Assembly: GCF_000006985.1 (NCBI RefSeq)
Contig: NC_002932.3
Span: 1 to 64,000, forward strand
Direction: 5' to 3'
Length of the DNA stretch: 64,000 nt
Origin: Chlorobaculum tepidum TLS
GTDB taxonomy: Bacteria; Bacteroidota; Chlorobiia; Chlorobiales; Chlorobiaceae
Position numbers and translations under genes: made by a program. How positions within the stretch are numbered: position 1 is the first letter of the stretch; each line of letters starts with the position of its first letter. Below, in pieces: positions 1 to 64,000 of the stretch. The notes beneath the pieces were generated by a model. The model was not told the DNA's origin and did not search any database. It worked only from the letters and a program-made list of their open reading frames with translations.

Positions 1-1
1 G

Positions 2-1126
2 TCAATTGTTGATTCTGACCGGCATCACCAGAATGATCAGATCGTCCTGGCGCTCCTCGTATTTCGGTTTGAACAACACAGCCGTTGTCGGGCTGCTCAT
101 TTCGATGGAGACCTGTTCGGTTTCGATATGAGACAGGGCGGCTTCGACAAACTTTGCATTAAAACCGATCGTGATCTCTTCACCGGTGAACGTACACGGC
201 AGCTCTTCCTGTGCAGATTCACCCTCACTGGCGTTTTCAGCCATCACCTTGATCTGTGAATCCTGTGCGCTGATCTTCAGGTCACCGATGCTTGAAAAGC
301 GTCCGACCCTTTTAACCGAATCGTGCAACTGCGAACGGTCCGTCACAAGCTGCTTTTCGTTTTCAACCGGTATCACCGCCTCGTAATTGGGATACGGTTC
401 GACAATGAGTGCTGACTCTAATTCCATGGTAGCAGTTTTGAACTTGACATTCCGACGCTCTGAGTCAATCGTCATTTTCACCTCTTCGTTTGTCAGCATT
501 CTCTGAATGATTGACAGTACCCTTGCCGGCACGACGATCTTCTGCTTTTCAGCCACTGTCACCCCGGGTTTCTTTCGGCAGCGGACGAGTCGATGTCCAT
601 CGGTTGAAACAGCGGTGATATACTCTTCATCGAATTCGAACAGTACACCCATCATCGCTGGGCGCATGCCATCGACACTGCACGCGAACAGTGTTTTATG
701 AATCATGTCCTGAAGCTCGTTTTGCTGAAGCTCAATCGAGAGATCGAAATTCCGCTTCTGACTTTCCGGTTTCGTGGTGAAGGTGCACGGAATGCGATAA
801 CGACCCTTGTCAGTGGCAATATGAATGGTGCCGAGTTCACCGATCGACTGGCGCTCGATGTCGAAGGTGACGTCAGTTTCGTACATGCTGCGCAGAAAAT
901 CCTGCAAGGTTCTGGCTCGGATGGCAATGTTGCCCTTGTCGGTTGAAGCCACATCGCAGTTCGTGGTGATCGACAGCTCACCATCAGTCGCAAACATGGT
1001 AAGCATTCCGTTCTCGAGGGTCAGGTTGATATTGTCGAACCGGGCATCGAGTGATTTTGCCGGAACGGCGAGAATAACCTTGTTTACAGCTTCCTGCAGT
1101 CGTTTGATGGTCGTATTGAATTTCAT
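2..1126 (-). CDS. dnaN: DNA polymerase III sliding clamp (beta subunit)
   Basis: Encodes the 374-residue ring-forming processivity clamp that tethers the replicative polymerase to DNA and recruits other repair and replication proteins. The length is normal for the family, which has three repeated clamp domains of about 125 residues. The opening MKFNTTIKRLQEAVNKV and the C-terminal run ending LVMPVRI followed by N residues are typical of beta clamps. The gene is complete: its TGA stop is on the first bases of the window. It lies downstream of dnaA on the same strand, the usual dnaA-dnaN order. The 271-base gap between them holds DnaA-box-like sites, so dnaN may have its own DnaA-responsive transcription; that is inference. 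Confidence 0.97.
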   Translation of the reverse strand: MKFNTTIKRLQEAVNKVILAVPAKSLDARFDNINLTLENGMLTMFATDGELSITTNCDVASTDKGNIAIRARTLQDFLRSMYETDVTFDIERQSIGELGTIHIATDKGRYRIPCTFTTKPESQKRNFDLSIELQQNELQDMIHKTLFACSVDGMRPAMMGVLFEFDEEYITAVSTDGHRLVRCRKKPGVTVAEKQKIVVPARVLSIIQRMLTNEEVKMTIDSERRNVKFKTATMELESALIVEPYPNYEAVIPVENEKQLVTDRSQLHDSVKRVGRFSSIGDLKISAQDSQIKVMAENASEGESAQEELPCTFTGEEITIGFNAKFVEAALSHIETEQVSIEMSSPTTAVLFKPKYEERQDDLIILVMPVRINN

Positions 1127-1397
1127 CTTCTTACAATCTTTATTTTTATATAAAAGATTTGTTGTTGTTGTTGAGCTTGTGGAAATCTGGACAGGGGAGC
1201 AATGAGACTCATTAAAATGTTATTTTATAATACGTTGTGTTCTTAATTTCTCTTCCATCTTCTGTGGATAGTGTGTTTATTTCCCTCCACAGGGCAGTTG
1301 ACGGTTTGTTGGTGATTTCATGCGGCAACCCCACAGTGTTGATAACTCCCCTGAAATCAAGATTGCGCCAACAGGTTTTGAACAGGTTATACACAGG
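1127..1397. promoter_or_regulatory. dnaA-dnaN intergenic region with DnaA boxes
   Basis: A 271-base AT-rich gap with no gene. It holds a perfect TTATNCACA site (TTATACACA, 1387-1395), a one-mismatch site on the other strand (TGTGGATAG, 1263-1271) and TGTTGATAA (1337-1345), the complement of TTATCAACA. The same three variants recur upstream of dnaA. It may be the second half of a bipartite origin, or the dnaN promoter region with DnaA autoregulation. Confidence 0.6.
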
Positions 1398-2879
1398 TTA
1401 CATCGACATGATTTCGATCCTTTTTCTCAACTCCTCGATCTTCTTTCGCTCTTCGTTGGAAGCTGCGATCTTTTTTTCGATGGTGTTCAGGGCGTGAATG
1501 ACCGTGGAGTGATCGCGTCCGCCGAAGTGAAGGCCGATGGTCTTGAGCGATGAGTCGGTCATGTCCTTCGACAGGTACATGGCAATCTGCCGTCCGACGG
1601 CGATCTCCTTTTTTTTCGATTTCCCTTTCAGGTCGTTCGAGGTGATCGAAAAATAGGAGCAGACCGCTTTTTCAATGGTTTCGAGAGTCAGTTGTTTGGT
1701 GTTGTACCGGATGATGTCCTTGAGCGTCGATTTGGCGAACTGGAGGTCGATCTCCTGGTTGTCGAGCGAGTGGGCCGCTAGCAGCTTGACGATGCACCCT
1801 TCGAGTTCCCTGACGTTGCTGGTGACGTTGGTTGCGATAAACTCAATGACTACCGGATCCAGACTGACGCCGCTCTGCTTGAGCTTGCTCTGGATGATCG
1901 CCTTGCGGGTTTCGTAATCCGGCGCCTGGATGTCTGTGGAGAGGCCCCAGTTGAAACGGGATATGAGGCGGTCTTCGATGCCCTTGATCTCCTTGATTGG
2001 CCGGTCTGCCGACAGGATGATCTGCTTGTTGGACTGGTGCAGGGTGTTGAAGATGTGGAATATCTCCTCCTGCGTCTTCTCCTTGCCCGCGAAAAACTGG
2101 ATGTCGTCGATAATCAGGACGTCGATGTTTCGGTAGAACGCGGAGAACTCCTGGATGTTGCCGTTCTGGATGGCGTTGACAAAATCGATGGCGAACTTTT
2201 CGCTTGAAACGTACAGCACGGCGTCAGTGATGCGGTTTTCAAGTACCGAGTTGCCAATAGCCTGCATCATATGGGTCTTGCCGAGTCCAACGCCGCCGTA
2301 AATGACCAGCGGGTTGAAGGCATTTTGTCCCGGGTTCTGGGCGATCGATTTGGATGCGGCAAATGCCAGAGAGTTGCAATCTCCCCTGACAAGCGTCGAA
2401 AAGGTGTATTTCGGATTGAGGTTGCTCTCGAATCTGGGGCGTGCGATCTCGAGCCGTTCACGTTCGGCGGAGGCTTTTTGACCAGGCGCCTCAGGCCGGA
2501 CCGATCTTTCCGCTGGCGCGGCATCGATCTGGTGCGGCAATTCGATGGTCACCGGCTGCCCCTGTGATTTGTCTATCACGATGGAGTACATCAGCTTCGC
2601 CTCCGGACCGATCACCTGCCGGAGCGCCTGCTTGACGTGCACCGAATAGTTCTCCTCGATCCACTCATAGAAAAACTGGCTCGGTACCTCGATGGTCAGT
2701 TCGCTACCCGAAAATGAAAGAGGTCTGATTGGCAGGAACCAGGTTTTGAAAGCAAGCGTGTTGATGTTCTCCTGGATAAGTCCAAGGCAGGCACTCCATA
2801 CCTTCTCCGCAAATGATCGACCATGCGTCGGGGTTACTTGTAGGTTGTCCGGAGCTTCTTGCTGGATCGTATCAGACAT
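1398..2879 (-). CDS. dnaA: Chromosomal replication initiator DnaA
   Basis: Encodes the 493-residue AAA+ initiator that binds 9-mer boxes at oriC and melts the duplex. The N-terminal interaction domain covers about residues 22-105. A variable linker follows to about residue 150. The ATPase domain has Walker A GGVGLGKT at 195-202 and Walker B VLIIDDI around 254-260. The C-terminal helix-turn-helix domain carries the DnaA signature [12 protein letters not shown] at 453-464. The ATG start at 2879 is followed by a well-conserved N-terminus. Box clusters flank the gene on both sides, as expected for an autoregulated initiator at its own origin. Confidence 0.98.
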
Positions 2880-3284
2880 GGGAATTGGCTGTGAGATGCG
2901 TTGTTTCGGTGATTCATCAACATTTTCTGTTTACAAGGTACGGCTTTCGGTGGACAAAAAACAATCCTGCTTCTGATTTTTGGGGTGGATGAAGCCTCTT
3001 TTGCTTACGAACATATCAACATTCTATCTCTTTTATTTATTGTGGTTTATCTGTTTTCTTGTAAAAGTTGTCAACATGTGTTGATGCCTCTCCGCATCGG
3101 TCTTGCTTGGGTTTGGGCAGTTTAGTGTTTTTTTATCCACAACTTATCAACACTGTGGATAGGTTGTGGGGTTGATGGTGTTGGTAAGTGCGAGAAATGT
3201 GGCATCTCTTGTTTATCTGTGACTAAAATGATAAATTGAAAGTCCTGTAATTTTAAACAATCATTCGAGAGGAGTTTTGAAGAG
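2880..3284. other. Probable origin of replication (oriC), dnaA-rpmH gap
   Basis: A 405-base non-coding gap between dnaA (minus) and rpmH (plus), so flanking genes diverge from it. It holds a perfect DnaA box TTATCCACA (3133-3141), a close TTATCAACA (3144-3152) and an opposed TGTGGATAG (3154-3162), all within 30 bases. An AT-rich stretch at about 3015-3060 is a candidate unwinding element. The dnaA-rpmH position is a classical bacterial origin location. Exact boundaries and use are inferred. Confidence 0.75.
3133..3162. promoter_or_regulatory. DnaA box cluster upstream of dnaA
   Basis: Three 9-mers lie almost end to end: TTATCCACA (exact, 3133-3141), TTATCAACA (one mismatch, 3144-3152) and TGTGGATAG (complement CTATCCACA, one mismatch, 3154-3162). 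The tight packing supports a DnaA assembly site rather than chance. Confidence 0.75.
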
Positions 3285-3446
3285 ATGAAAAGGACATTTC
3301 AGCCGAGCAACAGGAAGAGAAGAAACAAGCATGGCTTTAGGCAGAGAATGGCTACCAAGAATGGACGCAAGGTTTTGTCTGCCCGTCGTGCCAAGGGCCG
3401 TCACTCCCTGAGTGTCAGCAGCTCGATGAGTGCTTCGAAACGTTAA
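3285..3446 (+). CDS. rpmH: 50S ribosomal protein L34
   Basis: A 53-residue, very basic protein: [18 protein letters not shown], then an [11 protein letters not shown] stretch and [10 protein letters not shown]. These are the conserved blocks of bacterial L34, a structural protein of the large ribosomal subunit. The C-terminus is extended by a short Ser-rich tail ([11 protein letters not shown]). A GGAG ribosome-binding site at 3271-3274 precedes the ATG. It is the first gene to the right of the predicted origin and is followed by rnpA, the standard rpmH-rnpA pair. Confidence 0.97.
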
Positions 3447-3493
3447 CTCACTGGCCGGAACGGGGCTTCGGTTTCACTTCCGGGCGGATTTGC

Positions 3494-3958
3494 GTGTATC
3501 CGGGCATGCTTTCTGAAAAACGAACCAATGCCCTGCCAAGGGGAGAAATAGCCCGGGGAAAAAGCGCTGTTTCCCGTCTGTTTAGCCAGGGTGGCCGTCT
3601 AAAGGGCGGTTTTCTCCTGTTGATCTATTCTGCTTCACGGCCGGTTGAGCAGGCACCCCGGATACCAGTGAGGGTGCTGTTCACGGTTGGCAAAAAGCTG
3701 GTTCCGAGAGCCGTTGACCGCAACCGGATCAAACGACTGATGCGTGAGGCTTACCGGCTCGAAAAAAATATTTTGACCAGAGCGCTTGCATTCGACGCCG
3801 GCAAAGGCGATCATCAGGTGATGCTGGCGTTTTTATACCGGGCTCGGGCCGATGCCATTCCATCGCTTGAGCGGTTCCGGGCTGAAATTCGGCACATGCT
3901 GAAAAATCTTCTATCGAACAGGCTGCCGCAAACGCGGGAGGGTGACAGGATTGAGTAA
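3494..3958 (+). CDS. rnpA: Ribonuclease P protein component
   Basis: Encodes the protein subunit of RNase P, which helps the RNA subunit cleave 5' leaders from pre-tRNAs. The family's RNR-type motif is clear in the stretch [16 protein letters not shown], preceded by VGKKLVPRA. The longest frame starts at GTG 3494 (154 residues), but an in-frame ATG at 3506 (150 residues, MLSEKRTN) is equally plausible; neither has a strong ribosome-binding site. It follows rpmH by 47 bases and overlaps the start of yidD, in the order rpmH-rnpA-yidD-yidC. Confidence 0.93.
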
Positions 3959-4268
3959 TACGGGCAATCAACAGCATCACGGGACGGAACACAACGGCAA
4001 AACCCCTGGCCAGCTGTTGAACATCGTGCCGATTCTCCTGATACGATTTTACCAGTCATTCATTTCTCCGCTGCTTGGCCCCTCCTGCAAGTACCATCCC
4101 ACCTGTTCCAACTACGCTATCGAGGCGTTCCGGCAGCACAATTTTTTCTACGCCTCCTGGCTGACCGTCTGGAGGGTGCTTCGTTGCAATCCGTTTTCAA
4201 AAGGCGGCTATGATCCGGTACCGCCAAAATCAGTGAAATCCGCAGGTAATTCAAAAGATTCGAAGTAA
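3951..4268 (+). CDS. yidD: Membrane protein insertion efficiency factor YidD
   Basis: A small YidD-family protein that assists YidC-dependent membrane insertion. The conserved core is [19 protein letters not shown], then [12 protein letters not shown] and the GGYDPVP end. I chose the TTG start at 3951 (105 residues). The GGGAGGG at 3936-3942 sits about 8 bases before it, whereas this same run overlaps the alternative GTG at 3942. The gene overlaps the end of rnpA by 8 bases, and its TAA shares a base with the yidC ATG, so the group is probably translationally coupled. Confidence 0.92.
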
Positions 4269-6040
4269 TGGACAGAAATTCGGTGATAGGCTTTGCCCTG
4301 ATTGCTGCAATCATGATCGTATGGCTACAGTTCATGAAGCCTGAGCAGAAGCTGGGACTCGAAAAAGCGGCGGCATCGCGAGAGGCGGTTCAGAAAACAC
4401 CTGCGGCGGCATTGCCCGCCCCGTCGGCGGCAGTGGCGGCTGCGGCCAGGGCTGACAGCCTCGGTTCCTTCGCCCAGGCCTCCGTCGGCACGGAAAAGAC
4501 CATCACCGTCAGCAACGATCTGTTCACGGCAACCCTCTCCTCGAAGGGCGCGACCCTGAAGTCGCTGGTGCTCAAAAAGCATCTCGATGGCAACCGCAAG
4601 CCCTTCAACCTGATCTCCGCCAGCGACAAGGGCGCGCTCTCCATGCTGTTCCTCAGCAGTGACGGCAAGAAGATCGATACCCGCGATCTCTATTTCCGCA
4701 GCCTCGATGCCAAAACCACCGAAACCGTGACCGGCAAAGAGAAGCTGTCCGTCAGTTATGTGCTCGATGTCGATGCCACGCGCAGCATCCAGATCACCTA
4801 CACCTTCACGGGCGACAGCTACGTGGTCGATTACGATCTGAAGCTCAACGGTTTCGGCTCGTCCATCGCCGGAAACGAGTACCAGCTCGACTGGGACGGC
4901 GGACTGAACTACTCGGAAAAAGACCAGGTTGACGAGTCGCACAACGCCATTGCCAGTGCCTACCTTGGTGGTAGCGTGGTCAAGCTCGATGCCAAGGACG
5001 CCAAAAAAACCTGGCAGGATGAGGAGTCCGGCAAGGCGCAGTGGGTTGCCGTCAGGAACAAATATTTTGTCGCGGCCATCATGCCGCAGCGCACCACCGA
5101 TGGCATCTATCTGCACGGCACCAAAAAGGATGGCAGCGATTTCAAGAACTATGTCGCGGCGCTGAAAATGAGCTTCCCCGCCGGTCAGCAGAGCGTCGAT
5201 GACCACTACCGTCTCTACGTCGGCCCGCTCGACTACAACACGGTCAAGTCGCTGAACGCCGATCTCGAAAAGATCATGGACTTCGGCTGGGACTGGCTGA
5301 CCCGTCCCTTCGCCGAATACCTGATTCTGCCGATCTTCAACTGGATGAACAAATATGTGACCAACTACGGTCTTATCATCATCATCTTCGCCTTCCTCAT
5401 CAAGCTGGTCACCTGGCCGCTGTCGCTGGCCTCGACCAAGTCGATGAAGAAGATGTCGGCGCTTCAGCCCGTGATGAAGGAGCTTCAGGAGAAGTACAAG
5501 GACAACCCGGCCAAGCTGCAAAGCGAACTCGGACGCATCTACAAGGAAGCAGGCGTCAATCCGCTTGGCGGCTGCCTGCCGACGGTGATCCAGATGCCGC
5601 TGCTCTTCGCGATGTTCTACGTCTTCCGCTCCTCGATCCAGCTTCGCCAGCACGGCTTCCTCTGGGTGAAGGATCTTTCCGTGCCCGACTCGGTGTACCA
5701 TTTCGCCTTCAAGCTGCCGCTCTACGGCGACCACATCGCGATCATGCCGATTTTGATGGCCGTGACCGTTTTCTTCCAGCAGAAGATCACGCCGAACGCC
5801 CAGTCAAACGAGCAGACGAAGATCATGATGTGGCTGTTCCCGGCCATGATGCTGTTCTTTTTCAACAACATGCCGGCGGGCCTGGCGCTCTACTATCTGA
5901 TGTTCAACATCTTCAGCGTCGCCCAGCAGGCCTACATGAACGCCACCATCACCGACGAGGAGAAGGCTGCCGCCGCCATGCAGGTCGCCGCCGCCACCAA
6001 ACCGGCTCAGTCTGCCAAAAAGGGAGGGAAGAAAAAGTAA
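4268..6040 (+). CDS. yidC: Membrane protein insertase YidC (Oxa1 family)
   Basis: Encodes a 590-residue inner-membrane insertase that works alone or with SecYEG. An N-terminal membrane segment (about residues 5-20) is followed by an Ala-rich linker and a large periplasmic beta-sandwich domain, as in Gram-negative YidC. The Oxa1-type core lies in the last third: the segment around [21 protein letters not shown], the [21 protein letters not shown] cytoplasmic loop, and later hydrophobic helices. The C-terminus is Lys-rich (SAKKGGKKK), common in YidC forms that touch ribosomes. It follows yidD with a one-base overlap. Confidence 0.97.
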
Positions 6041-6046
6041 CCCACG

Positions 6047-6643
6047 ATGGGCGGTCTCGAACAGGCGGATGCTCGGCTTTTCCAGCTCCTGAACCATAGC
6101 TTGGCCACTCCGGCGCTGGACGACCTGATGCCGTTTCTGACCAGCCCGAAGCACTCTGTCCATATCCTGGTGCTTCTCGCACTCTTCATTCTTGTCAGAA
6201 AGGGAAAAGACGCACTCTTCGTCATTCCCCTTCTTCTTTTCGCTGTCGGCATCGCCGACTACACCGCATCCGGTATCATGAAGTCGCTTTTTCATCGCGT
6301 TCGTCCCTGCTTCGCGCTCGAAGGGGTACGTCTTCTCGTCGATCAGTCGCACTCCTGGTCGTTTGCCTCCTCGCACGCGGCCAATTTGACGGCCATCGCC
6401 AGCCTTGTGTGGCTCTTCTTCTGGCGGGGCGAAACGGTTGATAAAGTCTTCACTGTGATGGTGATCGCTTACGCCTCGATGGTCGCTTTCTCGCGAATCT
6501 ACGTCGGCGTGCACTATCCTGGCGATGTGCTTGGCGGCGTCGTGATTGGTCTTGCCAGCGCGGCGGTGATCTACACGGCGTTCGCCTGGATCGTCAAGAA
6601 CGTGGTGCACCGGCGAGTGATGCAGAGGGAGGGCTCGGAATGA
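6047..6643 (+). CDS. PAP2-family membrane phosphatase
   Basis: A 198-residue polytopic membrane phosphatase of the PAP2/undecaprenyl-diphosphatase type. The three family motifs are visible: K79-x6-R86-P87, a variant SSH (S109-H110) and S149-R-x5-H156-x3-D160. Hydrophobic helices occupy about 35-52, 56-75, 112-126, 134-150 and 160-185. Likely substrates are lipid pyrophosphates such as undecaprenyl pyrophosphate or phosphatidate; the sequence cannot decide. It begins 6 bases after yidC and overlaps the ROK kinase by 4 bases, so it probably belongs to the same transcript. Confidence 0.85.
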   Translation: MGGLEQADARLFQLLNHSLATPALDDLMPFLTSPKHSVHILVLLALFILVRKGKDALFVIPLLLFAVGIADYTASGIMKSLFHRVRPCFALEGVRLLVDQSHSWSFASSHAANLTAIASLVWLFFWRGETVDKVFTVMVIAYASMVAFSRIYVGVHYPGDVLGGVVIGLASAAVIYTAFAWIVKNVVHRRVMQREGSE

Positions 6644-7563
6644 ATCGCTGGGGAATCGATCTCGGCGGCACCAAGATCGAGGGGGTGATCCTCGACAGCG
6701 AGTTGCGCCCTCTCATTCGCCATCGCATTCCGACCGGGCAAGAGCAGGGGTACGGCCATATTCTCATGCAGATCAAAAGCCTCGTCGGGACGATGGCCGA
6801 GAAGTCGGGACTCGGCCTGCCGGAGAAGATAGGCATCGGCACGCCCGGGCGCGCCGATGGTAGCGACGGCGTCATCAGCAACTCGAACACGATCTGCCTG
6901 AACGGAATGCCGCTCTTGCGCGATCTGCAAGAGGCGCTCCGGCTGGAGGTGGTGATCGACAACGACGCGAACTGCTTTGCGCTCGCCGAGTCGATGCTCG
7001 GCGCGGGGCGCGACGAGATGGCGCGGCCAGGCGCGACAGCTTTCGGTATCATTCTCGGCACCGGCGTGGGCGGGGGCATCGTCCGCGATGGCCGGATCAT
7101 CCGGGGCGCGCACGGCATCGCCGGAGAGTGGGGGCACAACCCGCTGCCGGGCGAGCACGCGGCGTGCTACTGCGGTCGGCGCGGCTGCGTCGAGACGGTC
7201 GTCTCCGGCCCGGCACTCGAGCGCCACTACGCGGCCCTCAGCGGGCGAAAGGCGTCGCTGCAAGAGATCGCCGCCTCGACGGGGCGCGACCGCTTCGCAC
7301 GCCAGACCATCGAGCGGCTCGTTTCGAAATTCGGCGTGGCGCTGGCGACGGTTATCAACATTCTCGATCCCGACCTGGTCATCATCGGCGGCGGCGTGGG
7401 CAACATCCGCCAGCTCTACTCCCCGGAGGCGCGGCAGGCGATTGCCGCCAACGTTTTCAACCGCTCGTTCGACATTCCGCTCCTGCCGCCGATGCTTGGC
7501 GACAGCGCGGGCGTGTTCGGCGCAGCACTGCTCTCGGGGCCGCCACTCATTGCACAGTATTGA
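6640..7563 (+). CDS. ROK-family sugar kinase
   Basis: A 307-residue ROK (repressor, ORF, kinase) protein without a DNA-binding domain, so a kinase rather than a repressor. The ATP-binding DLGGTK motif is at residues 7-12. The catalytic aspartate lies in IDNDAN (D109). A ROK zinc site is present: G-E-W-G-H around 162-166 with Cys176, Cys178 and Cys183 in a C-x-C-G-x-x-G-C arrangement. Glucose, fructose or N-acetyl sugars are possible substrates. The 4-base overlap with the phosphatase before it suggests coupling. Confidence 0.85.
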   Translation: MNRWGIDLGGTKIEGVILDSELRPLIRHRIPTGQEQGYGHILMQIKSLVGTMAEKSGLGLPEKIGIGTPGRADGSDGVISNSNTICLNGMPLLRDLQEALRLEVVIDNDANCFALAESMLGAGRDEMARPGATAFGIILGTGVGGGIVRDGRIIRGAHGIAGEWGHNPLPGEHAACYCGRRGCVETVVSGPALERHYAALSGRKASLQEIAASTGRDRFARQTIERLVSKFGVALATVINILDPDLVIIGGGVGNIRQLYSPEARQAIAANVFNRSFDIPLLPPMLGDSAGVFGAALLSGPPLIAQY

Positions 7564-7592
7564 TTCACCGCGACTCCCCTGCGGAGCGCTTA

Positions 7593-9044
7593 TTGCACAC
7601 TCCATTGGAACAACAGGAAATCCGCTACAGAAAAGGCGACATCATCGAACTCACCATCACTGACCACGCCGAGAAAGACAAATGCTTCGGCAAAACCACC
7701 GAGGGCATGGGGGTGATGGTCTCCGGCATTCTCGCCCCCGGTGACCGCGTTTCGGCGCAAATTTACAAGGTCAAGTCGCGCTACCTCGAAGCACGGGCCA
7801 TCGAGGTGCTCGAAGCGTCGCCGGATCGCGTTGAGCCAGTCTGCCCGGTCTTCGGCTCCTGCGGCGGATGCAAGTGGATGCACGTCAGCTATGAGGCGCA
7901 GCTTCGCTACAAGCACAAAAAGGTGACGGACTCGCTGGAGCACATCGGCGGTTTTGAGAGTCCCGACGTCCGTCCGGTGCTTGCCGCGCCAGACGCGCTG
8001 CACTACCGCAACAAGGTGGAGTTCTCCTGCTCCAACATGCGCTACCTGCTCCAGTCGGAGATCGACAGTGATCAGCTTGCCAAGCCGAAAACCTTCGCCC
8101 TCGGCTTCCACGCGCCGGGCAACTTCGAGAAGGTGCTCGACCTCGACACCTGCTACCTCGCCAAGGAGTGTATGAACCGGGTGCTGAACGTCTTGCGTGA
8201 CTTCGCCATCGAACGCGGTCTCGAGCCCTACGCCGCCAAGGCGCACGAAGGCTACCTGCGTAACCTTATGCTCCGCTACAGCGAACGCCATGAGCAGTTG
8301 ATGGTCAACATCGTCACCTCATGGTACGACAAGGCGCTGATGCAGGCGCTCAAAGAGCGGCTCGAAGCGGCCATGCCGGAACAGCAGATGACGCTGCTCA
8401 ACAACGTCACCACGCGCAAGAACACCGTCGCCACCGGCGAGCAAGAGTACGTCATCAGCGGCGACGGCTACGTCACCGAACGGCTCGGCGACCTCGACTT
8501 CCGGATTTCGGCCAACTCCTTTTTCCAGACCAACACCCGCCAGGCCGAAACGCTCTACGACCAGATCATCGCTGTCGGCGGCATCACTCCGGAGGATACG
8601 GTCTATGACCTCTACTGCGGCACTGGCACCATCACGCTCTACCTCGCCCGCCACTGTAAGCAGGCGATCGGCATCGAGGTGGTCGAAAGTGCCGTCAAGG
8701 ATGCCGAGATGAACGCCGAACTCAACGGCCTCTCGAACACCGTCTTCTTCCAAGCCGACCTCAAGAATTTCCACGCCATGCAGGAGGCGCTCGAACCCTA
8801 CGCCAAACCGCGCATTATTGTTACCGACCCTCCGCGCGCCGGAATGCACCCCAAAGCACTCGACACCATGCTCAAGCTCCAGCCCGAACGCATTGTTTAC
8901 GTCAGCTGCAACCCCGACAACCTCGCCCGCGACGGCAAAGAGATCGCGGCGAGAGGCTACCGCATGACGTCCGCCCAACCGGTGGACATGTTTCCGCAGA
9001 CGAACCACATCGAGACCGTGGCCTGTTTCGAGCGGGCAGAATAA
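7593..9044 (+). CDS. TrmA/RlmD-family 23S rRNA or tRNA (uracil-5) methyltransferase
   Basis: A 483-residue class I SAM methyltransferase that makes 5-methyluridine in RNA. An N-terminal TRAM domain (about 14-75) is followed by an Fe-S cysteine cluster (Cys84, Cys90, Cys93 and a later Cys). The Rossmann part has YDLYCGTGTITLYLA, the DPPRAGMH motif and the catalytic YVSCNPDNLARD near the C-terminus. The frame is open far upstream inside the ROK gene. I start at TTG 7593 because GGAG at 7583-7586 is 6 bases before it and the TRAM domain follows directly. Whether the target is rRNA or tRNA cannot be told from sequence. Confidence 0.88.
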   Translation: MHTPLEQQEIRYRKGDIIELTITDHAEKDKCFGKTTEGMGVMVSGILAPGDRVSAQIYKVKSRYLEARAIEVLEASPDRVEPVCPVFGSCGGCKWMHVSYEAQLRYKHKKVTDSLEHIGGFESPDVRPVLAAPDALHYRNKVEFSCSNMRYLLQSEIDSDQLAKPKTFALGFHAPGNFEKVLDLDTCYLAKECMNRVLNVLRDFAIERGLEPYAAKAHEGYLRNLMLRYSERHEQLMVNIVTSWYDKALMQALKERLEAAMPEQQMTLLNNVTTRKNTVATGEQEYVISGDGYVTERLGDLDFRISANSFFQTNTRQAETLYDQIIAVGGITPEDTVYDLYCGTGTITLYLARHCKQAIGIEVVESAVKDAEMNAELNGLSNTVFFQADLKNFHAMQEALEPYAKPRIIVTDPPRAGMHPKALDTMLKLQPERIVYVSCNPDNLARDGKEIAARGYRMTSAQPVDMFPQTNHIETVACFERAE

Positions 9045-9115
9045 ATCCGGGCAGGACGCGTCCCGAAAGCTTTGGGCGGAGCTTATTGTCTTGTCAACTG
9101 CCAGAATTTCAACAA

Positions 9116-9147
9116 AAAAGCCGGACATGCTCACATGTCCGGCTTTT
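9116..9147. terminator. Bidirectional intrinsic terminator
   Basis: A perfect 14-bp inverted repeat: AAAAGCCGGACATG at 9116-9129 and its complement at 9134-9147, around a 4-base loop CTCA. The GC core is flanked by A and T runs on both sides, so it can end transcription from both directions between the convergent methyltransferase and transaldolase genes. Confidence 0.93.
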
Positions 9148-9170
9148 GAAAAGGCAGATGCTTTCGCGCC

Positions 9171-9839
9171 TTATGGCTTCATCACAGCGGCATCTTCCAT
9201 AAACTTCTCCAACCCTTTGTCGGTCAGCGGGTGGTTGGCGAGCTGTTTGATGACGCTGTACGGGATGGTGGCGATGTCGGCCCCGACCATCGCCGATTCA
9301 ACGACGTGCAGCGGGTTACGCACGCTGGCGACGATCACTTCGGTGAGGTAGCCGTAGTTGTCGTAAATCGTGACGATCTGGCGTACCAGTTCCATGCCGG
9401 AGGTGCTGATGTCGTCGAGCCGTCCGACGAACGGGCTGACGAAGTCAGCTCCGGCTTTGGCGGCGAGCAAGGCTTGCGTGGGCGAAAAGACCAGCGTGGC
9501 GTTGGTCTTGATGCCGTTGGACGAGAAGTGCTTGATCGCTTTCAGGCCGTCCACGGTGAGCGGGCACTTGACGACAATGTTCTTGTGAATGGCCGCAAGC
9601 TCCTCGCCCTGGGCGATCATCTCTCCGGCTTTGAGCGTGGTGACCTCGGCGCTGACCGGGCCATCGACGATTTCGCAGATTTTGGCGATGTGCGCCTTGA
9701 AGTCGGCGTAGGTGAAGTTGGTCGAGTCTTTGACGATCTTGGCGATCAGCGACGGGTTGGTCGTGACGCCGTCGAGCACGCCAAGTTCATTGGCGGCCTT
9801 GATTTCGTCGAGACTTGCGGTGTCGATAAAAAATTTCAT
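9171..9839 (-). CDS. tal: Transaldolase (TalC/MipB small type)
   Basis: A 222-residue single-domain transaldolase of the small TalC class, a TIM barrel that moves dihydroxyacetone units in the non-oxidative pentose phosphate pathway. The opening [16 protein letters not shown] and the [11 protein letters not shown] motif (24-34) are diagnostic. The Schiff-base lysine is expected in NIVVKCPLT (Lys91). GGAGG sits 4 bases before the ATG. It follows the DHS-like gene by 9 bases and ends at the strong bidirectional terminator, so the two form one transcript. Confidence 0.93.
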
Positions 9840-9848
9840 AGGGCCTCC

Positions 9849-10901
9849 TCAGGCGTTAACGGGTTTGGCGTCGAGCATGGCGTTGAAGTTGCGGGCCGGG
9901 CGGCCTTCCCAGTTGCGCTTGTGATAGGCGTAACCGGCGATGAGCGGCATGGCAACAGTGGCTTCGGCGAAGACCATCTGCTCGTACACTGTGTCAACCT
10001 TGCCCCACGAGCTGGCCTCCTTGAGCGTTGAACCGGAGAGTGCGCCGTCGCGTTCGTCGGCTACGGTGATCTGCACGGCGTAGGTGTGCATTGAAACATT
10101 CTCGTAGCCGAGTACCTCAGCCGCAACAACGATGTCCTGCGTAAAGTTCTTCGGAACGCCGCCGCCGATCATGAAGATGCCGGTCTTGTCGTTCTCGATC
10201 TTGATTTTGGTCAGCTCGCGAAAGTCCTTGACCGAGTCGATGGAAACGTGCTGGTCGGGATTGTGCCACTGGTGGTGCACCAGGCCGAAACCGGCGGAGC
10301 AGTCGGAGAAGGCCGGGCAGAAGATCGGCACGCCCTTCTCGTAAGCCTTGTAAACGATGGAGTTTTTGTCAAGTCCCTTCTCTTCGATGTACTTGCCCAT
10401 CTCGACGATGAACTCGCGCGACGAGTACGCGCCGGGCTGCATCGAGTTGGCGATGATGGCTATGGTGTCGTCGCAGACGCGAAGCTCGTCCTCGTCGATG
10501 TAGGTGTCGTAGATGCGGTCGATGGCCAGCTCGCGAAGCTCGGAGTCGTCGACGAACTGCGAGCCTTTCCAGTGCTTGAAGCCGAGCGCCTCGAAGAAGT
10601 CCTGATCGACGATGTTCGCGCCGGTCGAGACGATAACGTCAACCATGTTGTGCTCGAGCATGTCGATGATGACCTGCTTCAGTCCGGCGCTGATGAGCGA
10701 GCCGGCGAGGGTGAGAATGACGGCACACTCCTTGTCTTTCTGCATCAGATCGACGATGAAGGCCGCGCGGGCCAGGTTGCGCGCCTGGAATGCCATGTCG
10801 GCCATCTCCTCGACCATTGGCACGACGTTGTGTTTGGTGATGCCGATGTGCTTGATCGGCTCCTTCAGAAATCCTGCTTTCTGCATCGAACGCTCTTCCA
10901 T
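9849..10901 (-). CDS. Deoxyhypusine-synthase-like protein (probable polyamine enzyme)
   Basis: A 350-residue homologue of deoxyhypusine synthase. The NAD-binding Rossmann-type core shows LTLAGSLISAGLKQVI (63-78) and VSTGANIVDQD (91-101). The SSWGKV segment retains the lysine (Lys301) that forms the spermidine imine in the eukaryotic enzyme. Bacteria lack eIF5A, so deoxyhypusine formation is unlikely. In the cyanobacterium Anabaena a homologue (SpeY) makes homospermidine, which is a reasonable guess here. AGGAG lies 6 bases before the ATG. It is cotranscribed with transaldolase by position, with no obvious functional link. Confidence 0.85.
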   Translation of the reverse strand: MEERSMQKAGFLKEPIKHIGITKHNVVPMVEEMADMAFQARNLARAAFIVDLMQKDKECAVILTLAGSLISAGLKQVIIDMLEHNMVDVIVSTGANIVDQDFFEALGFKHWKGSQFVDDSELRELAIDRIYDTYIDEDELRVCDDTIAIIANSMQPGAYSSREFIVEMGKYIEEKGLDKNSIVYKAYEKGVPIFCPAFSDCSAGFGLVHHQWHNPDQHVSIDSVKDFRELTKIKIENDKTGIFMIGGGVPKNFTQDIVVAAEVLGYENVSMHTYAVQITVADERDGALSGSTLKEASSWGKVDTVYEQMVFAEATVAMPLIAGYAYHKRNWEGRPARNFNAMLDAKPVNA

Positions 10902-11076
10902 GGGTAACTCCTGTACTATTTTAGATGCTTCTGTTTGATGATATAATTGTAATGCTGGACTGACAAGCCGGGCGAGGAAAGCCTTGTCACTGAATTTCTC
11001 AGGCCCGAACGCTCAGTTTATCGATTTTGATTCCGATTTCAATTTCGACCGGAATCTGTTTGCCGATTTTTCACAA

Positions 11077-11090
11077 TAAAAAAAGGAGAG
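11077..11090 (-). terminator. Terminator of the SRP RNA
   Basis: The terminal SRP RNA stem (CTCTCC side) is followed directly by seven or more T residues in the transcription direction, an arrangement in which the RNA's own closing helix serves as terminator. Confidence 0.7.
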
Positions 11091-11186
11091 CAAGCTGACT
11101 ATATCACGCACTCACATTACCGGATGCTGCTTCCTTCCGGACCTGACATGGTTGGGCAAGAGAATGCTGTATAGGACTTACTCTCC
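11085..11186 (-). ncRNA. ffs: Signal recognition particle RNA (small bacterial 4.5S type)
   Basis: On the minus strand the hallmark apical block AGGTCCGGAAGGAAGCAGC is present, including the GGAA tetraloop that binds Ffh. The ends pair: GGAGAG (complement of 11181-11186) with CTCTCC (complement of 11085-11090), giving a hairpin of about 102 nt. A run of T on the RNA strand follows at 11077-11084, consistent with an intrinsic terminator. The transcript reads toward the DHS-like gene. Exact ends are inferred from pairing. Confidence 0.94.
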
Positions 11187-11201
11187 TAACTCTGCTATGT
11201 T

Positions 11202-11245
11202 CCTGTTTTTATCAGCGCCGATTAGTTGGCCCAAGTAAAAACAGG
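11202..11245. repeat. Inverted repeat upstream of the SRP RNA
   Basis: Arms CCTGTTTTTA (11202-11211) and TAAAAACAGG (11236-11245) are perfectly complementary over 10 bp and enclose 24 bases. It lies just upstream of the SRP RNA 5' end. It could be a regulator site around the promoter, or a terminator-like hairpin; no gene abuts it to decide. Confidence 0.6.
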
Positions 11246-11378
11246 ACTCTAATATAGCGTTCTGAAGTTAAAATACAAAAACAAAGCTTTTTTCTTTGTA
11301 GCAACTGTTATAACTTCGTAACCGTCCCTGAGAATCTCCTTTCAGGAGCTTTGGATGGGGCGCAAAAGCAGGCAGTGG

Positions 11379-11499
11379 TGTCATTCTGAATGAAGTGAAG
11401 AATCCAGCGTCTTTGGAATTGGCTGGCAACTTGTTGATTAACTGCAAATTACGTGACTTTCTTGATTCTTCGCCCGACTGCGTCGGACTCGGAATGACA
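11379..11499. repeat. REP/MITE-like imperfect palindromic element
   Basis: The left arm starts TGTCATTCTGAATGAAGTG and runs on into GAAGAATCC (11379-11405). The right arm (11464-11499) carries ATTCTTCGC and ends GGAATGACA, the imperfect complement. Near-identical arms built on TCATTCTGA and GAAGAATCC are, from memory, scattered in intergenic DNA of Chlorobi and Bacteroidota. No coding frame of substance lies between the arms. The rest of the gap to trpS holds nothing I recognise. Confidence 0.6.
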
Positions 11500-11569
11500 A
11501 GAGAGAAAATACAACCCGCCATAACTATCATAGAGATTCCCTGCAAAACAGGAGCAACAAACCCGACCC

Positions 11570-12604
11570 ATGTCGACACAAAGGATTTTAAGCGGGATGC
11601 GGCCTACCGGCAAGCTGCACCTCGGTCACTACACCGGAGCACTTGAAAATTGGATCGCGCAGCAGAACCTTCTCCATCCCGACGGAAGCCGTGCTTACGA
11701 GACCTGCTTTCTGATCGCTGACTACCACAGCCTGACCACTTCGCTCGATACGTCGAGCCTGTATGCGCACTCCATCGACATGCTTGTCGACTGGCTGGCG
11801 GCGGGAGTTGATCCCGAAAAAAGCCTGGTGTTCCGGCAGTCGCAGGTCAAGGAGCACGCCGAGCTGTTCCTGCTCTTCTCAATGCTCATCACCACCGCAC
11901 GTCTCGAACGCAATCCGACGCTCAAGGAGCAGGTGCGCGACCTGAACATGGACTCGCTCGTGTACGGCCACCTCGGCTATCCGGTGTTGCAGGCGGCGGA
12001 CATTTTGCTCTACAAGGGCAACGTGGTGCCGGTTGGCGAGGATCAGATTCCGCACGTCGAGATCACCCGCGAGATCGCCCGCAAGTTCAACAGCCACTAC
12101 CAGCATCCGGAGCTGGGCGACGTCTTCCCCGAACCCGCACCGAAGATCACGAAGTTCGCGCGTCTGGTCGGTCTGGACGGCAAGGCGAAGATGTCCAAGT
12201 CGCTCGGTAACACCATTCTGCTTTCGGATGCTCCCGAAGAGGTGATGGCGAAGATGCGCCCCGCCGTGACCGACACGCAGAAGGTGCGCCGCAACGATCC
12301 TGGTCGTCCCGAGGTGTGCCTGGTCTACAGCTATCACCAGAAGTTTACCGGCGAATCGCAGCTTGTCGAAATCGAGACCGGATGCCGCTCGGGCGCACTC
12401 GGCTGCGTCGATTGCAAGAAGATGTGCGCGGCGAACATTTCGGCGGAGCTGGCTCCGATTCTCGAACGGCGCAAGCACTACGAAGCACAGCCTGAGCTGG
12501 TCAAAGAGATTCTGTACGAAGGTGAATCCAAAGCGAGAAAGATTGCCGGAGAAACCATGAAAGAGGTCAGAGAGGCGATGAGCCTCGGGGAGAGCAACGC
12601 ATGA
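11570..12604 (+). CDS. trpS: Tryptophanyl-tRNA synthetase
   Basis: A 344-residue class Ic aminoacyl-tRNA synthetase that charges tRNA-Trp. The HIGH-type nucleotide motif reads GKLHLGHYTGAL near the N-terminus and the KMSKS loop is intact as KMSKSLGN. The length fits the bacterial family. The final four bases (ATGA) overlap the start of the HAD phosphatase gene, so the two are translationally coupled. The only upstream purine-rich site is GGAG at 11551-11554, 15 bases from the ATG, which is a long spacing. Confidence 0.97.
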   Translation: MSTQRILSGMRPTGKLHLGHYTGALENWIAQQNLLHPDGSRAYETCFLIADYHSLTTSLDTSSLYAHSIDMLVDWLAAGVDPEKSLVFRQSQVKEHAELFLLFSMLITTARLERNPTLKEQVRDLNMDSLVYGHLGYPVLQAADILLYKGNVVPVGEDQIPHVEITREIARKFNSHYQHPELGDVFPEPAPKITKFARLVGLDGKAKMSKSLGNTILLSDAPEEVMAKMRPAVTDTQKVRRNDPGRPEVCLVYSYHQKFTGESQLVEIETGCRSGALGCVDCKKMCAANISAELAPILERRKHYEAQPELVKEILYEGESKARKIAGETMKEVREAMSLGESNA

Positions 12605-13305
12605 TGATACAAAACGATACCAAGCCGAAAGCCTTCATTTTCGACATGGACGGCGTGCTGGTCGATAACATGAGAATGCACGCACAGTCGTGGGTCGATC
12701 TGTTTGCCGACTACGGCCTTTCGGGCCTCGATCCGGAGCGCTACCTTGTTGAAACCGCCGGAATGAAGGGCCTCGATGTCTTGCGCTACTTTCTCGATCC
12801 GTCTATTTCGCCCGAAAAGGCTGACAGGCTTACCGAGCTGAAGGACATTCTCTACCGCGTGATGAACCGCAACGCCATCGTTGCCATGCCGGGCCTCGAA
12901 ACGTTCCTCGACCGCGCGGCAAACGCCGGCATCCGGCTCGGCATCGGCACGGGCGCGGGGCCGAAGAACATCGACTACGTGCTCGGTCTTACCGGCCTGA
13001 CGTCACGCTTCGAGGTGGTGGTCGGAGCGCACATGGTCAGGCACGGCAAGCCCCATCCGGAGACCTTCCTGCAGGTCGCCGAACGGCTCGGCGCTGATCC
13101 GGCGTCGTGCATCGTCTTCGAGGACGCCCTGCCCGGCGCGGAAGCCGCCGCCGCAGCTGGAATGAGCTGCGTGGCAGTCACGACGACCAACCGGCCCGAG
13201 GCGTTCGCCGCGTTCGACAACGTCATCACGACCATCGACCATTTCGACGGACTCATGCCCGAAGCGTTGCTGGAGCTGAACCGCGCCGTCAAAACCATGT
13301 CTTAA
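12601..13305 (+). CDS. HAD-superfamily hydrolase (beta-phosphoglucomutase-like)
   Basis: A 234-residue haloacid-dehalogenase-fold phosphatase or phosphomutase. Motif I is FDMDGVLVDN, with nucleophile Asp15 and acid/base Asp17. A helical cap domain follows (about 22-90), then GIGTGAG, the motif III lysine in HGKPHPE, and motif IV in VFEDALPGAEAA. The family covers phosphoglycolate phosphatase, sugar-phosphate phosphatases and beta-phosphoglucomutase, so the substrate is open. It overlaps trpS by 4 bases and precedes argS by 12 bases. Confidence 0.85.
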   Translation: MMIQNDTKPKAFIFDMDGVLVDNMRMHAQSWVDLFADYGLSGLDPERYLVETAGMKGLDVLRYFLDPSISPEKADRLTELKDILYRVMNRNAIVAMPGLETFLDRAANAGIRLGIGTGAGPKNIDYVLGLTGLTSRFEVVVGAHMVRHGKPHPETFLQVAERLGADPASCIVFEDALPGAEAAAAAGMSCVAVTTTNRPEAFAAFDNVITTIDHFDGLMPEALLELNRAVKTMS

Positions 13306-13317
13306 CGATTCATACCG

Positions 13318-14973
13318 ATGCGAGCTTTTTTCCTCCCCTTCATTCAGGATGCCCTGCAAAAAGCGGGCATCGAGACCGACAAGGAGATTCAGATCGACAA
13401 GCCGAACGACAAAAAGTTCGGCGACTTCTCGACCAACATCGCCTTCCTTGTGGCCAAGGAGGCCCGGAAAAATCCGCGCGAACTGGCGGGGCAACTCATC
13501 GGCCTGCTCGACTTTCCTGAAGGCACGGTGACGAAAACCGAGGTGGCCGGGCCGGGCTTCATCAACTTCCATCTCGCTCCGGCCTTTTTCATGCGCTCGG
13601 CGCAGGAGGTGCTCGCAAAGGGCGAGGGGTTCGGCTGCAATGAGTCTGGCAAGGGACTGAAAGCGATTGTCGAGTACGTGAGCGCCAACCCGACTGGGCC
13701 GCTTACCATCGGGCGTGGACGCGGCGGCGTCTTGGGCGACTGCATCGCCAACCTGCTCGAAACGCAGGGCTACGAGGTGACGCGCGAGTACTACTTCAAC
13801 GATGCCGGACGCCAGATGCAGATTCTGGCCGAATCGGTGCGCTACCGCTACCTCGAAAAGTGCGGTCAGGTGATCGAGTTCCCGGAGACGCACTACCAGG
13901 GCGACTACATCGGCGAAATCGCCGAGACGCTCTTCATCGAGCACGGCGACGGACTGGCCGCGACCGACGAGTTGACGATCTTCAAGGAAGCCGCCGAGGC
14001 AGTCATCTTCAGCTCGATCCGCAAGACGCTCGAACGCCTCTTGATCACGCACGACTCCTTCTTCAACGAGCACACGCTCTACCAGTCCCGCGAGGGGCAG
14101 CCGTCGGCGAACCAGCGGGTGATCGACGCGCTCGACGCCAAAGGGTTCATCGGCAACTACGACGGCGCGACCTGGTTCATGACGACCAAGCTGGGGCAGG
14201 AGAAGGACAAGGTGCTTATCAAATCTTCCGGCGATCCGAGCTACCGCTTGCCGGACATCGCCTACCACGTCACCAAGTTCGAGCGTGGCTTCGACCTCAT
14301 GGTGAACGTTTTTGGCGCGGATCACATCGACGAGTATCCCGACGTGCTTGAAGCATTGAAGATTCTTGGCTACGACACCTCGAAGGTCAAGATCGCCATC
14401 AACCAGTTCGTCACCACCACGGTCGGTGGCCAGACGGTCAAAATGTCCACCCGCAAGGGCAACGCCGACCTGCTCGACGACCTTATCGATGACGTCGGCG
14501 CGGACGCCACACGCCTCTTCTTCATCATGCGCGGCAAGGATTCGCACCTCAACTTCGATGTCGAGCTGGCAAAAAAGCAGTCGAAAGACAACCCGGTTTT
14601 CTACCTTCAGTACGCCCACGCGAGGATTTGCAGCCTCGTGCGCATGGCCGAAAAAGAGGTCGGCTTCGACGAGGCGACGGCTATTGGCGCAGGTTTGCCG
14701 CTGCTTTCGAGCGAGCCGGAGATCGACCTGGCTTCCGCATTGCTTGACTTCCCGGATATCATCCAGTCAAGCCTCCGCCAGCTCGAACCGCAGAAGATGG
14801 TCGAGTACCTGCACACGGTTGCCGAACGATACCACAAGTTCTATCAGGAGTGCCCGATTCTGAAGGCTGATGAACATCTCCGCACCGCTCGTCTCGAACT
14901 GTCACTCGCAGTACGTCAGGTGCTGCGCAACGGATTCAAAATCCTCGGCATCTCGGCTCCGGAATCGATGTAA
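13318..14973 (+). CDS. argS: Arginyl-tRNA synthetase
   Basis: A 551-residue class I synthetase for tRNA-Arg. It has the ArgRS N-terminal additional domain ([21 protein letters not shown]), the HIGH-like segment [17 protein letters not shown] and the catalytic [10 protein letters not shown] region. The KMSKS loop is the variant KMSTRKGN. The C-terminal helical anticodon domain ends with [11 protein letters not shown]. It is the last gene of the trpS-HAD-argS run and converges on nadD, with only 27 bases between the two stop codons. Confidence 0.97.
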
Positions 14974-15000
14974 GTAAGGGAAAATACTTTCGAGCCCTGA

Positions 15001-15588
15001 TCAAGCGCTATACAGCTTGTGCTCGGCGATGTACTGCGCAATCGATGACGGCACAAACTGTCCAATTGGCTGACCGGCGGCGGCCAGACGCCTGATCTTT
15101 GTCGCTGAAACGGGCATATCGAAATCGTAGTGGATCGCTGGCAAGAGAGGATCGCTGGGGGGAGCATCTGCGGCGTCAATATCTGATCTGCCGAAAACGG
15201 CAATCGTACAATGCTTGAGAATTTCCGACGCAAATTTCCACTGCGGCATCTGAAGGTAGCTGTCCTCCCCGACCAGCAGCACCAGCTCGTCACCCGGACA
15301 GCGCTCCTCGACGTGGCGCAGAAGGTCGATGGTGTACGATGGCCCCGACTGCTGCAGTTCCCAACCGCTTATTTCAGCAAATACTCCTGCGACGTTGATC
15401 TCGGCAACGAGCAGGCGGGCCATGGCTGACCGGTCATCATCGGATGCATCGGCCGCGGCCTTGAAAGGATTTTTTGAAACCGATACAATCAACCGGTCAA
15501 GCCCGGCAAGCTCTCGCGCAAAGAGGGACAGCGCGAGATGGCCGTTGTGCGGCGGATCGAAACTTCCGCCGAAAACAGCAGTTCTCAC
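15001..15588 (-). CDS. nadD: Nicotinate-nucleotide adenylyltransferase
   Basis: A 195-residue NadD, which adenylates nicotinate mononucleotide in NAD synthesis. The nucleotidyltransferase motif GGSFDPPHNGHL is at residues 7-18 and the second motif VSATKIRRL is near the C-terminus. The start codon is GTG at 15588, overlapping the stop of the BamD-like gene by 4 bases, so translation is probably coupled to the upstream gene. Confidence 0.95.
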   Translation of the reverse strand: MRTAVFGGSFDPPHNGHLALSLFARELAGLDRLIVSVSKNPFKAAADASDDDRSAMARLLVAEINVAGVFAEISGWELQQSGPSYTIDLLRHVEERCPGDELVLLVGEDSYLQMPQWKFASEILKHCTIAVFGRSDIDAADAPPSDPLLPAIHYDFDMPVSATKIRRLAAAGQPIGQFVPSSIAQYIAEHKLYSA

Positions 15589-16514
15589 TCTTTCGATTTC
15601 GGGTCGCGCTTGTTTGAGTAGTGGGCGGTAACTCTCTTTGCGGCAGGCTCAATCAGCTTGGCCTTGTCCGGATAAAGCTGCTGGAAGGTCTCTATCGACT
15701 GGCGTGCTTCGAACCAGTTGTTCTGCTTGATTTCTGAATCGATTTTTCCGATCCAGGCGGATTCGAGCCATTTGGTATCGGGATACTGGTTGATAACCAC
15801 ATCGTAGAAAATCTCCGCGGCGCGGTACTTCTTTAGCTTGAAATATTGACGGGCGATCGAGAAGCGATTATGGGCAAGCCTCTCACGAAGCTCGGAAATG
15901 GCCTTCTGGCTGTATCGAGCCGGCGAGCCGCTCGCGAGTTCCTCCTTTGCCGCTTCGTACTTCTCACGGTAGGAGGCGTTGTCGGGATTGACCTTCATCA
16001 GATTTTTGTACAGCTCCAGATCGTTGGCTGCCTGCGCGGAGTCATCCGAAGGGTACTGGTCGAGATAGGTCTCGAATTCGTTGATTGCCTTGACGGTGTA
16101 CTCCTGGTCAAGCTCGTGGAATGGCGAGAGCTTTTCGTACGATTTTGCAAGCATGAACTGCGCGTCTCTGGCATAGGGCGAGTCCGGCGTCTGCTGAAGC
16201 AGCCGGCGGTAGGTGTCGGCGGCAAGGATGTACTCTTTCTTTTTGTAATAGGAGTCGGCAAGAGCCTTCAGCACATCGTCTTCGAGAGCGGTCGCTCTGG
16301 TCGAAAACATGAGGGACTCAAGAATGACGATCGCATCGTTGTACTTCCGTTTTGCGATCTTTTCGGTGGCTTCGCGGTAGCGCAACTCGACCGGAGTGGC
16401 CGTCATGGTGGCTTTTGGCGATTTTGAAGACGAGCATGATGAGAGCGGCAATGCAAGACACAAGAGACCGGGCAGAATCCTGAGCACCGACTTTTTCATG
16501 ACCGATTGAGACAT
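15585..16514 (-). CDS. bamD: BamD-like outer-membrane assembly lipoprotein
   Basis: A 309-residue lipoprotein with TPR-like helical repeats, resembling BamD (YfiO) of the beta-barrel assembly machine. The signal peptide has Lys residues, a hydrophobic stretch and the lipobox LSSC. After it come repeats with the pattern of paired helices, such as KALADSYYKKKEYILAADTY and ARQYFKLKKYRAAEIFYD. I start at ATG 16514 because GGGAG lies about 5 bases upstream; an in-frame ATG at 16499 is also possible. The open frame runs back through the tRNA gene, which is not coding. It is coupled to nadD. Confidence 0.83.
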   Translation of the reverse strand: MSQSVMKKSVLRILPGLLCLALPLSSCSSSKSPKATMTATPVELRYREATEKIAKRKYNDAIVILESLMFSTRATALEDDVLKALADSYYKKKEYILAADTYRRLLQQTPDSPYARDAQFMLAKSYEKLSPFHELDQEYTVKAINEFETYLDQYPSDDSAQAANDLELYKNLMKVNPDNASYREKYEAAKEELASGSPARYSQKAISELRERLAHNRFSIARQYFKLKKYRAAEIFYDVVINQYPDTKWLESAWIGKIDSEIKQNNWFEARQSIETFQQLYPDKAKLIEPAAKRVTAHYSNKRDPKSKE

Positions 16515-16804
16515 AGAGACTCCCTTGAAGCAGGTGAAAAAATAACTTACCAATTGATCCTGACGGGCTGCCGTCAGACGTACAGTAAACCGGCGCAACG
16601 ACGGGAAAAAAGAGGCCGGGGCCTGGCGCGGGTTTACAGCAGAAAAGTGCAAGCCGGATGAGCCTGTTTCGAGAGGCTGAGCTGCTGAAGTGATCCGCTT
16701 GGGCTTGCGAAGGAACACCCGGAAATGCCTCATCCAGGGAAAAACGCCGCGCCCTGCTTTCGGGTCACGATTTCCGCAATCGGGATGAGACCTGCAGGGT
16801 TTTG
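16515..16804. other. Non-coding leader between tRNA-Ala and bamD-like gene
   Basis: A gene-free stretch of 290 bases with several pairing possibilities. GGATGAG at 16656-16662 and again at 16783-16789 can each pair with the single CTCATCC at 16729-16735. Smaller hairpins also exist. It may be a structured leader for the bamD-nadD transcript, but I recognise no known RNA family in it. Confidence 0.35.
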
Positions 16805-16877
16805 TGGAGCTTAGGGGAGTCGAACCCCTGACCTTCTCATTGCGAACGAGACGCTCTACCAACTGAGCTAAAGCCCC
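16805..16877 (-). tRNA. tRNA-Ala (anticodon CGC)
   Basis: A 73-nt cloverleaf on the minus strand. The acceptor arm GGGGCTT pairs with AAGCTCC and contains the G3-U70 wobble pair that marks alanine tRNAs. D arm GCTC/GAGC, anticodon loop TTCGCAA giving CGC (codon GCG), and T arm with TTCGACT. The discriminator is A, and CCA is not encoded. Confidence 0.97.
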
Positions 16878-16939
16878 AAAAAAGAAAAACAAGTTACAGC
16901 TATTTCGCGTGCGGACAATATAATCTTTTTCACCGATGC

Positions 16940-16971
16940 AAAAAAAGCCCGCTCAACGGCAGGCTTTTTTT
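16940..16971 (-). terminator. Terminator of the atp operon
   Basis: AAAAAAAGCC (16940-16949) and GGCTTTTTTT (16962-16971) form a hairpin with an inner extension by two more pairs. A T run follows on either strand, so it can end both the atpH transcript and anything arriving from the other side. Confidence 0.85.
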
Positions 16972-16989
16972 GAACAGAAGGCTACGGAA

Positions 16990-17535
16990 TCAAGCTGGTT
17001 GAGCGACCAGTGAATGCCTGAGCATTTCAAGCTGATGGCTGATACTGCCATCAATGATCGTGTCGCCGATTTTGACGGTTACCCCGCCAATCAGGTTCTC
17101 GTCGAGCCGCATCTTGGCACGTATTTTCTTTCCTGTACGAACTGAGAGGCTGTTGACCAGCTCTTTCGCCTGTTCGTCGCTGAGCTTGATTGCGCTTTTC
17201 ACATCGGCGTTGATAACGCCATTGCGTTCATCGATCAAGGCGTTGAATTCAGAAATTACTCCGGCAAGAAGAGCTGCCCTTTTCTTGTGAGCGAGCAGCT
17301 TGATAAAGACCATCGTTTTCTCATCGACCTTGTTCCTGAAAATCTCTTCGAGAATTTTCGATTTGAGATCGACATTGATCAGTGGGCTTTTGAGAGCCAG
17401 CACGAGCTCATGACTTCCAGAGAGCACTTCCTGTATTTTCTGCAGGTCTTCGGTAACTTTCTCCAGAAAGTTGCCTTCAACGGCCACTTCGAGCAAGGCC
17501 ACCGCATATCGACGGCTTGCAATTGCACTTGACAT
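16990..17535 (-). CDS. atpH: ATP synthase delta subunit
   Basis: A 181-residue delta (OSCP-type) subunit linking the peripheral stalk to F1. The N-terminal helical bundle begins SAIASRRYAVALLEVA, and the C-terminal part has the conserved GGVTVKIGDTIIDGSI segment. It is the last gene of the minus-strand operon atpI-like/membrane protein/atpB/atpE/atpF/atpH. The catalytic alpha, beta, gamma and epsilon genes are absent; the operon ends here at a terminator, so F1 genes must lie elsewhere. Confidence 0.95.
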   Translation of the reverse strand: MSSAIASRRYAVALLEVAVEGNFLEKVTEDLQKIQEVLSGSHELVLALKSPLINVDLKSKILEEIFRNKVDEKTMVFIKLLAHKKRAALLAGVISEFNALIDERNGVINADVKSAIKLSDEQAKELVNSLSVRTGKKIRAKMRLDENLIGGVTVKIGDTIIDGSISHQLEMLRHSLVAQPA

Positions 17536-17553
17536 AGTTCCGAGGTTTTATTA

Positions 17554-18081
17554 TCAGTTACGACTGGCAGCCATTTCCTTGATCATATCGTTGACCACCG
17601 CTTTTTGCTTGTCCGCATCAAGAGTGGTACGAATAATTTTCTCGGCGCCTTTTACGGCCATATCGGCGACCTCGTTTCTGAGCACATCCAGTGCGCGGCG
17701 CTTCTCCTGCTCAATCTCTTCCTTGGCGGAAGCAATTATCTTGCGAGATTCATCATGGGCTTTCTCGGTAAGATCGGCGCGAAGCTTGTCCGCTACCTCC
17801 TTGGCTTCCCTGATGATTTTATCGGCTTCGGCATCTGCCTTGGCCAGCAAATCCCGGTTTTTCTTCAGGATCGCCTCAGCCTCGTCTTTTGCGGTGTGAG
17901 CTCGATCAATAGCTGATTGAATGCTTTTGGCCCGCTCTTCGAGCATCGACAGGATCGGCCCCCATGCGGTTTTCCTGAGAATAACGAGAACGATCAGAAA
18001 AGTAAGCGCTGTCCAGAATATGAGGCCCGGATTTGGGTTGAGAAGCCCGCCTTCGAGCAGAATAATCCCTGACGTTAGCAT
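17554..18081 (-). CDS. atpF: ATP synthase subunit b
   Basis: A 175-residue peripheral stalk subunit. One N-terminal membrane helix (about residues 19-37, [18 protein letters not shown]) is followed by a long charged helix rich in Ala, Glu, Lys and Arg, typical of the b-subunit coiled-coil dimer. It ends by binding delta. The gene lies 18 bases upstream of atpH. Confidence 0.95.
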
Positions 18082-18166
18082 GAACGCAGTCCTTTAACAG
18101 TTTGATAAAAAACCGTCTGCGGTTTCAAATAGATACTGCAGACGGATTAAGCTATGGCACGAGGCA

Positions 18167-18388
18167 TTACTTCAGGGCGAGAAGCACGCAGATAACCTCA
18201 CCGAACAGCGCAACACCCTCGATAAGAGCGGCGGCGATAATCATCGTGGTACGGATGTCCGAAGCCGCCTCAGGCTGACGCGCCGTGCCCTCTGCTGCAG
18301 AAGCCGCAGCGTTTCCGATACCAAGACCTGCACCGATTGCTGCCAGACCTGCGCCGATGCCGGCACCCAAATAACCCAAACCTTCCAT
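18167..18388 (-). CDS. atpE: ATP synthase subunit c
   Basis: A 73-residue proteolipid of two membrane helices joined by the polar loop around ARQPEA. Helix 1 carries the Gly-rich packing motif GAGLAAIGAGLGIG. Helix 2 carries the ion-binding glutamate in ALIEGVALFGEV. The helix-1 glutamine typical of sodium-dependent c subunits is not evident, so proton coupling is more likely. The ring drives rotation together with subunit a. Confidence 0.95.
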   Translation of the reverse strand: MEGLGYLGAGIGAGLAAIGAGLGIGNAAASAAEGTARQPEAASDIRTTMIIAAALIEGVALFGEVICVLLALK

Positions 18389-18472
18389 CTTTAAATTGCC
18401 TCCATTGATTGTTGTTGTAAAATGAATGCTACTTCTTGTAGCAGTTCTAAAATCATCGATACATAAAACTCG

Positions 18473-19531
18473 TCAAACCGTCAGCCCGTCTCCATGACGA
18501 GCGGTAGCCTCCAGCTCGTGGCCGTCGTGGCTGTCGGAGTGCGCCGTGGCCAAGCCGATGAAGAGCGCCGAGAGCATGGTGAAAACGTACGCCTGCAGGA
18601 ACGCAACGAAGAGCTCGAGCAGATAGATAAAGATCGCGAACGGAATCGACACCGCCACAGCTACGATGTAGCTCTTCAGGATGAAGCTGATGAAGAACAG
18701 GCTGAGAATGATGATATGGCCCGCCGTCATGTTCGCGAAGAGTCGGATGGTCAGTGCGAACGGCTTGGTGAACTGGCCGAGAATTTCGATTGGCACCATG
18801 ATAATCCAGAGCGCCCAGTGCGTTCCTGCGGTTAGGTGCTGAAGATAACCTTTGACGCCCTGGGCCTTGAATGCCGAGAACTGGGTGATGACAAAGGTGA
18901 AAACCGAGAGGGTAAGCGTAACGTTGATGTTGCCGGTCGCGGTCGCGCCATAAGGGATGAGGCCGAGCAGATTGCAAACCAGAATGAAAAAGAACACCGT
19001 CAGCAGGTAGGGCAGGAACTTTTCGTAACCGTGACCGATGTTGGGTTTGGCGACGTCATTGCTGATAAAATCGACCAGTGACTCGAAAACGTTGGCAACA
19101 CCCTTCGGCGCCTGATTTGCGGACATCTTCTTGACGCTCGCGCCGGCAGCACTTGCGATAACGACCAGCAGGATCGCGGCAAGCCAGATCATCACCACAT
19201 GCTTGGTGATCGAAATATCGAAACCGGCGACTTCGAGATGGGGAAGATGCACCTCACCGAACGGCTCGAAAGAGAAGGTGCTGTTATCGAGAATGTGGTG
19301 CATGATGAGGTCGCCCGGCTTCTCTTCAGCCTTGGCGGCCTGACCGGCAGCGGCTTCGGCGTGTCCGGCGACTGGCGCCGCGACGGTTGACGGCACAGTG
19401 TGAACGGCTTCGACCGCGGAGCCCGTTACCGGAGACTCATCCTGGACGGAAGTGGCGAATGCTTGGCTGTTCAGGCTCAGGAGAACAGGCACGACCAGTG
19501 CCAGAATTCTTGAAATCGCTTTCTTTCGCAT
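18473..19531 (-). CDS. atpB: ATP synthase subunit a with long N-terminal extension
   Basis: A 352-residue subunit a, the Fo proton channel. The essential arginine is in the segment [13 protein letters not shown], and the C-terminal helices end at HSDSHDGH. It is much longer than the roughly 270 residues of Escherichia coli AtpB because of an N-terminal extension of about 100 residues. This starts with a signal-peptide-like segment ([18 protein letters not shown], then SLNSQAFA) and an Ala/Glu-rich stretch. Such extended forms are known in Bacteroidetes/Chlorobi, but the function is unknown. Confidence 0.94.
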
Positions 19532-19540
19532 ACCGTCTTG

Positions 19541-19933
19541 TCAGTTTTTTGCCGCGTTTTTTTTCAGTTGATTCTTCTTCTGGTAAGCGAGAATCTCGAG
19601 CACCAGATAAATACAGTAAAAAGAGATGAAGGATACCACGAAATCGATCGACTTGACCATACCCAGCAGATTGATGACCAGCACCAGCGCCATGATAATC
19701 AGAAGCCGGAGTGCGACACCGCCGAAAACGACGAGCGTGAAAACCTTCGACTCCTTGTCAAATCCGTACTCAAAGAGCAAGTACCCCGTGAGGCTGTTGA
19801 GAATAACCATAAGCCAGGCAACGAAAACCGAGTTGATGTCAATCGGATAGTTTGCCGAGCTCCAGTAAACACCCCCCCATAAAATGACCGACAAGATAAA
19901 TAACTTTATAAGAAAATCAAACAATGCCTTCAT
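19541..19933 (-). CDS. Small membrane protein of the atp operon (unknown)
   Basis: A 130-residue protein with about four hydrophobic helices (roughly 5-25, 34-52, 63-88 and 95-115) and a Lys-rich tail (YQKKNQLKKNAAKN). I do not recognise the family with confidence. Its place between an AtpI-like gene and atpB, and its size, suggest an AtpI/AtpR-type assembly helper or c-ring chaperone. It overlaps the upstream gene by 4 bases and lies 9 bases from atpB, so it is tightly within the operon. Confidence 0.8.
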   Translation of the reverse strand: MKALFDFLIKLFILSVILWGGVYWSSANYPIDINSVFVAWLMVILNSLTGYLLFEYGFDKESKVFTLVVFGGVALRLLIIMALVLVINLLGMVKSIDFVVSFISFYCIYLVLEILAYQKKNQLKKNAAKN

Positions 19934-20229
19934 GTCCGGCGATCCTTTTCGTGGTTTCGAGTGTGTTGATGTAAACGGTCATGCTCGCGGTCTGCCTGCC
20001 GAATGGTTTTCATGAGCACAAGGGCCATGCCAACCATGCCAACAAGCACTCCGGCCAGCAGAAGCAGAGGCGAGGTGCCAAGCTTCGAATCTGACCAATA
20101 ACCGAGGAAGACGAAAAGTGCGAAACTCGCGGCGATCTGAATCCCGATCCCGAGATACTCCGATAGCGCTCTGACCGTTCCTCCAAACTGCTCGGAGAAT
20201 TTATCCTTTTTCCTGTCATTATCTAACAT
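19930..20229 (-). CDS. AtpZ/AtpI-family ATP synthase accessory protein
   Basis: A 99-residue protein with two membrane helices (about 35-53 and 60-80), joined by a short loop around YWSDSKLGTSP, the pattern of the AtpZ/AtpI family. These accessory proteins precede the a subunit in many atp operons and help c-ring assembly or divalent cation handling. I start at ATG 20229 because AGGAG (complement of 20236-20240) sits exactly 6 bases before it; upstream in-frame ATGs at 20235 and 20250 overlap or precede this site. It is the first gene of the atp group. Confidence 0.83.
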   Translation of the reverse strand: MLDNDRKKDKFSEQFGGTVRALSEYLGIGIQIAASFALFVFLGYWSDSKLGTSPLLLLAGVLVGMVGMALVLMKTIRQADREHDRLHQHTRNHEKDRRT

Positions 20230-20270
20230 GGTCATCTCCTTTGGAGGCATGAGCCGCTATCGGGTAATAG

Positions 20271-21260
20271 CTATTGCCTGCCGGAACCTGCGTTAACATC
20301 CCGGTAAACATTCCAGGTCGATTCAACCAGCGTGTCCAGATCGCTGTACTGCGGAACCCAGCCGAGCAACTCGCGAGCCATCGCGGAGGTTGCCACCAGA
20401 TTGGCCGGATCGCCCGCACGACGCGGCGCGAATTCTGCCATAATCTCTTTGCCTGTCAAACGGCGCGCGGCTTCGAGCATTTCGAGCACAGTGACGCCAG
20501 TTTCGCTGCCGAGGTTGACCGACAGGCTTTCGCCGCTCTCGATTACCTGCTCGAACGCGAGTACGTGTGCGGTAGCGAGATCGTTGACGTGGACATAGTC
20601 GCGGATACAGGTGCCGTCCCGAGTCGGGTAGTCGGTGCCGAACACCGAGAGCATTGGCCTCACGCCCGACGCAACCTCCATGATGACCGGCAACAGATTG
20701 GCCGGATTCCTTTCCAGCCCTCGGATGCGCCCGCGCACATCGTATCCGGCGGCGTTGAAATATCTGACTGCCGCGAACTTCAGCCCCTTGAGCCGGTCGT
20801 ACCATTCGAGAATCCGCTCGATTTCGAGCTTGGTGAAGCCGTAGTAGTTTTCCGGCTTCTTGGGATGATTCTCGTCGATGGGCAAATAAGCCGGGCTGCC
20901 GAAAATGGCTGCCGAAGAGGAGAAGAGGAGGCATTTAATGCCGCTTGCCACCGCCTGGTTGATGGTGCCGATCGTACCGCAGATGTTGTGCACGGAGTAC
21001 TCCTCCGGCTTCTGCATCGACTCTCCGGCAGCCTTCAGTGCCGCCAGATGAACGCAGCCGTCAAACCCGCGATTCATCACCTCGGCCAGCATTTCCGCGT
21101 CGAAAATATCTCCACGAACAAACTCCGCGTCGTCAAAAAGATTCTCCTCCCGACCGGTGGAGAGATTGTCGAACACCGTGACCTGGTAGCCCCGGTCGAG
21201 AAACTCGCGAGCCACATGACTGCCGATATACCCTGCGCCGCCGATAACGAGAATTTTCAT
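20271..21260 (-). CDS. galE: UDP-glucose 4-epimerase
   Basis: A 329-residue short-chain dehydrogenase/reductase that interconverts UDP-glucose and UDP-galactose, feeding envelope polysaccharide. The NAD-binding motif GGAGYIGSHV is at residues 7-16, and the catalytic YxxxK is in YYGFTKLEIE. Substrate-binding segments (AAGYD, FGTDYPTRDGTCIRDYVHV) fit GalE. I start at MKILVIGG (21260); an in-frame ATG 15 bases earlier and a longer frame exist, none with a good ribosome-binding site. It ends 41 bases before the atp operon on the same strand. Confidence 0.93.
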   Translation of the reverse strand: MKILVIGGAGYIGSHVAREFLDRGYQVTVFDNLSTGREENLFDDAEFVRGDIFDAEMLAEVMNRGFDGCVHLAALKAAGESMQKPEEYSVHNICGTIGTINQAVASGIKCLLFSSSAAIFGSPAYLPIDENHPKKPENYYGFTKLEIERILEWYDRLKGLKFAAVRYFNAAGYDVRGRIRGLERNPANLLPVIMEVASGVRPMLSVFGTDYPTRDGTCIRDYVHVNDLATAHVLAFEQVIESGESLSVNLGSETGVTVLEMLEAARRLTGKEIMAEFAPRRAGDPANLVATSAMARELLGWVPQYSDLDTLVESTWNVYRDVNAGSGRQ

Positions 21261-21621
21261 GCCTGAATATTTCATATGGGGTTTATACACGATCAAGCCC
21301 AAAGATAACACTTCCCGCCAGATAACTTACGTGGAGCCCACGCGTGATTTGCTTGTGCTCCGAAATCTGCGGCGGTAAAGCTTTCTGTTCAATGGCTGGC
21401 TATCGCGACCAAACGAACAGATCAGAAGGGGCGAATCCGATCGAGATTTCACGATTGACGGAAGAGCGTGCCGCGCCGAATCAAACCCTGTTATTTGGAA
21501 CTGCTTCTTGAAATCGGCAACTTCAGTCACTCCGCTCAGCTTTACCGTTACATCTACCTGCGAAAGATCTACCTGCGAAAGCACCCCTTTTCACGCATAT
21601 GAACAGATAATTATCAGAACC
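21261..21621. other. Gap between galE and pgeF with possible gene remnant and tandem repeat
   Basis: A 361-base divergent gap. A minus-strand frame of 85 codons (21327-21584) starts MLSQVDLSQVDVTVKL; its duplicated LSQVD comes from a perfect 15-base tandem repeat ATCTACCTGCGAAAG at 21552-21566 and 21567-21581. The frame has no recognisable domain and ends in a basic, low-quality tail, so it may be a decayed gene or noise. Promoters for galE and pgeF must also lie here. Confidence 0.35.
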
Positions 21622-22392
21622 ATGAACCATACTTCGGGTATAACACCTCTCCACCCCTCAATCTTTCACAACATTCTCGGCCTTGTGGCGCTTCAGACTA
21701 CCCGCGTCGGCGGGGTGAGTGCTTCACCGCTGGATTCGTTGAATCTCGGGACTCACGTCGGAGACGATCCGGAGCGTGTGCGGGAAAATGAGCGACGGCT
21801 TTGCGCTTTTCTGGAGATTAGTTGCGAGAGCATCGTGACAACCGGGCAAGTGCACGGGACGGAGATTGCCGTCGTTACCGGGCCGGGGAAACTCGACGGG
21901 TATGACGCGCTCATCACCACCGTTCGCGGACTTTTCGTCGGCATCCTGACAGCCGATTGCTACCCGATCCTGATTTACGACCGCCGGACGAGGGCCTGCG
22001 GCGCAGCTCATGCGGGGTGGCAGGGCACGGCGGGACGGATCGCTGAAAAGACGGTCAACGCCATGCACAACTCGTTCGGCACCCGTCCGGAGGATTGCCT
22101 CGCCTGGGTCGGCACCGGCATCTCCGGTGAATGCTACGAAATCGGCGGCGAAGTCGCTGCCCGCTTCAGTAGCCGCTATCTCAAGCCGTCGCCCTCCGGT
22201 GAAGGGCGGCAACTGCTCGACCTCTCGGCGGCCAACCGAGACCAGCTCATCGAAGCAGGCATCCCGCCATCGCAGGTGCAGTGCTCGGAGCTCTGCTCAT
22301 ACCGAGACGCCGACCGCTTTTTCTCCTACCGCCGTGACAACGGCAAAACCGGTCGGATGCTCGCGCTGATAGGACTCAGGCATTCTGACTGA
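21622..22392 (+). CDS. pgeF: Laccase-domain purine nucleoside phosphorylase / YfiH family
   Basis: A 256-residue member of the YfiH/PgeF (DUF152) family. The conserved metal/thiol motifs are present: TTGQVHG near residue 80, LTADCYPILI, and AAHAGWQGT, whose Cys and His residues bind the metal. Members have been described as multicopper oxidases, as adenosine/inosine phosphorylases or deaminases, and as cell-wall editing enzymes, so the exact role is open. The ATG at 21622 gives a normal family length; the frame is open further upstream but not conserved. It overlaps the convergent small gene by 17 bases at the stop. Confidence 0.88.
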   Translation: MNHTSGITPLHPSIFHNILGLVALQTTRVGGVSASPLDSLNLGTHVGDDPERVRENERRLCAFLEISCESIVTTGQVHGTEIAVVTGPGKLDGYDALITTVRGLFVGILTADCYPILIYDRRTRACGAAHAGWQGTAGRIAEKTVNAMHNSFGTRPEDCLAWVGTGISGECYEIGGEVAARFSSRYLKPSPSGEGRQLLDLSAANRDQLIEAGIPPSQVQCSELCSYRDADRFFSYRRDNGKTGRMLALIGLRHSD

Positions 22393-22585
22393 GACCCCTG
22401 ACCGCTACCAGCATGGTGCCGAGTTTTTCCTCGAGTGCTTTGATGGTGGCGAGGTCGGCTTCGCTGAGGTCGTCGGAAACGACATCATACTCGGAGAATG
22501 AGAGCAGTGTTTTGCCGAGCTGCTGTTCGAGAGAACGAATCTCTTCGAGCTGCTCCGGGGTGAGTTTGGACAGGCTGGATAACAT
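22376..22585 (-). CDS. Small helical protein with internal duplication (unknown)
   Basis: A 69-residue acidic protein. It contains two aligned copies of one unit, residues 8-30 (LTPEQLEEIRSLEQQLGKT then LLSF) and 40-62 (LSEADLATIKALEEKLGTM then LVAV), with a 32-residue period. Each unit reads as a helix ending L-G-x-x-L. AAAGGAG stands 6 bases before the ATG, so it is very likely translated. No signal peptide or membrane segment. It is divergent from bchU by 215 bases. I know no function for it. Confidence 0.8.
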   Translation of the reverse strand: MLSSLSKLTPEQLEEIRSLEQQLGKTLLSFSEYDVVSDDLSEADLATIKALEEKLGTMLVAVRGLSQNA

Positions 22586-22800
22586 GATGAACTCCTTTGT
22601 TTGTGCGCCTTCCGAGAGCCGGATGGCGCGGTTGACTGAATCCAGAGAACATCCCGCCCATGCGGACGGTCACAACGATTTATTCGGCTCGCTGTTGGTT
22701 AACAGCTCTTTTTGGGATAAATTGGACGTCAGATTTCCGTGCGCCAGCACTCGCTGTTTTTCTACTCGTCTCTCATATCTAATAAAGAAAATTATCGACA

Positions 22801-23817
22801 ATGAGCAACAATGACCTCCTGAACTACTACCACAGGGCCAACGAGCTGGTCTTCAAGGGCCTCATCGAGTTCAGCTGCATGAAGGCCGCTATCGAACTCG
22901 ACCTTTTCAGCCACATGGCCGAAGGCCCCAAGGACCTCGCGACGCTGGCAGCCGATACCGGTTCGGTACCGCCCCGTCTCGAAATGCTCCTTGAGACGCT
23001 TCGCCAGATGCGCGTCATCAACCTTGAGGATGGAAAGTGGTCATTGACCGAGTTTGCCGACTACATGTTCTCGCCGACCCCGAAAGAGCCAAACCTGCAT
23101 CAGACCCCGGTTGCCAAGGCGATGGCGTTCCTTGCCGATGATTTCTACATGGGCCTTTCGCAGGCCGTCAGGGGTCAGAAGAACTTCAAGGGCCAGGTAC
23201 CCTATCCGCCGGTCACGCGCGAAGACAACCTCTACTTCGAGGAGATTCACCGCAGCAACGCCAAGTTCGCAATCCAGCTGCTGCTCGAAGAGGCAAAGCT
23301 CGACGGTGTCAAGAAGATGATTGACGTTGGCGGCGGCATTGGCGATATTTCGGCTGCTATGCTCAAGCACTTCCCTGAACTCGACTCCACCATCCTGAAC
23401 CTGCCGGGCGCCATCGACCTGGTCAACGAGAATGCCGCCGAGAAGGGCGTGGCCGACCGTATGCGCGGCATCGCGGTGGACATCTACAAGGAGTCTTACC
23501 CGGAAGCCGACGCAGTGCTATTCTGCCGCATCCTCTACTCGGCCAACGAACAGCTCTCGACCATCATGTGCAAAAAGGCGTTCGATGCCATGCGGTCCGG
23601 CGGCCGCCTGCTGATTCTCGACATGGTGATCGACGATCCGGAAAACCCGAACTTCGACTACCTGAGCCACTACATTCTTGGCGCCGGAATGCCCTTCTCG
23701 GTGCTCGGCTTCAAGGAGCAGGCCCGCTACAAGGAGATTCTCGAAAGCCTCGGCTATAAAGACGTGACCATGGTGCGCAAGTACGACCACCTGCTCGTTC
23801 AGGCTGTGAAGCCGTAA
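22801..23817 (+). CDS. bchU: Bacteriochlorophyllide C-20 methyltransferase
   Basis: A 338-residue SAM-dependent O-methyltransferase-fold enzyme that adds the C-20 methyl group in bacteriochlorophyll c (and e) synthesis for chlorosomes. The N-terminal dimerisation domain covers about 1-130. The SAM motif is DVGGGIGD (175-182). Tyr246 and His290, named as active-site residues in the C. tepidum enzyme, are both present. The frame is intact, so the organism should make BChl c or e rather than d. The region before the ATG is A-rich, with no strong ribosome-binding site. A strong terminator follows. Confidence 0.95.
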   Translation: MSNNDLLNYYHRANELVFKGLIEFSCMKAAIELDLFSHMAEGPKDLATLAADTGSVPPRLEMLLETLRQMRVINLEDGKWSLTEFADYMFSPTPKEPNLHQTPVAKAMAFLADDFYMGLSQAVRGQKNFKGQVPYPPVTREDNLYFEEIHRSNAKFAIQLLLEEAKLDGVKKMIDVGGGIGDISAAMLKHFPELDSTILNLPGAIDLVNENAAEKGVADRMRGIAVDIYKESYPEADAVLFCRILYSANEQLSTIMCKKAFDAMRSGGRLLILDMVIDDPENPNFDYLSHYILGAGMPFSVLGFKEQARYKEILESLGYKDVTMVRKYDHLLVQAVKP

Positions 23818-23857
23818 GAGTTCGAAGGGAAAGAGATTCCATCACTTGATCGTCACT

Positions 23858-23887
23858 GAAAAGGCTGCCTCATCGGGCAGCCTTTTC
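23858..23887. terminator. Terminator between bchU and the CoA-transferase
   Basis: A perfect 12-bp stem, GAAAAGGCTGCC (23858-23869) with GGCAGCCTTTTC (23876-23887), around a 6-base loop. A/T runs on both outer sides suit bidirectional termination between convergent genes. Confidence 0.92.
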
Positions 23888-23974
23888 TCGTATAGGGCTT
23901 ATTTGACTGCACTCTTCAAAGACGACAGGTTCGAGACCTGCCCTTACGCGTTCATCGGCACTTTTCCCAATTCA

Positions 23975-25270
23975 TCAATCGATCAGGCAATTGCTTTTTC
24001 GCCCATACAGCTCGTGTGCCTGGCGGAGGATCTCTTCGCGGAAGTCGGGGTGGGCGATGGTGGCGAGCGCTTCAGCTCGCTGGCGGAGGTTCTTGCCGTG
24101 CAGGTTGACAATGCCGTATTCGGTGACGACGTACTGCACGTGTGCCCTTGTGGTCACGACACCTGCACCGGGCTTGAGCTGCGTCACGATGCGTGACTCG
24201 CCCTTGCGCGTTGTGGCGGGAAGGGCGATGATCGGCTTGCCGCCGGGGGAAAGCGCCGCGCCGCGGATGAAGTCCATCTGGCCGCCGACACCTGAAAAGT
24301 GGCGGGTGCCGATCGAGTCAGCGCACACCTGGCCGGTCATGTCGATTTCGATGGCGCTGTTGATGGCTGTCACCTTCGGGTTTTTGCGAATCTCCTTCGT
24401 GTCGTTCACGTAGTCCGAGCCGAACATCTCGACCAGCGGATTGTCGTCCACGAAATCGTAGAGCTTCCGGGTGCCAACAAGGAAGCTCGCCACAATGATC
24501 TCGTTGTGTGTTTTCTTGCAGCGTCCGTTCACCACCCCCTTTTCAACCAGATCGACCACGCCGTCGGAAAACATCTCCGAGTGGATGCCAAGGTCCTTGT
24601 GGTTCGTCAGCGCGGCAAGCGTCGCGTCGGGAATCGCGCCAATGCCCATCTGTAGCGTCGCGCCGTCCTCGACGATGGAGGCGATATGCTGGCCGATCTG
24701 GCGCTCGACGTCGGTCAGCTCGTGGCGCGGCGTCTCCGGCAGAGGATCGTCCACCTCGACCAGCGAATGAATCTTGCTGACATGCAGCAGCCCTTCGCCG
24801 TGGGTGCGGGGCATGTTCGGGTTCACCTGGGCGATGACGTGCCGGGCGGTATGCACGGCGGCGCGGGTCGCATCAACCGACACCCCGAGCGAGCAGTAGC
24901 CGTGACGGTCGGGCGGCGAAACGTGCACCAGTGCCACGTCGAGCGGCATGACTCCGTCGTAGAACATCGCGGGCACGTCGCTCAGAAAAATCGGGATAGC
25001 ATCGGCGTAGCCGCACTGCACCGCCGAACGGACGTTCCTTCCGACAAAGAAGGCGTTGAGCCTGAAGCTCTCCTGAAATTCAGGTCTGACGTACGGTGCG
25101 TCGCCCTCGGTGTGCAGGCTGACGATCTCGACGTCACGCAGATGGCTGGCGCGGCTGACCATCGCCTCGATCAGCCTGAGGGGCGTTGCCGCCGCGGTGT
25201 GCAGAAAAACCCTGTCTCCCGACTTGATGGCCATGACGGCCTCTTCTGCGGATATCGTCCGGTAACTCAT
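23975..25270 (-). CDS. Acetyl-CoA hydrolase / 4-hydroxybutyrate CoA-transferase family protein
   Basis: A 431-residue class I CoA-transferase of the acetyl-CoA hydrolase/transferase family, close to 4-hydroxybutyrate or butyrate:acetate CoA-transferases. The nucleophilic glutamate is expected in GIHSEMFSDG, with GIGAIPDA before it and FSGVGGQMDF after it. It probably moves CoA between acetate and another short acid, which suits acetate uptake in green sulfur bacteria, but the partner acid cannot be read from sequence. AGGAG sits 10 bases before the ATG. It follows ftsZ on the same strand by 150 bases but is functionally unrelated. Confidence 0.88.
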   Translation of the reverse strand: MSYRTISAEEAVMAIKSGDRVFLHTAAATPLRLIEAMVSRASHLRDVEIVSLHTEGDAPYVRPEFQESFRLNAFFVGRNVRSAVQCGYADAIPIFLSDVPAMFYDGVMPLDVALVHVSPPDRHGYCSLGVSVDATRAAVHTARHVIAQVNPNMPRTHGEGLLHVSKIHSLVEVDDPLPETPRHELTDVERQIGQHIASIVEDGATLQMGIGAIPDATLAALTNHKDLGIHSEMFSDGVVDLVEKGVVNGRCKKTHNEIIVASFLVGTRKLYDFVDDNPLVEMFGSDYVNDTKEIRKNPKVTAINSAIEIDMTGQVCADSIGTRHFSGVGGQMDFIRGAALSPGGKPIIALPATTRKGESRIVTQLKPGAGVVTTRAHVQYVVTEYGIVNLHGKNLRQRAEALATIAHPDFREEILRQAHELYGRKSNCLID

Positions 25271-25386
25271 GATACTTTGACTCCTTTTTGAACTGGTTAC
25301 AGCTCCGCCTCTGCCTCGTAATTCAGGCGATTAGCCCCAAAGAATGGCGATGCTCATGGATAGTGGTAAACGATAGGGGGCGCGCC

Positions 25387-25412
25387 GGGAAAAGCGGCTG
25401 CGCCCTTTTCCC
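25387..25412. terminator. Hairpin downstream of ftsZ (possible terminator)
   Basis: GGGAAAAG (25387-25394) and CTTTTCCC (25405-25412) form an 8-bp stem around a GC-rich 10-base loop, just past the ftsZ stop. There is no clear T run on the ftsZ side, so termination is uncertain. Confidence 0.4.
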
Positions 25413-25420
25413 GAATTGCT

Positions 25421-26725
25421 TCATTGCAGTGGTGGATTGTTTTTTCGGCGAAGATAGGCCGGAGTATCGGTAGCGCCTTTCCGTATCTGCTCGTCTTCGT
25501 CGCTCTGGCCGGGCATAGGGGCCGATCCGCCCGAAGGACGCGATCTGGTGGTGCTGCACGCTCGACCAATATCGAATGGCTCCTGAATAGAGCGGCTTTT
25601 TCTGATGTAGGCGGGAATTCTCATGTCCTCGACCACCTGTTCGGGATAGCCTGAGGATTGAACGAGACGTCCGAAACCCTGCACGTGGTGGGCTTTAGGC
25701 AGCGTCTTTTCCTGCTGTCCGGAGGACGAAGCGGGTTGTCGCTCCTCTCCCGGTTCAACTCTCTTGAAACCGGTGACAATTACCGTGACCCGGATTTCGC
25801 CCGATACCTGCGGCTCATCGACATAGCCATTGATGATCTTGGCATCGCTGCCAACCTGCTCTTCGATGTAGTTCATGGCATCAGCGATGTCGCGCATGGT
25901 CACATCGCCCGTGATGTTGACCAGCACCCCCTTGGCACCGCGCATCTTGACCCCCTCCATCAACGGACTGGTGACCGCATCCGACGCGGCTTTCAGTGCG
26001 CGACGCTCTCCGGCAGCGGCGGCAGACCCCATGACCGCGTCACCCGCACTCTGCATAATGCTTCGGACGTCTGCGAAATCGACGTTGACGTGGCCGTGGT
26101 GGGTAATGATGTCGGCGATACCCTTGACCGCCCGGAACAGCACGTCATTCGCCATGTTGTAGGCCTCGGTGGCGCTGACGCCTTCATCGGCGATGCTCAG
26201 GATTTTTTCGTTCTCGACGATGATGAGCGTGTCGATATACTTGCGCAGTTCGGTGATGCCGCTGTCGGCGATACGCGCCTTGATCTGCCCCTCGAAGCTG
26301 AAGGGGCGGGTGACGACGCCAATGGTAAGGATGCCCATATTGCGGGCGATGGAGGCGACGACCGGCGCTGCGCCGGTGCCGGTGCCCTTGCCCATGCCAG
26401 CCGCGATAAAGACGAGGTCGGCCCCCCGCAACTGCATGGCAATCAGCTCGCGATCATCCTCGGCAGCGAGCCGTCCCTTGGCAGGATCGGCCCCCGCGCC
26501 AAGGCCGTTGGTGGCCTTTTTGCCAATTTGCACGCGGATCGGCGCCTTGGAGTTCAGGAGCGCCTGGCGGTCGGTGTTGAAGACGACGAACTCGGCGCCG
26601 CTGATCTTCCGGTCCATCATATTGTTGACGGCATTGCCGCCGCATCCGCCGACGCCGACAATCTTGATATTGACTCCGCTGTCCTGATCGCTGTCGAACA
26701 GGCCTGGATCGAGTTCGAATGCCAT
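25421..26725 (-). CDS. ftsZ: Cell division protein FtsZ
   Basis: A 434-residue tubulin-like GTPase forming the Z ring. The GTP-binding core has [13 protein letters not shown] (24-36) and the tubulin signature [12 protein letters not shown] (110-121). The T7/catalytic loop region is [11 protein letters not shown] (214-224). A disordered linker follows from about 325. The conserved C-terminal peptide appears twice: IPAYIRKSR at 370-378 and TPAYLRRKN at 421-429. These peptides bind FtsA and other membrane tethers in known systems. It is the last gene of the dcw cluster, 46 bases after ftsA. Confidence 0.98.
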
Positions 26726-26771
26726 ACTCTCTATTCCTTGTTTTTCCTGTCGTTACAGGTAACTATCTCTG

Positions 26772-28097
26772 CTACAACTGATCCCAAAACTTTTTCAGAC
26801 GGTCAACAAACTTCTTTCCGGTTGGCGGGGTATCGGGATTCTGCTCGGGACTCTGTTGAGCCTGCGAGGGTTCAGGAGAAGACGTAACCGGCTCCTGAGT
26901 CTGCCCGGACGGTGCCGGGGCAACCTCTCCGTAATCCTGGTACAGATTGTTCTGGAGCGAGTGAGCTACCAGACCCATCACCGTTGCGTACATCGGGTTG
27001 TTGATCGCATCCTTGATGCCGCCCGAAACCCCTTCCGGATAGCCCGTGCGCACGTCGAGACCGAGAATGTCCCTGGCCAGCTCGCCGGTGCCGGGCAAGA
27101 GCGCGCCGCCGCCGGTGATGATGACTCCGGCGTTCAGGTAGTCGTAGTAGCCCGAGCGCTTGATGATGTCTCGCACCAGTTCGAAAATCTCCATCATGCG
27201 GGCTTCGATGATCACCGTCAGGGAGCTTTTCGGGAACGACTTGCTCGGCCGTCCCTCGATGCTCTCGATCAGGATCTCCTCCTCCTTGTCGAGCACCTTT
27301 GCATAGGCGCATCCGTGCTGGATCTTGATCTCTTCAGCCACGTCGTTGAGTGCCTTGATGCCATAGGCCACATCGTGAGTCACATCGTTGGCCGCAACCT
27401 TGATCACCTCGGAATAACGGATCGCGCCGTCGATGTAGATGGCCACCTCGGTGGTGCCGCCGCCGATGTCGATCACCACCACGCCGCTCCGCCTCTCGCT
27501 CTCCTTCATCACGGCGAGACCGGAGGCCACCGGCTCAAAGGTCATGGCGCTGACTTCGAGGCCTGCCTTTTCGATGCACTGCTTGATGTTGCGGATCTTG
27601 GTCCGAAGTCCAACGACGATGTAGGCGCTGCCGCGCATGATCGTTCCGGCCATGCCGATCGGATCGAGCACGCCATCCTGGTCATCGACGATGAACTCCT
27701 GTGGAATGACGTGAATGATCTCGTGGTCGATGTCGAGATAGCGGATGTTGGTTTTGGCCTTTTCGAGGAAGCGCCGCACATCGGACTCGTTGACGATGCC
27801 CGACTGGTTGACGCTGATTTCGGAGTTGCTGTAGATGCAGTGGACGTGCGCGCCGGAGATGCCGACGTTGACTCCCTTGATTTTGATCGACGACTCGCGT
27901 TCAGCATCGGCCACCGCCTTCCTGATGGCGTCAACCGTCTTGTTGATGTTGACCACCGTCGCCCGTTGCAACCCCTCAGAGTTGGCGCGCCCCTTGCCGA
28001 GGACGTTGAGCTTGCCGACGTCGTCCTTTTCGGCGACGACGACGCAGACCTTGGTTGTACCTATATCGAGACCGACTACAATATTGCTCTTCGGCAT
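26772..28097 (-). CDS. ftsA: Cell division protein FtsA
   Basis: A 441-residue actin-fold protein that anchors FtsZ to the membrane. The phosphate-1 motif VVGLDIGTTKV is at the N-terminus and phosphate-2 VVIDIGGGTTEVAI lies further on. The inserted 1C (SHS2) domain lies between them. After a Pro/Gln-rich linker, the C-terminus FVDRLKKFWDQL is an amphipathic membrane-targeting helix. I prefer the ATG at 28097; a TTG at 28115 would overlap ftsQ by 4 bases but has no ribosome-binding site. Confidence 0.96.
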   Translation of the reverse strand: MPKSNIVVGLDIGTTKVCVVVAEKDDVGKLNVLGKGRANSEGLQRATVVNINKTVDAIRKAVADAERESSIKIKGVNVGISGAHVHCIYSNSEISVNQSGIVNESDVRRFLEKAKTNIRYLDIDHEIIHVIPQEFIVDDQDGVLDPIGMAGTIMRGSAYIVVGLRTKIRNIKQCIEKAGLEVSAMTFEPVASGLAVMKESERRSGVVVIDIGGGTTEVAIYIDGAIRYSEVIKVAANDVTHDVAYGIKALNDVAEEIKIQHGCAYAKVLDKEEEILIESIEGRPSKSFPKSSLTVIIEARMMEIFELVRDIIKRSGYYDYLNAGVIITGGGALLPGTGELARDILGLDVRTGYPEGVSGGIKDAINNPMYATVMGLVAHSLQNNLYQDYGEVAPAPSGQTQEPVTSSPEPSQAQQSPEQNPDTPPTGKKFVDRLKKFWDQL

Positions 28098-28111
28098 GAG
28101 AAGTTTTGAGT

Positions 28112-29050
28112 TCAATGGTGTTCATCGGGAAGTTGGCCGCCCGCAGGCGGGGCAACCGGCGCCGCTGTAGAATCTACGGAGGCTTCTTCGTTTACGGGCG
28201 AAGTGGCGAACACTCTCTGCCGGAAGCGAAGATCGACCGACTCATAACAATCGATGCCTTTTTTTGCAACAACCTTTTGCCAGAATATCTCGAATTTTTT
28301 CAATTTTTCCTTGAAATTCCCGTCGTTTCCGACAACAAAGCGTATTGGCGACCCCGTCACGGTGAACCATGTCTGGTTGTCGGGGGTAAGATGAATGGCT
28401 GAAACCATCAGCCGGGCGTAAGTGCTTTGATCGAAGGCGACGAGCAATTCGAAGAGCAGATTCCGGTCCTTGTCATTCAGCCGTCGGACGCCTCCGGGGC
28501 GCGCCGGGCGAGTGCTTCTCGCGCCATATACCGGCACAAGGCGAAAGCGCTCCGAGACTGCTTCGTCGGGCAAAAGATTTCCTTCCGTATCGATAATCAG
28601 TGGCTGTCCCGCGTCAGCCATGAGCGCTGCCGGACGCCGCTCATCGATGCCGACGCGCAGAATGCCGTTCAGCTCCTTGCTGATTCGCATCTGCTTGATC
28701 CAGGGTTCCGGGGCGAGCGCCCGGCGGACATCGTCGAGCCTGACCTCATCCAGATTTTTTCCCTTGAACCGGTTCAGGCGGCGTTCGATGGAAGCGGTGG
28801 GAATCAGGTTCACGCCGCTGACCACCACCCGGTGGACCGTCACCTGCTGCTTCCACTGCGTGGCGTACCACGAGAGCGCCGCGACCGCCGCGAGCAGCAG
28901 CGCGGCGAAGGTCATCATCACCGGCGTGGTACCGAAAAGTCGGCGCAGCTTGCCACTGCGAGGACGCACCGATTCAGGTGCATCGAGGTCCGGCAGCGCC
29001 GGATCTTGACGCAGTTCCTCGCTCCGCTGTTCATGTTTCGGACGAGCCAT
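28112..29050 (-). CDS. ftsQ: Cell division protein FtsQ/DivIB
   Basis: A 312-residue bitopic protein of the divisome. A charged cytoplasmic tail (about 40 residues) is followed by one membrane helix (TPVMMTFAALLLAAVAALSW) and a periplasmic POTRA-type domain (HRVVVSGVNLIPTASIERRL). It connects FtsB/FtsL with FtsW/FtsI. I start at ATG 29050, which has AGGAG 8 bases upstream; the frame also has a TTG at 29077. The C-terminal tail is Pro/Ala-rich. It lies between murC and ftsA, the classical position. Confidence 0.88.
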   Translation of the reverse strand: MARPKHEQRSEELRQDPALPDLDAPESVRPRSGKLRRLFGTTPVMMTFAALLLAAVAALSWYATQWKQQVTVHRVVVSGVNLIPTASIERRLNRFKGKNLDEVRLDDVRRALAPEPWIKQMRISKELNGILRVGIDERRPAALMADAGQPLIIDTEGNLLPDEAVSERFRLVPVYGARSTRPARPGGVRRLNDKDRNLLFELLVAFDQSTYARLMVSAIHLTPDNQTWFTVTGSPIRFVVGNDGNFKEKLKKFEIFWQKVVAKKGIDCYESVDLRFRQRVFATSPVNEEASVDSTAAPVAPPAGGQLPDEHH

Positions 29051-29086
29051 ACTTGTTGCTCCTGTTATGCCAGTCAACGGCGGAGA

Positions 29087-30505
29087 TCATGACGCCGTTG
29101 CGTCTGCGTTGCTGCGCATCTCCGTGCACCATGCGGCGAATCGCGCGGCCAGATGCGTGATGTCGCCCGCCCCCATGAAGAGGAAAAGCGTCTCCGGCGC
29201 GGCCTCCTCCTGAAGCGCCGCGAGCAGCGCTTCGTGCTCTTCGGTGAACCATACGTTTTTCGCCCCGGCGGTTCTCGATGCTTCGGCCACCAACTCGCCG
29301 GTGATACCGGGATAGTCCTCGGCCTTCTCGCGCGACGGGTAGATGCCCGCCACGTAAACCGTGTCGGCGCGGGAGAGCGCCCAGCCGAACTCACCGGCGA
29401 ACTCCGCCGTCCGCGAGTAAAGATGCGGCTGGAAAACCGCCACGATGCGGTGCTCTTTCCATCCGTCGCGGGCTGCCCGGACGGTCGCCTTCACCTCGGT
29501 GGGGTGATGCGCGTAATCGTCGATGACGAGCACGCCGTCAGCGCCCCGGTACTTGACCTGGAAGCGGCGGCGCATTCCGCTGTACCTGGCCAGGCCAGCG
29601 ATGATCCGCTCCGGCGGCAGGCCGATTTCGAGGCCGACCGAGAAGGCCGCCAGCGCGTTGAGCACGTTATGCCTGCCGGGCACGTTGAGCCGTACGCCGG
29701 GGTAGCGCTCGCCGAACGCCTCGACGGTAAAGGTGCTGCCCCCATCGCCGGGTTCGATCTCCGAAGCCATCACATCGGCGTGCTCCTCGATGCCGAAGGT
29801 AGTGTAGCGGCGATTCAGCCGGGGAATGATACGCCGGATCTCCGGCCAGTCAACGCAGCAGATGACCCGCCCGTAAAACGGCACCTTATTGGCGAACTCC
29901 GCGAAGCAGTCGCGCAGGTTGTCCATCGTGCCGTAGGTGTCCATGTGCTCCGATTCGAGGCTGTTCAGGACGGCTATGGTCGGCGTGAGCTTGAGGAACG
30001 CGCGGTCGTACTCGTCGGCCTCGATCACCATGGACTTGCCCTCGCCGACCACCGTGCTTCCCTTGAGGTAGTCCGACACGCCGCCGATCATCACTGTCGG
30101 CGACTGGCCCGCTTCGAGCAGCATGGTTGCGACCATTGCGGTCGTGGTGGTCTTGCCGTGGGTGCCCGAGACGCAGATGCCCGATTTGTGGCGCATCAGC
30201 TCGCCGAGCATTTCGTCGCGCTTGATGACCGGAATGCCGAGCTTCTGCGCGGCGAGAATTTCGACGTTGCTCTCGGGACGCACTGCCGAGGAGTAGACGA
30301 CAACGTCGCTCGCGCCGACATTTTCGGCCTGGTGCCCCTGATGGATTACCGCGCCAAGCTCACGAAGCTTGTCGATCACCTCGCCTGAGGCCAGGTCAGA
30401 GCCGCTGACCGCGAATCCCGATTTCAGCAGCAGTTCGGCGATGGCGCTCATTCCCGCGCCGCCGATGCCGACGATATGCACATTCTTTGTTTTTCCCAGT
30501 TCCAT
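29087..30505 (-). CDS. murC: UDP-N-acetylmuramate--L-alanine ligase
   Basis: A 472-residue Mur ligase that adds the first amino acid, L-alanine, to UDP-MurNAc. The N-terminal UDP-binding segment is [17 protein letters not shown], characteristic of MurC. The ATP-binding loop is SGTHGKTTT. The third domain includes [10 protein letters not shown], another MurC hallmark. I start at ATG 30505, 8 bases after AAGGAG; a GTG nine bases earlier is in frame. It follows murG by 12 bases. Confidence 0.97.
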
Positions 30506-30517
30506 GGGGGGCACTCC

Positions 30518-31612
30518 TTATGATTTTGATAGCGCGATGATTCTTTCCGCGAGTGTCGCCGCCGCGCCGGGATGACCCTCTCGCCGGGCCGCCTCGCCCA
30601 TTTGCGCGAGTTTCTCGCGGTCGCGGAGCAGTGTGAGGATCACGTCGAACGACGCTTCTTCGCCGATCTTTGAGTCGTCGATCATGACCGATGCGCCCGC
30701 GCTCACCAGCGCCATCGCGTTGTGGCGCTGGTGATCAGCCGCCGCGTAGGGATAGGGGATCAGCACCGAGGGCTTGCCGAGGTTGGTCAGCTCGGCAAGG
30801 CTCGAAGCCCCCGCCCGGCAAAGCACCAGATCGGCGGCTCCGTACGCCTTGCCCATCTCCTGAATGTAGGGACCGATCCAGCGAGTTGCCGAAGTGCCGA
30901 TCTCCCCGCGCATCCGGTCGGCGTCAAGCGCGCCGGTCTGCCAGATGAGGTTGACCGTGCCTTCGAGACGATGGCACAGCTTCAGCACGGCGTTGTTGAT
31001 CGCCCGCGCCCCACGGCTTCCACCGAAGACCAGCAGCGTCGGCAAACTCCGGTCGAGGCCGAAAAAGTCGAGGCACGACTCCCGGCTCTCGGCGGGAAAC
31101 TCCCGCGCCGGATTGCCGGTCACGAACACCTCGGATTTTCCTCCGAAAAACTTCCGGCTCTCCTCGAACGACAGATGCACCTCGGTCGCCATGCGCGCCA
31201 GCAGTCGCGTCGTCACTCCCGGAAAAGCATTCTGCTCCTGAATCAGTGTCTTCTTGCCCGAAAGCTGCGCGGCGAGGAGCAGCGGCGCGCTGACGTAGCC
31301 GCCCGTACCCACCACCACGTCGGGCTGCTCCTTGCGCACAAGCGCCATTGCCATCGAGAGCGATTTGGCGAAGTCGCCGAGAATGAGTGCGTTCTCCACC
31401 AGCGCTCGGATCGACAAACCGCGCTTCAGCCCCCTGACCGGAAAGAGTACGAGCCGGTAGCCGAGGCGCGGCACCTCGGTTGCCTCGATTCCGGCGGAGG
31501 TACCTGCGAAGGAGATGCTGATACCAGGCACCCGCTTCTTCAGCTCCGCCGCCATCGCCACACCGGGGTAAAGGTGTCCGCCGGTGCCGCCACCTGCGAA
31601 GAGCACTTTCAT
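30518..31612 (-). CDS. murG: UDP-GlcNAc transferase MurG
   Basis: A 364-residue GT-B glycosyltransferase that converts lipid I to lipid II on the cytoplasmic membrane face. The N-terminal GGGTGGHLYPGVA loop and the second glycine-rich loop GGSRGARAINNA are the family signatures. The donor-binding region reads CRAGASSLAELTNLGKPSVLIPYP. The ATG overlaps the ftsW stop by 4 bases. Confidence 0.97.
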   Translation of the reverse strand: MKVLFAGGGTGGHLYPGVAMAAELKKRVPGISISFAGTSAGIEATEVPRLGYRLVLFPVRGLKRGLSIRALVENALILGDFAKSLSMAMALVRKEQPDVVVGTGGYVSAPLLLAAQLSGKKTLIQEQNAFPGVTTRLLARMATEVHLSFEESRKFFGGKSEVFVTGNPAREFPAESRESCLDFFGLDRSLPTLLVFGGSRGARAINNAVLKLCHRLEGTVNLIWQTGALDADRMRGEIGTSATRWIGPYIQEMGKAYGAADLVLCRAGASSLAELTNLGKPSVLIPYPYAAADHQRHNAMALVSAGASVMIDDSKIGEEASFDVILTLLRDREKLAQMGEAARREGHPGAAATLAERIIALSKS

Positions 31613-32838
31613 AAGGAACCTCCCTTCGATTCGAGCAGCGCCTGCGCCCGCTCGATGGTTTCGACCTTTTTCCGGTAACGTGAAATGCTGACCAGAAGCC
31701 CGATGCCGAGCGAGTTGAACAGCAGCGCCGTGCCGCCGTAGCTGATGAACGGCAGCGCCACACCGGTGGTCGGCATGAGGTGGCAGGCCACGGCGATGTT
31801 GATGAATGCGAAGAAGACAATGGCGAAGGTGACGCCGATGGCGACGTAGCGTCCGAACAGGTCGGGAGCGTGCTTGGCGATGATGATGCCACAGGCAAAC
31901 AGCCCGGAAAAGAGCAGCAGGATAACCAGCGCACCGATAAAGCCGTACTCCTCGCCGATGATAACGAAGACGAAGTCGTTGTACGACAGCGGCAGGTAAA
32001 GCTCCCGCTGTTTGCTGGCCCCGAGGCCAAGACCGAACAGGCCGCCGTTGCCGAGGCCGAGCAGCGCCTGGCGCACCTGGTAGCTCAGCTCCTTCTCGCC
32101 GCCGCCGAACGAGACGAGGCGGGCGACGCGGTAGGGCGCGGCAATCGCGAAGACTGCCGCAATCGGGATCAGCAGCGAAGCGGTGGCAAGCAGATACTTG
32201 ATCCGGATGCCGCCGATGAACATCAGCGTGAAGCCGATGATCGCGATGATCGAGGCGGTGCTGAAGTTCGGCTCGAGCGCCACCAGCGCAACAACGATCA
32301 TCAGGAGCACCAGCATCGGATAGTACCCGTCATGCAGATCCTTGATATACGCTCTCTTTTCAGAGAGCAGCCGGGAAAAGTGAAAAATGATGGCGTATTT
32401 GGCCAGATCCGAAGCCTGGAACTTCAGCGGGCCAAATCCGAGCCAGCGGGCGGCGCCGTGAATGACATGCGCCAGCTTGAGCAACAGCAAAATGGCCAAC
32501 AGACCGATGCTGACAAAAAGAAACAGTTTGCTGATCTTTCTGAAGATATGGTAGTCGATGGCGCCAACCACGAAGATCACCGCCATGCCAGCAATGGCAA
32601 AAGTGAGCTGCCGCCAGAGGAAGTACTGCGGGTCGGAAAATTTCTGTTCCGCCCACCCGGCTCCGCTACTGTAAACGACGACCACTCCGATGCACATCAG
32701 CAGCGCGACGATCAGGAGCAGCAGCTTGCCGGCGATGTTTTCGCCCCGTCCGGTCGAGGGCAGCAGCGACGCCATCGATTCGGCGGGAGCGTCGTCAAGC
32801 TCCAGATCGAAATTCAGTTTAAGGTCATTCAGCTTCAT
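31609..32838 (-). CDS. ftsW: Lipid II polymerase FtsW (SEDS family)
   Basis: A 409-residue polytopic SEDS glycosyltransferase that polymerises septal peptidoglycan with FtsI. About ten membrane helices are visible. SEDS landmarks include AARWLGFGPLKFQASDLAKYA, a segment holding the conserved polar residues, and the C-terminal PTTGVALPFISYGGTALL motif. RodA is similar, but the place between murD and murG supports FtsW. The N-terminal cytoplasmic tail of about 35 residues is longer than usual. GGGAG precedes the ATG, and both ends overlap neighbours by 4 bases. Confidence 0.96.
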   Translation of the reverse strand: MKLNDLKLNFDLELDDAPAESMASLLPSTGRGENIAGKLLLLIVALLMCIGVVVVYSSGAGWAEQKFSDPQYFLWRQLTFAIAGMAVIFVVGAIDYHIFRKISKLFLFVSIGLLAILLLLKLAHVIHGAARWLGFGPLKFQASDLAKYAIIFHFSRLLSEKRAYIKDLHDGYYPMLVLLMIVVALVALEPNFSTASIIAIIGFTLMFIGGIRIKYLLATASLLIPIAAVFAIAAPYRVARLVSFGGGEKELSYQVRQALLGLGNGGLFGLGLGASKQRELYLPLSYNDFVFVIIGEEYGFIGALVILLLFSGLFACGIIIAKHAPDLFGRYVAIGVTFAIVFFAFINIAVACHLMPTTGVALPFISYGGTALLFNSLGIGLLVSISRYRKKVETIERAQALLESKGGSL

Positions 32839-34232
32839 GTCAGCTCCCGGACAAGTTGCTTGAACTGGCGCCCGCGATCCTCGAAGTCTCGGAACATGTC
32901 AAAGCTCGAACAGGCTGGCGAAAAGAGCACGCTCGCGCCGGGACGGGCGTTCTGGCGAGCCAGCTCGACCGCCTCCGCGAGCGAAGCGGCCTCGACGACC
33001 GGTGTGACGCCACGGAACGCGTCGGCGATCTTCCGGCGCGACTCGCCAATCGCCACGATGCAGGCGACCTTCTCGCGCACGAGGTCGGCGATGGCGCTGT
33101 AGTCGTTGCCCTTGTCGCGTCCCCCGGCGATGAGCACCATGCCCGCCGGAACCGACTGAAGCGCTTGCCGAAGCGCATTGACGCTGGTGGCCTTCGAGTC
33201 GTTGATCCAGTTGAGGCCGCAGGCGTTTCCGGCAAGCTCCTGCCGGTGCTCCACGCCGCCGAACCCGGCGAGCACGCCCCGCATCGTCTCCGGCGCAACA
33301 CCAGCGGCCAGCGCCGCTGCGACGGAGGAGAGCGCGTTGTAGAGATTGTGTTCGCCGCGAAATCCCGGCTTCATGATCTCGTCAACCCGCATGAGCCGCT
33401 CCGTCGATCCGGACGCGCGGACGACGATCTCGCCGTCTTCGACGGAGACGAAATCTCCCGGCGCGACGTCGAGCGTTTCGGCCCGCAGACCGAGGCGCAC
33501 CAAGCGGAAGGGCCACGGTTCGGAACGGTCGAAATGGGCGCGCAGGATCGGATCGTCATGATTATAGATGAGGGTGTCGCCCGCGCCCTGCCGGGCGTGG
33601 ATGCGATACTTCGCAGTGGCGTAGGCTTCGATGCTGCCGCCGTAGCGATCCATGTGGTCGGGCGTGACGTTGGTCAAAACGGCGATGTTGGGCCGAAAGT
33701 CGAAGCACGCTTCGAGCTGGTAGCTGCTCAGTTCGAGCACGGCGATGTCCGCCGCCGTCATGCCGGGGACCTCCGACGAAAACGGAATGCCGATGTTACC
33801 CACGCTGAAGGCTCGGAATCCCTTCCGTTCGCCCTCCGCCGCGCAGATGCGGTGGAGCAGCGTGGCCGTGGTGGTCTTGCCGTCCGTGCCGGTGATGCCG
33901 ATGATGCGGGCCGGACAGAACCAGCTCGCCAGCTCGATCTCGCTCACCACGGGAATACCGCGCGCGTGCATTTCGCGGATGACTGGCACGGTTTGCGGAA
34001 TACCGGGACTGACGATGCACAGCGCAGCCTCGAAGACCCGCTCCGAATGGCCGCCCTCTTCGAACGGCACGCCAAGTTGTCGCAGTGTTGCCGCCGCCTC
34101 CGGGCTGACCGCGCCAAATTCGCTTAAGAATGGCCGCGCCCCCGCCCGCGCGAGCAGGCCAGCCGCTGATACACCGCTTTTGCCGGCGCCGATCACCGAC
34201 GCCACTTTCCCTTTCAGCTCTTCCGGTTTCAC
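32835..34232 (-). CDS. murD: UDP-MurNAc-L-alanine--D-glutamate ligase
   Basis: A 465-residue Mur ligase adding D-glutamate. The N-terminal domain begins VIGAGKSGVSAAGLLARAGA. The ATP loop is GITGTDGKTTT, with the Asp typical of MurD. NVTPDHMDRYG and the NDSKATSVNALRQAL segment carry catalytic residues. The start is GTG at 34232, only 1 base after the mraY stop, with no clear ribosome-binding site, so translation may depend on coupling to mraY. Confidence 0.96.
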   Translation of the reverse strand: MKPEELKGKVASVIGAGKSGVSAAGLLARAGARPFLSEFGAVSPEAAATLRQLGVPFEEGGHSERVFEAALCIVSPGIPQTVPVIREMHARGIPVVSEIELASWFCPARIIGITGTDGKTTTATLLHRICAAEGERKGFRAFSVGNIGIPFSSEVPGMTAADIAVLELSSYQLEACFDFRPNIAVLTNVTPDHMDRYGGSIEAYATAKYRIHARQGAGDTLIYNHDDPILRAHFDRSEPWPFRLVRLGLRAETLDVAPGDFVSVEDGEIVVRASGSTERLMRVDEIMKPGFRGEHNLYNALSSVAAALAAGVAPETMRGVLAGFGGVEHRQELAGNACGLNWINDSKATSVNALRQALQSVPAGMVLIAGGRDKGNDYSAIADLVREKVACIVAIGESRRKIADAFRGVTPVVEAASLAEAVELARQNARPGASVLFSPACSSFDMFRDFEDRGRQFKQLVRELT

Positions 34233-34233
34233 G

Positions 34234-35340
34234 TTATCGCAGTTTCAGGGTCATGAGGCTTGTCAGAAAGAGCAGGATTGAAATGATCCAGAAACGGATC
34301 ACGATCTTCTGTTCCGCCCATCCCTTCAGCTGAAAATGGTGATGCAGCGGCGCCATCAGGAAAATGCGACGCCCTTCGCCGTACAGCTTTTTTGAAATCT
34401 TGAACCAGGCGACCTGCATCGAAACCGAAAGGGTCTCGACGAAAAAGACTCCCGCCAGCACCGGTAAAAGGAGTTCCTGCTTTATCATGAGCGCGATCAC
34501 CGCGATGGCGCTACCGAGCGAGAGAGAACCGGTGTCGCCCATGAACACCTCGGCAGGGCTGGAGTTGAACCACAGAAATCCCACACACGCCATGACGATG
34601 GCCATACTTACCACGGCAACCTCGCCCGCGCCTGAGATGAAGGGGATGCTGAGATAGCCGGAATAGACCGCGTTACCACAGAGGTAGGCGAAGACGCCGA
34701 GGGCGAAGGTGACGATGGCCGCATTGCCCGCCGCCAGGCCGTCGAGGCCGTCGGTGAGGTTGACTGCGTTGGAGACCGCCGTGATGATGAATATTACCAC
34801 CGGAATGTAGAAGATGCCATAATCGACCGAGAGCTTTTTGAAAAAGGGTACGGTGGTATCGGAGAGCAGTACCGAAAAAACGGGATCGTTCCAGGTGTAG
34901 AAGCCGATGACCAGGCCGAGCGTTACCTGCCCGATCAGCTTGTAGTGGCCGGCAAGGCCGCCCTTGACCTTCAGCACAACCTTCTGGTAGTCGTCGATGA
35001 AGCCGATCAGGCCCATCCAGAAGACGGCCAGCATGATGAGCCAGACATGCGGATCATCGATCTTGGCCCAGAGAAATGCCGAAACTTCAATAGCGAAAAT
35101 GATCATGAGTCCGCCCATCGTGGGGACATCTTTTTTCTTGCGATGTTCTGGTGGCGCCTCCTCTTTGATTGGTTCGACGAATTTCGACTTGAGAAAGCGG
35201 ATGAACCTCTGCCCGGCGAAGATGATGATCAAGAGGGCCGTGATGGCCGCCGCGCTGGCCCTGAAGGTCAGATATTCGATGACCCCCATGCCGGGAAGAC
35301 TGTAGAGTTCGTTGATGTATCGAAGAATGTAATAGAGCAT
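34234..35340 (-). CDS. mraY: Phospho-MurNAc-pentapeptide transferase MraY
   Basis: A 368-residue integral membrane enzyme that makes lipid I from UDP-MurNAc-pentapeptide and undecaprenyl phosphate. About ten membrane helices. Signature segments are [25 protein letters not shown] (catalytic Asp cluster), [11 protein letters not shown] and the [11 protein letters not shown] loop near the end. I start at ATG 35340 (MLYYILRY); the frame extends 20 codons further but that part is not conserved. It follows murF by 7 bases. Confidence 0.97.
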
Positions 35341-35347
35341 TACCGGT

Positions 35348-36772
35348 TCAGATCGAGTGCTGTTGATTCTGTTTGATAAGATCGTCCGCCGCCAGTTCAA
35401 GCTTCATTCCGCGAGACCCCTTGAAGAGCAACGCGTCACCCGGCTGGACGTACTCCGACAGGAAGCCGCGAAGCTCGTCCATCGTCCCGAAGTGCCTGAG
35501 GCAGCGCCCGCCCGCCTGCTCGCAGATGAGTTGGGCGGCATCACCCAGGGTGAGGCAGGCATCGAGCGGCAGTTGGCGAATATACCTGCCGATGCTTTCA
35601 TGTTCAATGGCCGAATTGTCGCCGAGTTCGAGCATGTCGCCAAGCACCGCAATCCGGCGGCCCCGGCACTCGATGGCCGCAAGCGTATCGAGCGCCAGAC
35701 GCACCGAGTCGGGATTGGCGTTGTAGGTGTCGTTGAGCACCACGATTCCGCCGTCTTCGAACAGCTCCATGCGCTTCCAGCCCTTCGCGGGCAGGAGTGT
35801 GCCAAGTCCTTCGGCGATGTGCGCCGGGGCGAGGCCAAAGTGCGCGCCGACCGCAGAGGCGGCTACGGCGTTGATGACGTTGTGTCGCCCGACAAACTGC
35901 ATCGCCACTGGCTGGTGAACGCCGGATTCGGAGCAGAGCGTGAACGAAACGCGGCCCACCCGGTCCGCGCCGATCTGTTCGGCCCACCACGCGCGGCCCG
36001 CTCCCGGCTGCGCTCCGTAGCCGGTCTTGCGTGACAGACTCGCTCCTGCAGCGGCGAGGCGGTGATCGTCGAGATTGACGAACGCTGTTCCGCCGTGCGC
36101 TTCGAGGTAGCGGAAGAGCGCCGCCTCGGCATCGGCGACCCCGTCGAGGGAGCCGAAAAATTCGAGATGCTCGTGGCCGATGTTGGTCAACAGGCCGTGT
36201 GTCGGTTTGGCAAGCGAAGAGAGGAACTCCATTTCGCCGGGATGGTTGATGCCCATCTCGATCACGGCCACTTCGGTGTCGCGGCGCATCTGCAAGAGCG
36301 TCAGCGGCACGCCGAGGTGGTTGTTGTAGTTGCCCTGCGTGACGAGGACGTTGAAGCTGGTCGAGAGCACGGCGGCAAGCATCTCCTTGGTGGTGGTCTT
36401 GCCGTTGCTGCCGCCGATGCCGATTACCGGAATGTCGAAGCGCTCCCGGTAGGCGGCGGCGAGCTGCTGGAACGCCTTGACCGGATCGTCGGCGACGAGA
36501 AAACGGCGGTCGTCGCCCTGATGCTCCGCGCCCTTTTCGACGAACCATTCGCGCGACACCACGGCCCACGACGCACCGTTGGCGAACACCTCGCCGACGA
36601 AGCGGTGCCCGTCGGTGCGCTCTCCCGGCAGCGCGACGAACACTGCGCCATCGACCGCCTTGCGAGAATCGATTACCACCACCGGATCGTCGAGCCGGTA
36701 CCCCTCGCCAACGTCACGGGCCACGACGGTTCCCGCCCGCTCGAAATCGCTGAACATCAGCGCTCCTTTCAT
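35348..36772 (-). CDS. murF: UDP-MurNAc-tripeptide--D-alanyl-D-alanine ligase
   Basis: A 474-residue Mur ligase that adds the D-Ala-D-Ala dipeptide. The ATP loop is [15 protein letters not shown], followed by [13 protein letters not shown] and the [12 protein letters not shown] segment, all MurF-specific. [15 protein letters not shown] carries conserved binding residues. Two starts are credible: ATG 36772 with GGGAG 5 bases upstream, and ATG 36757 with AAAGGAG 5 bases upstream (469 residues). I chose the longer. Confidence 0.96.
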
Positions 36773-36796
36773 CTTCACTCCCTGACTTCCGTTAAC

Positions 36797-38323
36797 TCAT
36801 TTCATTTGCGCAAAACATGCCTCCAGACACTCGCGGTCGGAAAAGTGGTGCTTCACGCCCCTGATCTCCTGATACGCTTCGTGCCCTTTTCCTGCCACCA
36901 GCAGAATATCGCCCGCACCGAGCTGCTCGACCGCCCGGCGGATCGCCTCGGCACGGTCGGCGATGCGTAGATGCACCCGGCCCGCCATGCCTGCCTCGAC
37001 CTCGTCGAGAATCGCTTCCGGATTTTCGTCCCGTGGATTGTCGGAAGTGAGAATCACCCTGTCGGCCAGTTCGGCGGCGATGCGGCCCATTTCGGGGCGC
37101 TTCTGCCGGTCGCGGTTGCCACCACAGCCAAAGACCACCGCGAGCTTCGCGTCGGCAGGCGTCACCGCGCGCAGGGCTTCGAGCGCCTTTTGCAAGGCGT
37201 CAGGCGTGTGAGCGTAATCGACCACGGCGCAGCGGCTGCGGTCGCGGCTCCAGATGCGCTCCATTCGGCCCGCGATCGCATCGGCGGCGGCGAGGCTGCG
37301 AAGCGCGGTAGCGGGATCGATGCCGAGGCCGACGCCGACCGTGAACGCTTCGAGCATGTTCATCACGTTGTACGCGCCCGGCAGAGGAACCTGCATCGCC
37401 ATCGACTGTCCGTCAAACGTGACATCGGCTTTCGAGCCTTCGACCGTCGAAGCGGTGATGACCGCATGGAAGCGACGAGCCGGATCGCAGAGCGATGTAT
37501 TATCGCCGGTCGAGCAGCAGAAAACGCGCTCCGGCGCAAGCCTGGCGGCCATGAACTCCGCACGGGGATCGTCGGCGTTGATGACGGCGAAGCCCTCGGC
37601 GTTGAGCTGGTCGAAGAGCAGGCGCTTGGCTTCGGCGTACTCCTCCATCGTTTCGTGAAAGTCGAGGTGCTCCGGCGTGAGGTTGGTGAAGACGGCGGCG
37701 CGGAAGAAGAGGCCATGCACTCTGTCGAGCACCAGTGAGTGGGAGGAGACCTCCATCACCGCCGCCCGGCATCCGGCATCGACCATCTGGCGGAAAAGAT
37801 CGTGAAGCCTGTTCGGCTCGGGAGTGGTGCGTTCGAGCGGAATGTCGTGATTGCCGATGCGGCAGAGGCCGGTGCCGATGTATCCGGCGGCGACGCCCGA
37901 TGCGTTGAGCATCGAGGTGACGAGCCGCGCGGTGGTGGTCTTGCCGTTGGTGCCGGTTACGCCGATGAGCATGAGCTTGTCCGAAGCGTTGCCGTAAAAG
38001 GCTTTCGAGAGTTCGGCGAGCGCCTTTCGGGCGTCCGGCACGACGAGCCAGGTGACCGAATCGCTGTACGCAGCCGGAAGCTCTTCGCACGCCACCGCCA
38101 CCGCGCCCGCTTCGATGGCCGCGCCGATGAAGTGGTGGCCGTCGGCGACGAGGCCACGCACCGCCACGAAGAGCGCACCCGGCGTGACCGCCCGCGAGTC
38201 GCAGGTCACGCCCGTGATGACGGCTCGCGCTCCGTCGCCGCCCCGGCGTTCAGCCAGCGCGCCGAGAGCGGCGACCAGGTCGTCGAGCTGCGCACCCGGC
38301 GCTCCTTCGCGGATTTCCTTCAT
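36797..38323 (-). CDS. murE: UDP-MurNAc-L-Ala-D-Glu--meso-diaminopimelate ligase
   Basis: A 508-residue Mur ligase adding the third residue of the stem peptide. The ATP loop is GVTGTNGKTTTARL. The DNPR motif in LTSDNPRDENP is the known marker for meso-diaminopimelate as substrate, so the wall should be of the A1-gamma (DAP) type. The ATG at 38323 shares a base with the ftsI stop codon (TAATG), which sets the start; the longer open frame runs into ftsI. Confidence 0.97.
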   Translation of the reverse strand: MKEIREGAPGAQLDDLVAALGALAERRGGDGARAVITGVTCDSRAVTPGALFVAVRGLVADGHHFIGAAIEAGAVAVACEELPAAYSDSVTWLVVPDARKALAELSKAFYGNASDKLMLIGVTGTNGKTTTARLVTSMLNASGVAAGYIGTGLCRIGNHDIPLERTTPEPNRLHDLFRQMVDAGCRAAVMEVSSHSLVLDRVHGLFFRAAVFTNLTPEHLDFHETMEEYAEAKRLLFDQLNAEGFAVINADDPRAEFMAARLAPERVFCCSTGDNTSLCDPARRFHAVITASTVEGSKADVTFDGQSMAMQVPLPGAYNVMNMLEAFTVGVGLGIDPATALRSLAAADAIAGRMERIWSRDRSRCAVVDYAHTPDALQKALEALRAVTPADAKLAVVFGCGGNRDRQKRPEMGRIAAELADRVILTSDNPRDENPEAILDEVEAGMAGRVHLRIADRAEAIRRAVEQLGAGDILLVAGKGHEAYQEIRGVKHHFSDRECLEACFAQMK

Positions 38324-40278
38324 TACTTGTTCTGAACCCTTTTCGCCAGGCGAACCCTGACCGTTGTTTCTTTCTGTACCTTCGTGCCGGGCGCGATGCT
38401 CTGCGAGGTCACGCTGCCGCCGCTGCTCCCCGATGGTTCCAGCTTCAAGCCGTTCCATTCAAGTAGCTTGGCGGCTTCGCTCTCACGCAATCCTTTCAGC
38501 TCTGGAACAACCACTGTCGAAACGCGGTCAAGCAGCTCCTTTTCGGGGGATTTCATGCTCAGCCGTTTCTGCATCTCCAGAGAGCAGGCTACCGCGCGGC
38601 CGCAGACCCTCGAAAAAACCGGAGCCGCCACGGCTGACGCATAATACGCTGTCTGCGGCTCATCGACAACGATAATCGCAGCATACTGAGGATTGTCGTA
38701 AGGGAAAAATCCAACGAACGACGCTACGTAGTAGCGCCACCCTTGATAGCTGCCGTTGTGCAGCTTCTGGGCCGTGCCGGTCTTTCCGGCGACCGGAATT
38801 CCCTCGATTTTCGCCGACATGCCGGTGCCCTTTTCGACCACCGCGCGGAAATATTCCCGCGCCATGTAATGGGCCGTTTCCGGCTTCAGCGCCTGCACCA
38901 CCTTCAGCGGCCTGGTCTCTTCGATGGTCTTGCCGTCAGGCCCGCTCACTCTTTTGATGATGAAGGGTCTCATGCGCACGCCGTCGTTGGCGAGCGTTGC
39001 GTAGGCCTGAAGCACCTGGAGTGGCGTGGCCATCACCTGATAGCCGTATCCCATCCACGGCAGCGTCATTTTGCCCCAGCGCGAAACCGGCTTGAGAAAT
39101 CCGCCCGATTCGCCGATGAGGCCGACGCCGGTTTTCTGGCCAAAGCCGAGGGCGTGGGCGTAGCGGTAAAAGGTCGTGGCTCCGACCCGCATGGCGGTGC
39201 TCGCCGCGACGACGTTGCTCGACTCGGTGATCGCCTTCTGGAAGTTCATCGCTCCGAACGGTTCGTGATCCCGCACCTGCTTGCCGTAGATGGTGATCGA
39301 CCCGCCGTGGCCGTCCACCGGTGTTTCCGCCCTCCAGCCGAGCGCCTCGGTGGCCGCCGAGGCCATGACGATCTTGAAGGTCGAGCCCGGCTCAAACATA
39401 TCGGTAACGGCACGATTGCGCATTTGATCGGCGGTCAGCCCGCTCCTGCGGTTCAGATCGAAAGTGGGGTAGTTGGCCATCGCGATGATTTCACCCGTCC
39501 GGACATCCATGATGATGCCCATCGCGCCACTGGCCTTGAACTCCTTGACCGCCTGTGCAATCTCCTCTTCAAGGATCCCCTGCACATCGGCGTCGATGGT
39601 CAGCGTCACATCATTGCCTGCAAGGGGCTGCACCTGATCGGCGTCGGGAGCCGGATAGCGTTCGCCGGTTGCCGAGCGCTGAAAAATCCGCACGCCGTCG
39701 CGTCCGCTGAGCTGGCTTTCGAAGCTCTTTTCGAGTCCGCTGATCCCCTTGTTGTCGCGATCGGTCAGGCCGATGAGCTGGGCGGCCACGTTCAGGTAGT
39801 AGCGATGCTGCTCGCGCCGGAACCCTACACCCTTGATTTTGAGACTCATCAGTTTCGCGGCCTGCGATACCGGCACGTTGCGCTCCAGCCAGACAAAACG
39901 CTTGTTCTTGCGAAGCAGATCGAGATAGTAGTCGCGGCTCTTGCCGAAGGTGTTCGCAAACAGTTTTGCTGTAGCGCCGGCATCGTTCACCTGCTCCGGA
40001 TCGGCGTAGAAAGAGATGCTCTCGACGCTCTCGGCAAGCGGACGACCGTAACGGTCGAGAATGCGCCCCCGCCGGGCTTTTTCGGTTACGATCGTCTCGT
40101 ATTGCCGGCTCGCTTTCGCTCGGTATTTTTTGACATCGAACACCTGGATGCCCAGCAGCTTCGAGACGATCGCCAGGCAAAACAGCAGCATGAGCGCAAC
40201 CATAATGCCAAGGCGCAGGCTGAATTCATGGTCGCTGGTGCCGCGGTGGTTCTCCGGTGTTGTTCTCGCCTGGTTCAT
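38323..40278 (-). CDS. ftsI: Septal transpeptidase FtsI (PBP3) with PASTA domain
   Basis: A 651-residue class B penicillin-binding protein. An N-terminal membrane helix (about 22-45) leads to the dimerisation domain with RRGRILDRYGRPLAES. The transpeptidase domain has SxxK as S299-T-F-K302, SxN as S353-S-N355 and KTGT in the VAGKTGTAQK segment. The C-terminus carries one PASTA domain (VVPELKGLRESEAAKLLEW onwards), more usual in Gram-positive PBPs but also found in Bacteroidetes/Chlorobi. It crosslinks septal peptidoglycan with FtsW. Confidence 0.96.
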   Translation of the reverse strand: MNQARTTPENHRGTSDHEFSLRLGIMVALMLLFCLAIVSKLLGIQVFDVKKYRAKASRQYETIVTEKARRGRILDRYGRPLAESVESISFYADPEQVNDAGATAKLFANTFGKSRDYYLDLLRKNKRFVWLERNVPVSQAAKLMSLKIKGVGFRREQHRYYLNVAAQLIGLTDRDNKGISGLEKSFESQLSGRDGVRIFQRSATGERYPAPDADQVQPLAGNDVTLTIDADVQGILEEEIAQAVKEFKASGAMGIIMDVRTGEIIAMANYPTFDLNRRSGLTADQMRNRAVTDMFEPGSTFKIVMASAATEALGWRAETPVDGHGGSITIYGKQVRDHEPFGAMNFQKAITESSNVVAASTAMRVGATTFYRYAHALGFGQKTGVGLIGESGGFLKPVSRWGKMTLPWMGYGYQVMATPLQVLQAYATLANDGVRMRPFIIKRVSGPDGKTIEETRPLKVVQALKPETAHYMAREYFRAVVEKGTGMSAKIEGIPVAGKTGTAQKLHNGSYQGWRYYVASFVGFFPYDNPQYAAIIVVDEPQTAYYASAVAAPVFSRVCGRAVACSLEMQKRLSMKSPEKELLDRVSTVVVPELKGLRESEAAKLLEWNGLKLEPSGSSGGSVTSQSIAPGTKVQKETTVRVRLAKRVQNK

Positions 40279-40305
40279 GCATTCTTCGATAAAAGAGGGG
40301 TGCTG

Positions 40306-40773
40306 TCAGGGTTCAATCTCGACCGGAGGAATGAATGAGGAGTCGAGTCCGAGATTTTTGGCATAACCGGAGATGTACCGGATGCTCTGAAGCTCCCGGC
40401 TCTTTAGCTTTTCAGCAGTCGAGATGCTGGTACTGATCCTGAGCTGTTCCCGCAAGCGTTCGTTGCGCTTGGCCAGGTCATTGATCGCCAGGGTATTGTT
40501 GATCTGCACCAGAAACAGCACAGTCCCCAAGAGGAGGTAAACGAACGTTCTCAGGCGCAAGAGTGAGTCTATATCGAAAATTTCGGGCGAATTCGCCTGT
40601 GGTGATGCTTTGCGAAATGGCTCCGGATCGAAGCCGAATGGCCGCCGCTCCCTCACATCGACGACACCAAGCTCATAGCTTGCCATGTTGCTCCCGTCCT
40701 CCTTCCCCAAAATTTTGCCCGGCCTGCCAACGAAACCGGCAAACGGCTTTTCAGCGGATTTCAAAACGTTCAC
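40306..40773 (-). CDS. ftsL: FtsL-like divisome protein
   Basis: A 155-residue bitopic protein at the usual ftsL position between rsmH and ftsI. A charged cytoplasmic part (about 73 residues, longer than in Escherichia coli) precedes one membrane helix (FVYLLLGTVLFLVQINNTLAI) and a periplasmic heptad-like segment (DLAKRNERLREQLR, SRELQSIRYIS) expected to form the FtsB/FtsL coiled coil. The call rests on position and architecture, since FtsL sequences are poorly conserved. The GTG at 40773 is favoured by AGAGGAGGT 6 bases before it; an ATG at 40686 is the alternative. Confidence 0.78.
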   Translation of the reverse strand: MNVLKSAEKPFAGFVGRPGKILGKEDGSNMASYELGVVDVRERRPFGFDPEPFRKASPQANSPEIFDIDSLLRLRTFVYLLLGTVLFLVQINNTLAINDLAKRNERLREQLRISTSISTAEKLKSRELQSIRYISGYAKNLGLDSSFIPPVEIEP

Positions 40774-40792
40774 GACTTACCTCCTCTGAAGG

Positions 40793-41749
40793 TTACAGTT
40801 TCTGAATGACTCTGAGACGCGCACTTCTCGATCTCGGATTGCGGCTGATTTCTTCAGCCGTGGCTTCGAGCGGCTTTCTGACCACCAGCACCGCTTCGGC
40901 AGGCTTCAGCGGTTCGCGGAGCGCGAGCCCCTTTGGGCCCCAGTCCGCCGACGTTTTGGCTGCAAAAAAGCGTTTGACGATCCTATCCTCCAGCGAATGG
41001 TAGCTGATGACCGCGAACCGCCCGCCCGATGAAAGCAGCTCGAAGCCATCCTCTAAAGCCTGTTCAAGAACGCCGAGTTCATCGTTGACCTCAATGCGCA
41101 ATGCCTGATAAATTCTCGACAGTGTCTTGATCGCCAGGTCTTTTCTGGGGCAGGCCGCCCTGATCACTTCGGCCAGCTCGCCGGTCGTCGTCAGTGGCGC
41201 GGAACTTCTCGCCGAGACAATCGCCCTGGCGATTCTGCCGCCAAGCGGCTCCTCGCCATACCGGAAGAACAGCTTTGCCAGCGCAGCCTCTTCATACCCG
41301 TTGACAATATCGGCGGCGGTCAGCGGCCCGTCCGGGTCCATTCGCATATCGAGAGGGCCGTCCTTGAGATAGCTGAATCCGCGCTCTGGCGTATCGATCT
41401 GAAACGATGACACCCCGAGATCGAGCAGAAAACCCATGACCGGAAGACCGTTCCCCGCGCCCCGCATCATTGGCTCCACGAGCTCTTTCACCATGCCGAA
41501 ATTGCCCCTGACCAGGCGGCGCCGGTCACCAAACTCCCCGAGTTTCTTCCCCGCAGCTTCGAGGGCATGAGTATCCTGATCGATGCCGACAAGGAGCGAA
41601 TCACCGTTAAGCGTTTGAAGATGCCGAAGCAGTTGCAGAGAATGGCCACCTCCGCCAAGGGTGCCGTCGATGTATATCCCCGGGAGGGTGACCAGCAGCG
41701 ATACGGATTCCCTGGCCAGCACCGGCTCATGATAGTCCTGGTAATCCAT
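40793..41749 (-). CDS. rsmH: 16S rRNA (cytosine-1402-N4) methyltransferase
   Basis: A 318-residue RsmH (MraW). It opens with [14 protein letters not shown] and the SAM motif [15 protein letters not shown]. Further family blocks are [37 protein letters not shown] and [15 protein letters not shown], and it ends [15 protein letters not shown]. It methylates the 16S P site. I start at ATG 41749, 4 bases after the mraZ stop; a TTG at 41773 in the same frame has no ribosome-binding site. Confidence 0.97.
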
Positions 41750-41753
41750 GGGC

Positions 41754-42221
41754 TCAGATGTACCGGTTTGCAAGTGGTGCGAACCGGCTCGCGTTATCGC
41801 TTAGCAGCCGTTCCAGACGGAGCGGCTCCCAGACCGTCATTTTCGCGTTGGCCCCGATGATGACCGCATCCTTGACGATGCCGGCATGATCGAGCATCTC
41901 CCGCGACAGCGCGATGCGCCCGGAGCGATCAAGCTCCGTCTGGTCGAGGCGCGCATAGATCATGGTGGTCAACAGGCGCTCATCGGGATTGAAATCAGAA
42001 AGTTTGAGCAGTTGCTGCTCCTTTTCGCTCCAGACCGACGGTTCGTAGAGTTCGAGCGAGCCGTCATCGGCCTTGAACACGTAGAGCACCGGAGAGCGGC
42101 TCGGAGCGCCCGTGGCGGGATCGTTCTCCTGCAAGAGGAACCGGCGTCGAAACCGGGCGGGAATCAGAAGCCGCCCCTTTTCATCGACACTATGCTGTTC
42201 TCTTCCGATAAATCCGGGCAC
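41754..42221 (-). CDS. mraZ: Transcriptional regulator MraZ
   Basis: A 155-residue DNA-binding repressor of the dcw cluster, made of two AbrB-like SpoVT half-domains. The first is [21 protein letters not shown] and the second includes [19 protein letters not shown], each with the D-x-x-GR core. MraZ forms ring oligomers that bind TGGG direct repeats in its own leader. I start at GTG 42221, which gives the typical N-terminus and leaves three such repeats immediately upstream. The longer GTG start at 42242 would place two of the three repeats inside the gene. Confidence 0.93.
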
Positions 42222-42226
42222 TGGTT

Positions 42227-42251
42227 CCCCACTTTTTCCCACTTTTCCCCA
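42227..42251 (-). promoter_or_regulatory. MraZ operator: three TGGGG/A repeats at 10-bp spacing
   Basis: On the minus strand TGGGG, TGGGA and TGGGG begin at 42251, 42241 and 42231, exactly one helical turn apart, each followed by an A-rich spacer. This is the TGGG-N-N5 repeat array known for MraZ in other bacteria. It ends 5 bases before the proposed mraZ start, so a bound MraZ ring would block both transcription and the ribosome-binding area. Confidence 0.88.
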
Positions 42252-42544
42252 TCTTTAATGTAGTTAATCAAAACTTCAAAAAAAATAACAGACTATCGGT
42301 GGCTGTGATCGAAAAAGCGCAGGGATTTATTCTTGGGGATTGGGTTGACCGGAGAGTTTCTCGGCAGACAGCGAAAGATTTTTTCAGCAGCGGTGCTCAC
42401 GTATTTCCGGAGCATGAGAAGCCGGTTTATATTGACATGACTCCAACAGCACTTGGCAAGGGACCCCGGTTGCCTGCCATCCCTGTTTCCGGAACCACTC
42501 CGGCGAAGAGCCGTCGTTCTTCTCTCTGGGAAAATCACGAACAG

Positions 42545-42735
42545 CTCGCCACACTGTTCGATGACTGGGAGGTGGCCAACCGCAACGACCTGTTCAGTGT
42601 GGTCGGTCTGAAAAAGTTCAACTACATCGCCAACTCCGACTTTCACGAACGGCGTCATCTGTTGTCGTGGAAAACACTCTTGCGGTGCGAAAAAATGTCG
42701 AGTCGGTTAAGGCCGCCATCAGAAAGAATGAGTAG
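42545..42735 (+). pseudogene. Frameshifted C-terminal remnant of a PHP-domain phosphoesterase
   Basis: The translated stretch LATLFDDWEVANRNDLFSV, then KKFNYIANSDFHERRHLLSWKT and LLRCEK, matches the C-terminal block of PHP-domain proteins, including the metal-site SDFH. At an A6 run (42690-42695) the frame breaks; reading on in the -1 frame gives KNVESVKAAIRKNE and a TAG at 42733-42735, the expected continuation. The N-terminal HxH part of a PHP domain is not visible upstream; the open frame back to 42299 is unrecognised. It is most simply a decayed gene. Confidence 0.6.
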
Positions 42736-42800
42736 GTTTCGTTATTTTTGTGCCGTGGTGGAAAAATCCGGCTGTGACTTGCGGCCCCAAAAGCGGAACG

Positions 42801-43667
42801 ATGGTCGTTGTTTTCAGGCGCTTTGTCGCTTTGTATGATAGGTTTGAGCTGCTCTGGGAAGACCAGCGCACGGAACGCATGGCAGCCAATCTGCTGATTC
42901 TTGCGTTTGCCTTTTCGCTTGCCCTGATCGAGCTTGCCCGGCAGGGACTGCTTCCGGCAGAAGTTGCGGCCCGGGTGCCGAAAAGTCATTATTATGCCAT
43001 CAATACAGCACTCTCCATGCTGCTTGGCCTCGAAGTGTTCGGATTGGTTTTCAGCATCGCCAAATCGGTTTCGGCGTCGGTCGGCAAGCAGTTTGAAATT
43101 CTTTCGCTCATTCTGCTGCGCCACTCCTTCAGCGAACTTGTCCATTTCAGCGAGCCGCTGGACGCGACGGAGGCGTCGCTGCCGGTGCTGTTCATGCTTG
43201 CCTATGCGGGCGGCGGTCTCCTAATTTTTCTCCTGCTCGGCGTCTATTACCGGCTCCAGCACCATCGCGCCATCACCCGTGACAAGGAGGCTGCGGCGGA
43301 TTTCATCGTTGTGAAGAAGATTATCGCGCTCCTGCTCCTGTTGATCTTCTTCGTAATCGGCGTTATCGACGGATTGAAGTACCTGAACGGCAATGCCACG
43401 AACGAATTCTTTTCGCTTTTCTTCACGATTCTCATCTTCAGCGACGTGCTGCTGGTGCTGATCTCGTTGCGCTACAGTTCGAGTTATCCGGTTGTTTTCC
43501 GGAATTCCGGTTTCGCGGTCGCCACCTTGCTCATCAGGCTTGCCCTGACCGCGCCGCCCTGGTTCAGCGTACTGCTCGGCATCGGCGCGATCGCGTTTTC
43601 CATTGGGATCACCTTCGCCTACAACCGCTTCGAAAATCTGGAGATACAGCGCTCAGCGCCTATCTGA
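42801..43667 (+). CDS. Polytopic membrane protein of unknown function
   Basis: A 288-residue protein with about seven hydrophobic helices (roughly residues 30-50, 67-90, 136-158, 182-203, 210-228, 235-255 and 262-280). A charged cytoplasmic N-terminus (FRRFVALYDRFELLWEDQRTERM) precedes them. No signature of a transporter or enzyme is visible, so I leave it unnamed. The ATG at 42801 is taken as start; a GTG at 42750 would add 17 residues. It follows the PHP remnant and converges on the acyl-CoA ligase gene. Confidence 0.75.
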   Translation: MVVVFRRFVALYDRFELLWEDQRTERMAANLLILAFAFSLALIELARQGLLPAEVAARVPKSHYYAINTALSMLLGLEVFGLVFSIAKSVSASVGKQFEILSLILLRHSFSELVHFSEPLDATEASLPVLFMLAYAGGGLLIFLLLGVYYRLQHHRAITRDKEAAADFIVVKKIIALLLLLIFFVIGVIDGLKYLNGNATNEFFSLFFTILIFSDVLLVLISLRYSSSYPVVFRNSGFAVATLLIRLALTAPPWFSVLLGIGAIAFSIGITFAYNRFENLEIQRSAPI

Positions 43668-43709
43668 GCGAGCGCGGCCTTGTTCGTGGAGGTGCGCTGG
43701 TGTCTCTTG

Positions 43710-45392
43710 TCAGCTGGTGAGGTGCTGCTCGACGAGCGCCTGGCGGAGCACCTTGCCGAGAGCTGATTTGGGTAACTGCTCGCAGAATTCGATGTGCTTC
43801 GGCACTTTGTATGGGGCCAGCGTCTGGCGGCACCAGTTCTTCAGCTGTTCCGCGTCCAGCGAATGCCCTTTGTGCAGCACCACCCAAGCCTTGACCGCCT
43901 CGCTCTGATAGTCGTCGGGTACGCCGGCCACACCGGTTTCGAGCACGGCGGGGTGCATGGCGATCACCTCCTCGACCTCGCTCGGCCAGACCTGGAATCC
44001 GCTTGGCTTGATTACATCCTTCTTTCTGTCGACAATGTAGAGATAGCCGTCATCATCGATGTACCCGAGATCCCCGGTGTACAGCCAACCGTCACGCAGC
44101 ACTTCGGCGGTCTCTTCGGGATTTTTCCAGTAACCAGTCATGAGCTGGGGCGAACGGATGACGATTTCGCCGATCTCCATTGAGGGCAACACTTCGATGC
44201 CCGTGTCGGCATCGACGATGCGCATTTCGACATCCGGTACCGGCAGGCCGACCGACCCGTTTTTCCTGATGCCGTTAAGCGGCTGGCAGACCGGGGAGAC
44301 CATGGCTTCGGTCAGTCCGTACGCATCTATGATCGTTGCTCCGGTCAGCTCCTTGAAACGGCGTCTTGTTTTGTTATGCAGCGGTGCGGCGGCGGAGATG
44401 ATCAGCTTGAGGGAGTCGAGGGAACCGGGCGCTTCTTTAAGCAGCGGATGGGCGGCCAGCGCGTTGAACAGCGTGGGGATGCCCGGTAGCAATCCGACCT
44501 TGTACTGCTTGATCGTTTTGATCAGCAATTCGAAGTCCCGGGGATCGGGGATGAGCACCAGCGGCGAGCGAGTGACGAAGCCATAACCTATAATGGCAAC
44601 CTGCGGATAGACATGATGCAGCGGCAGGTTGAGCATCACCGGAACCCGGTCGGAACCGAGCACAGGTCTGAACCAGGCATCGACCTGCATCCCGTTCATG
44701 ACAGAGGCCTCGTGACGGCCAATAGCGCATTTGGGCTTGCCGGTCGTTCCGCCGGAAAAGATAAACAGTGCAGGGTCTTTTGGGGATACTTCGACGGCCG
44801 GCGTTTGCGAACCGGAGTAGCTTTCGATCATTGCCGGCATCCTGAGGTCGCTCGATTGCAACATTGTGGCTACCGCTCCGTTTGCCGGAGAGGCGTTGCG
44901 CATTGCTGCGGGAAAATAGTCGTGCAGGTCGGTGATAACGACCGTTTTTAACGAAGTTCTCGACCGGAGATGGTTGATCTTTTCATAGAACGGAGCAAGC
45001 ACCACAGCGATTTCAGCTTCGCATTCGTCGATCGCGCGTTCAAGCTCGTGCTCCGTCCAGAGCGGATTGAGCATCACGGCGATACCGCCGGCTTTCCAGA
45101 TACCGAATTCGGCGATAATCATCTGGGGGGAATTGGGCAGGAGCACGGCGACACGGTTTCCTTTGCGCACTTCGCTGGCATGCAGGGCTGCGGCGAAGGC
45201 GTTGCTCTCCCGTTCAAGCTCCCCGTAGGAAATGGTGTTTCCCAGGAAAAGCAGCGCCGGGTCTTCGGGGTGCTTCCGTGCGGCTTCACGCAGAATATCC
45301 GGCAGGGTTACCCGTGGATAGGGCGCAAGGGAGCTCGGTATGCCCTCGTCGTAATGGCTGAGCCAAGGTGCGTTAGAGGGTGCGTTAGTCAT
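43710..45392 (-). CDS. AMP-forming acyl-CoA ligase
   Basis: A 560-residue member of the ANL superfamily, similar to long-chain fatty acid-CoA ligases. The P-loop reads FSGGTTGKPK. The A5 motif is DAYGLTEAM, A7 is YTGDLGYIDDDGYLYI, A8 is DRKKDVIKPSGFQVWP, and the A10 lysine is in KSALGKVLRQAL. It should adenylate a carboxylic acid and transfer it to CoA. The chain-length preference is not readable. AGGA precedes the ATG. It lies 74 bases downstream of bioA on the same strand and may be read with the biotin operon, though a dimer role in biotin synthesis is not implied. Confidence 0.9.
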   Translation of the reverse strand: MTNAPSNAPWLSHYDEGIPSSLAPYPRVTLPDILREAARKHPEDPALLFLGNTISYGELERESNAFAAALHASEVRKGNRVAVLLPNSPQMIIAEFGIWKAGGIAVMLNPLWTEHELERAIDECEAEIAVVLAPFYEKINHLRSRTSLKTVVITDLHDYFPAAMRNASPANGAVATMLQSSDLRMPAMIESYSGSQTPAVEVSPKDPALFIFSGGTTGKPKCAIGRHEASVMNGMQVDAWFRPVLGSDRVPVMLNLPLHHVYPQVAIIGYGFVTRSPLVLIPDPRDFELLIKTIKQYKVGLLPGIPTLFNALAAHPLLKEAPGSLDSLKLIISAAAPLHNKTRRRFKELTGATIIDAYGLTEAMVSPVCQPLNGIRKNGSVGLPVPDVEMRIVDADTGIEVLPSMEIGEIVIRSPQLMTGYWKNPEETAEVLRDGWLYTGDLGYIDDDGYLYIVDRKKDVIKPSGFQVWPSEVEEVIAMHPAVLETGVAGVPDDYQSEAVKAWVVLHKGHSLDAEQLKNWCRQTLAPYKVPKHIEFCEQLPKSALGKVLRQALVEQHLTS

Positions 45393-45466
45393 AGGAGTCC
45401 TGGTTGTAGGTTATCGCATGATCCGCCAAAAGATGGACAGGATGACAGGAGAAAAAATAGACACTT

Positions 45467-46747
45467 TCATCTGTATTCTGCCCCAATGACCTCGCAGATT
45501 ACTGACGTGAGACGAGTCAGCTCGTTGTCACGGATAATGAATGGCGGCATCAGATAGACCAACCTGCCGAATGGCCTGACCCAGATGCCCCGTTCCACGA
45601 ACGCCTGCTGGATTTTCGCCATATCGACCGGGCGGTCGAGTTCCACCACGCCGATCGCGCCGAGCACCCTCACGTCGCGGACTCCGGTCATTCCGGTACA
45701 GGGCGCGAGTTCCTCGGCGAGCTGGCGTTCGATGCGCCAAACAGTGGATTGCCAGTCGCCGGAGAGCAGCAGCTTCAGGCTCGCCACGGCGACCGCGCAG
45801 GCGAGTGGGTTGGCCATGAAGGTGGGGCCGTGCATGAAAAGTCCGGGATTGCCGCCGGAGATCGTGTCGGCGACGTGGCCAGTTGTGACGGTGGCGGCGA
45901 GGGTCATGTATCCGCCAGTGAGTGCCTTGCCGAGGCAGACGATGTCAGGTGTGACGCTTGCGTACTCCATCGCGAACAGCTTGCCGGTGCGCCCGAAGCC
46001 GGTGGCGATTTCGTCGAAGATAAGCAGCACGCCGTGCTCCGTGCACAGTTCTCGGAGGCGTCGCAGGTAGTGCGGCGAGTAGAAGCGCATTCCGCCTGCG
46101 CCCTGCACAATCGGCTCGATGATGACTGCCGCGATAGTGTTGGCATGATCTTCGAGCGCCTGCCGCATTTTGTCAATCGCCTCCTCGCGCCACGGCTCGT
46201 TGAACCCGCAGGCGGGCGCTTCGACGAAGAGCTGCTCCGGCACCGCCCCGCTGAAGAGGCTGTGCATTCCCGTGACCGGGTCGCAGACCGACATCGCCAT
46301 GAAGGTATCGCCGTGGTAGCCGGAACGCACGGTGAGCAGTCGCTTTTTGCCAGGCTTGCCCGCAGCCAGCCAGTATTGCAGGGCCATTTTGATGGCTACC
46401 TCGACCGCTACCGAACCGGAATCGCAGAAGAAAATGCGGTCGAGCGGATCGGGCAAGAGGCTGGTCAGGATTTTCCCAAGCTCGATGGCTGGTTCGTGTG
46501 TCAGGCCGCCGAACATGACGTGGCTCATGCGCCCGAGCTGCTCGGTCACGGCGCGGTTCAGCACCGGATGGTTGTAGCCGTGAATCGCCGCCCACCACGA
46601 CGACATGCCGTCGATGAGCTTCCGCCCGTCCTCCAGCTCGATCATCACGCCGCTCGCGCGTTTGACCGGCCAGACCGGCAAGGGATCGGCCATCGAGGTG
46701 TAGGGGTGCCAGAGGTGGCAGCGGTCGAAATCGAGGTCTATCGTCAT
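45467..46747 (-). CDS. bioA: Adenosylmethionine-8-amino-7-oxononanoate aminotransferase
   Basis: A 426-residue class III PLP aminotransferase that converts KAPA to DAPA using SAM as amino donor. It opens with HLWHPYTSM, a BioA hallmark, and has [11 protein letters not shown], the pyridine-binding [12 protein letters not shown] and the Schiff-base Lys274 in [10 protein letters not shown]. It is the last gene of the biotin operon, joined to bioD by a 4-base ATGA overlap. Confidence 0.97.
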
Positions 46748-47439
46748 TGGCCCGGAGGGTTCAGGATGCGTTGCAGGTCGCCCGGCTCCGCCGAGAGCCC
46801 GCTGGTGTTGAGATCGATCACCGGCGCCTCACCGAAGCCGTAGCGCTTGAGCGCGGCGGCGATCACTTCGCGCGTGTTGGCGGCGATACGTTCGTCCGCC
46901 TCGAAATAGCGGTTGTAGACGATGGCCCGGACAGGAATGCCGCGCCTTGCACAGGCTTCGAGCGAGAGGAGTGTGTGGTTGATGCTGCCGAGCCGCGAGG
47001 CGCTGACCAGCACGAGGCCGTAGCCCGCGTCGCGCACGTAGTCGGCGAAGAGCAGTTCAGGCGTGAGTGGCACGAGCAGCCCACCGACCCCTTCGAGCAG
47101 CACGAGGTCGTAGAGCTTCTGCAATCTGAAGGTGCTGCGGCGGATCGTCATGAAATCGATCTCGCGCCCCTCCACTGTAGCAGCCAGGTGTGGCGAGGCC
47201 GGAAATCGGAAGAGGTATGGGCAGGTCGTTCCATCGAGATCGGCCTCCTGCAAGTCGATACCCATCAGTTTCCGATGTTCGGCGATGTCTTCCGAAACGC
47301 CTTCGCAGCCGGTTTGTGCGATTTTCTGGGTGATTGTCCGCCAGCCCGTTTCAGCGAAGCACCGGGCGAGCAGGCCGGTGACGACGGTTTTGCCGATGCC
47401 GGTGTCGATGCCGGAGATGGCGAGTACCTGTCCTTTCAT
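46744..47439 (-). CDS. bioD: Dethiobiotin synthetase
   Basis: A 231-residue ATP-dependent carboxylase that closes the ureido ring of dethiobiotin. The P-loop GIDTGIGKT spans residues 10-18. The substrate loop [11 protein letters not shown] and the [14 protein letters not shown] segment are conserved. The start at ATG 47439 is set by the 4-base overlap with bioC and the conserved [10 protein letters not shown] opening; the open frame extends far upstream without homology. Confidence 0.96.
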
Positions 47440-48218
47440 GACTTTTTCTTTCTGAAACAGCAATATACCGGATGCCAGGTGAGCGTAACGCCTTCGCCTG
47501 ACGGGTAGGCTGACCGGTAGCGTTGCAGAAAATCGAGGTACTGCGAGCGCGTCCAGGCGCGGCGGGCTACGCCGTTCACGCCGGTTTTGCGGATGTGGCG
47601 AAGCACCGCCTCCGGCGTGTCGAACTCCTGCCGGACGATGTCGTCTTCGATTGCGACCAGCTCGAACAGCTCTCCGCTGAGCGCGGCGATTTTGTCGAGG
47701 CTCCGGTAGGGCAGCGCCGCCTCGCCGAGCGCGGCGATTTCGTGCATGTTTTCCGCACCGAAGGTGCTGAAGGCCACGATGCCGCCGGGTTTCACCGATG
47801 TTGCCAGCCGATCGAAAAATCGCGCCGGGTCGTGCAGCCACTGCACCGTGGCGTTCGAGACGGCGAGGTCGAGATTTCCGGGCAACGGATCGAGCCGCTC
47901 GACGTCGCCGGGCAGGAACGTCAGCCGTTCGACATTCCGTCCCGTCACCGCTTTTTCGACAAAGGCGCGGCTTTCGGCGACGAGGTCGTTGGCGAAGAAT
48001 TCGTTCGCAGAATAGCGCTCGAAGAGTATCGAGGTGAGCATGGCCGAGCCGCTGCCGAACTCGAAGACGCGCCCGAGATGCGTTGAGGCTCCGGCGTTTT
48101 CGATCAGCGCGACCAGCCGCACGGCCATGCGCCGCTGCACCTCGGCGTGTCCTGCGTAGGTTGGCAGCGCCCGCCGGAAGCGGCGGCGCACGAGCTGCTT
48201 GTCGATCACGCCGTTCAT
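47436..48218 (-). CDS. bioC: Malonyl-ACP O-methyltransferase
   Basis: A 260-residue SAM methyltransferase that disguises malonyl-ACP as its methyl ester so the fatty-acid machinery can build the pimeloyl chain. The opening IDKQLVRRRFRRALPTYAGHA is typical of BioC, followed by the SAM motif VFEFGSGSAMLTSIL and the post-I region DLAVSNATVQWLHDP. The start at ATG 48218 overlaps bioG by 4 bases. Confidence 0.94.
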   Translation of the reverse strand: MNGVIDKQLVRRRFRRALPTYAGHAEVQRRMAVRLVALIENAGASTHLGRVFEFGSGSAMLTSILFERYSANEFFANDLVAESRAFVEKAVTGRNVERLTFLPGDVERLDPLPGNLDLAVSNATVQWLHDPARFFDRLATSVKPGGIVAFSTFGAENMHEIAALGEAALPYRSLDKIAALSGELFELVAIEDDIVRQEFDTPEAVLRHIRKTGVNGVARRAWTRSQYLDFLQRYRSAYPSGEGVTLTWHPVYCCFRKKKS

Positions 48219-48895
48219 GTGAAAAGCTCCCCCCAGCCGGCGATGTGGGTGAACGGGAAGTGGGGCATTGCGGCGATTTCGGCGACGCGAACCCCCGCCT
48301 CGCTCCACGCGCGGCGCTGGTTCTCGGCTGAAAAGATGAGGTCGCGGCCACCGATCAGCGCTTTCGAGAATTTCCACGACGCGGTGGATTCCGCCGGAAA
48401 TCTGGCGACGGCTTCGCCAAGCGACAGCAACTCCGCCTGCTGGTCGGCAGAGGTGCGATCTGAACGTGTGGCATCGACAATCTTCGGCGGCACGCCGCCC
48501 GTCATCCGGCGTTCGAAGCGCTTGCGGTTGGCGTCGTTCCAGCTTTTGAGCGTGCCTGCGAAAATCTCCGGCGGAATGCCTCGCTCCGCATCGAGTGGCG
48601 TTGCCGTGCCGTTGATCGCCACGGCACGGTCGATTTTTTCGAGTTCCGAATTCACCGCAGCCCACACGCCGAGCGACCAGGCGACGAGATCGACCGCGCG
48701 GGCCTCGGCCATCACCTCGCCGAGCCACGCGGGAATCGACAGGTTGCGATAATCGTACAGCACGGCGATGTCGCGTCCCGCCGAGTCAGGCCACGCCGAA
48801 ACGAGCCAGTCGGCCACGCGGCGATCCATCCCCCAGCCGTTGAAAAAGAGCAGCAAATCCGTGTTGCCCTTGCGCACGATCCACTCTGCCTTCAT
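48215..48895 (-). CDS. bioG: Pimeloyl-ACP methyl ester esterase BioG
   Basis: A 226-residue alpha/beta hydrolase of the BioG (DUF452) type that removes the methyl group placed by BioC, releasing pimeloyl-ACP. The family opening LLLFFNGWGMD is at residues 14-24. The nucleophile is Ser74 in AWSLGVW and the catalytic His is His212 in MPHFPF. Position between bioF and bioC supports the role; BioH or BioK are alternatives in other species. The ATG at 48895 overlaps bioF by 4 bases. Confidence 0.9.
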   Translation of the reverse strand: MKAEWIVRKGNTDLLLFFNGWGMDRRVADWLVSAWPDSAGRDIAVLYDYRNLSIPAWLGEVMAEARAVDLVAWSLGVWAAVNSELEKIDRAVAINGTATPLDAERGIPPEIFAGTLKSWNDANRKRFERRMTGGVPPKIVDATRSDRTSADQQAELLSLGEAVARFPAESTASWKFSKALIGGRDLIFSAENQRRAWSEAGVRVAEIAAMPHFPFTHIAGWGELFT

Positions 48896-50112
48896 GCCGC
48901 GCCTCTTTTCATGGTTTCGGCAAGGGCGGCGATGTCGCCGCTCGTCAGGTCGGCGCGGAGTGAAAAGCGGAGACGCGAGCTGTTTTCGGGTACCGTCGGC
49001 GGGCGTACCGGCAGCGCGTGGAAACCCGCTTCGCGCAGCGCTCCGGCCATCTCGACCGCTGTGCGATCTTCGCCCAGCACCACCGGTACGATGTGGCTCT
49101 CGCCGGGTACGTCGAATCCCGCCTCGCGGAGGCTGCCGCGCAAGGTCGCCGCGAGACCGAGCAGATGGTCGCGCTCCCGCTGCATCGTGAGTTGTTTCGT
49201 GAAGGTGGCGAGGCTCCAAGCGAGCGTCATTGGCGGGAGGGCGGTGGTGAAGATCAGGGTGCGCATCGTGTTGACGAGGTACTCGCGAAAGAGGCCGCGC
49301 ATGACAGCGTAGGCCCCGGCGGAGGCGAGTGACTTGCCGAAAGTGCCGACGATGATGTCGATCTCATTCGTCACGCCGAGCGCTTCGCAGAGGCCGAGGC
49401 CCCGCTCGCCGAAGACGCCTGCGCCGTGCGCTTCGTCCACGATCAGCACCGCCTTGAAACGACGCTTCAGCTTGACCAGACGACGCAAGTCGGCAAGGTC
49501 GCCGTCCATGCTGAAGACCGATTCGGTGACGATGAAAATCTGCCGGTAGCACTCTCTGGCGGCGGTTTCGAGCTGCTCTTCGAGGTGGTCATAATCGGCG
49601 TGGCGGAAGCGGCGATAATCGGCGTCGGCGATCCGCAGGCCGTCGATGATGCTGGCGTGGTTGAGGCGGTCGCTGAGGATCAGGTCGTGGCGGGTGGCGA
49701 GTGCGGGCAGAATGCCGGTGTTGGCGTGGTAGCCGCTGTTGAAAACGAGCGCCGTTTCGCTGCCGTAGGCGGCGGCAATCGCCGATTCGAGCTGGTCGCA
49801 GACCGGGTGGTGGCCCGTCAGCAGGCGCGACGAGGAGCTGGTCATGGCGAAGCGTCCGTCGTCGAACCGATCATCTCGAATCTGTGCGATGAACGAGCTG
49901 AACAGCTCGCGGTCAGCGCCGAGGCCGAGATAGTCGTTCGAGGAGAGGTTCAGCAGCTTGCGACCGCCAACAGTGACGAAGCGCCCGCTCCGCTCGCCGG
50001 TGGCGGGAATCGAGCGGAAGCGCTGCTTCGCCTTGAGCTTCGCAAGCTCCACCGCGATGTCGGCCACAATCGGCGGCTCGACCTGGCCCGCATTCGTAAA
50101 TCCGCCGCTCAT
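48892..50112 (-). CDS. bioF: 8-amino-7-oxononanoate synthase
   Basis: A 406-residue alpha-oxoamine synthase that condenses pimeloyl-ACP with L-alanine to KAPA. Conserved blocks are [21 protein letters not shown] and [13 protein letters not shown], and the PLP lysine is Lys260 in [10 protein letters not shown]. Both gene ends overlap neighbours by 4 bases (bioB upstream, bioG downstream). Confidence 0.96.
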
Positions 50113-51110
50113 GAGAACTTCGAGAGTTGCCGGGCGAGCTGCCGGTCGGTGGAAATGTCACGTCCCCGCGTCGTCAGGTAACCGCCGGTGAGGAAGCCAT
50201 CCGCTCCCGCCAGCATGAGCAGACCCTGAAAATCCTTCATCACGGTTTCGCGTCCGGCGGCGAACTTGATGATCTTTGTCGGGTGCGCGAGGCGGCAGAT
50301 GGCGAAGGTTTTGGCGATTTCCGGCACCGAGACCGGTGCGGCTCCTTCGAGCGGCGTGCCGTCGATGGGTACCAGCACGTTGAGCGGAATGACCGTTACG
50401 TCGAGGTCTCGCAGCGCGAAGATCATGCCGATGCGCTCCTGCATCGTTTCGCCGACGCCGAGGATGCCGCCGCAACAGACGCCGATGCCGTTTGAGCGAA
50501 GCCGCCGGATTGTTCCAATCCGTTCGTTAACCGCGTGCGTGTCGGCGATCAGTTCGCCGTAGCGGGCCGGATCGACCTGGATGTTGATGTTGTAGTGTGC
50601 GATGCCGTGGCGGGCCAGTTCGGCGGCGGGCGCGTCGCCGAGCACGCCGAGTGAAGCGCAGACATGCAGACCGGGCAGTTCGCGATGCAGCCGGTCGATC
50701 ATGCCAAGAATTCGCTCGAACTCAGGCGTCACCTTCAGGTAGCCATAGCCGCTGGTCACGATGCCGAAGTGGCCGATGCCCTGCTCCCACGCGCTCCGCG
50801 CCTGTTCGAGCACCTTGTTCTCATCGACCAGCTCATAGACATCGACCTCGGCGCTGTTGTGCTTCGACTGGGCGCAGAAGCGGCAGTTCTCACCGCATAC
50901 GCCCGATTTGGCGTTCATGATCGAGCAGGCGTGAATCGCGCCGTGGTTCGCGGCGTGGCGGGCCTTGACCCGGTTGGCCAGCGATACGAGGTCGAGCACC
51001 TCGGAGTCCGGAAGCCGCCCCAGCGCCGAAGCGAGTTCGAGCGAGAGCGGCTCGCCGGTGTCGAGCACGGCGTAGGCCTTTTCAATGTCGGGATGCAGTC
51101 GTGACTTCAT
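50109..51110 (-). CDS. bioB: Biotin synthase
   Basis: A 333-residue radical-SAM enzyme that inserts sulfur into dethiobiotin. The radical [4Fe-4S] motif is C72-x3-C76-x2-C79 in [12 protein letters not shown]. Further BioB residues lie in CASLGVL, YNINIQ and GGILGVGET. The opening [14 protein letters not shown] is like shorter, anaerobe-type BioB proteins. The ATG at 51110 overlaps birA by 4 bases; the upstream open frame is inside birA. Confidence 0.97.
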
Positions 51111-52108
51111 GCGGATCTCGGTTCGTGGTTGACGGGAAGCAGGTGAGCCTCGCCCGAAGTGACAGACAGCAGAGCGCCATCGACGGTGCGCAAGAGGAGG
51201 TGGCCCTGCGGCGACAATCCGGCCTCGGTGCCGGTCAGCACCGTGTTGAACTGTTCGATTTTCAGCTCGCGCCCTTTCAGCCAGGAGTGTGCTTCGAGGT
51301 ATGGCAGGATGAACGCCAGGTTCTCCTTTTCGAGCCAGTCGCGGTAGAGCTGCTCGAAGCGGTTGAGCACGGCGGCGAGCAGCCGTGCTCGGGACATTCG
51401 CAAGCCGGTCTCGATGGCGATGGAGGTGGCGATCTTTCGCAGCTCCTCTGGTACGGGATCGAGGTTGACGTTCAGCCCGAAGCCCACCACCACGAAGTGT
51501 GTGCAGTCCGGTTCGGACTCCATCTCGCACAGAATGCCGCAGAGCTTTCGCCCGCCCGTGATGATGTCGTTCGGCCACTTGATGAAGGCCGCCAGGCCGG
51601 GGCACTCCTGAGTCACGGCTTCGTGGATCGCCGCCGCCGCCACGAGCGGAATCTCCGGCACGCGGATGGAGGGCACGGGCGGGCGCAGCACAATCGAGCA
51701 ATAGAGATTCACCCCTGCGGGCGAAACCCACGCGCGGCGCATCCGCCCCCGGCCTTCCGTCTGGCTGTCGGCAACGACTACCGTTCCCTCCACTGCGCCC
51801 TCCCGCGCCGACGCCCGCGCGCGGAGGTTGGTCGAATCGATGCTTTCAAGATAGATGAAGTTTCGCCCGAACGACTCGGTTGCCAGCAGCGGCGCGACCT
51901 CTTCGGCAACCGGTGAGCCGGTCAGACTCTCAAGGCGGTACCCTTTGCCGCTTGTCGCCTCAATGGCATATCCGGCTTTTCTCAGAGCGACAATATGTTT
52001 CCACACCGCGCTCCGGCTGATCTGCAACTCGTTACAGAGATCGCCTCCGGAAACAAATCCGCCATCACCGGCGAGACGTTGCAGAATGGTTGCCGTCACC
52101 GGATTCAT
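51107..52108 (-). CDS. birA: Biotin operon repressor / biotin-protein ligase
   Basis: A 333-residue bifunctional BirA. The N-terminal winged helix (about 17-45, [20 protein letters not shown]) binds DNA. The ligase domain has the biotinoyl-AMP loop GRGRMRRAW (119-127) and the catalytic KWPND with Lys177. A C-terminal SH3-like domain follows. Holding the helix-turn-helix, it can repress its own operon; a matching operator lies at 52221-52252. It is the first gene of birA-bioB-F-G-C-D-A. Confidence 0.96.
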
Positions 52109-52220
52109 ACCGACTCCACGCCCGAGGCGGCCGATAACGGCAAAAGATGGTGGTGAAGGAAGCCGTGCATGATAGGAGACAGTCTGGATCTGAAAAGAAA
52201 AACTCTCTGCAGGAATTGAT

Positions 52221-52252
52221 TTGTAAACCGGAATTTATCTGACGGTTGACAA
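52221..52252. promoter_or_regulatory. BirA operator upstream of the biotin operon
   Basis: TTGTAAACC (52221-52229) and GGTTGACAA (52244-52252) are inverted half-sites separated by 14 bases; only one base departs from perfect symmetry. This is the known BirA consensus TTGTAAACC-N14 to 16-GGTTTACAA. It lies 113 bases before the birA start on the promoter side of the operon. Confidence 0.9.
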
Positions 52253-52337
52253 TCATCCAAAAAGAAATTCCGCTCAAATGGCACGGAGGGACTTGTTGGG
52301 TCGTTGAAAAGAGTGGAGCCGTGCTTGGGATAAACCG

Positions 52338-54092
52338 TCAATTGACCGGACGCGCCGCCGTTGTCATCCGGGTCTCATAGCGTGAGCGATACTGCTGCAG
52401 CCCCTGGAAAATGGCGTAGGCTATCTTGGTCTGTTCCTTGCGGTCGCGCAGGAGCTTTTCTTCGGAGGGGTTGGACAGGTAGCCGGTCTCGACCAGAATG
52501 CTTGGCATCGAGGGAGTCCAGAGCACCATGAATCCCGCCTGCCGGACGCCGAGGCCATTATTGCTGTTGTTACGGCTCAGGCGCTGGAGCACATCCTGCG
52601 CCAGCTCGGTCGATTGCGTTGCAAAGGCGCTTTGCGCCATGCTGCTCATGATGAGATACTCGTCGGAAAAGCCTTTGTATTTTTCTGCGAAGTTCTCCTC
52701 GCCAGTGATGACCGAGTTTTCAAACATAGCTACCTTGAGGGCGGCATCCGTTTTATGAGGACCGAGAATATAGACCTCCGGCCCCCGCACCTTGCTGTTG
52801 TTTGGCGCGGAGTTGCAGTGGATGCTGATGAACACCTTGCCGCCGTAGCGGTTGGCGATCTGGCCGCGCTCCTTGAGTGGAATGAACCGGTCCTCCTTGC
52901 GGGTGTAGATCACCCTGACATCGGGCCACTTCTGCCTGATGAACATGCCGAGGTCGCGGGCGATATTCAGTGCCACATCCTTTTCGTGAGTGCCCTGCGT
53001 ACCGATCGCGCCGGGGTCTTTGCCGCCATGGCCGGCGTCGATGACCACTGCGTCTAGCTTCCACTTGTCTACGTCACGGCTCAGCCCCTCCTGGATGCGG
53101 CGCTCTTTTTCCGACAAATGAATGGCTTCGACATCGACATCATTCATGATGGAGATGACATAATCATTTTTTGCCGCATCATACTTGAACGACGATGATT
53201 TGATCGAAGAGGTCGGAATATCGAGTGCAATGGTGAACTGCAAGGCCCCGCTGTCGAGAAGCTTCGGGCTGATCGATTTGATTGCCCCTTCCGGATAATT
53301 TCTCGCAAGGCGAGCAGGGTTTCCAGTGGCATTTTCAATGGTTAGATAGAGGATGCCACTGTTGTCCGGCCTGAGAAAAGAGGCATTACGCATGTCGCCG
53401 GAAGCTGAAAATCGTATAATGGCGCCGTTTGCACGGGTTTCGATCTTGATGTCGTCGATCGTGGTTTTTCCTCCGGCGGCGCGGGCATCGGTGCGGTTGT
53501 CCGATGACGGCGCGGCCTGTTCCGGCGGGTTTGGGGGGAGGGCATCATTAGGCAGGCGTCCGATGGATTGCAGTGAAGCGTCCGGCCTGCGGCTGTCGAG
53601 CGTGGCATCGATTCTGTTCTCCGAAGCGTTGTATCGCAACTGCCGGCCAAGCCAGAGCGTAAACATCCGGCACGCCTGGTCAACCGGCAGATAGACCTTG
53701 TCCTGTCGTATGACAGGAGCCGAGGCGAGCTGCAAAACCCGTTTCGGGGTGTCCCCTGCGGCGGAGGCGATGACCGCGAAATCGCTGCCTTCCAGGAGTA
53801 TGCAGCTTGTTACTGTGTCGCCGAACGCTTCGTCGATCTGCATCTGCTTGCCGTCGAATACGCTGCCGAGGCGAAGGGCGCGGGCAAAGGAACCGATGTC
53901 CGCCAGAAAAACGCCATCTGGCCGGGTACTTCCCTGTACTTTGATCGTATATCCCTGTTCAGGGCCATTGGTGACATGCAAGAGCACCGCCTCCTTTCCG
54001 GAAGGCCCGGCCAGGAGGCGGGAGGCAAAAAGCACAAAAAACAGCAGGAGGCTCAGTGGCCTGATAAATTGTCTGGATAAAGAGTCTTTCAT
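52338..54092 (-). CDS. N-acetylmuramoyl-L-alanine amidase (AmiC-type)
   Basis: A 584-residue secreted amidase that cuts the stem peptide from peptidoglycan during daughter-cell separation. A signal peptide (about 1-28, LLLFFVLFASRLLA) is followed by N-terminal AMIN-like beta domains, one with RFSASGDMRNASFLRPDNSG. The C-terminal Amidase_3 domain carries VVIDAGHGGKDPGAIG, TRKEDRFIPLKERG, SIHCNSAP and VLVETGYLSNPSEEKLL, which hold the zinc ligands and catalytic glutamate. It is alone on its strand, between the biotin operon and topA. Confidence 0.93.
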   Translation of the reverse strand: MKDSLSRQFIRPLSLLLFFVLFASRLLAGPSGKEAVLLHVTNGPEQGYTIKVQGSTRPDGVFLADIGSFARALRLGSVFDGKQMQIDEAFGDTVTSCILLEGSDFAVIASAAGDTPKRVLQLASAPVIRQDKVYLPVDQACRMFTLWLGRQLRYNASENRIDATLDSRRPDASLQSIGRLPNDALPPNPPEQAAPSSDNRTDARAAGGKTTIDDIKIETRANGAIIRFSASGDMRNASFLRPDNSGILYLTIENATGNPARLARNYPEGAIKSISPKLLDSGALQFTIALDIPTSSIKSSSFKYDAAKNDYVISIMNDVDVEAIHLSEKERRIQEGLSRDVDKWKLDAVVIDAGHGGKDPGAIGTQGTHEKDVALNIARDLGMFIRQKWPDVRVIYTRKEDRFIPLKERGQIANRYGGKVFISIHCNSAPNNSKVRGPEVYILGPHKTDAALKVAMFENSVITGEENFAEKYKGFSDEYLIMSSMAQSAFATQSTELAQDVLQRLSRNNSNNGLGVRQAGFMVLWTPSMPSILVETGYLSNPSEEKLLRDRKEQTKIAYAIFQGLQQYRSRYETRMTTAARPVN

Positions 54093-54412
54093 GATACGCG
54101 TTGAAATCGTCGCTATGCATTGGGGCGGAGTTGAACAACGGTGTCACAGCATGGCCTCTCTCGCTCGAGGCGATGAGCCTTTGCCTGTGTTGTTTGTCGA
54201 TTGGGGTAATAATAAGCAATAAATCCCTTAGCTTCCAGAGCAGATCGAAGCCTGTTGCCATAAATTCTTGAGCGCACCGGCAATGACCGCGAGTCTTGCA
54301 AAGTTTGTTTTTTGGCAGGCAAGCCCTATCTTTTCCGTCATTATTTGCAAAGGCATCTCCCGGCTGCGGCGTCGGGTTACCCGCAATCCCAAAGCAACAG
54401 GGATCAATCGCA
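54093..54412. other. Divergent gap between amidase and topA
   Basis: A 320-base gap between divergent genes. I see no gene, tRNA or strong hairpin in it. It must contain promoters for both neighbours. The frame of topA is open back to 54296 but the extra residues are not TopA-like. Confidence 0.5.
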
Positions 54413-56812
54413 ATGGCTTCAAAAAGCGCAACCCCTTCGGCCAGGAACAGGACCCTCATCGTTGTCGAGTCTCCATCCAAGGCGAAAACCATCAACAAAT
54501 ATCTGGGCGACGATTACACGGTTTACGCTTCAGTCGGTCATATCAAGGACTTGCCGAAAAAAGAGATCGGCATCGACTTTGACAACCACTACGAACCGCG
54601 CTATGAAGTGATCGCTGGCAAGGAGAAGGTGGTGCGGCAGCTCAAGAAGCTCGCCGGGGAGGCCGACAAGGTGCTGATCGCCACCGACCCTGACCGCGAA
54701 GGCGAGGCCATTGCCTGGCACATCTCCAACGAGATCGACTTCGCGAAGAAACCTGTCTTCCGTGTGCTCTTCAACGAGATCACCAGGAACGCCATCATCG
54801 AGGCTATCGGCCATCCGCAGCAGATCGACTACCGGCTCGTGCGTTCGCAGCAGACCCGGCAGGCTCTTGACAAGATCGTCGGCTATAAGATCAGTCCATT
54901 CCTCTGGAATGTGGTCTATCGAGGCCTTTCGGCAGGCCGTGTGCAGTCCGTGGTGCTTCGGCTGATCTGTGAGCGTGAAACGGAGATCGAGGCCTTTACG
55001 CCACAGGAGTACTGGACGATCTACGCCGACTTCACCACGGAAAATGGAGAGACCTTCCGGACAAAGCTGGTAAAAGTCAATGGCGAGAAACCCGACATTA
55101 CCTCCGGCGAGCAGGCCGAAGCGATCGCGTCAGCCATTCAGGGCCGGCTGTTCGCGATTAGTGAGATCGTGCCGAAGGTGATCCAGCGCAAGCAGCCGCT
55201 ACCGTTTACCACCTCGCTTTTGCAGCAGGCGGCCTCGAACCAGCTCGGCTTCGGTTCGCAGAAAACGATGCGCACCGCCCAGCAGCTCTACGAAGGCATC
55301 GACCTGGGCTCGGAGGGTGCTACCGGTCTCATCACCTACATGCGTACCGATTCGACCCGCATCAGCGGCGAGGCGGTCGCTCAGGCGCACGATTACATCT
55401 CGCAGCAGTTCGGCCCGGAGTACAAGGGTTTCGGTGGCCAGGGCAAGGCGGGCAAGAATGCCCAGGACGCGCACGAAGCGATCCGGCCCACCTCGGTGAC
55501 TCGCACGCCCGAATCGCTCCGCCGTCACCTGACGCCCGACCAGTTCCGCCTTTACGAGCTGATCTGGAAGCGCTTCGTGGCCTCGATGATGGCTCCGGCC
55601 AAGATTGAGCAGACTCGCGTGGATGTGGATGATCAGAAAAAGGAGTTTGTCTTCCGTGCCACCGGCAACAAGGTGCTCTTTCCCGGTTTTTTCCGTGTCT
55701 ACGATGACCAGCAGGAGCTTGACTACGAAGCGCAGAAATCTACCCGTGAAGAGCTCGAAAAGGAGCAGATCGTCAAGCTGCCCGAGCGACTTTCTGTTGA
55801 CGAACAACTCAAGCTGGCCGAACTCGACCGCCGCCAGAGCTTTACCCGTCCGCCTGCCCGCTACACCGAGGCGAGTTTGGTCAAGGAGCTCGACAACTAC
55901 GGTATTGGCCGCCCATCGACCTACGCCTCGATCTTCTCGACCCTTCAGGATCGGCGCTACGTCGAGCTACAGAAGAAGAAGATCATCCCGACCGAACTGG
56001 GGCGTGATGTCTCGGCGATTCTCGTGGCCAACTTCCCCGATCTCTTCAATGTCCGCTTCACGGCGGAGATGGAGGACGAGCTCGACAAGGTCGCCTCGGG
56101 TGATGACGAGTACGAAAAGGTGCTCGACCGCTTCTATCGCCCGCTCGAATCGGTTTTGAGCCACCGCAAAAGCGATCCGCTCATTCCGCAGAACCGCGAC
56201 GCCGTGCTCTGCGAAAAGTGCGGCAAGGGGCACATGATTGTCAAGTGGACGACCAGCGGCAAGTTCCTCGGCTGCTCGAACTATCCCAAGTGCAAGAACA
56301 TCAAGGCGATTACCACCAACAAGGCCAAACCGAAGGAGACTGGTGTGCGCTGCCCGGTGTGCGGTGAAGGGCACATGCTCCTGCGCAACGGTCGGCTTGG
56401 CCCGTTTCTTGCCTGCTCCAACTACCCGAAGTGCAATACCCTGCTCAATCTCAGCAAGCAGCGCCACATCGAGCCGATCAAGACCCCGCCCATTACCACC
56501 GATCTCGCCTGCCCGAAATGCGGCGCGCCGATGTATCTCAGAACCGGCAAACGAGGGCTGTGGCTGGGCTGCTCGAAATTCCCTAAATGCCGTGGCAGGC
56601 TTTCATGGAGCACGCTCGATCCGGAGACGCAGGCCCGCTGGGAAAAAGCGATGAACGAGCATATGGCGGCCCATCCGTCCTTGGCCATCACGATGCTCGA
56701 CGGCAAGCCAGCACCGATGAATTTGCCCATCGAAGACATCATCGCCCGCGCGGAGGACGCAGGACTCATTAGCGCCACAAGCGAACAGCCGGAGGCTGAA
56801 GCCACGACGTGA
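54413..56812 (+). CDS. topA: DNA topoisomerase I
   Basis: A 799-residue type IA topoisomerase that relaxes negative supercoils. The Toprim domain begins TLIVVESPSKAKTINKYLG and has ATDPDREGEAIAWH (90-103). The active tyrosine is Tyr309 in TYMRTDSTRIS. Three C-terminal zinc ribbons follow, with paired cysteines in CEKCGKGHM/CSNYPKC, CPVCGEGHM/CSNYPKC and CPKCGAPMY/CSKFPKC, as in many bacterial TopA proteins. The ATG at 54413 follows an AGGG-containing leader and matches the family start. Confidence 0.97.
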   Translation: MASKSATPSARNRTLIVVESPSKAKTINKYLGDDYTVYASVGHIKDLPKKEIGIDFDNHYEPRYEVIAGKEKVVRQLKKLAGEADKVLIATDPDREGEAIAWHISNEIDFAKKPVFRVLFNEITRNAIIEAIGHPQQIDYRLVRSQQTRQALDKIVGYKISPFLWNVVYRGLSAGRVQSVVLRLICERETEIEAFTPQEYWTIYADFTTENGETFRTKLVKVNGEKPDITSGEQAEAIASAIQGRLFAISEIVPKVIQRKQPLPFTTSLLQQAASNQLGFGSQKTMRTAQQLYEGIDLGSEGATGLITYMRTDSTRISGEAVAQAHDYISQQFGPEYKGFGGQGKAGKNAQDAHEAIRPTSVTRTPESLRRHLTPDQFRLYELIWKRFVASMMAPAKIEQTRVDVDDQKKEFVFRATGNKVLFPGFFRVYDDQQELDYEAQKSTREELEKEQIVKLPERLSVDEQLKLAELDRRQSFTRPPARYTEASLVKELDNYGIGRPSTYASIFSTLQDRRYVELQKKKIIPTELGRDVSAILVANFPDLFNVRFTAEMEDELDKVASGDDEYEKVLDRFYRPLESVLSHRKSDPLIPQNRDAVLCEKCGKGHMIVKWTTSGKFLGCSNYPKCKNIKAITTNKAKPKETGVRCPVCGEGHMLLRNGRLGPFLACSNYPKCNTLLNLSKQRHIEPIKTPPITTDLACPKCGAPMYLRTGKRGLWLGCSKFPKCRGRLSWSTLDPETQARWEKAMNEHMAAHPSLAITMLDGKPAPMNLPIEDIIARAEDAGLISATSEQPEAEATT

Positions 56813-56856
56813 AGCCTTGGGAGTGACGGCTTTAGAGGTCAAAGAGTACCTGTAGG

Positions 56857-56884
56857 TCATATAAGTCCTATAGGAGTTATATGA
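56857..56884. repeat. Near-perfect 28-bp palindrome after topA
   Basis: Outer arms TCATATAA (56857-56864) and TTATATGA (56877-56884) enclose CCTATAGG. The full 28 bases pair with a single G-G mismatch. It directly abuts the terminator stem at 56884. Such symmetry is unusual in a convergent gap. Confidence 0.8.
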
Positions 56885-56913
56885 AAACGGCTGCCAGGAA
56901 AGACAGCCGTTTT
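56884..56913. terminator. Terminator between topA and feoB
   Basis: AAAACGGCTG (56884-56893) pairs with CAGCCGTTTT (56904-56913) around a 10-base loop, followed by another T. Flanking A and T runs fit termination from both the topA and feoB sides. Confidence 0.88.
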
Positions 56914-56947
56914 TCGTTTGGGGAGATTGTTAAAGAAGGGATTCTCC

Positions 56948-59086
56948 TCACAGCCACAAGAGCGCGAGGTGGTAGGTGATGAACGAGGCGATCCAGGCCA
57001 CGGCGAGCACATAGACGGAGTAGAGGAGCACCGGCTTCCATGCGCCGACCTCTTTTTTCATTACGCCTACCGATGCCACGCAGGGGATGTAGAGCAGCAC
57101 GAACACCATCAGGCTCAGCGCCGTGGCTTTGCTGAAGCTGGGATCGCTCCGAAGAATTTGCGACAGGCTTGTCTGTCCGGCGGCGTGACCGATCGAGAAA
57201 ATCGTGCCGAGCGTCGAAACCACCACCTCTTTTGCCGCGAGGCCCGTGACCAGCGAGATGCCGATGCGCCAGTCGAAGCCGAGCGGGCGGATGAGCGGTT
57301 CGAGCAGTTTCCCGCTCCGTCCGGCGAGCGAGTATTCGAGCTGGCCTGCGTCGATTCGCGCTTTGAGCTTCTGCAACTGCTCCGCTTTCAGCTCCGGTGC
57401 GACCGCCGTTGCCTCGATCTTCGCCTTCTCTTGTGCAAGCTCCGCGTCGAGCGCCGAGCTGCGCGGGAAGTTGCTCGCCGCCCAAATCACGATTACCGCG
57501 CCGAGAATCAGCGTTCCGGCTTTTTTGAGGTACATCACGGCCTTCATCCGCGCCTGAAATACCACCGAAGTGAGCGTCGGCCAGCGGTAGGGCGGCAGCT
57601 CCATCACGAAGGGCTCCGAGTCGCTCTTCAGCACGGTCGATTTCAGCAGCCACGCCGTCCAGAGGCCGATCATGATGCCGAGCAGGTAGATGCCGAACAT
57701 CACGTTGGCGGCCATCGCTGGCGGGAAGAATGCTCCTGCGAGCAGCACGTAGACCGGCAGTTTTGCGCTGCAGCTCATGAAGGGAATCGTCATGATGGTG
57801 GCGAGACGATCCGACCGGCTCTTGAGCGTTCGCGTCGCCATGATGGCCGGAATCGAGCAGCCGAAGCCGGTGATCATCGGAATGAACGACTTGCCGTGCA
57901 GGCCGAAGCGGTGCATCACCTTGTCGATCACGAAGGCCGCACGCGCCATGTAGCCAGAGGCTTCGAGGAACGACAGCCCCATGAAAAGCAGCACGATGTT
58001 TGGCAGGAACTCCACCACGCTGCCGACGCCTGAGATCACGCCGTCAACAAAGATCGAACGCACCATTCCGGCGGGCAAGTGCGGCGCGACGGTGTCCGAA
58101 AGCAGGTCGAAGGCGTAGGCGAGCGCCTCCACCAGCGGCTTGCCGAGCGTGAAGGTGAGCTGGAAGATCGCCCAGACGACGAGAAAAAAGACCGGCAGGC
58201 CGAGTACCCGGTTCAGCACCACCATGTCGATGTAGTCGCTCACCGAGGCTCGTGTGGCCTTCGGCAGGTGAACGCACTCCTGCATCGCGCCGCGCACGAA
58301 AGCGTGCCGGTCTTCGGTGATGAGCGCTTCGGGATCGGTGTTGTGCAGAATGCCGCACTCCGTGATCGCCTCCTGCAACGCCAGCTCGATTTTGACCCAC
58401 ACCGGAAATTTCTGCACCTGGGTGTAGACCTCGCGGTCGTTTTCAAGCAGCTTGATGGCGAGCCAGCGGTGGTTGGCTGCTGCGTCGAGTTCGCGCTCGT
58501 GAGCCAGCAGGAGGGCGATCTTGTCGATAGCCTTCTCGACCTCGGCGCTGAAGGTGATTTTGTTTTTCTTGATCTCGATTCGCCCTTCGCTGACGCTGAC
58601 GATGTGGTCGAGCAGCTCGTCGAGCCCCTTGCGATTGCGCGCGGAGATCGGCACGATGTGGCTGCCGAAGAGCTGTTCGAGCTGGTCGAGATCGATGGAA
58701 ATTCCTTTCTCCTCCACCTCGTCCATCATGTTGAGCGCCACGAGCAGATCGACTTCCATCTCCATGAGCTGCACGGTCAGCATGAGGTTGCGTTCGAGGT
58801 TGGTGCCCTCGACGACGTTCACCACCACATCTGGTTTCTCGTCGATGATGAAGCGGCGGGTGACGATCTCCTCCGGTGAGTACGGCGTCAGCGAATAGGT
58901 GCCGGGCAGATCGACCACGGTGATGCGGTAGCCTTTGTAATCGAGATAACCTTCGTGCTTTTCGATGGTTACGCCGGGGAAATTTCCTACGCGCTGGTGA
59001 GCGCCGGTCAGCGCGTTGAACAGCGAAGACTTGCCCGCGTTCGGATTTCCGGCAAGCGCGACCGTAATGGTTTTCTGCTGGCTCAT
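56948..59086 (-). CDS. feoB: Ferrous iron transporter FeoB
   Basis: A 712-residue Fe2+ transporter of the inner membrane. The N-terminal G domain has G1 GNPNAGKSSLFNALTG, G2 around VGNFPGVTIEK, G3 DLPGTYSL, G4 NMMD and G5 SARN. The C-terminal half has about eight to ten membrane helices with the two Gate-type segments, including the conserved SCSAKLPVYVLLAGAFF. The start at ATG 59086 overlaps feoA by 4 bases. Iron is in high demand for the Fe-S reaction centre and bacteriochlorophyll machinery. Confidence 0.97.
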   Translation of the reverse strand: MSQQKTITVALAGNPNAGKSSLFNALTGAHQRVGNFPGVTIEKHEGYLDYKGYRITVVDLPGTYSLTPYSPEEIVTRRFIIDEKPDVVVNVVEGTNLERNLMLTVQLMEMEVDLLVALNMMDEVEEKGISIDLDQLEQLFGSHIVPISARNRKGLDELLDHIVSVSEGRIEIKKNKITFSAEVEKAIDKIALLLAHERELDAAANHRWLAIKLLENDREVYTQVQKFPVWVKIELALQEAITECGILHNTDPEALITEDRHAFVRGAMQECVHLPKATRASVSDYIDMVVLNRVLGLPVFFLVVWAIFQLTFTLGKPLVEALAYAFDLLSDTVAPHLPAGMVRSIFVDGVISGVGSVVEFLPNIVLLFMGLSFLEASGYMARAAFVIDKVMHRFGLHGKSFIPMITGFGCSIPAIMATRTLKSRSDRLATIMTIPFMSCSAKLPVYVLLAGAFFPPAMAANVMFGIYLLGIMIGLWTAWLLKSTVLKSDSEPFVMELPPYRWPTLTSVVFQARMKAVMYLKKAGTLILGAVIVIWAASNFPRSSALDAELAQEKAKIEATAVAPELKAEQLQKLKARIDAGQLEYSLAGRSGKLLEPLIRPLGFDWRIGISLVTGLAAKEVVVSTLGTIFSIGHAAGQTSLSQILRSDPSFSKATALSLMVFVLLYIPCVASVGVMKKEVGAWKPVLLYSVYVLAVAWIASFITYHLALLWL

Positions 59087-59376
59087 GCGCGTTTTCCGAA
59101 ACGGTGGCGTCTGCGGAAGCCCGGCCATCCGTGCGGATGCCCTTCGTCCCCGGCCAGTATGTGTACGGTAATCCCTTCGGCCTCGTTGCGTCGCATCGTG
59201 AGCAGCATGCCGTTGCAATTCACTTCTATGGGATCGCCGAGCGGAGCAAACCGCAGCACCTTAAGCTTCGCTCCTCTGACAAGACCCAAATCCATGAGGC
59301 GCCGCCTGACGGCAGGTTCTGCCGCCACCGAGGTCACCTCCGCCCGATCTCCGGCTTTCAACTCCGATAACTTCAT
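59083..59376 (-). CDS. feoA: Ferrous iron transport protein FeoA
   Basis: A 97-residue SH3-like cytosolic partner of FeoB. The typical segments are LKAGDRAEVTSV, RRRLMDLGLVRGAKLKV and APLGDPIEVNCNGMLLTMRRNEA. The last 25 residues are His/Arg/Gly-rich (DEGHPHGWPGFRRRHRFGK), an unusual tail. It is the first gene of feoAB. The 134 bases upstream are AT-rich at 59411-59440, where a metal-regulator site could lie, but I cannot match a Fur or DtxR consensus with confidence. Confidence 0.92.
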   Translation of the reverse strand: MKLSELKAGDRAEVTSVAAEPAVRRRLMDLGLVRGAKLKVLRFAPLGDPIEVNCNGMLLTMRRNEAEGITVHILAGDEGHPHGWPGFRRRHRFGKRA

Positions 59377-59510
59377 CTCTATTTAATCCTCAGAAAATCA
59401 ATGGCTTGTTGTCTTAAGTAAAATTAGTGTAAATAACGGTCCGGACAGACGAAAAGTTTTCCCGTATTGATGGCGGGGCAAAATTTCTGAAAAAAAAACA
59501 GGTTCTGCGA

Positions 59511-59897
59511 TTAATCCTGCCCGTGAGCCACTTCCCGGCCCGCAAAGGGAGGCCAGCCCATCGTTTTGCCGCCGATCAGATGCGCATGGATGTGTCCGAC
59601 GCTTTGCAGGGCGTCTTCGCCATTGTTGAACACCAGCCGGTAGCCCGATTCGAGCACTCCGGTCTTCTCGGCCACGATGCGTGCGGCAAGCAGAATCTGC
59701 GCGGCGATCTCCGAATCGCCATCCTTCAGATCGCTGAGCGACCGGATGTGCTCCAGCGGAATGATGAGCACATGGATGGGCGCGACCGGGTTGATGTCGT
59801 GAAATGCGGCCACGTGGTCATTTTTGTAAACCAGATTGGCCGGAATGTGCCCGGTGGCAATCTTGCAGAAAATGCAGTCTGGATCGTAACGTGTCAT
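59511..59897 (-). CDS. HIT-family nucleotide hydrolase/transferase
   Basis: A 128-residue histidine-triad protein of the HINT branch. The catalytic triad is His102-x-His104-x-His106 in GHIHAHLIGG. Two N-terminal cysteines (Cys8 and Cys11 in DCIFCKIATG) may hold zinc with histidines. Such enzymes hydrolyse adenosine phosphoramidates. The stop codon is followed on its strand by a 9-T run near 59478-59490, a weak terminator candidate. Confidence 0.92.
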   Translation of the reverse strand: MTRYDPDCIFCKIATGHIPANLVYKNDHVAAFHDINPVAPIHVLIIPLEHIRSLSDLKDGDSEIAAQILLAARIVAEKTGVLESGYRLVFNNGEDALQSVGHIHAHLIGGKTMGWPPFAGREVAHGQD

Positions 59898-59923
59898 GGT
59901 GTTGTCGATTTATGAATGCTGAA

Positions 59924-60421
59924 CTATTGTTTCTGGATGATAGACAGGCTCATGCTGCCACCCGAACCGATAAGCACCACCGTGATCGCCCCTTTGATTC
60001 CGGTCACGCTTCCCCGGTCACCCTCCTTTTCCGGAACGATCATCGAGGTGGTTTCAAACCCTTTTGCCTTGAGCACCGCTTCGTAATCCAGAAGAGCATG
60101 TTCCGGCAACCGCTCGATGGCCATGTCCCAGCTGTTTCCTTCAGGTGTTTCGGTTCTGATGATCTTTCTGATTGTGCCGTATGGATATCTTGGCACATCG
60201 GCGGGCGCATCATCCGGCCAAGGCTTTACCGCATCGGTAATCTCGACCGAGCCTTTGCCAGATTCGATCGTGACGGCTGTGGCATTATCGGCAGCCGCGG
60301 AAACCGGCTTGGGCGCAGTGTTTTGCTGTTCAGGCGCCTTATGGTTGCAGGCCCCGAGGATACTTGCAAGGGAAATGAGGTACAGACCTTTGGCGGTTTT
60401 GCTGAATACCTGCCGGCTCAT
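59924..60421 (-). CDS. Predicted lipoprotein of unknown function
   Basis: A 165-residue protein with a lipoprotein signal peptide (Lys then LYLISLASILGAC, with Cys25 as lipidation site). A Pro/Ala-rich linker follows, then a compact alpha/beta region with YPYGTIRKIIRTETPEGNSWDMAIE and a glycine-rich C-terminus (VVLIGSGGSMSLSII). I do not recognise the domain. AGGA sits 7 bases before the ATG at 60421. It ends 26 bases before the HIT gene on the same strand. Confidence 0.8.
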   Translation of the reverse strand: MSRQVFSKTAKGLYLISLASILGACNHKAPEQQNTAPKPVSAAADNATAVTIESGKGSVEITDAVKPWPDDAPADVPRYPYGTIRKIIRTETPEGNSWDMAIERLPEHALLDYEAVLKAKGFETTSMIVPEKEGDRGSVTGIKGAITVVLIGSGGSMSLSIIQKQ

Positions 60422-60634
60422 GATTTTTCCTGATAGGTGGATGATAATAGCTTCATGCAGCACATGTAATATAAAAAGAGCGCCGACTGCGGCAACTTCG
60501 TCCACCCGGGGTAGCATAAAGGCGGTGCGATTACTACATTGTCTTCGATAAACTTCGTTAACATTTGTTCTCCCCCTTCGCCATGCTCCAACAGGCAAAA
60601 TCCGGAGAACGTATTCAAACAATGGAACCTGACG

Positions 60635-61315
60635 ATGATCAAACGACGCATATGCCACATGTTTGGCGCAATGATCCCTCTTCTGCTCGCTACCCTGTTC
60701 ATGGCTGCCTGCAACGGAAACACCCCGAAGCGGGTCACCGACATTGACGGCAATACCTATGGAACGGTGAACATTGGCGGACATGTCTGGATGGCGGAAA
60801 ACCTGCGAGTGACCCGTTACCGGAATGGCGATCCCATCGCGGAGGTGAAGGAGGGCGCCTCGTGGACCGCACAGACAGCCGGAGCGCGATGCTCTTACGA
60901 CAACAGCCCGGAAAACGGTAAAACATACGGCTTTCTCTACAACTGGTATGCCGTCAGCGATCCGAGAGGTCTCGCTCCCGAAGGCTGGCACGTGGCTACT
61001 GACAAGGAGTGGCAGGCGCTGGCCGATGCTCTCGGCGGTGAACAGGAGGCCGGTGCTGGCCTGAAAGCTCCTGGAAAATGGGGCAATTCATCCGGAGAAA
61101 CCCAAAGCAGCGGGTTCAATGCCTTGCCCTCCGGCGCTCGCCGGGATGCCGACGGTGTTTTCCTCATGCTCGGCCAGTTTGCGCGCTTCTGGACCTCCAC
61201 GCCGGCCAGTAACGGCAAAGCTCTCGCCCGAGCTTTAGGCTTCTACGACAACGCCCTGCGCGTCGGAGAAGTTGTCCCCAGGAACGGCTTTGCCGTGCGG
61301 TGTGTCAAGGATTGA
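60635..61315 (+). CDS. Lipoprotein with Fibrobacter-type paralogous (FISUMP) domain
   Basis: A 226-residue exported lipoprotein. The signal peptide ends at the lipobox MAAC. The rest is the domain called Fibrobacter succinogenes major paralogous domain: DIDGNTYGTVNIGGHVWMAE, NLRVTRYRNGDPI, YNWYAVSDPRGLAPEGWHV, and the C-terminal WTSTP and GFAVRCVKD. The fold is like C-type-lectin or formylglycine-type proteins. Its function is unknown. ATG 60635 is taken as start; the frame is open upstream. Confidence 0.82.
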   Translation: MIKRRICHMFGAMIPLLLATLFMAACNGNTPKRVTDIDGNTYGTVNIGGHVWMAENLRVTRYRNGDPIAEVKEGASWTAQTAGARCSYDNSPENGKTYGFLYNWYAVSDPRGLAPEGWHVATDKEWQALADALGGEQEAGAGLKAPGKWGNSSGETQSSGFNALPSGARRDADGVFLMLGQFARFWTSTPASNGKALARALGFYDNALRVGEVVPRNGFAVRCVKD

Positions 61316-61354
61316 CGAGGCGCACATTTTGCCCATCAGATACCAAAACGGCAA

Positions 61355-62311
61355 CTACTCGCTCTGTTCCATCAACGGTTCTTTTTCTGTCGTCTCCGCT
61401 TCAGCGGCGGTGGCGACGAGCACTTCGGCGATGCGGAGGGAGCGGCGGCACTCTTCGATGTCGGGGCGGCGGTCAGCGAATTTGACCAGATCGGCCTCGT
61501 CGAGCAGCTTGATCAACTCCTGGCGGATGCTGATCCTTCGGGCGGCAAGTTCATCTGCGATCTCCTGGGTAACCATTTCCAGCGCGCCGAACTGGTAGCG
61601 CTTTTGGAGAAATTCCCGCAGGATGTTGCTGAGTGATTCGTATCCAGCGGCGGGCTGCAAGCCCTTGGAGAGTTGACGGTGGATCGCGCGGAGTCTGTTG
61701 CGCGCGGCTCGCCCCGGGTCGGCGAGATGACGGCGCAAAGCGGTGATGAGCAACTTGACAAAGTATCCGGCAAGCCCCAGCGCCGCCAGCGAGAGCAGCA
61801 CTGGCACAAGCAGCCACGTCGGAAACGGCGCGCTGACCGGCGGCGCGATAGGGCGCAGCTCCGTGACGGTTGAGTCGGTCATGCTCAGCACTGTCACCGA
61901 TTCGGAGGGGGTGATGACGAGACGTTCCGGTTCCGCCGCCGAAGCGTGTTTCGAGACGACCGTAAACCCCGGCAGCGGCTTACGGCCCGAGCCGAAAACA
62001 GCGAGTTCGGTATCCATCCGGAATTCGGCGCGGCCATCCGGCAGGTTTTTCGAGAAAGATTTGGTGCCGGTGATCTCGAACGGCGTGCCCTGGCCGGCTT
62101 TGAGCGAGACCACGGAGATCGAGTCACGGTGGTCGTGCTGCACGGTAATGACGTAGCGCAGCCGTTCCCCGGCAAAGAGGCTGTCTGGCTCGGCGCTCAC
62201 CCTCACGTCGGCGGGACGGAGCGTGGCACTCACGGAGGCTGGAGGTATCGCCGTGCCGAGGCCGGCGGCCATAAGCAACGCTGCAAGTTTCGATTTACAC
62301 CTTGCGCTCAC
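61355..62311 (-). CDS. BatD-like membrane-anchored protein
   Basis: A 318-residue protein with a signal peptide (about 9-29), a beta-rich periplasmic part (residues 30-165, with FAGERLRYVITVQH) and one membrane helix (WLLVPVLLSLAALGLAGYFV). A cytoplasmic helical tail of about 115 residues follows, with LREFLQKRYQF and EIADELAA. This layout matches BatD or DUF4381-type proteins linked to MoxR and DUF58 genes. The GTG start at 62311 overlaps the DUF58 gene by 17 bases. Role in envelope stress or metal/complex maturation is inferred from context. Confidence 0.75.
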   Translation of the reverse strand: MSARCKSKLAALLMAAGLGTAIPPASVSATLRPADVRVSAEPDSLFAGERLRYVITVQHDHRDSISVVSLKAGQGTPFEITGTKSFSKNLPDGRAEFRMDTELAVFGSGRKPLPGFTVVSKHASAAEPERLVITPSESVTVLSMTDSTVTELRPIAPPVSAPFPTWLLVPVLLSLAALGLAGYFVKLLITALRRHLADPGRAARNRLRAIHRQLSKGLQPAAGYESLSNILREFLQKRYQFGALEMVTQEIADELAARRISIRQELIKLLDEADLVKFADRRPDIEECRRSLRIAEVLVATAAEAETTEKEPLMEQSE

Positions 62312-63218
62312 GGTGCCGGAAGAATGCGTTCAGGCCGCCGATGATCGACTTGCCGGTATCGAGAAAGACCGCATCGACCTTCATGCGGCTCAGTTGCCGC
62401 TGCACCGCCTCGCGCTTCGCCCGCTGCTCCTTGGCGTAGCGGGCCAGAAAAGCGCGGCTTCCTGCATCGATTGTCAGGCGCTCGCCTGTCTCCGGATCGA
62501 CCAGATCGAGCAGCCCGGAATGGGGAAGCTCGTGGTCGAGCGGGTCGCCGATGTGGATGAGCACGAATTCGTGGCGAGCGTTGAGCAGCTTCATGCCCCG
62601 CTCGTACTCCGAACCGAGCAGGTCGGTGAGCAGGAAAATAATCGACTTGCGCTTCTGCGTGCGGCGCAGGAATGAGAGTGCCGCATCGATGTCGGTTTTC
62701 CGCCCGCATTGCCGCATCGAGAAGATTTCGTTCAGAATGACCAGCGCGTGGGCGCGGCCTTTGCGGGGAGGAATGTAGGTCTCGACCGTGTCGCTAAAAA
62801 CGAGCAGCCCCACCATGTCGTTGTTCTGCACGGCGCTGAAGGCGAGAATTGCCGAGACTTCGGCGGCCAGCTCCTTTTTCAGCCGTCCGCTGCCGAAGAG
62901 CATTGAACCGGAGCCGTCGAGCACCAGCATCAGGATGCGCTCGCGCTCCTCGGTGAAGATCTTGACGTACAGGTCGTTTTTGTGCGCCGAGGTGTTCCAG
63001 TCGATGGTGCGCACGTCGTCGCCATACTGGTACTCTCGCACCTGGCTGAACTCGATGCCGCGCCCTTTGAACGAGGAGTGGTACTCACCGCTGAACAGCT
63101 CGTTGACCAGCCGCCGCGAACGGATTTCGAGCTTGCGCACCATTGCGGAAAGCTCGCCAGGATCGGGCGCTCCGTTCCTGCCATTCCCCGTGCGGGAGTC
63201 TTCAGGGCACCTGGACAT
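62295..63218 (-). CDS. DUF58 / VWA-like protein
   Basis: A 307-residue DUF58 protein. The family motif REYQYGDDVRTIDWNTSA is clear, and a von Willebrand A-like fold follows with the metal-site DGSGSM and FLLTDLLGS. DUF58 proteins act as partners of MoxR AAA+ ATPases, presenting metal or protein clients. The start ATG 63218 overlaps the moxR gene by 17 bases. It is cytosolic, with no membrane helix. Confidence 0.9.
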   Translation of the reverse strand: MSRCPEDSRTGNGRNGAPDPGELSAMVRKLEIRSRRLVNELFSGEYHSSFKGRGIEFSQVREYQYGDDVRTIDWNTSAHKNDLYVKIFTEERERILMLVLDGSGSMLFGSGRLKKELAAEVSAILAFSAVQNNDMVGLLVFSDTVETYIPPRKGRAHALVILNEIFSMRQCGRKTDIDAALSFLRRTQKRKSIIFLLTDLLGSEYERGMKLLNARHEFVLIHIGDPLDHELPHSGLLDLVDPETGERLTIDAGSRAFLARYAKEQRAKREAVQRQLSRMKVDAVFLDTGKSIIGGLNAFFRHRERKV

Positions 63219-64000
63219 GTTCGAGAATGTTTCTGATGAAGTCCTCGGCCTTCATGTTTTCGGCCTCAGCTTCGTAGCTCGGGCGAACGCGGTGGCGCAG
63301 CACGTCATAGACGATGCTCTTGACATCCTCCGGTGTGGCATAGGCGCGGCGCTGCAAAAAGGCGTGAGCTTTCGAGGCAAGCAGAAGGAAAATCGAGGCT
63401 CGCGGCGACGCTCCGTATTCGATCATCGTCGAGAGACCGTCGAGGCCGTAACGCTCGGGCGATCGGGTGGCCGTGACCAGATCGACGATGTAGCGCTGCA
63501 CCCGCTGATCGACGTAGATGCGATCCACCAGGCTCCGCGACCGGAACACCTCCTCCGGCTGGACGACCGCTTGCACCTCGATGGGAGCCTGCACCGCTGA
63601 CGCCCGTTGCATCACCTCCAGCTCCTCCTCGAAGGTCGGGTACTCAACAATCACCTTCATCATGAATCGATCGAGCTGCGCCTCCGGCAGCATGTAGGTT
63701 CCCTCGTGCTCGACGGGGTTTTGGGTGGCCAGCACCATGAACGGTTCGCCGAGCGGGTAGGTGACATCGCCAATCGTCACCTGCTTCTCCTGCATCGCTT
63801 CGAGCAAGGCGGACTGCACCTTGGCTGGCGATCGGTTGATCTCGTCGGCGAGAATCACGTTGGCGAACACCGGGCCCATGCGCGGGTAGAACTCCATCGT
63901 TTTCGGATTGTAGATCATGGTGCCGATCAGGTCGGCGGGCAGCATGTCGGGTGTGAACTGGATGCGGTGGAACGAGAGGTTCATCGCAGACGCAAAGGTT
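63202..64000 (-). CDS. MoxR-family AAA+ ATPase (truncated by window end)
   Basis: The C-terminal 265 or so residues of a MoxR ATPase; the gene continues past base 64000. Present are RIQFTPDMLPADLIGTMIYN, the Walker B NVILADEINRSPAKVQSALLEAMQEKQV and the sensor ATQNPVEHEGTYMLPEAQLDRFM. The Walker A loop is not in the window; the coding frame is open to its last bases (TFASAMNLSFHR). An internal ATG at 63984 is not the true start. It heads the moxR-DUF58-BatD-like set. Confidence 0.93.
   Translation of the reverse strand, partial: TFASAMNLSFHRIQFTPDMLPADLIGTMIYNPKTMEFYPRMGPVFANVILADEINRSPAKVQSALLEAMQEKQVTIGDVTYPLGEPFMVLATQNPVEHEGTYMLPEAQLDRFMMKVIVEYPTFEEELEVMQRASAVQAPIEVQAVVQPEEVFRSRSLVDRIYVDQRVQRYIVDLVTATRSPERYGLDGLSTMIEYGASPRASIFLLLASKAHAFLQRRAYATPEDVKSIVYDVLRHRVRPSYEAEAENMKAEDFIRNILEHVQVP

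Follow-up and report, generated by a model that had tools for sequence, protein, structure and literature searches.

The DNA analyzed here (the window) comprises the first 64 kb of the single-contig genome of Chlorobaculum tepidum TLS (2,154,946 bp). On the reverse strand, positions 22376 to 22585 hold a small gene, stop codon included, which starts with ATG and encodes a protein of 69 amino acids (MLSSLSKLTPEQLEEIRSLEQQLGKTLLSFSEYDVVSDDLSEADLATIKALEEKLGTMLVAVRGLSQNA); the assignment draws on the list of open reading frames, on conservation and on dN/dS. A Shine-Dalgarno sequence, AAAGGAG, lies 6 nt 5' of the start codon on the same strand (22592 to 22598), and AGGAG or a close variant is retained at this position in nearly all relatives, giving the gene the appearance of one that is expressed. 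A first-pass annotation of this DNA had delimited the same reading frame, had regarded it as likely expressed from a strong ribosome-binding site and had placed it divergent from bchU; the coordinates, the ribosome-binding site and the orientation proved accurate.

Two of the neighboring genes were named from profile matches, the names of the other genes flanking the loci discussed here being read from sequence. Convergent to the small gene on the forward strand is pgeF (PF02578/TIGR00726; 21622 to 22392), and the 3' ends of the two genes overlap by 17 bp, a feature absent from the first-pass annotation. On the other side, bchU (TIGR02716; 22801 to 23817, forward strand) is divergent from the small gene, the start codons of the pair lying 215 bp apart. 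Beyond it, on the reverse strand, is a gene resembling CoA-transferases and acetyl-CoA hydrolases (23975 to 25270). A scan of both strands from 22300 to 22850 returned no sigma-70-like promoter; in the Chlorobium relatives, an extended -10-like element, TATGTTATAAT, can be discerned by eye upstream of the small gene.

Coding status and internal repeat

Comparison of the small gene with its relatives yields dN/dS values mostly between 0.05 and 0.3, with pN as low as 0.05 against a pS of 0.53. In the more distant relatives, synonymous sites approach saturation, pS reaching 0.85. The start codon, the Shine-Dalgarno sequence and the length of the gene are all retained, and together with the low dN/dS they make purifying selection on the protein clear. 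Judged by this substitution pattern, the small open reading frame is a genuine protein-coding gene. That it should instead be a chance reading frame or a non-coding regulatory region, as its shortness, its overlap with the end of pgeF and its lack of a published description might suggest, is practically excluded: the substitution pattern refutes it, amino acids being conserved despite near-saturated synonymous change, the start, Shine-Dalgarno sequence and length are conserved, conservation extends to a second locus without pgeF, and a search for RNA families near the gene came back empty.

The protein consists largely of two similar units. Unit 1 (residues 8-30, LTPEQLEEIRSLEQQLGKTLLSF) is encoded at 22496 to 22564 and unit 2 (residues 40-62, LSEADLATIKALEEKLGTMLVAV) at 22400 to 22468, both on the reverse strand. 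Residues 8-29 and 40-61 pair without a gap at an offset of 32 and reach a BLOSUM62 score of 38, compared with a mean of 19 after shuffling. None of 3000 plain shuffles attained this score, and 0.23% of those that kept the hydrophobic pattern did; among 441 tiles of 69 residues taken from 40 long open reading frames of the window, three did so. The repeat recurs in all 29 aligned proteins, with a period of 32 (31 in one) and scores of 29 to 59, and some relatives at the upper end of this range are far more symmetric than the C. tepidum protein. The two-unit repeat is therefore real, as the first-pass annotation had claimed in proposing a duplicated unit with a period of 32. The duplication must be an old one, since the units share just 52% identity at the DNA level.

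What the unit looks like is less firmly established. Two AlphaFold runs with different queries predicted the same succession of elements, namely helices at residues 10-23 and 42-55, each followed by a strand (26-29 and 59-62), albeit with low confidence (mean pLDDT 60 and 62; pTM 0.41 and 0.43). Hence, the unit may be an alpha-beta element, one helix plus one strand, rather than half of a helical hairpin. The duplication stands, whereas the purely helical unit and the helical hairpin that the first-pass annotation envisaged do not agree with these low-confidence models. Conservation is in keeping with the helix-strand prediction: the residues that are invariant among relatives (among them L19, E20, G24, T26, L28 and S29 in unit 1; L51, E52, G56, T57 and A61 in unit 2) map to the end of the helix, the following glycine and the strand of each unit, which is the pattern expected of a helix-turn-strand unit. 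With a pI of about 4.3 the protein is acidic, and it looks soluble and cytoplasmic.

Searches for a known family gave little to build on. No match above cut-off was found in Pfam or NCBIfam, and nothing convincing among PHROGs (best E 0.043) or PDB sequences (best E 0.24). With the low-confidence model as query, Foldseek returned no match below E 0.6 (best E 0.63), and the best VIA-align Z score was 3.2; at such model confidence, rows at Z of about 3 (fragments of TEM beta-lactamase, KaiB) are not meaningful. The literature, searched for the open reading frame, for the locus numbers of its neighbors and for start-site maps of C. tepidum, yielded nothing on the small gene, nor any proteome, interaction or mutant data for it, in line with the first-pass view that the protein had no described function.

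It is tempting to see in each unit the recognition helix and wing of a LysR-type regulator, and in the whole a small DNA-binding protein. I-x-x-L-E-x-x-L-G-x-x-L, present in each unit, is the motif that LysR proteins have in their recognition helix and wing. For 25 of the 29 members the top weak match is Pfam HTH_1 (PF00126), the LysR winged helix (best E 0.0013), and many of the chance-level profile matches in the phylum align columns 6-28 with open reading frames of about 300-350 amino acids, a length typical of LysR proteins. Against this, the HTH_1 match reaches 19.1 bits where the cut-off is 26.6 and spans only profile positions 33-52, that is 20 of 60 positions; the domain's helices 1 and 2 are lacking, neither unit alone matches the profile, the unit occurs twice, and the protein is acidic. 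The low-confidence models show helix-strand-helix-strand as opposed to the three helices of a winged helix, and the fold searches gave no clear structural match. We have rejected membership of HTH_1 on the grounds of a score below cut-off, coverage of one third of the domain, unmatched single units and the acidic protein, and regard a LysR-like regulator as unlikely.

Distribution among green sulfur bacteria

The small gene was detected in 32 of 86 Chlorobiaceae genomes, many of which are metagenome bins, so that single absences can be assembly gaps. Twenty-nine of the carriers hold an intact gene (30 copies), one a defective copy that is perhaps an assembly error (G018), and two hold remnants (G248 and G021). 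With genus labels that are in part inferred, 20 of 21 genomes of the same genus carry the gene (one copy being defective), and 10 Chlorobium-like genomes have it intact.

The other families of the order yielded no match, and across 394 genomes of the phylum those outside the Chlorobiaceae gave chance-level matches and a single better one (G331, E 9e-5), which was rejected as lying in a RecN-like coiled-coil protein, named by eye from its sequence. In about 85,000 species genomes, a scan retrieved 20 loci, all from Chlorobiaceae or Chlorobi records; being seeded by short patterns, it could let very divergent relatives escape. Viral contigs gave no match and plasmids chance-level matches only. 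The protein thus appears to be lineage-restricted, occurring in some green sulfur bacteria and not found outside the Chlorobiaceae by these sequence searches. Widespread homologues in non-photosynthetic bacteria, which would have told against the first-pass interpretation, did not turn up.

Loss or decay of the gene has occurred more than once, chiefly in Chlorobium, and its activity is consequently dispensable; such recurrent loss also shows that green sulfur bacteria can live as phototrophs without it. It resembles other orphan small proteins of bacteria in being short, conserved, apparently translated, limited to one family and repeatedly lost, and differs from them in its clear internal duplication of a helix-strand unit.

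Gene order and the relationship to bchU

The position of the gene invites the interpretation that it encodes a pigment-pathway or chlorosome-associated protein working with BchU, the bacteriochlorophyllide d C-20 methyltransferase. Indeed, the small gene is divergent from bchU in 23 carriers from both genera, so that in most carriers the two share an intergenic region, and it is confined to photosynthetic Chlorobiaceae. All 32 carriers (29 with an intact gene) also have a bchU match, but this is weak evidence once kinship is weighed, the chance probability of such co-occurrence being 0.012 when kinship is ignored and 0.14 within Chlorobium.

Presence and absence, which the first-pass annotation had put forward as a check, speak against the association. 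When family-wide searches of the 86 genomes are combined, 45 genomes possess bchU and lack the small gene. The distant BchU carriers G038 and G041 likewise lack it. In three genomes (G005, G199 and G324) bchU still adjoins pgeF and the small gene is missing, the gap between bchU and pgeF in G005 being shorter by about one gene. Conversely, seven intact carriers have bchU elsewhere. In six divergent Chlorobaculum genomes (G003, G004, G006, G007, G017 and G019) the small gene remains by pgeF (at 1.1 kb in G017), downstream of the CoA-transferase gene and ftsZ/ftsA, and did not move along with bchU. The tree places BchU of these six genomes with Chlorobium BchU, apart from that of other Chlorobaculum, and the relocated genes (L127 5165-6184, L128 5676-6806, L129, L130, L131 and L132) would mean that the C-20 methyltransferase gene was translocated or replaced. 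At its new site bchU adjoins an arsA-like gene, and four of the six genomes show a fur-like gene on its opposite flank.

A further separation is seen in the Chlorobium-like genome G366 (7% contamination), where two intact copies of the small gene lie near trmB, away from both pgeF and bchU; the remnants in G248 and G021 sit at the same locus. Some Chlorobium-like genomes thus have a second chromosomal home for the gene near trmB (L114 7854-8051; L115 1263-1457). Finally, in G011 bchU is split in two frames around codon 90 (L011 1908-2922) and the small gene is intact. This split would fit the frameshift in bchU to which BChl d production by C. parvum NCIB 8327 is reported to be due.

The separation of the two genes runs both ways, and neither their distribution nor their order ties them together. 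Most simply, the ancestor would have had the order ftsA-ftsZ-CoA transferase-bchU-small gene-pgeF; in some lines of descent bchU then moved or was replaced, and in others the small gene was lost. Adjacency to bchU would then reflect ancestral gene order and would offer no evidence of a pigment function. As many bchU-bearing genomes lack the small gene, we argue that it is likely not needed for BChl c methylation. BchU, a TIGR02716 methyltransferase, and the small protein, which fits no family, are two quite different proteins. A partnership with BchU is, as we read gene order and presence/absence, largely refuted, and we rate a pigment-pathway or chlorosome role distinctly unlikely. The comparison of gene order removes a tempting false link between the small gene and bacteriochlorophyll c biosynthesis.

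Possible role of the small protein

Our preferred interpretation is that of an acidic small protein of the Chlorobiaceae, built from duplicated helix-strand units and serving as a dispensable adaptor or regulator, whose place beside bchU is a matter of ancestral gene order; we put its probability at about 0.45. The protein would have arisen long ago, when a helix-strand unit of 32 residues was duplicated in tandem. According to the low-confidence model, the two units would fold together as helix-strand-helix-strand, leaving strand edges (or helices) exposed that may pair with a second copy or with a partner, through which the protein could act as an adaptor or small regulator of that partner. 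On this modeling the protein is probably a self-associating adaptor or regulator, in which dimerization and partner binding are guesses. Of the two roles that the first-pass annotation had offered, the adaptor is thus carried forward, and the pigment or chlorosome role deduced from bchU falls with the separability of the two genes. It is also conceivable, though again unlikely, that duplication of the helix-strand unit produced a new small fold acting as a regulator or adaptor specific to green sulfur bacteria in a photosynthesis-related process not tied to BchU.

The other neighbors provide a further candidate explanation, that the small protein is a partner of the CoA-transferase or belongs with the cell-envelope neighborhood of pgeF and ftsZ. 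At the main locus pgeF is a constant neighbor in nearly all carriers; where bchU is gone, the small gene comes immediately after the CoA-transferase gene, both lying on one strand; and another CoA-transferase gene lies near the second locus, by trmB. Nevertheless, pgeF is nearly universal (85 of 86 family genomes) as against 32 genomes for the small gene, which at the second locus has neither pgeF nor the first CoA-transferase next to it. The CoA-transferase of the second locus is missing from C. tepidum and from the majority of Chlorobaculum carriers, and many genomes that lack the small gene possess it. The test of presence and absence gives a CoA-transferase partnership no support, and we consider this explanation as a whole quite improbable.

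The gene is uncharacterized and possibly unannotated in the model green sulfur bacterium, and merits annotation and a place in proteomic searches. Its internal duplication is a neat example of how very small proteins may be built.

The region between the small gene and bchU holds one further feature. At 22691-22725, upstream of bchU, lies GCTGTTGGTTAACAGC-TCTTTTTGGGATAAATT, which occurs only once in the C. tepidum genome and is conserved in most Chlorobaculum with this gene order; it is a possible promoter or operator of bchU.
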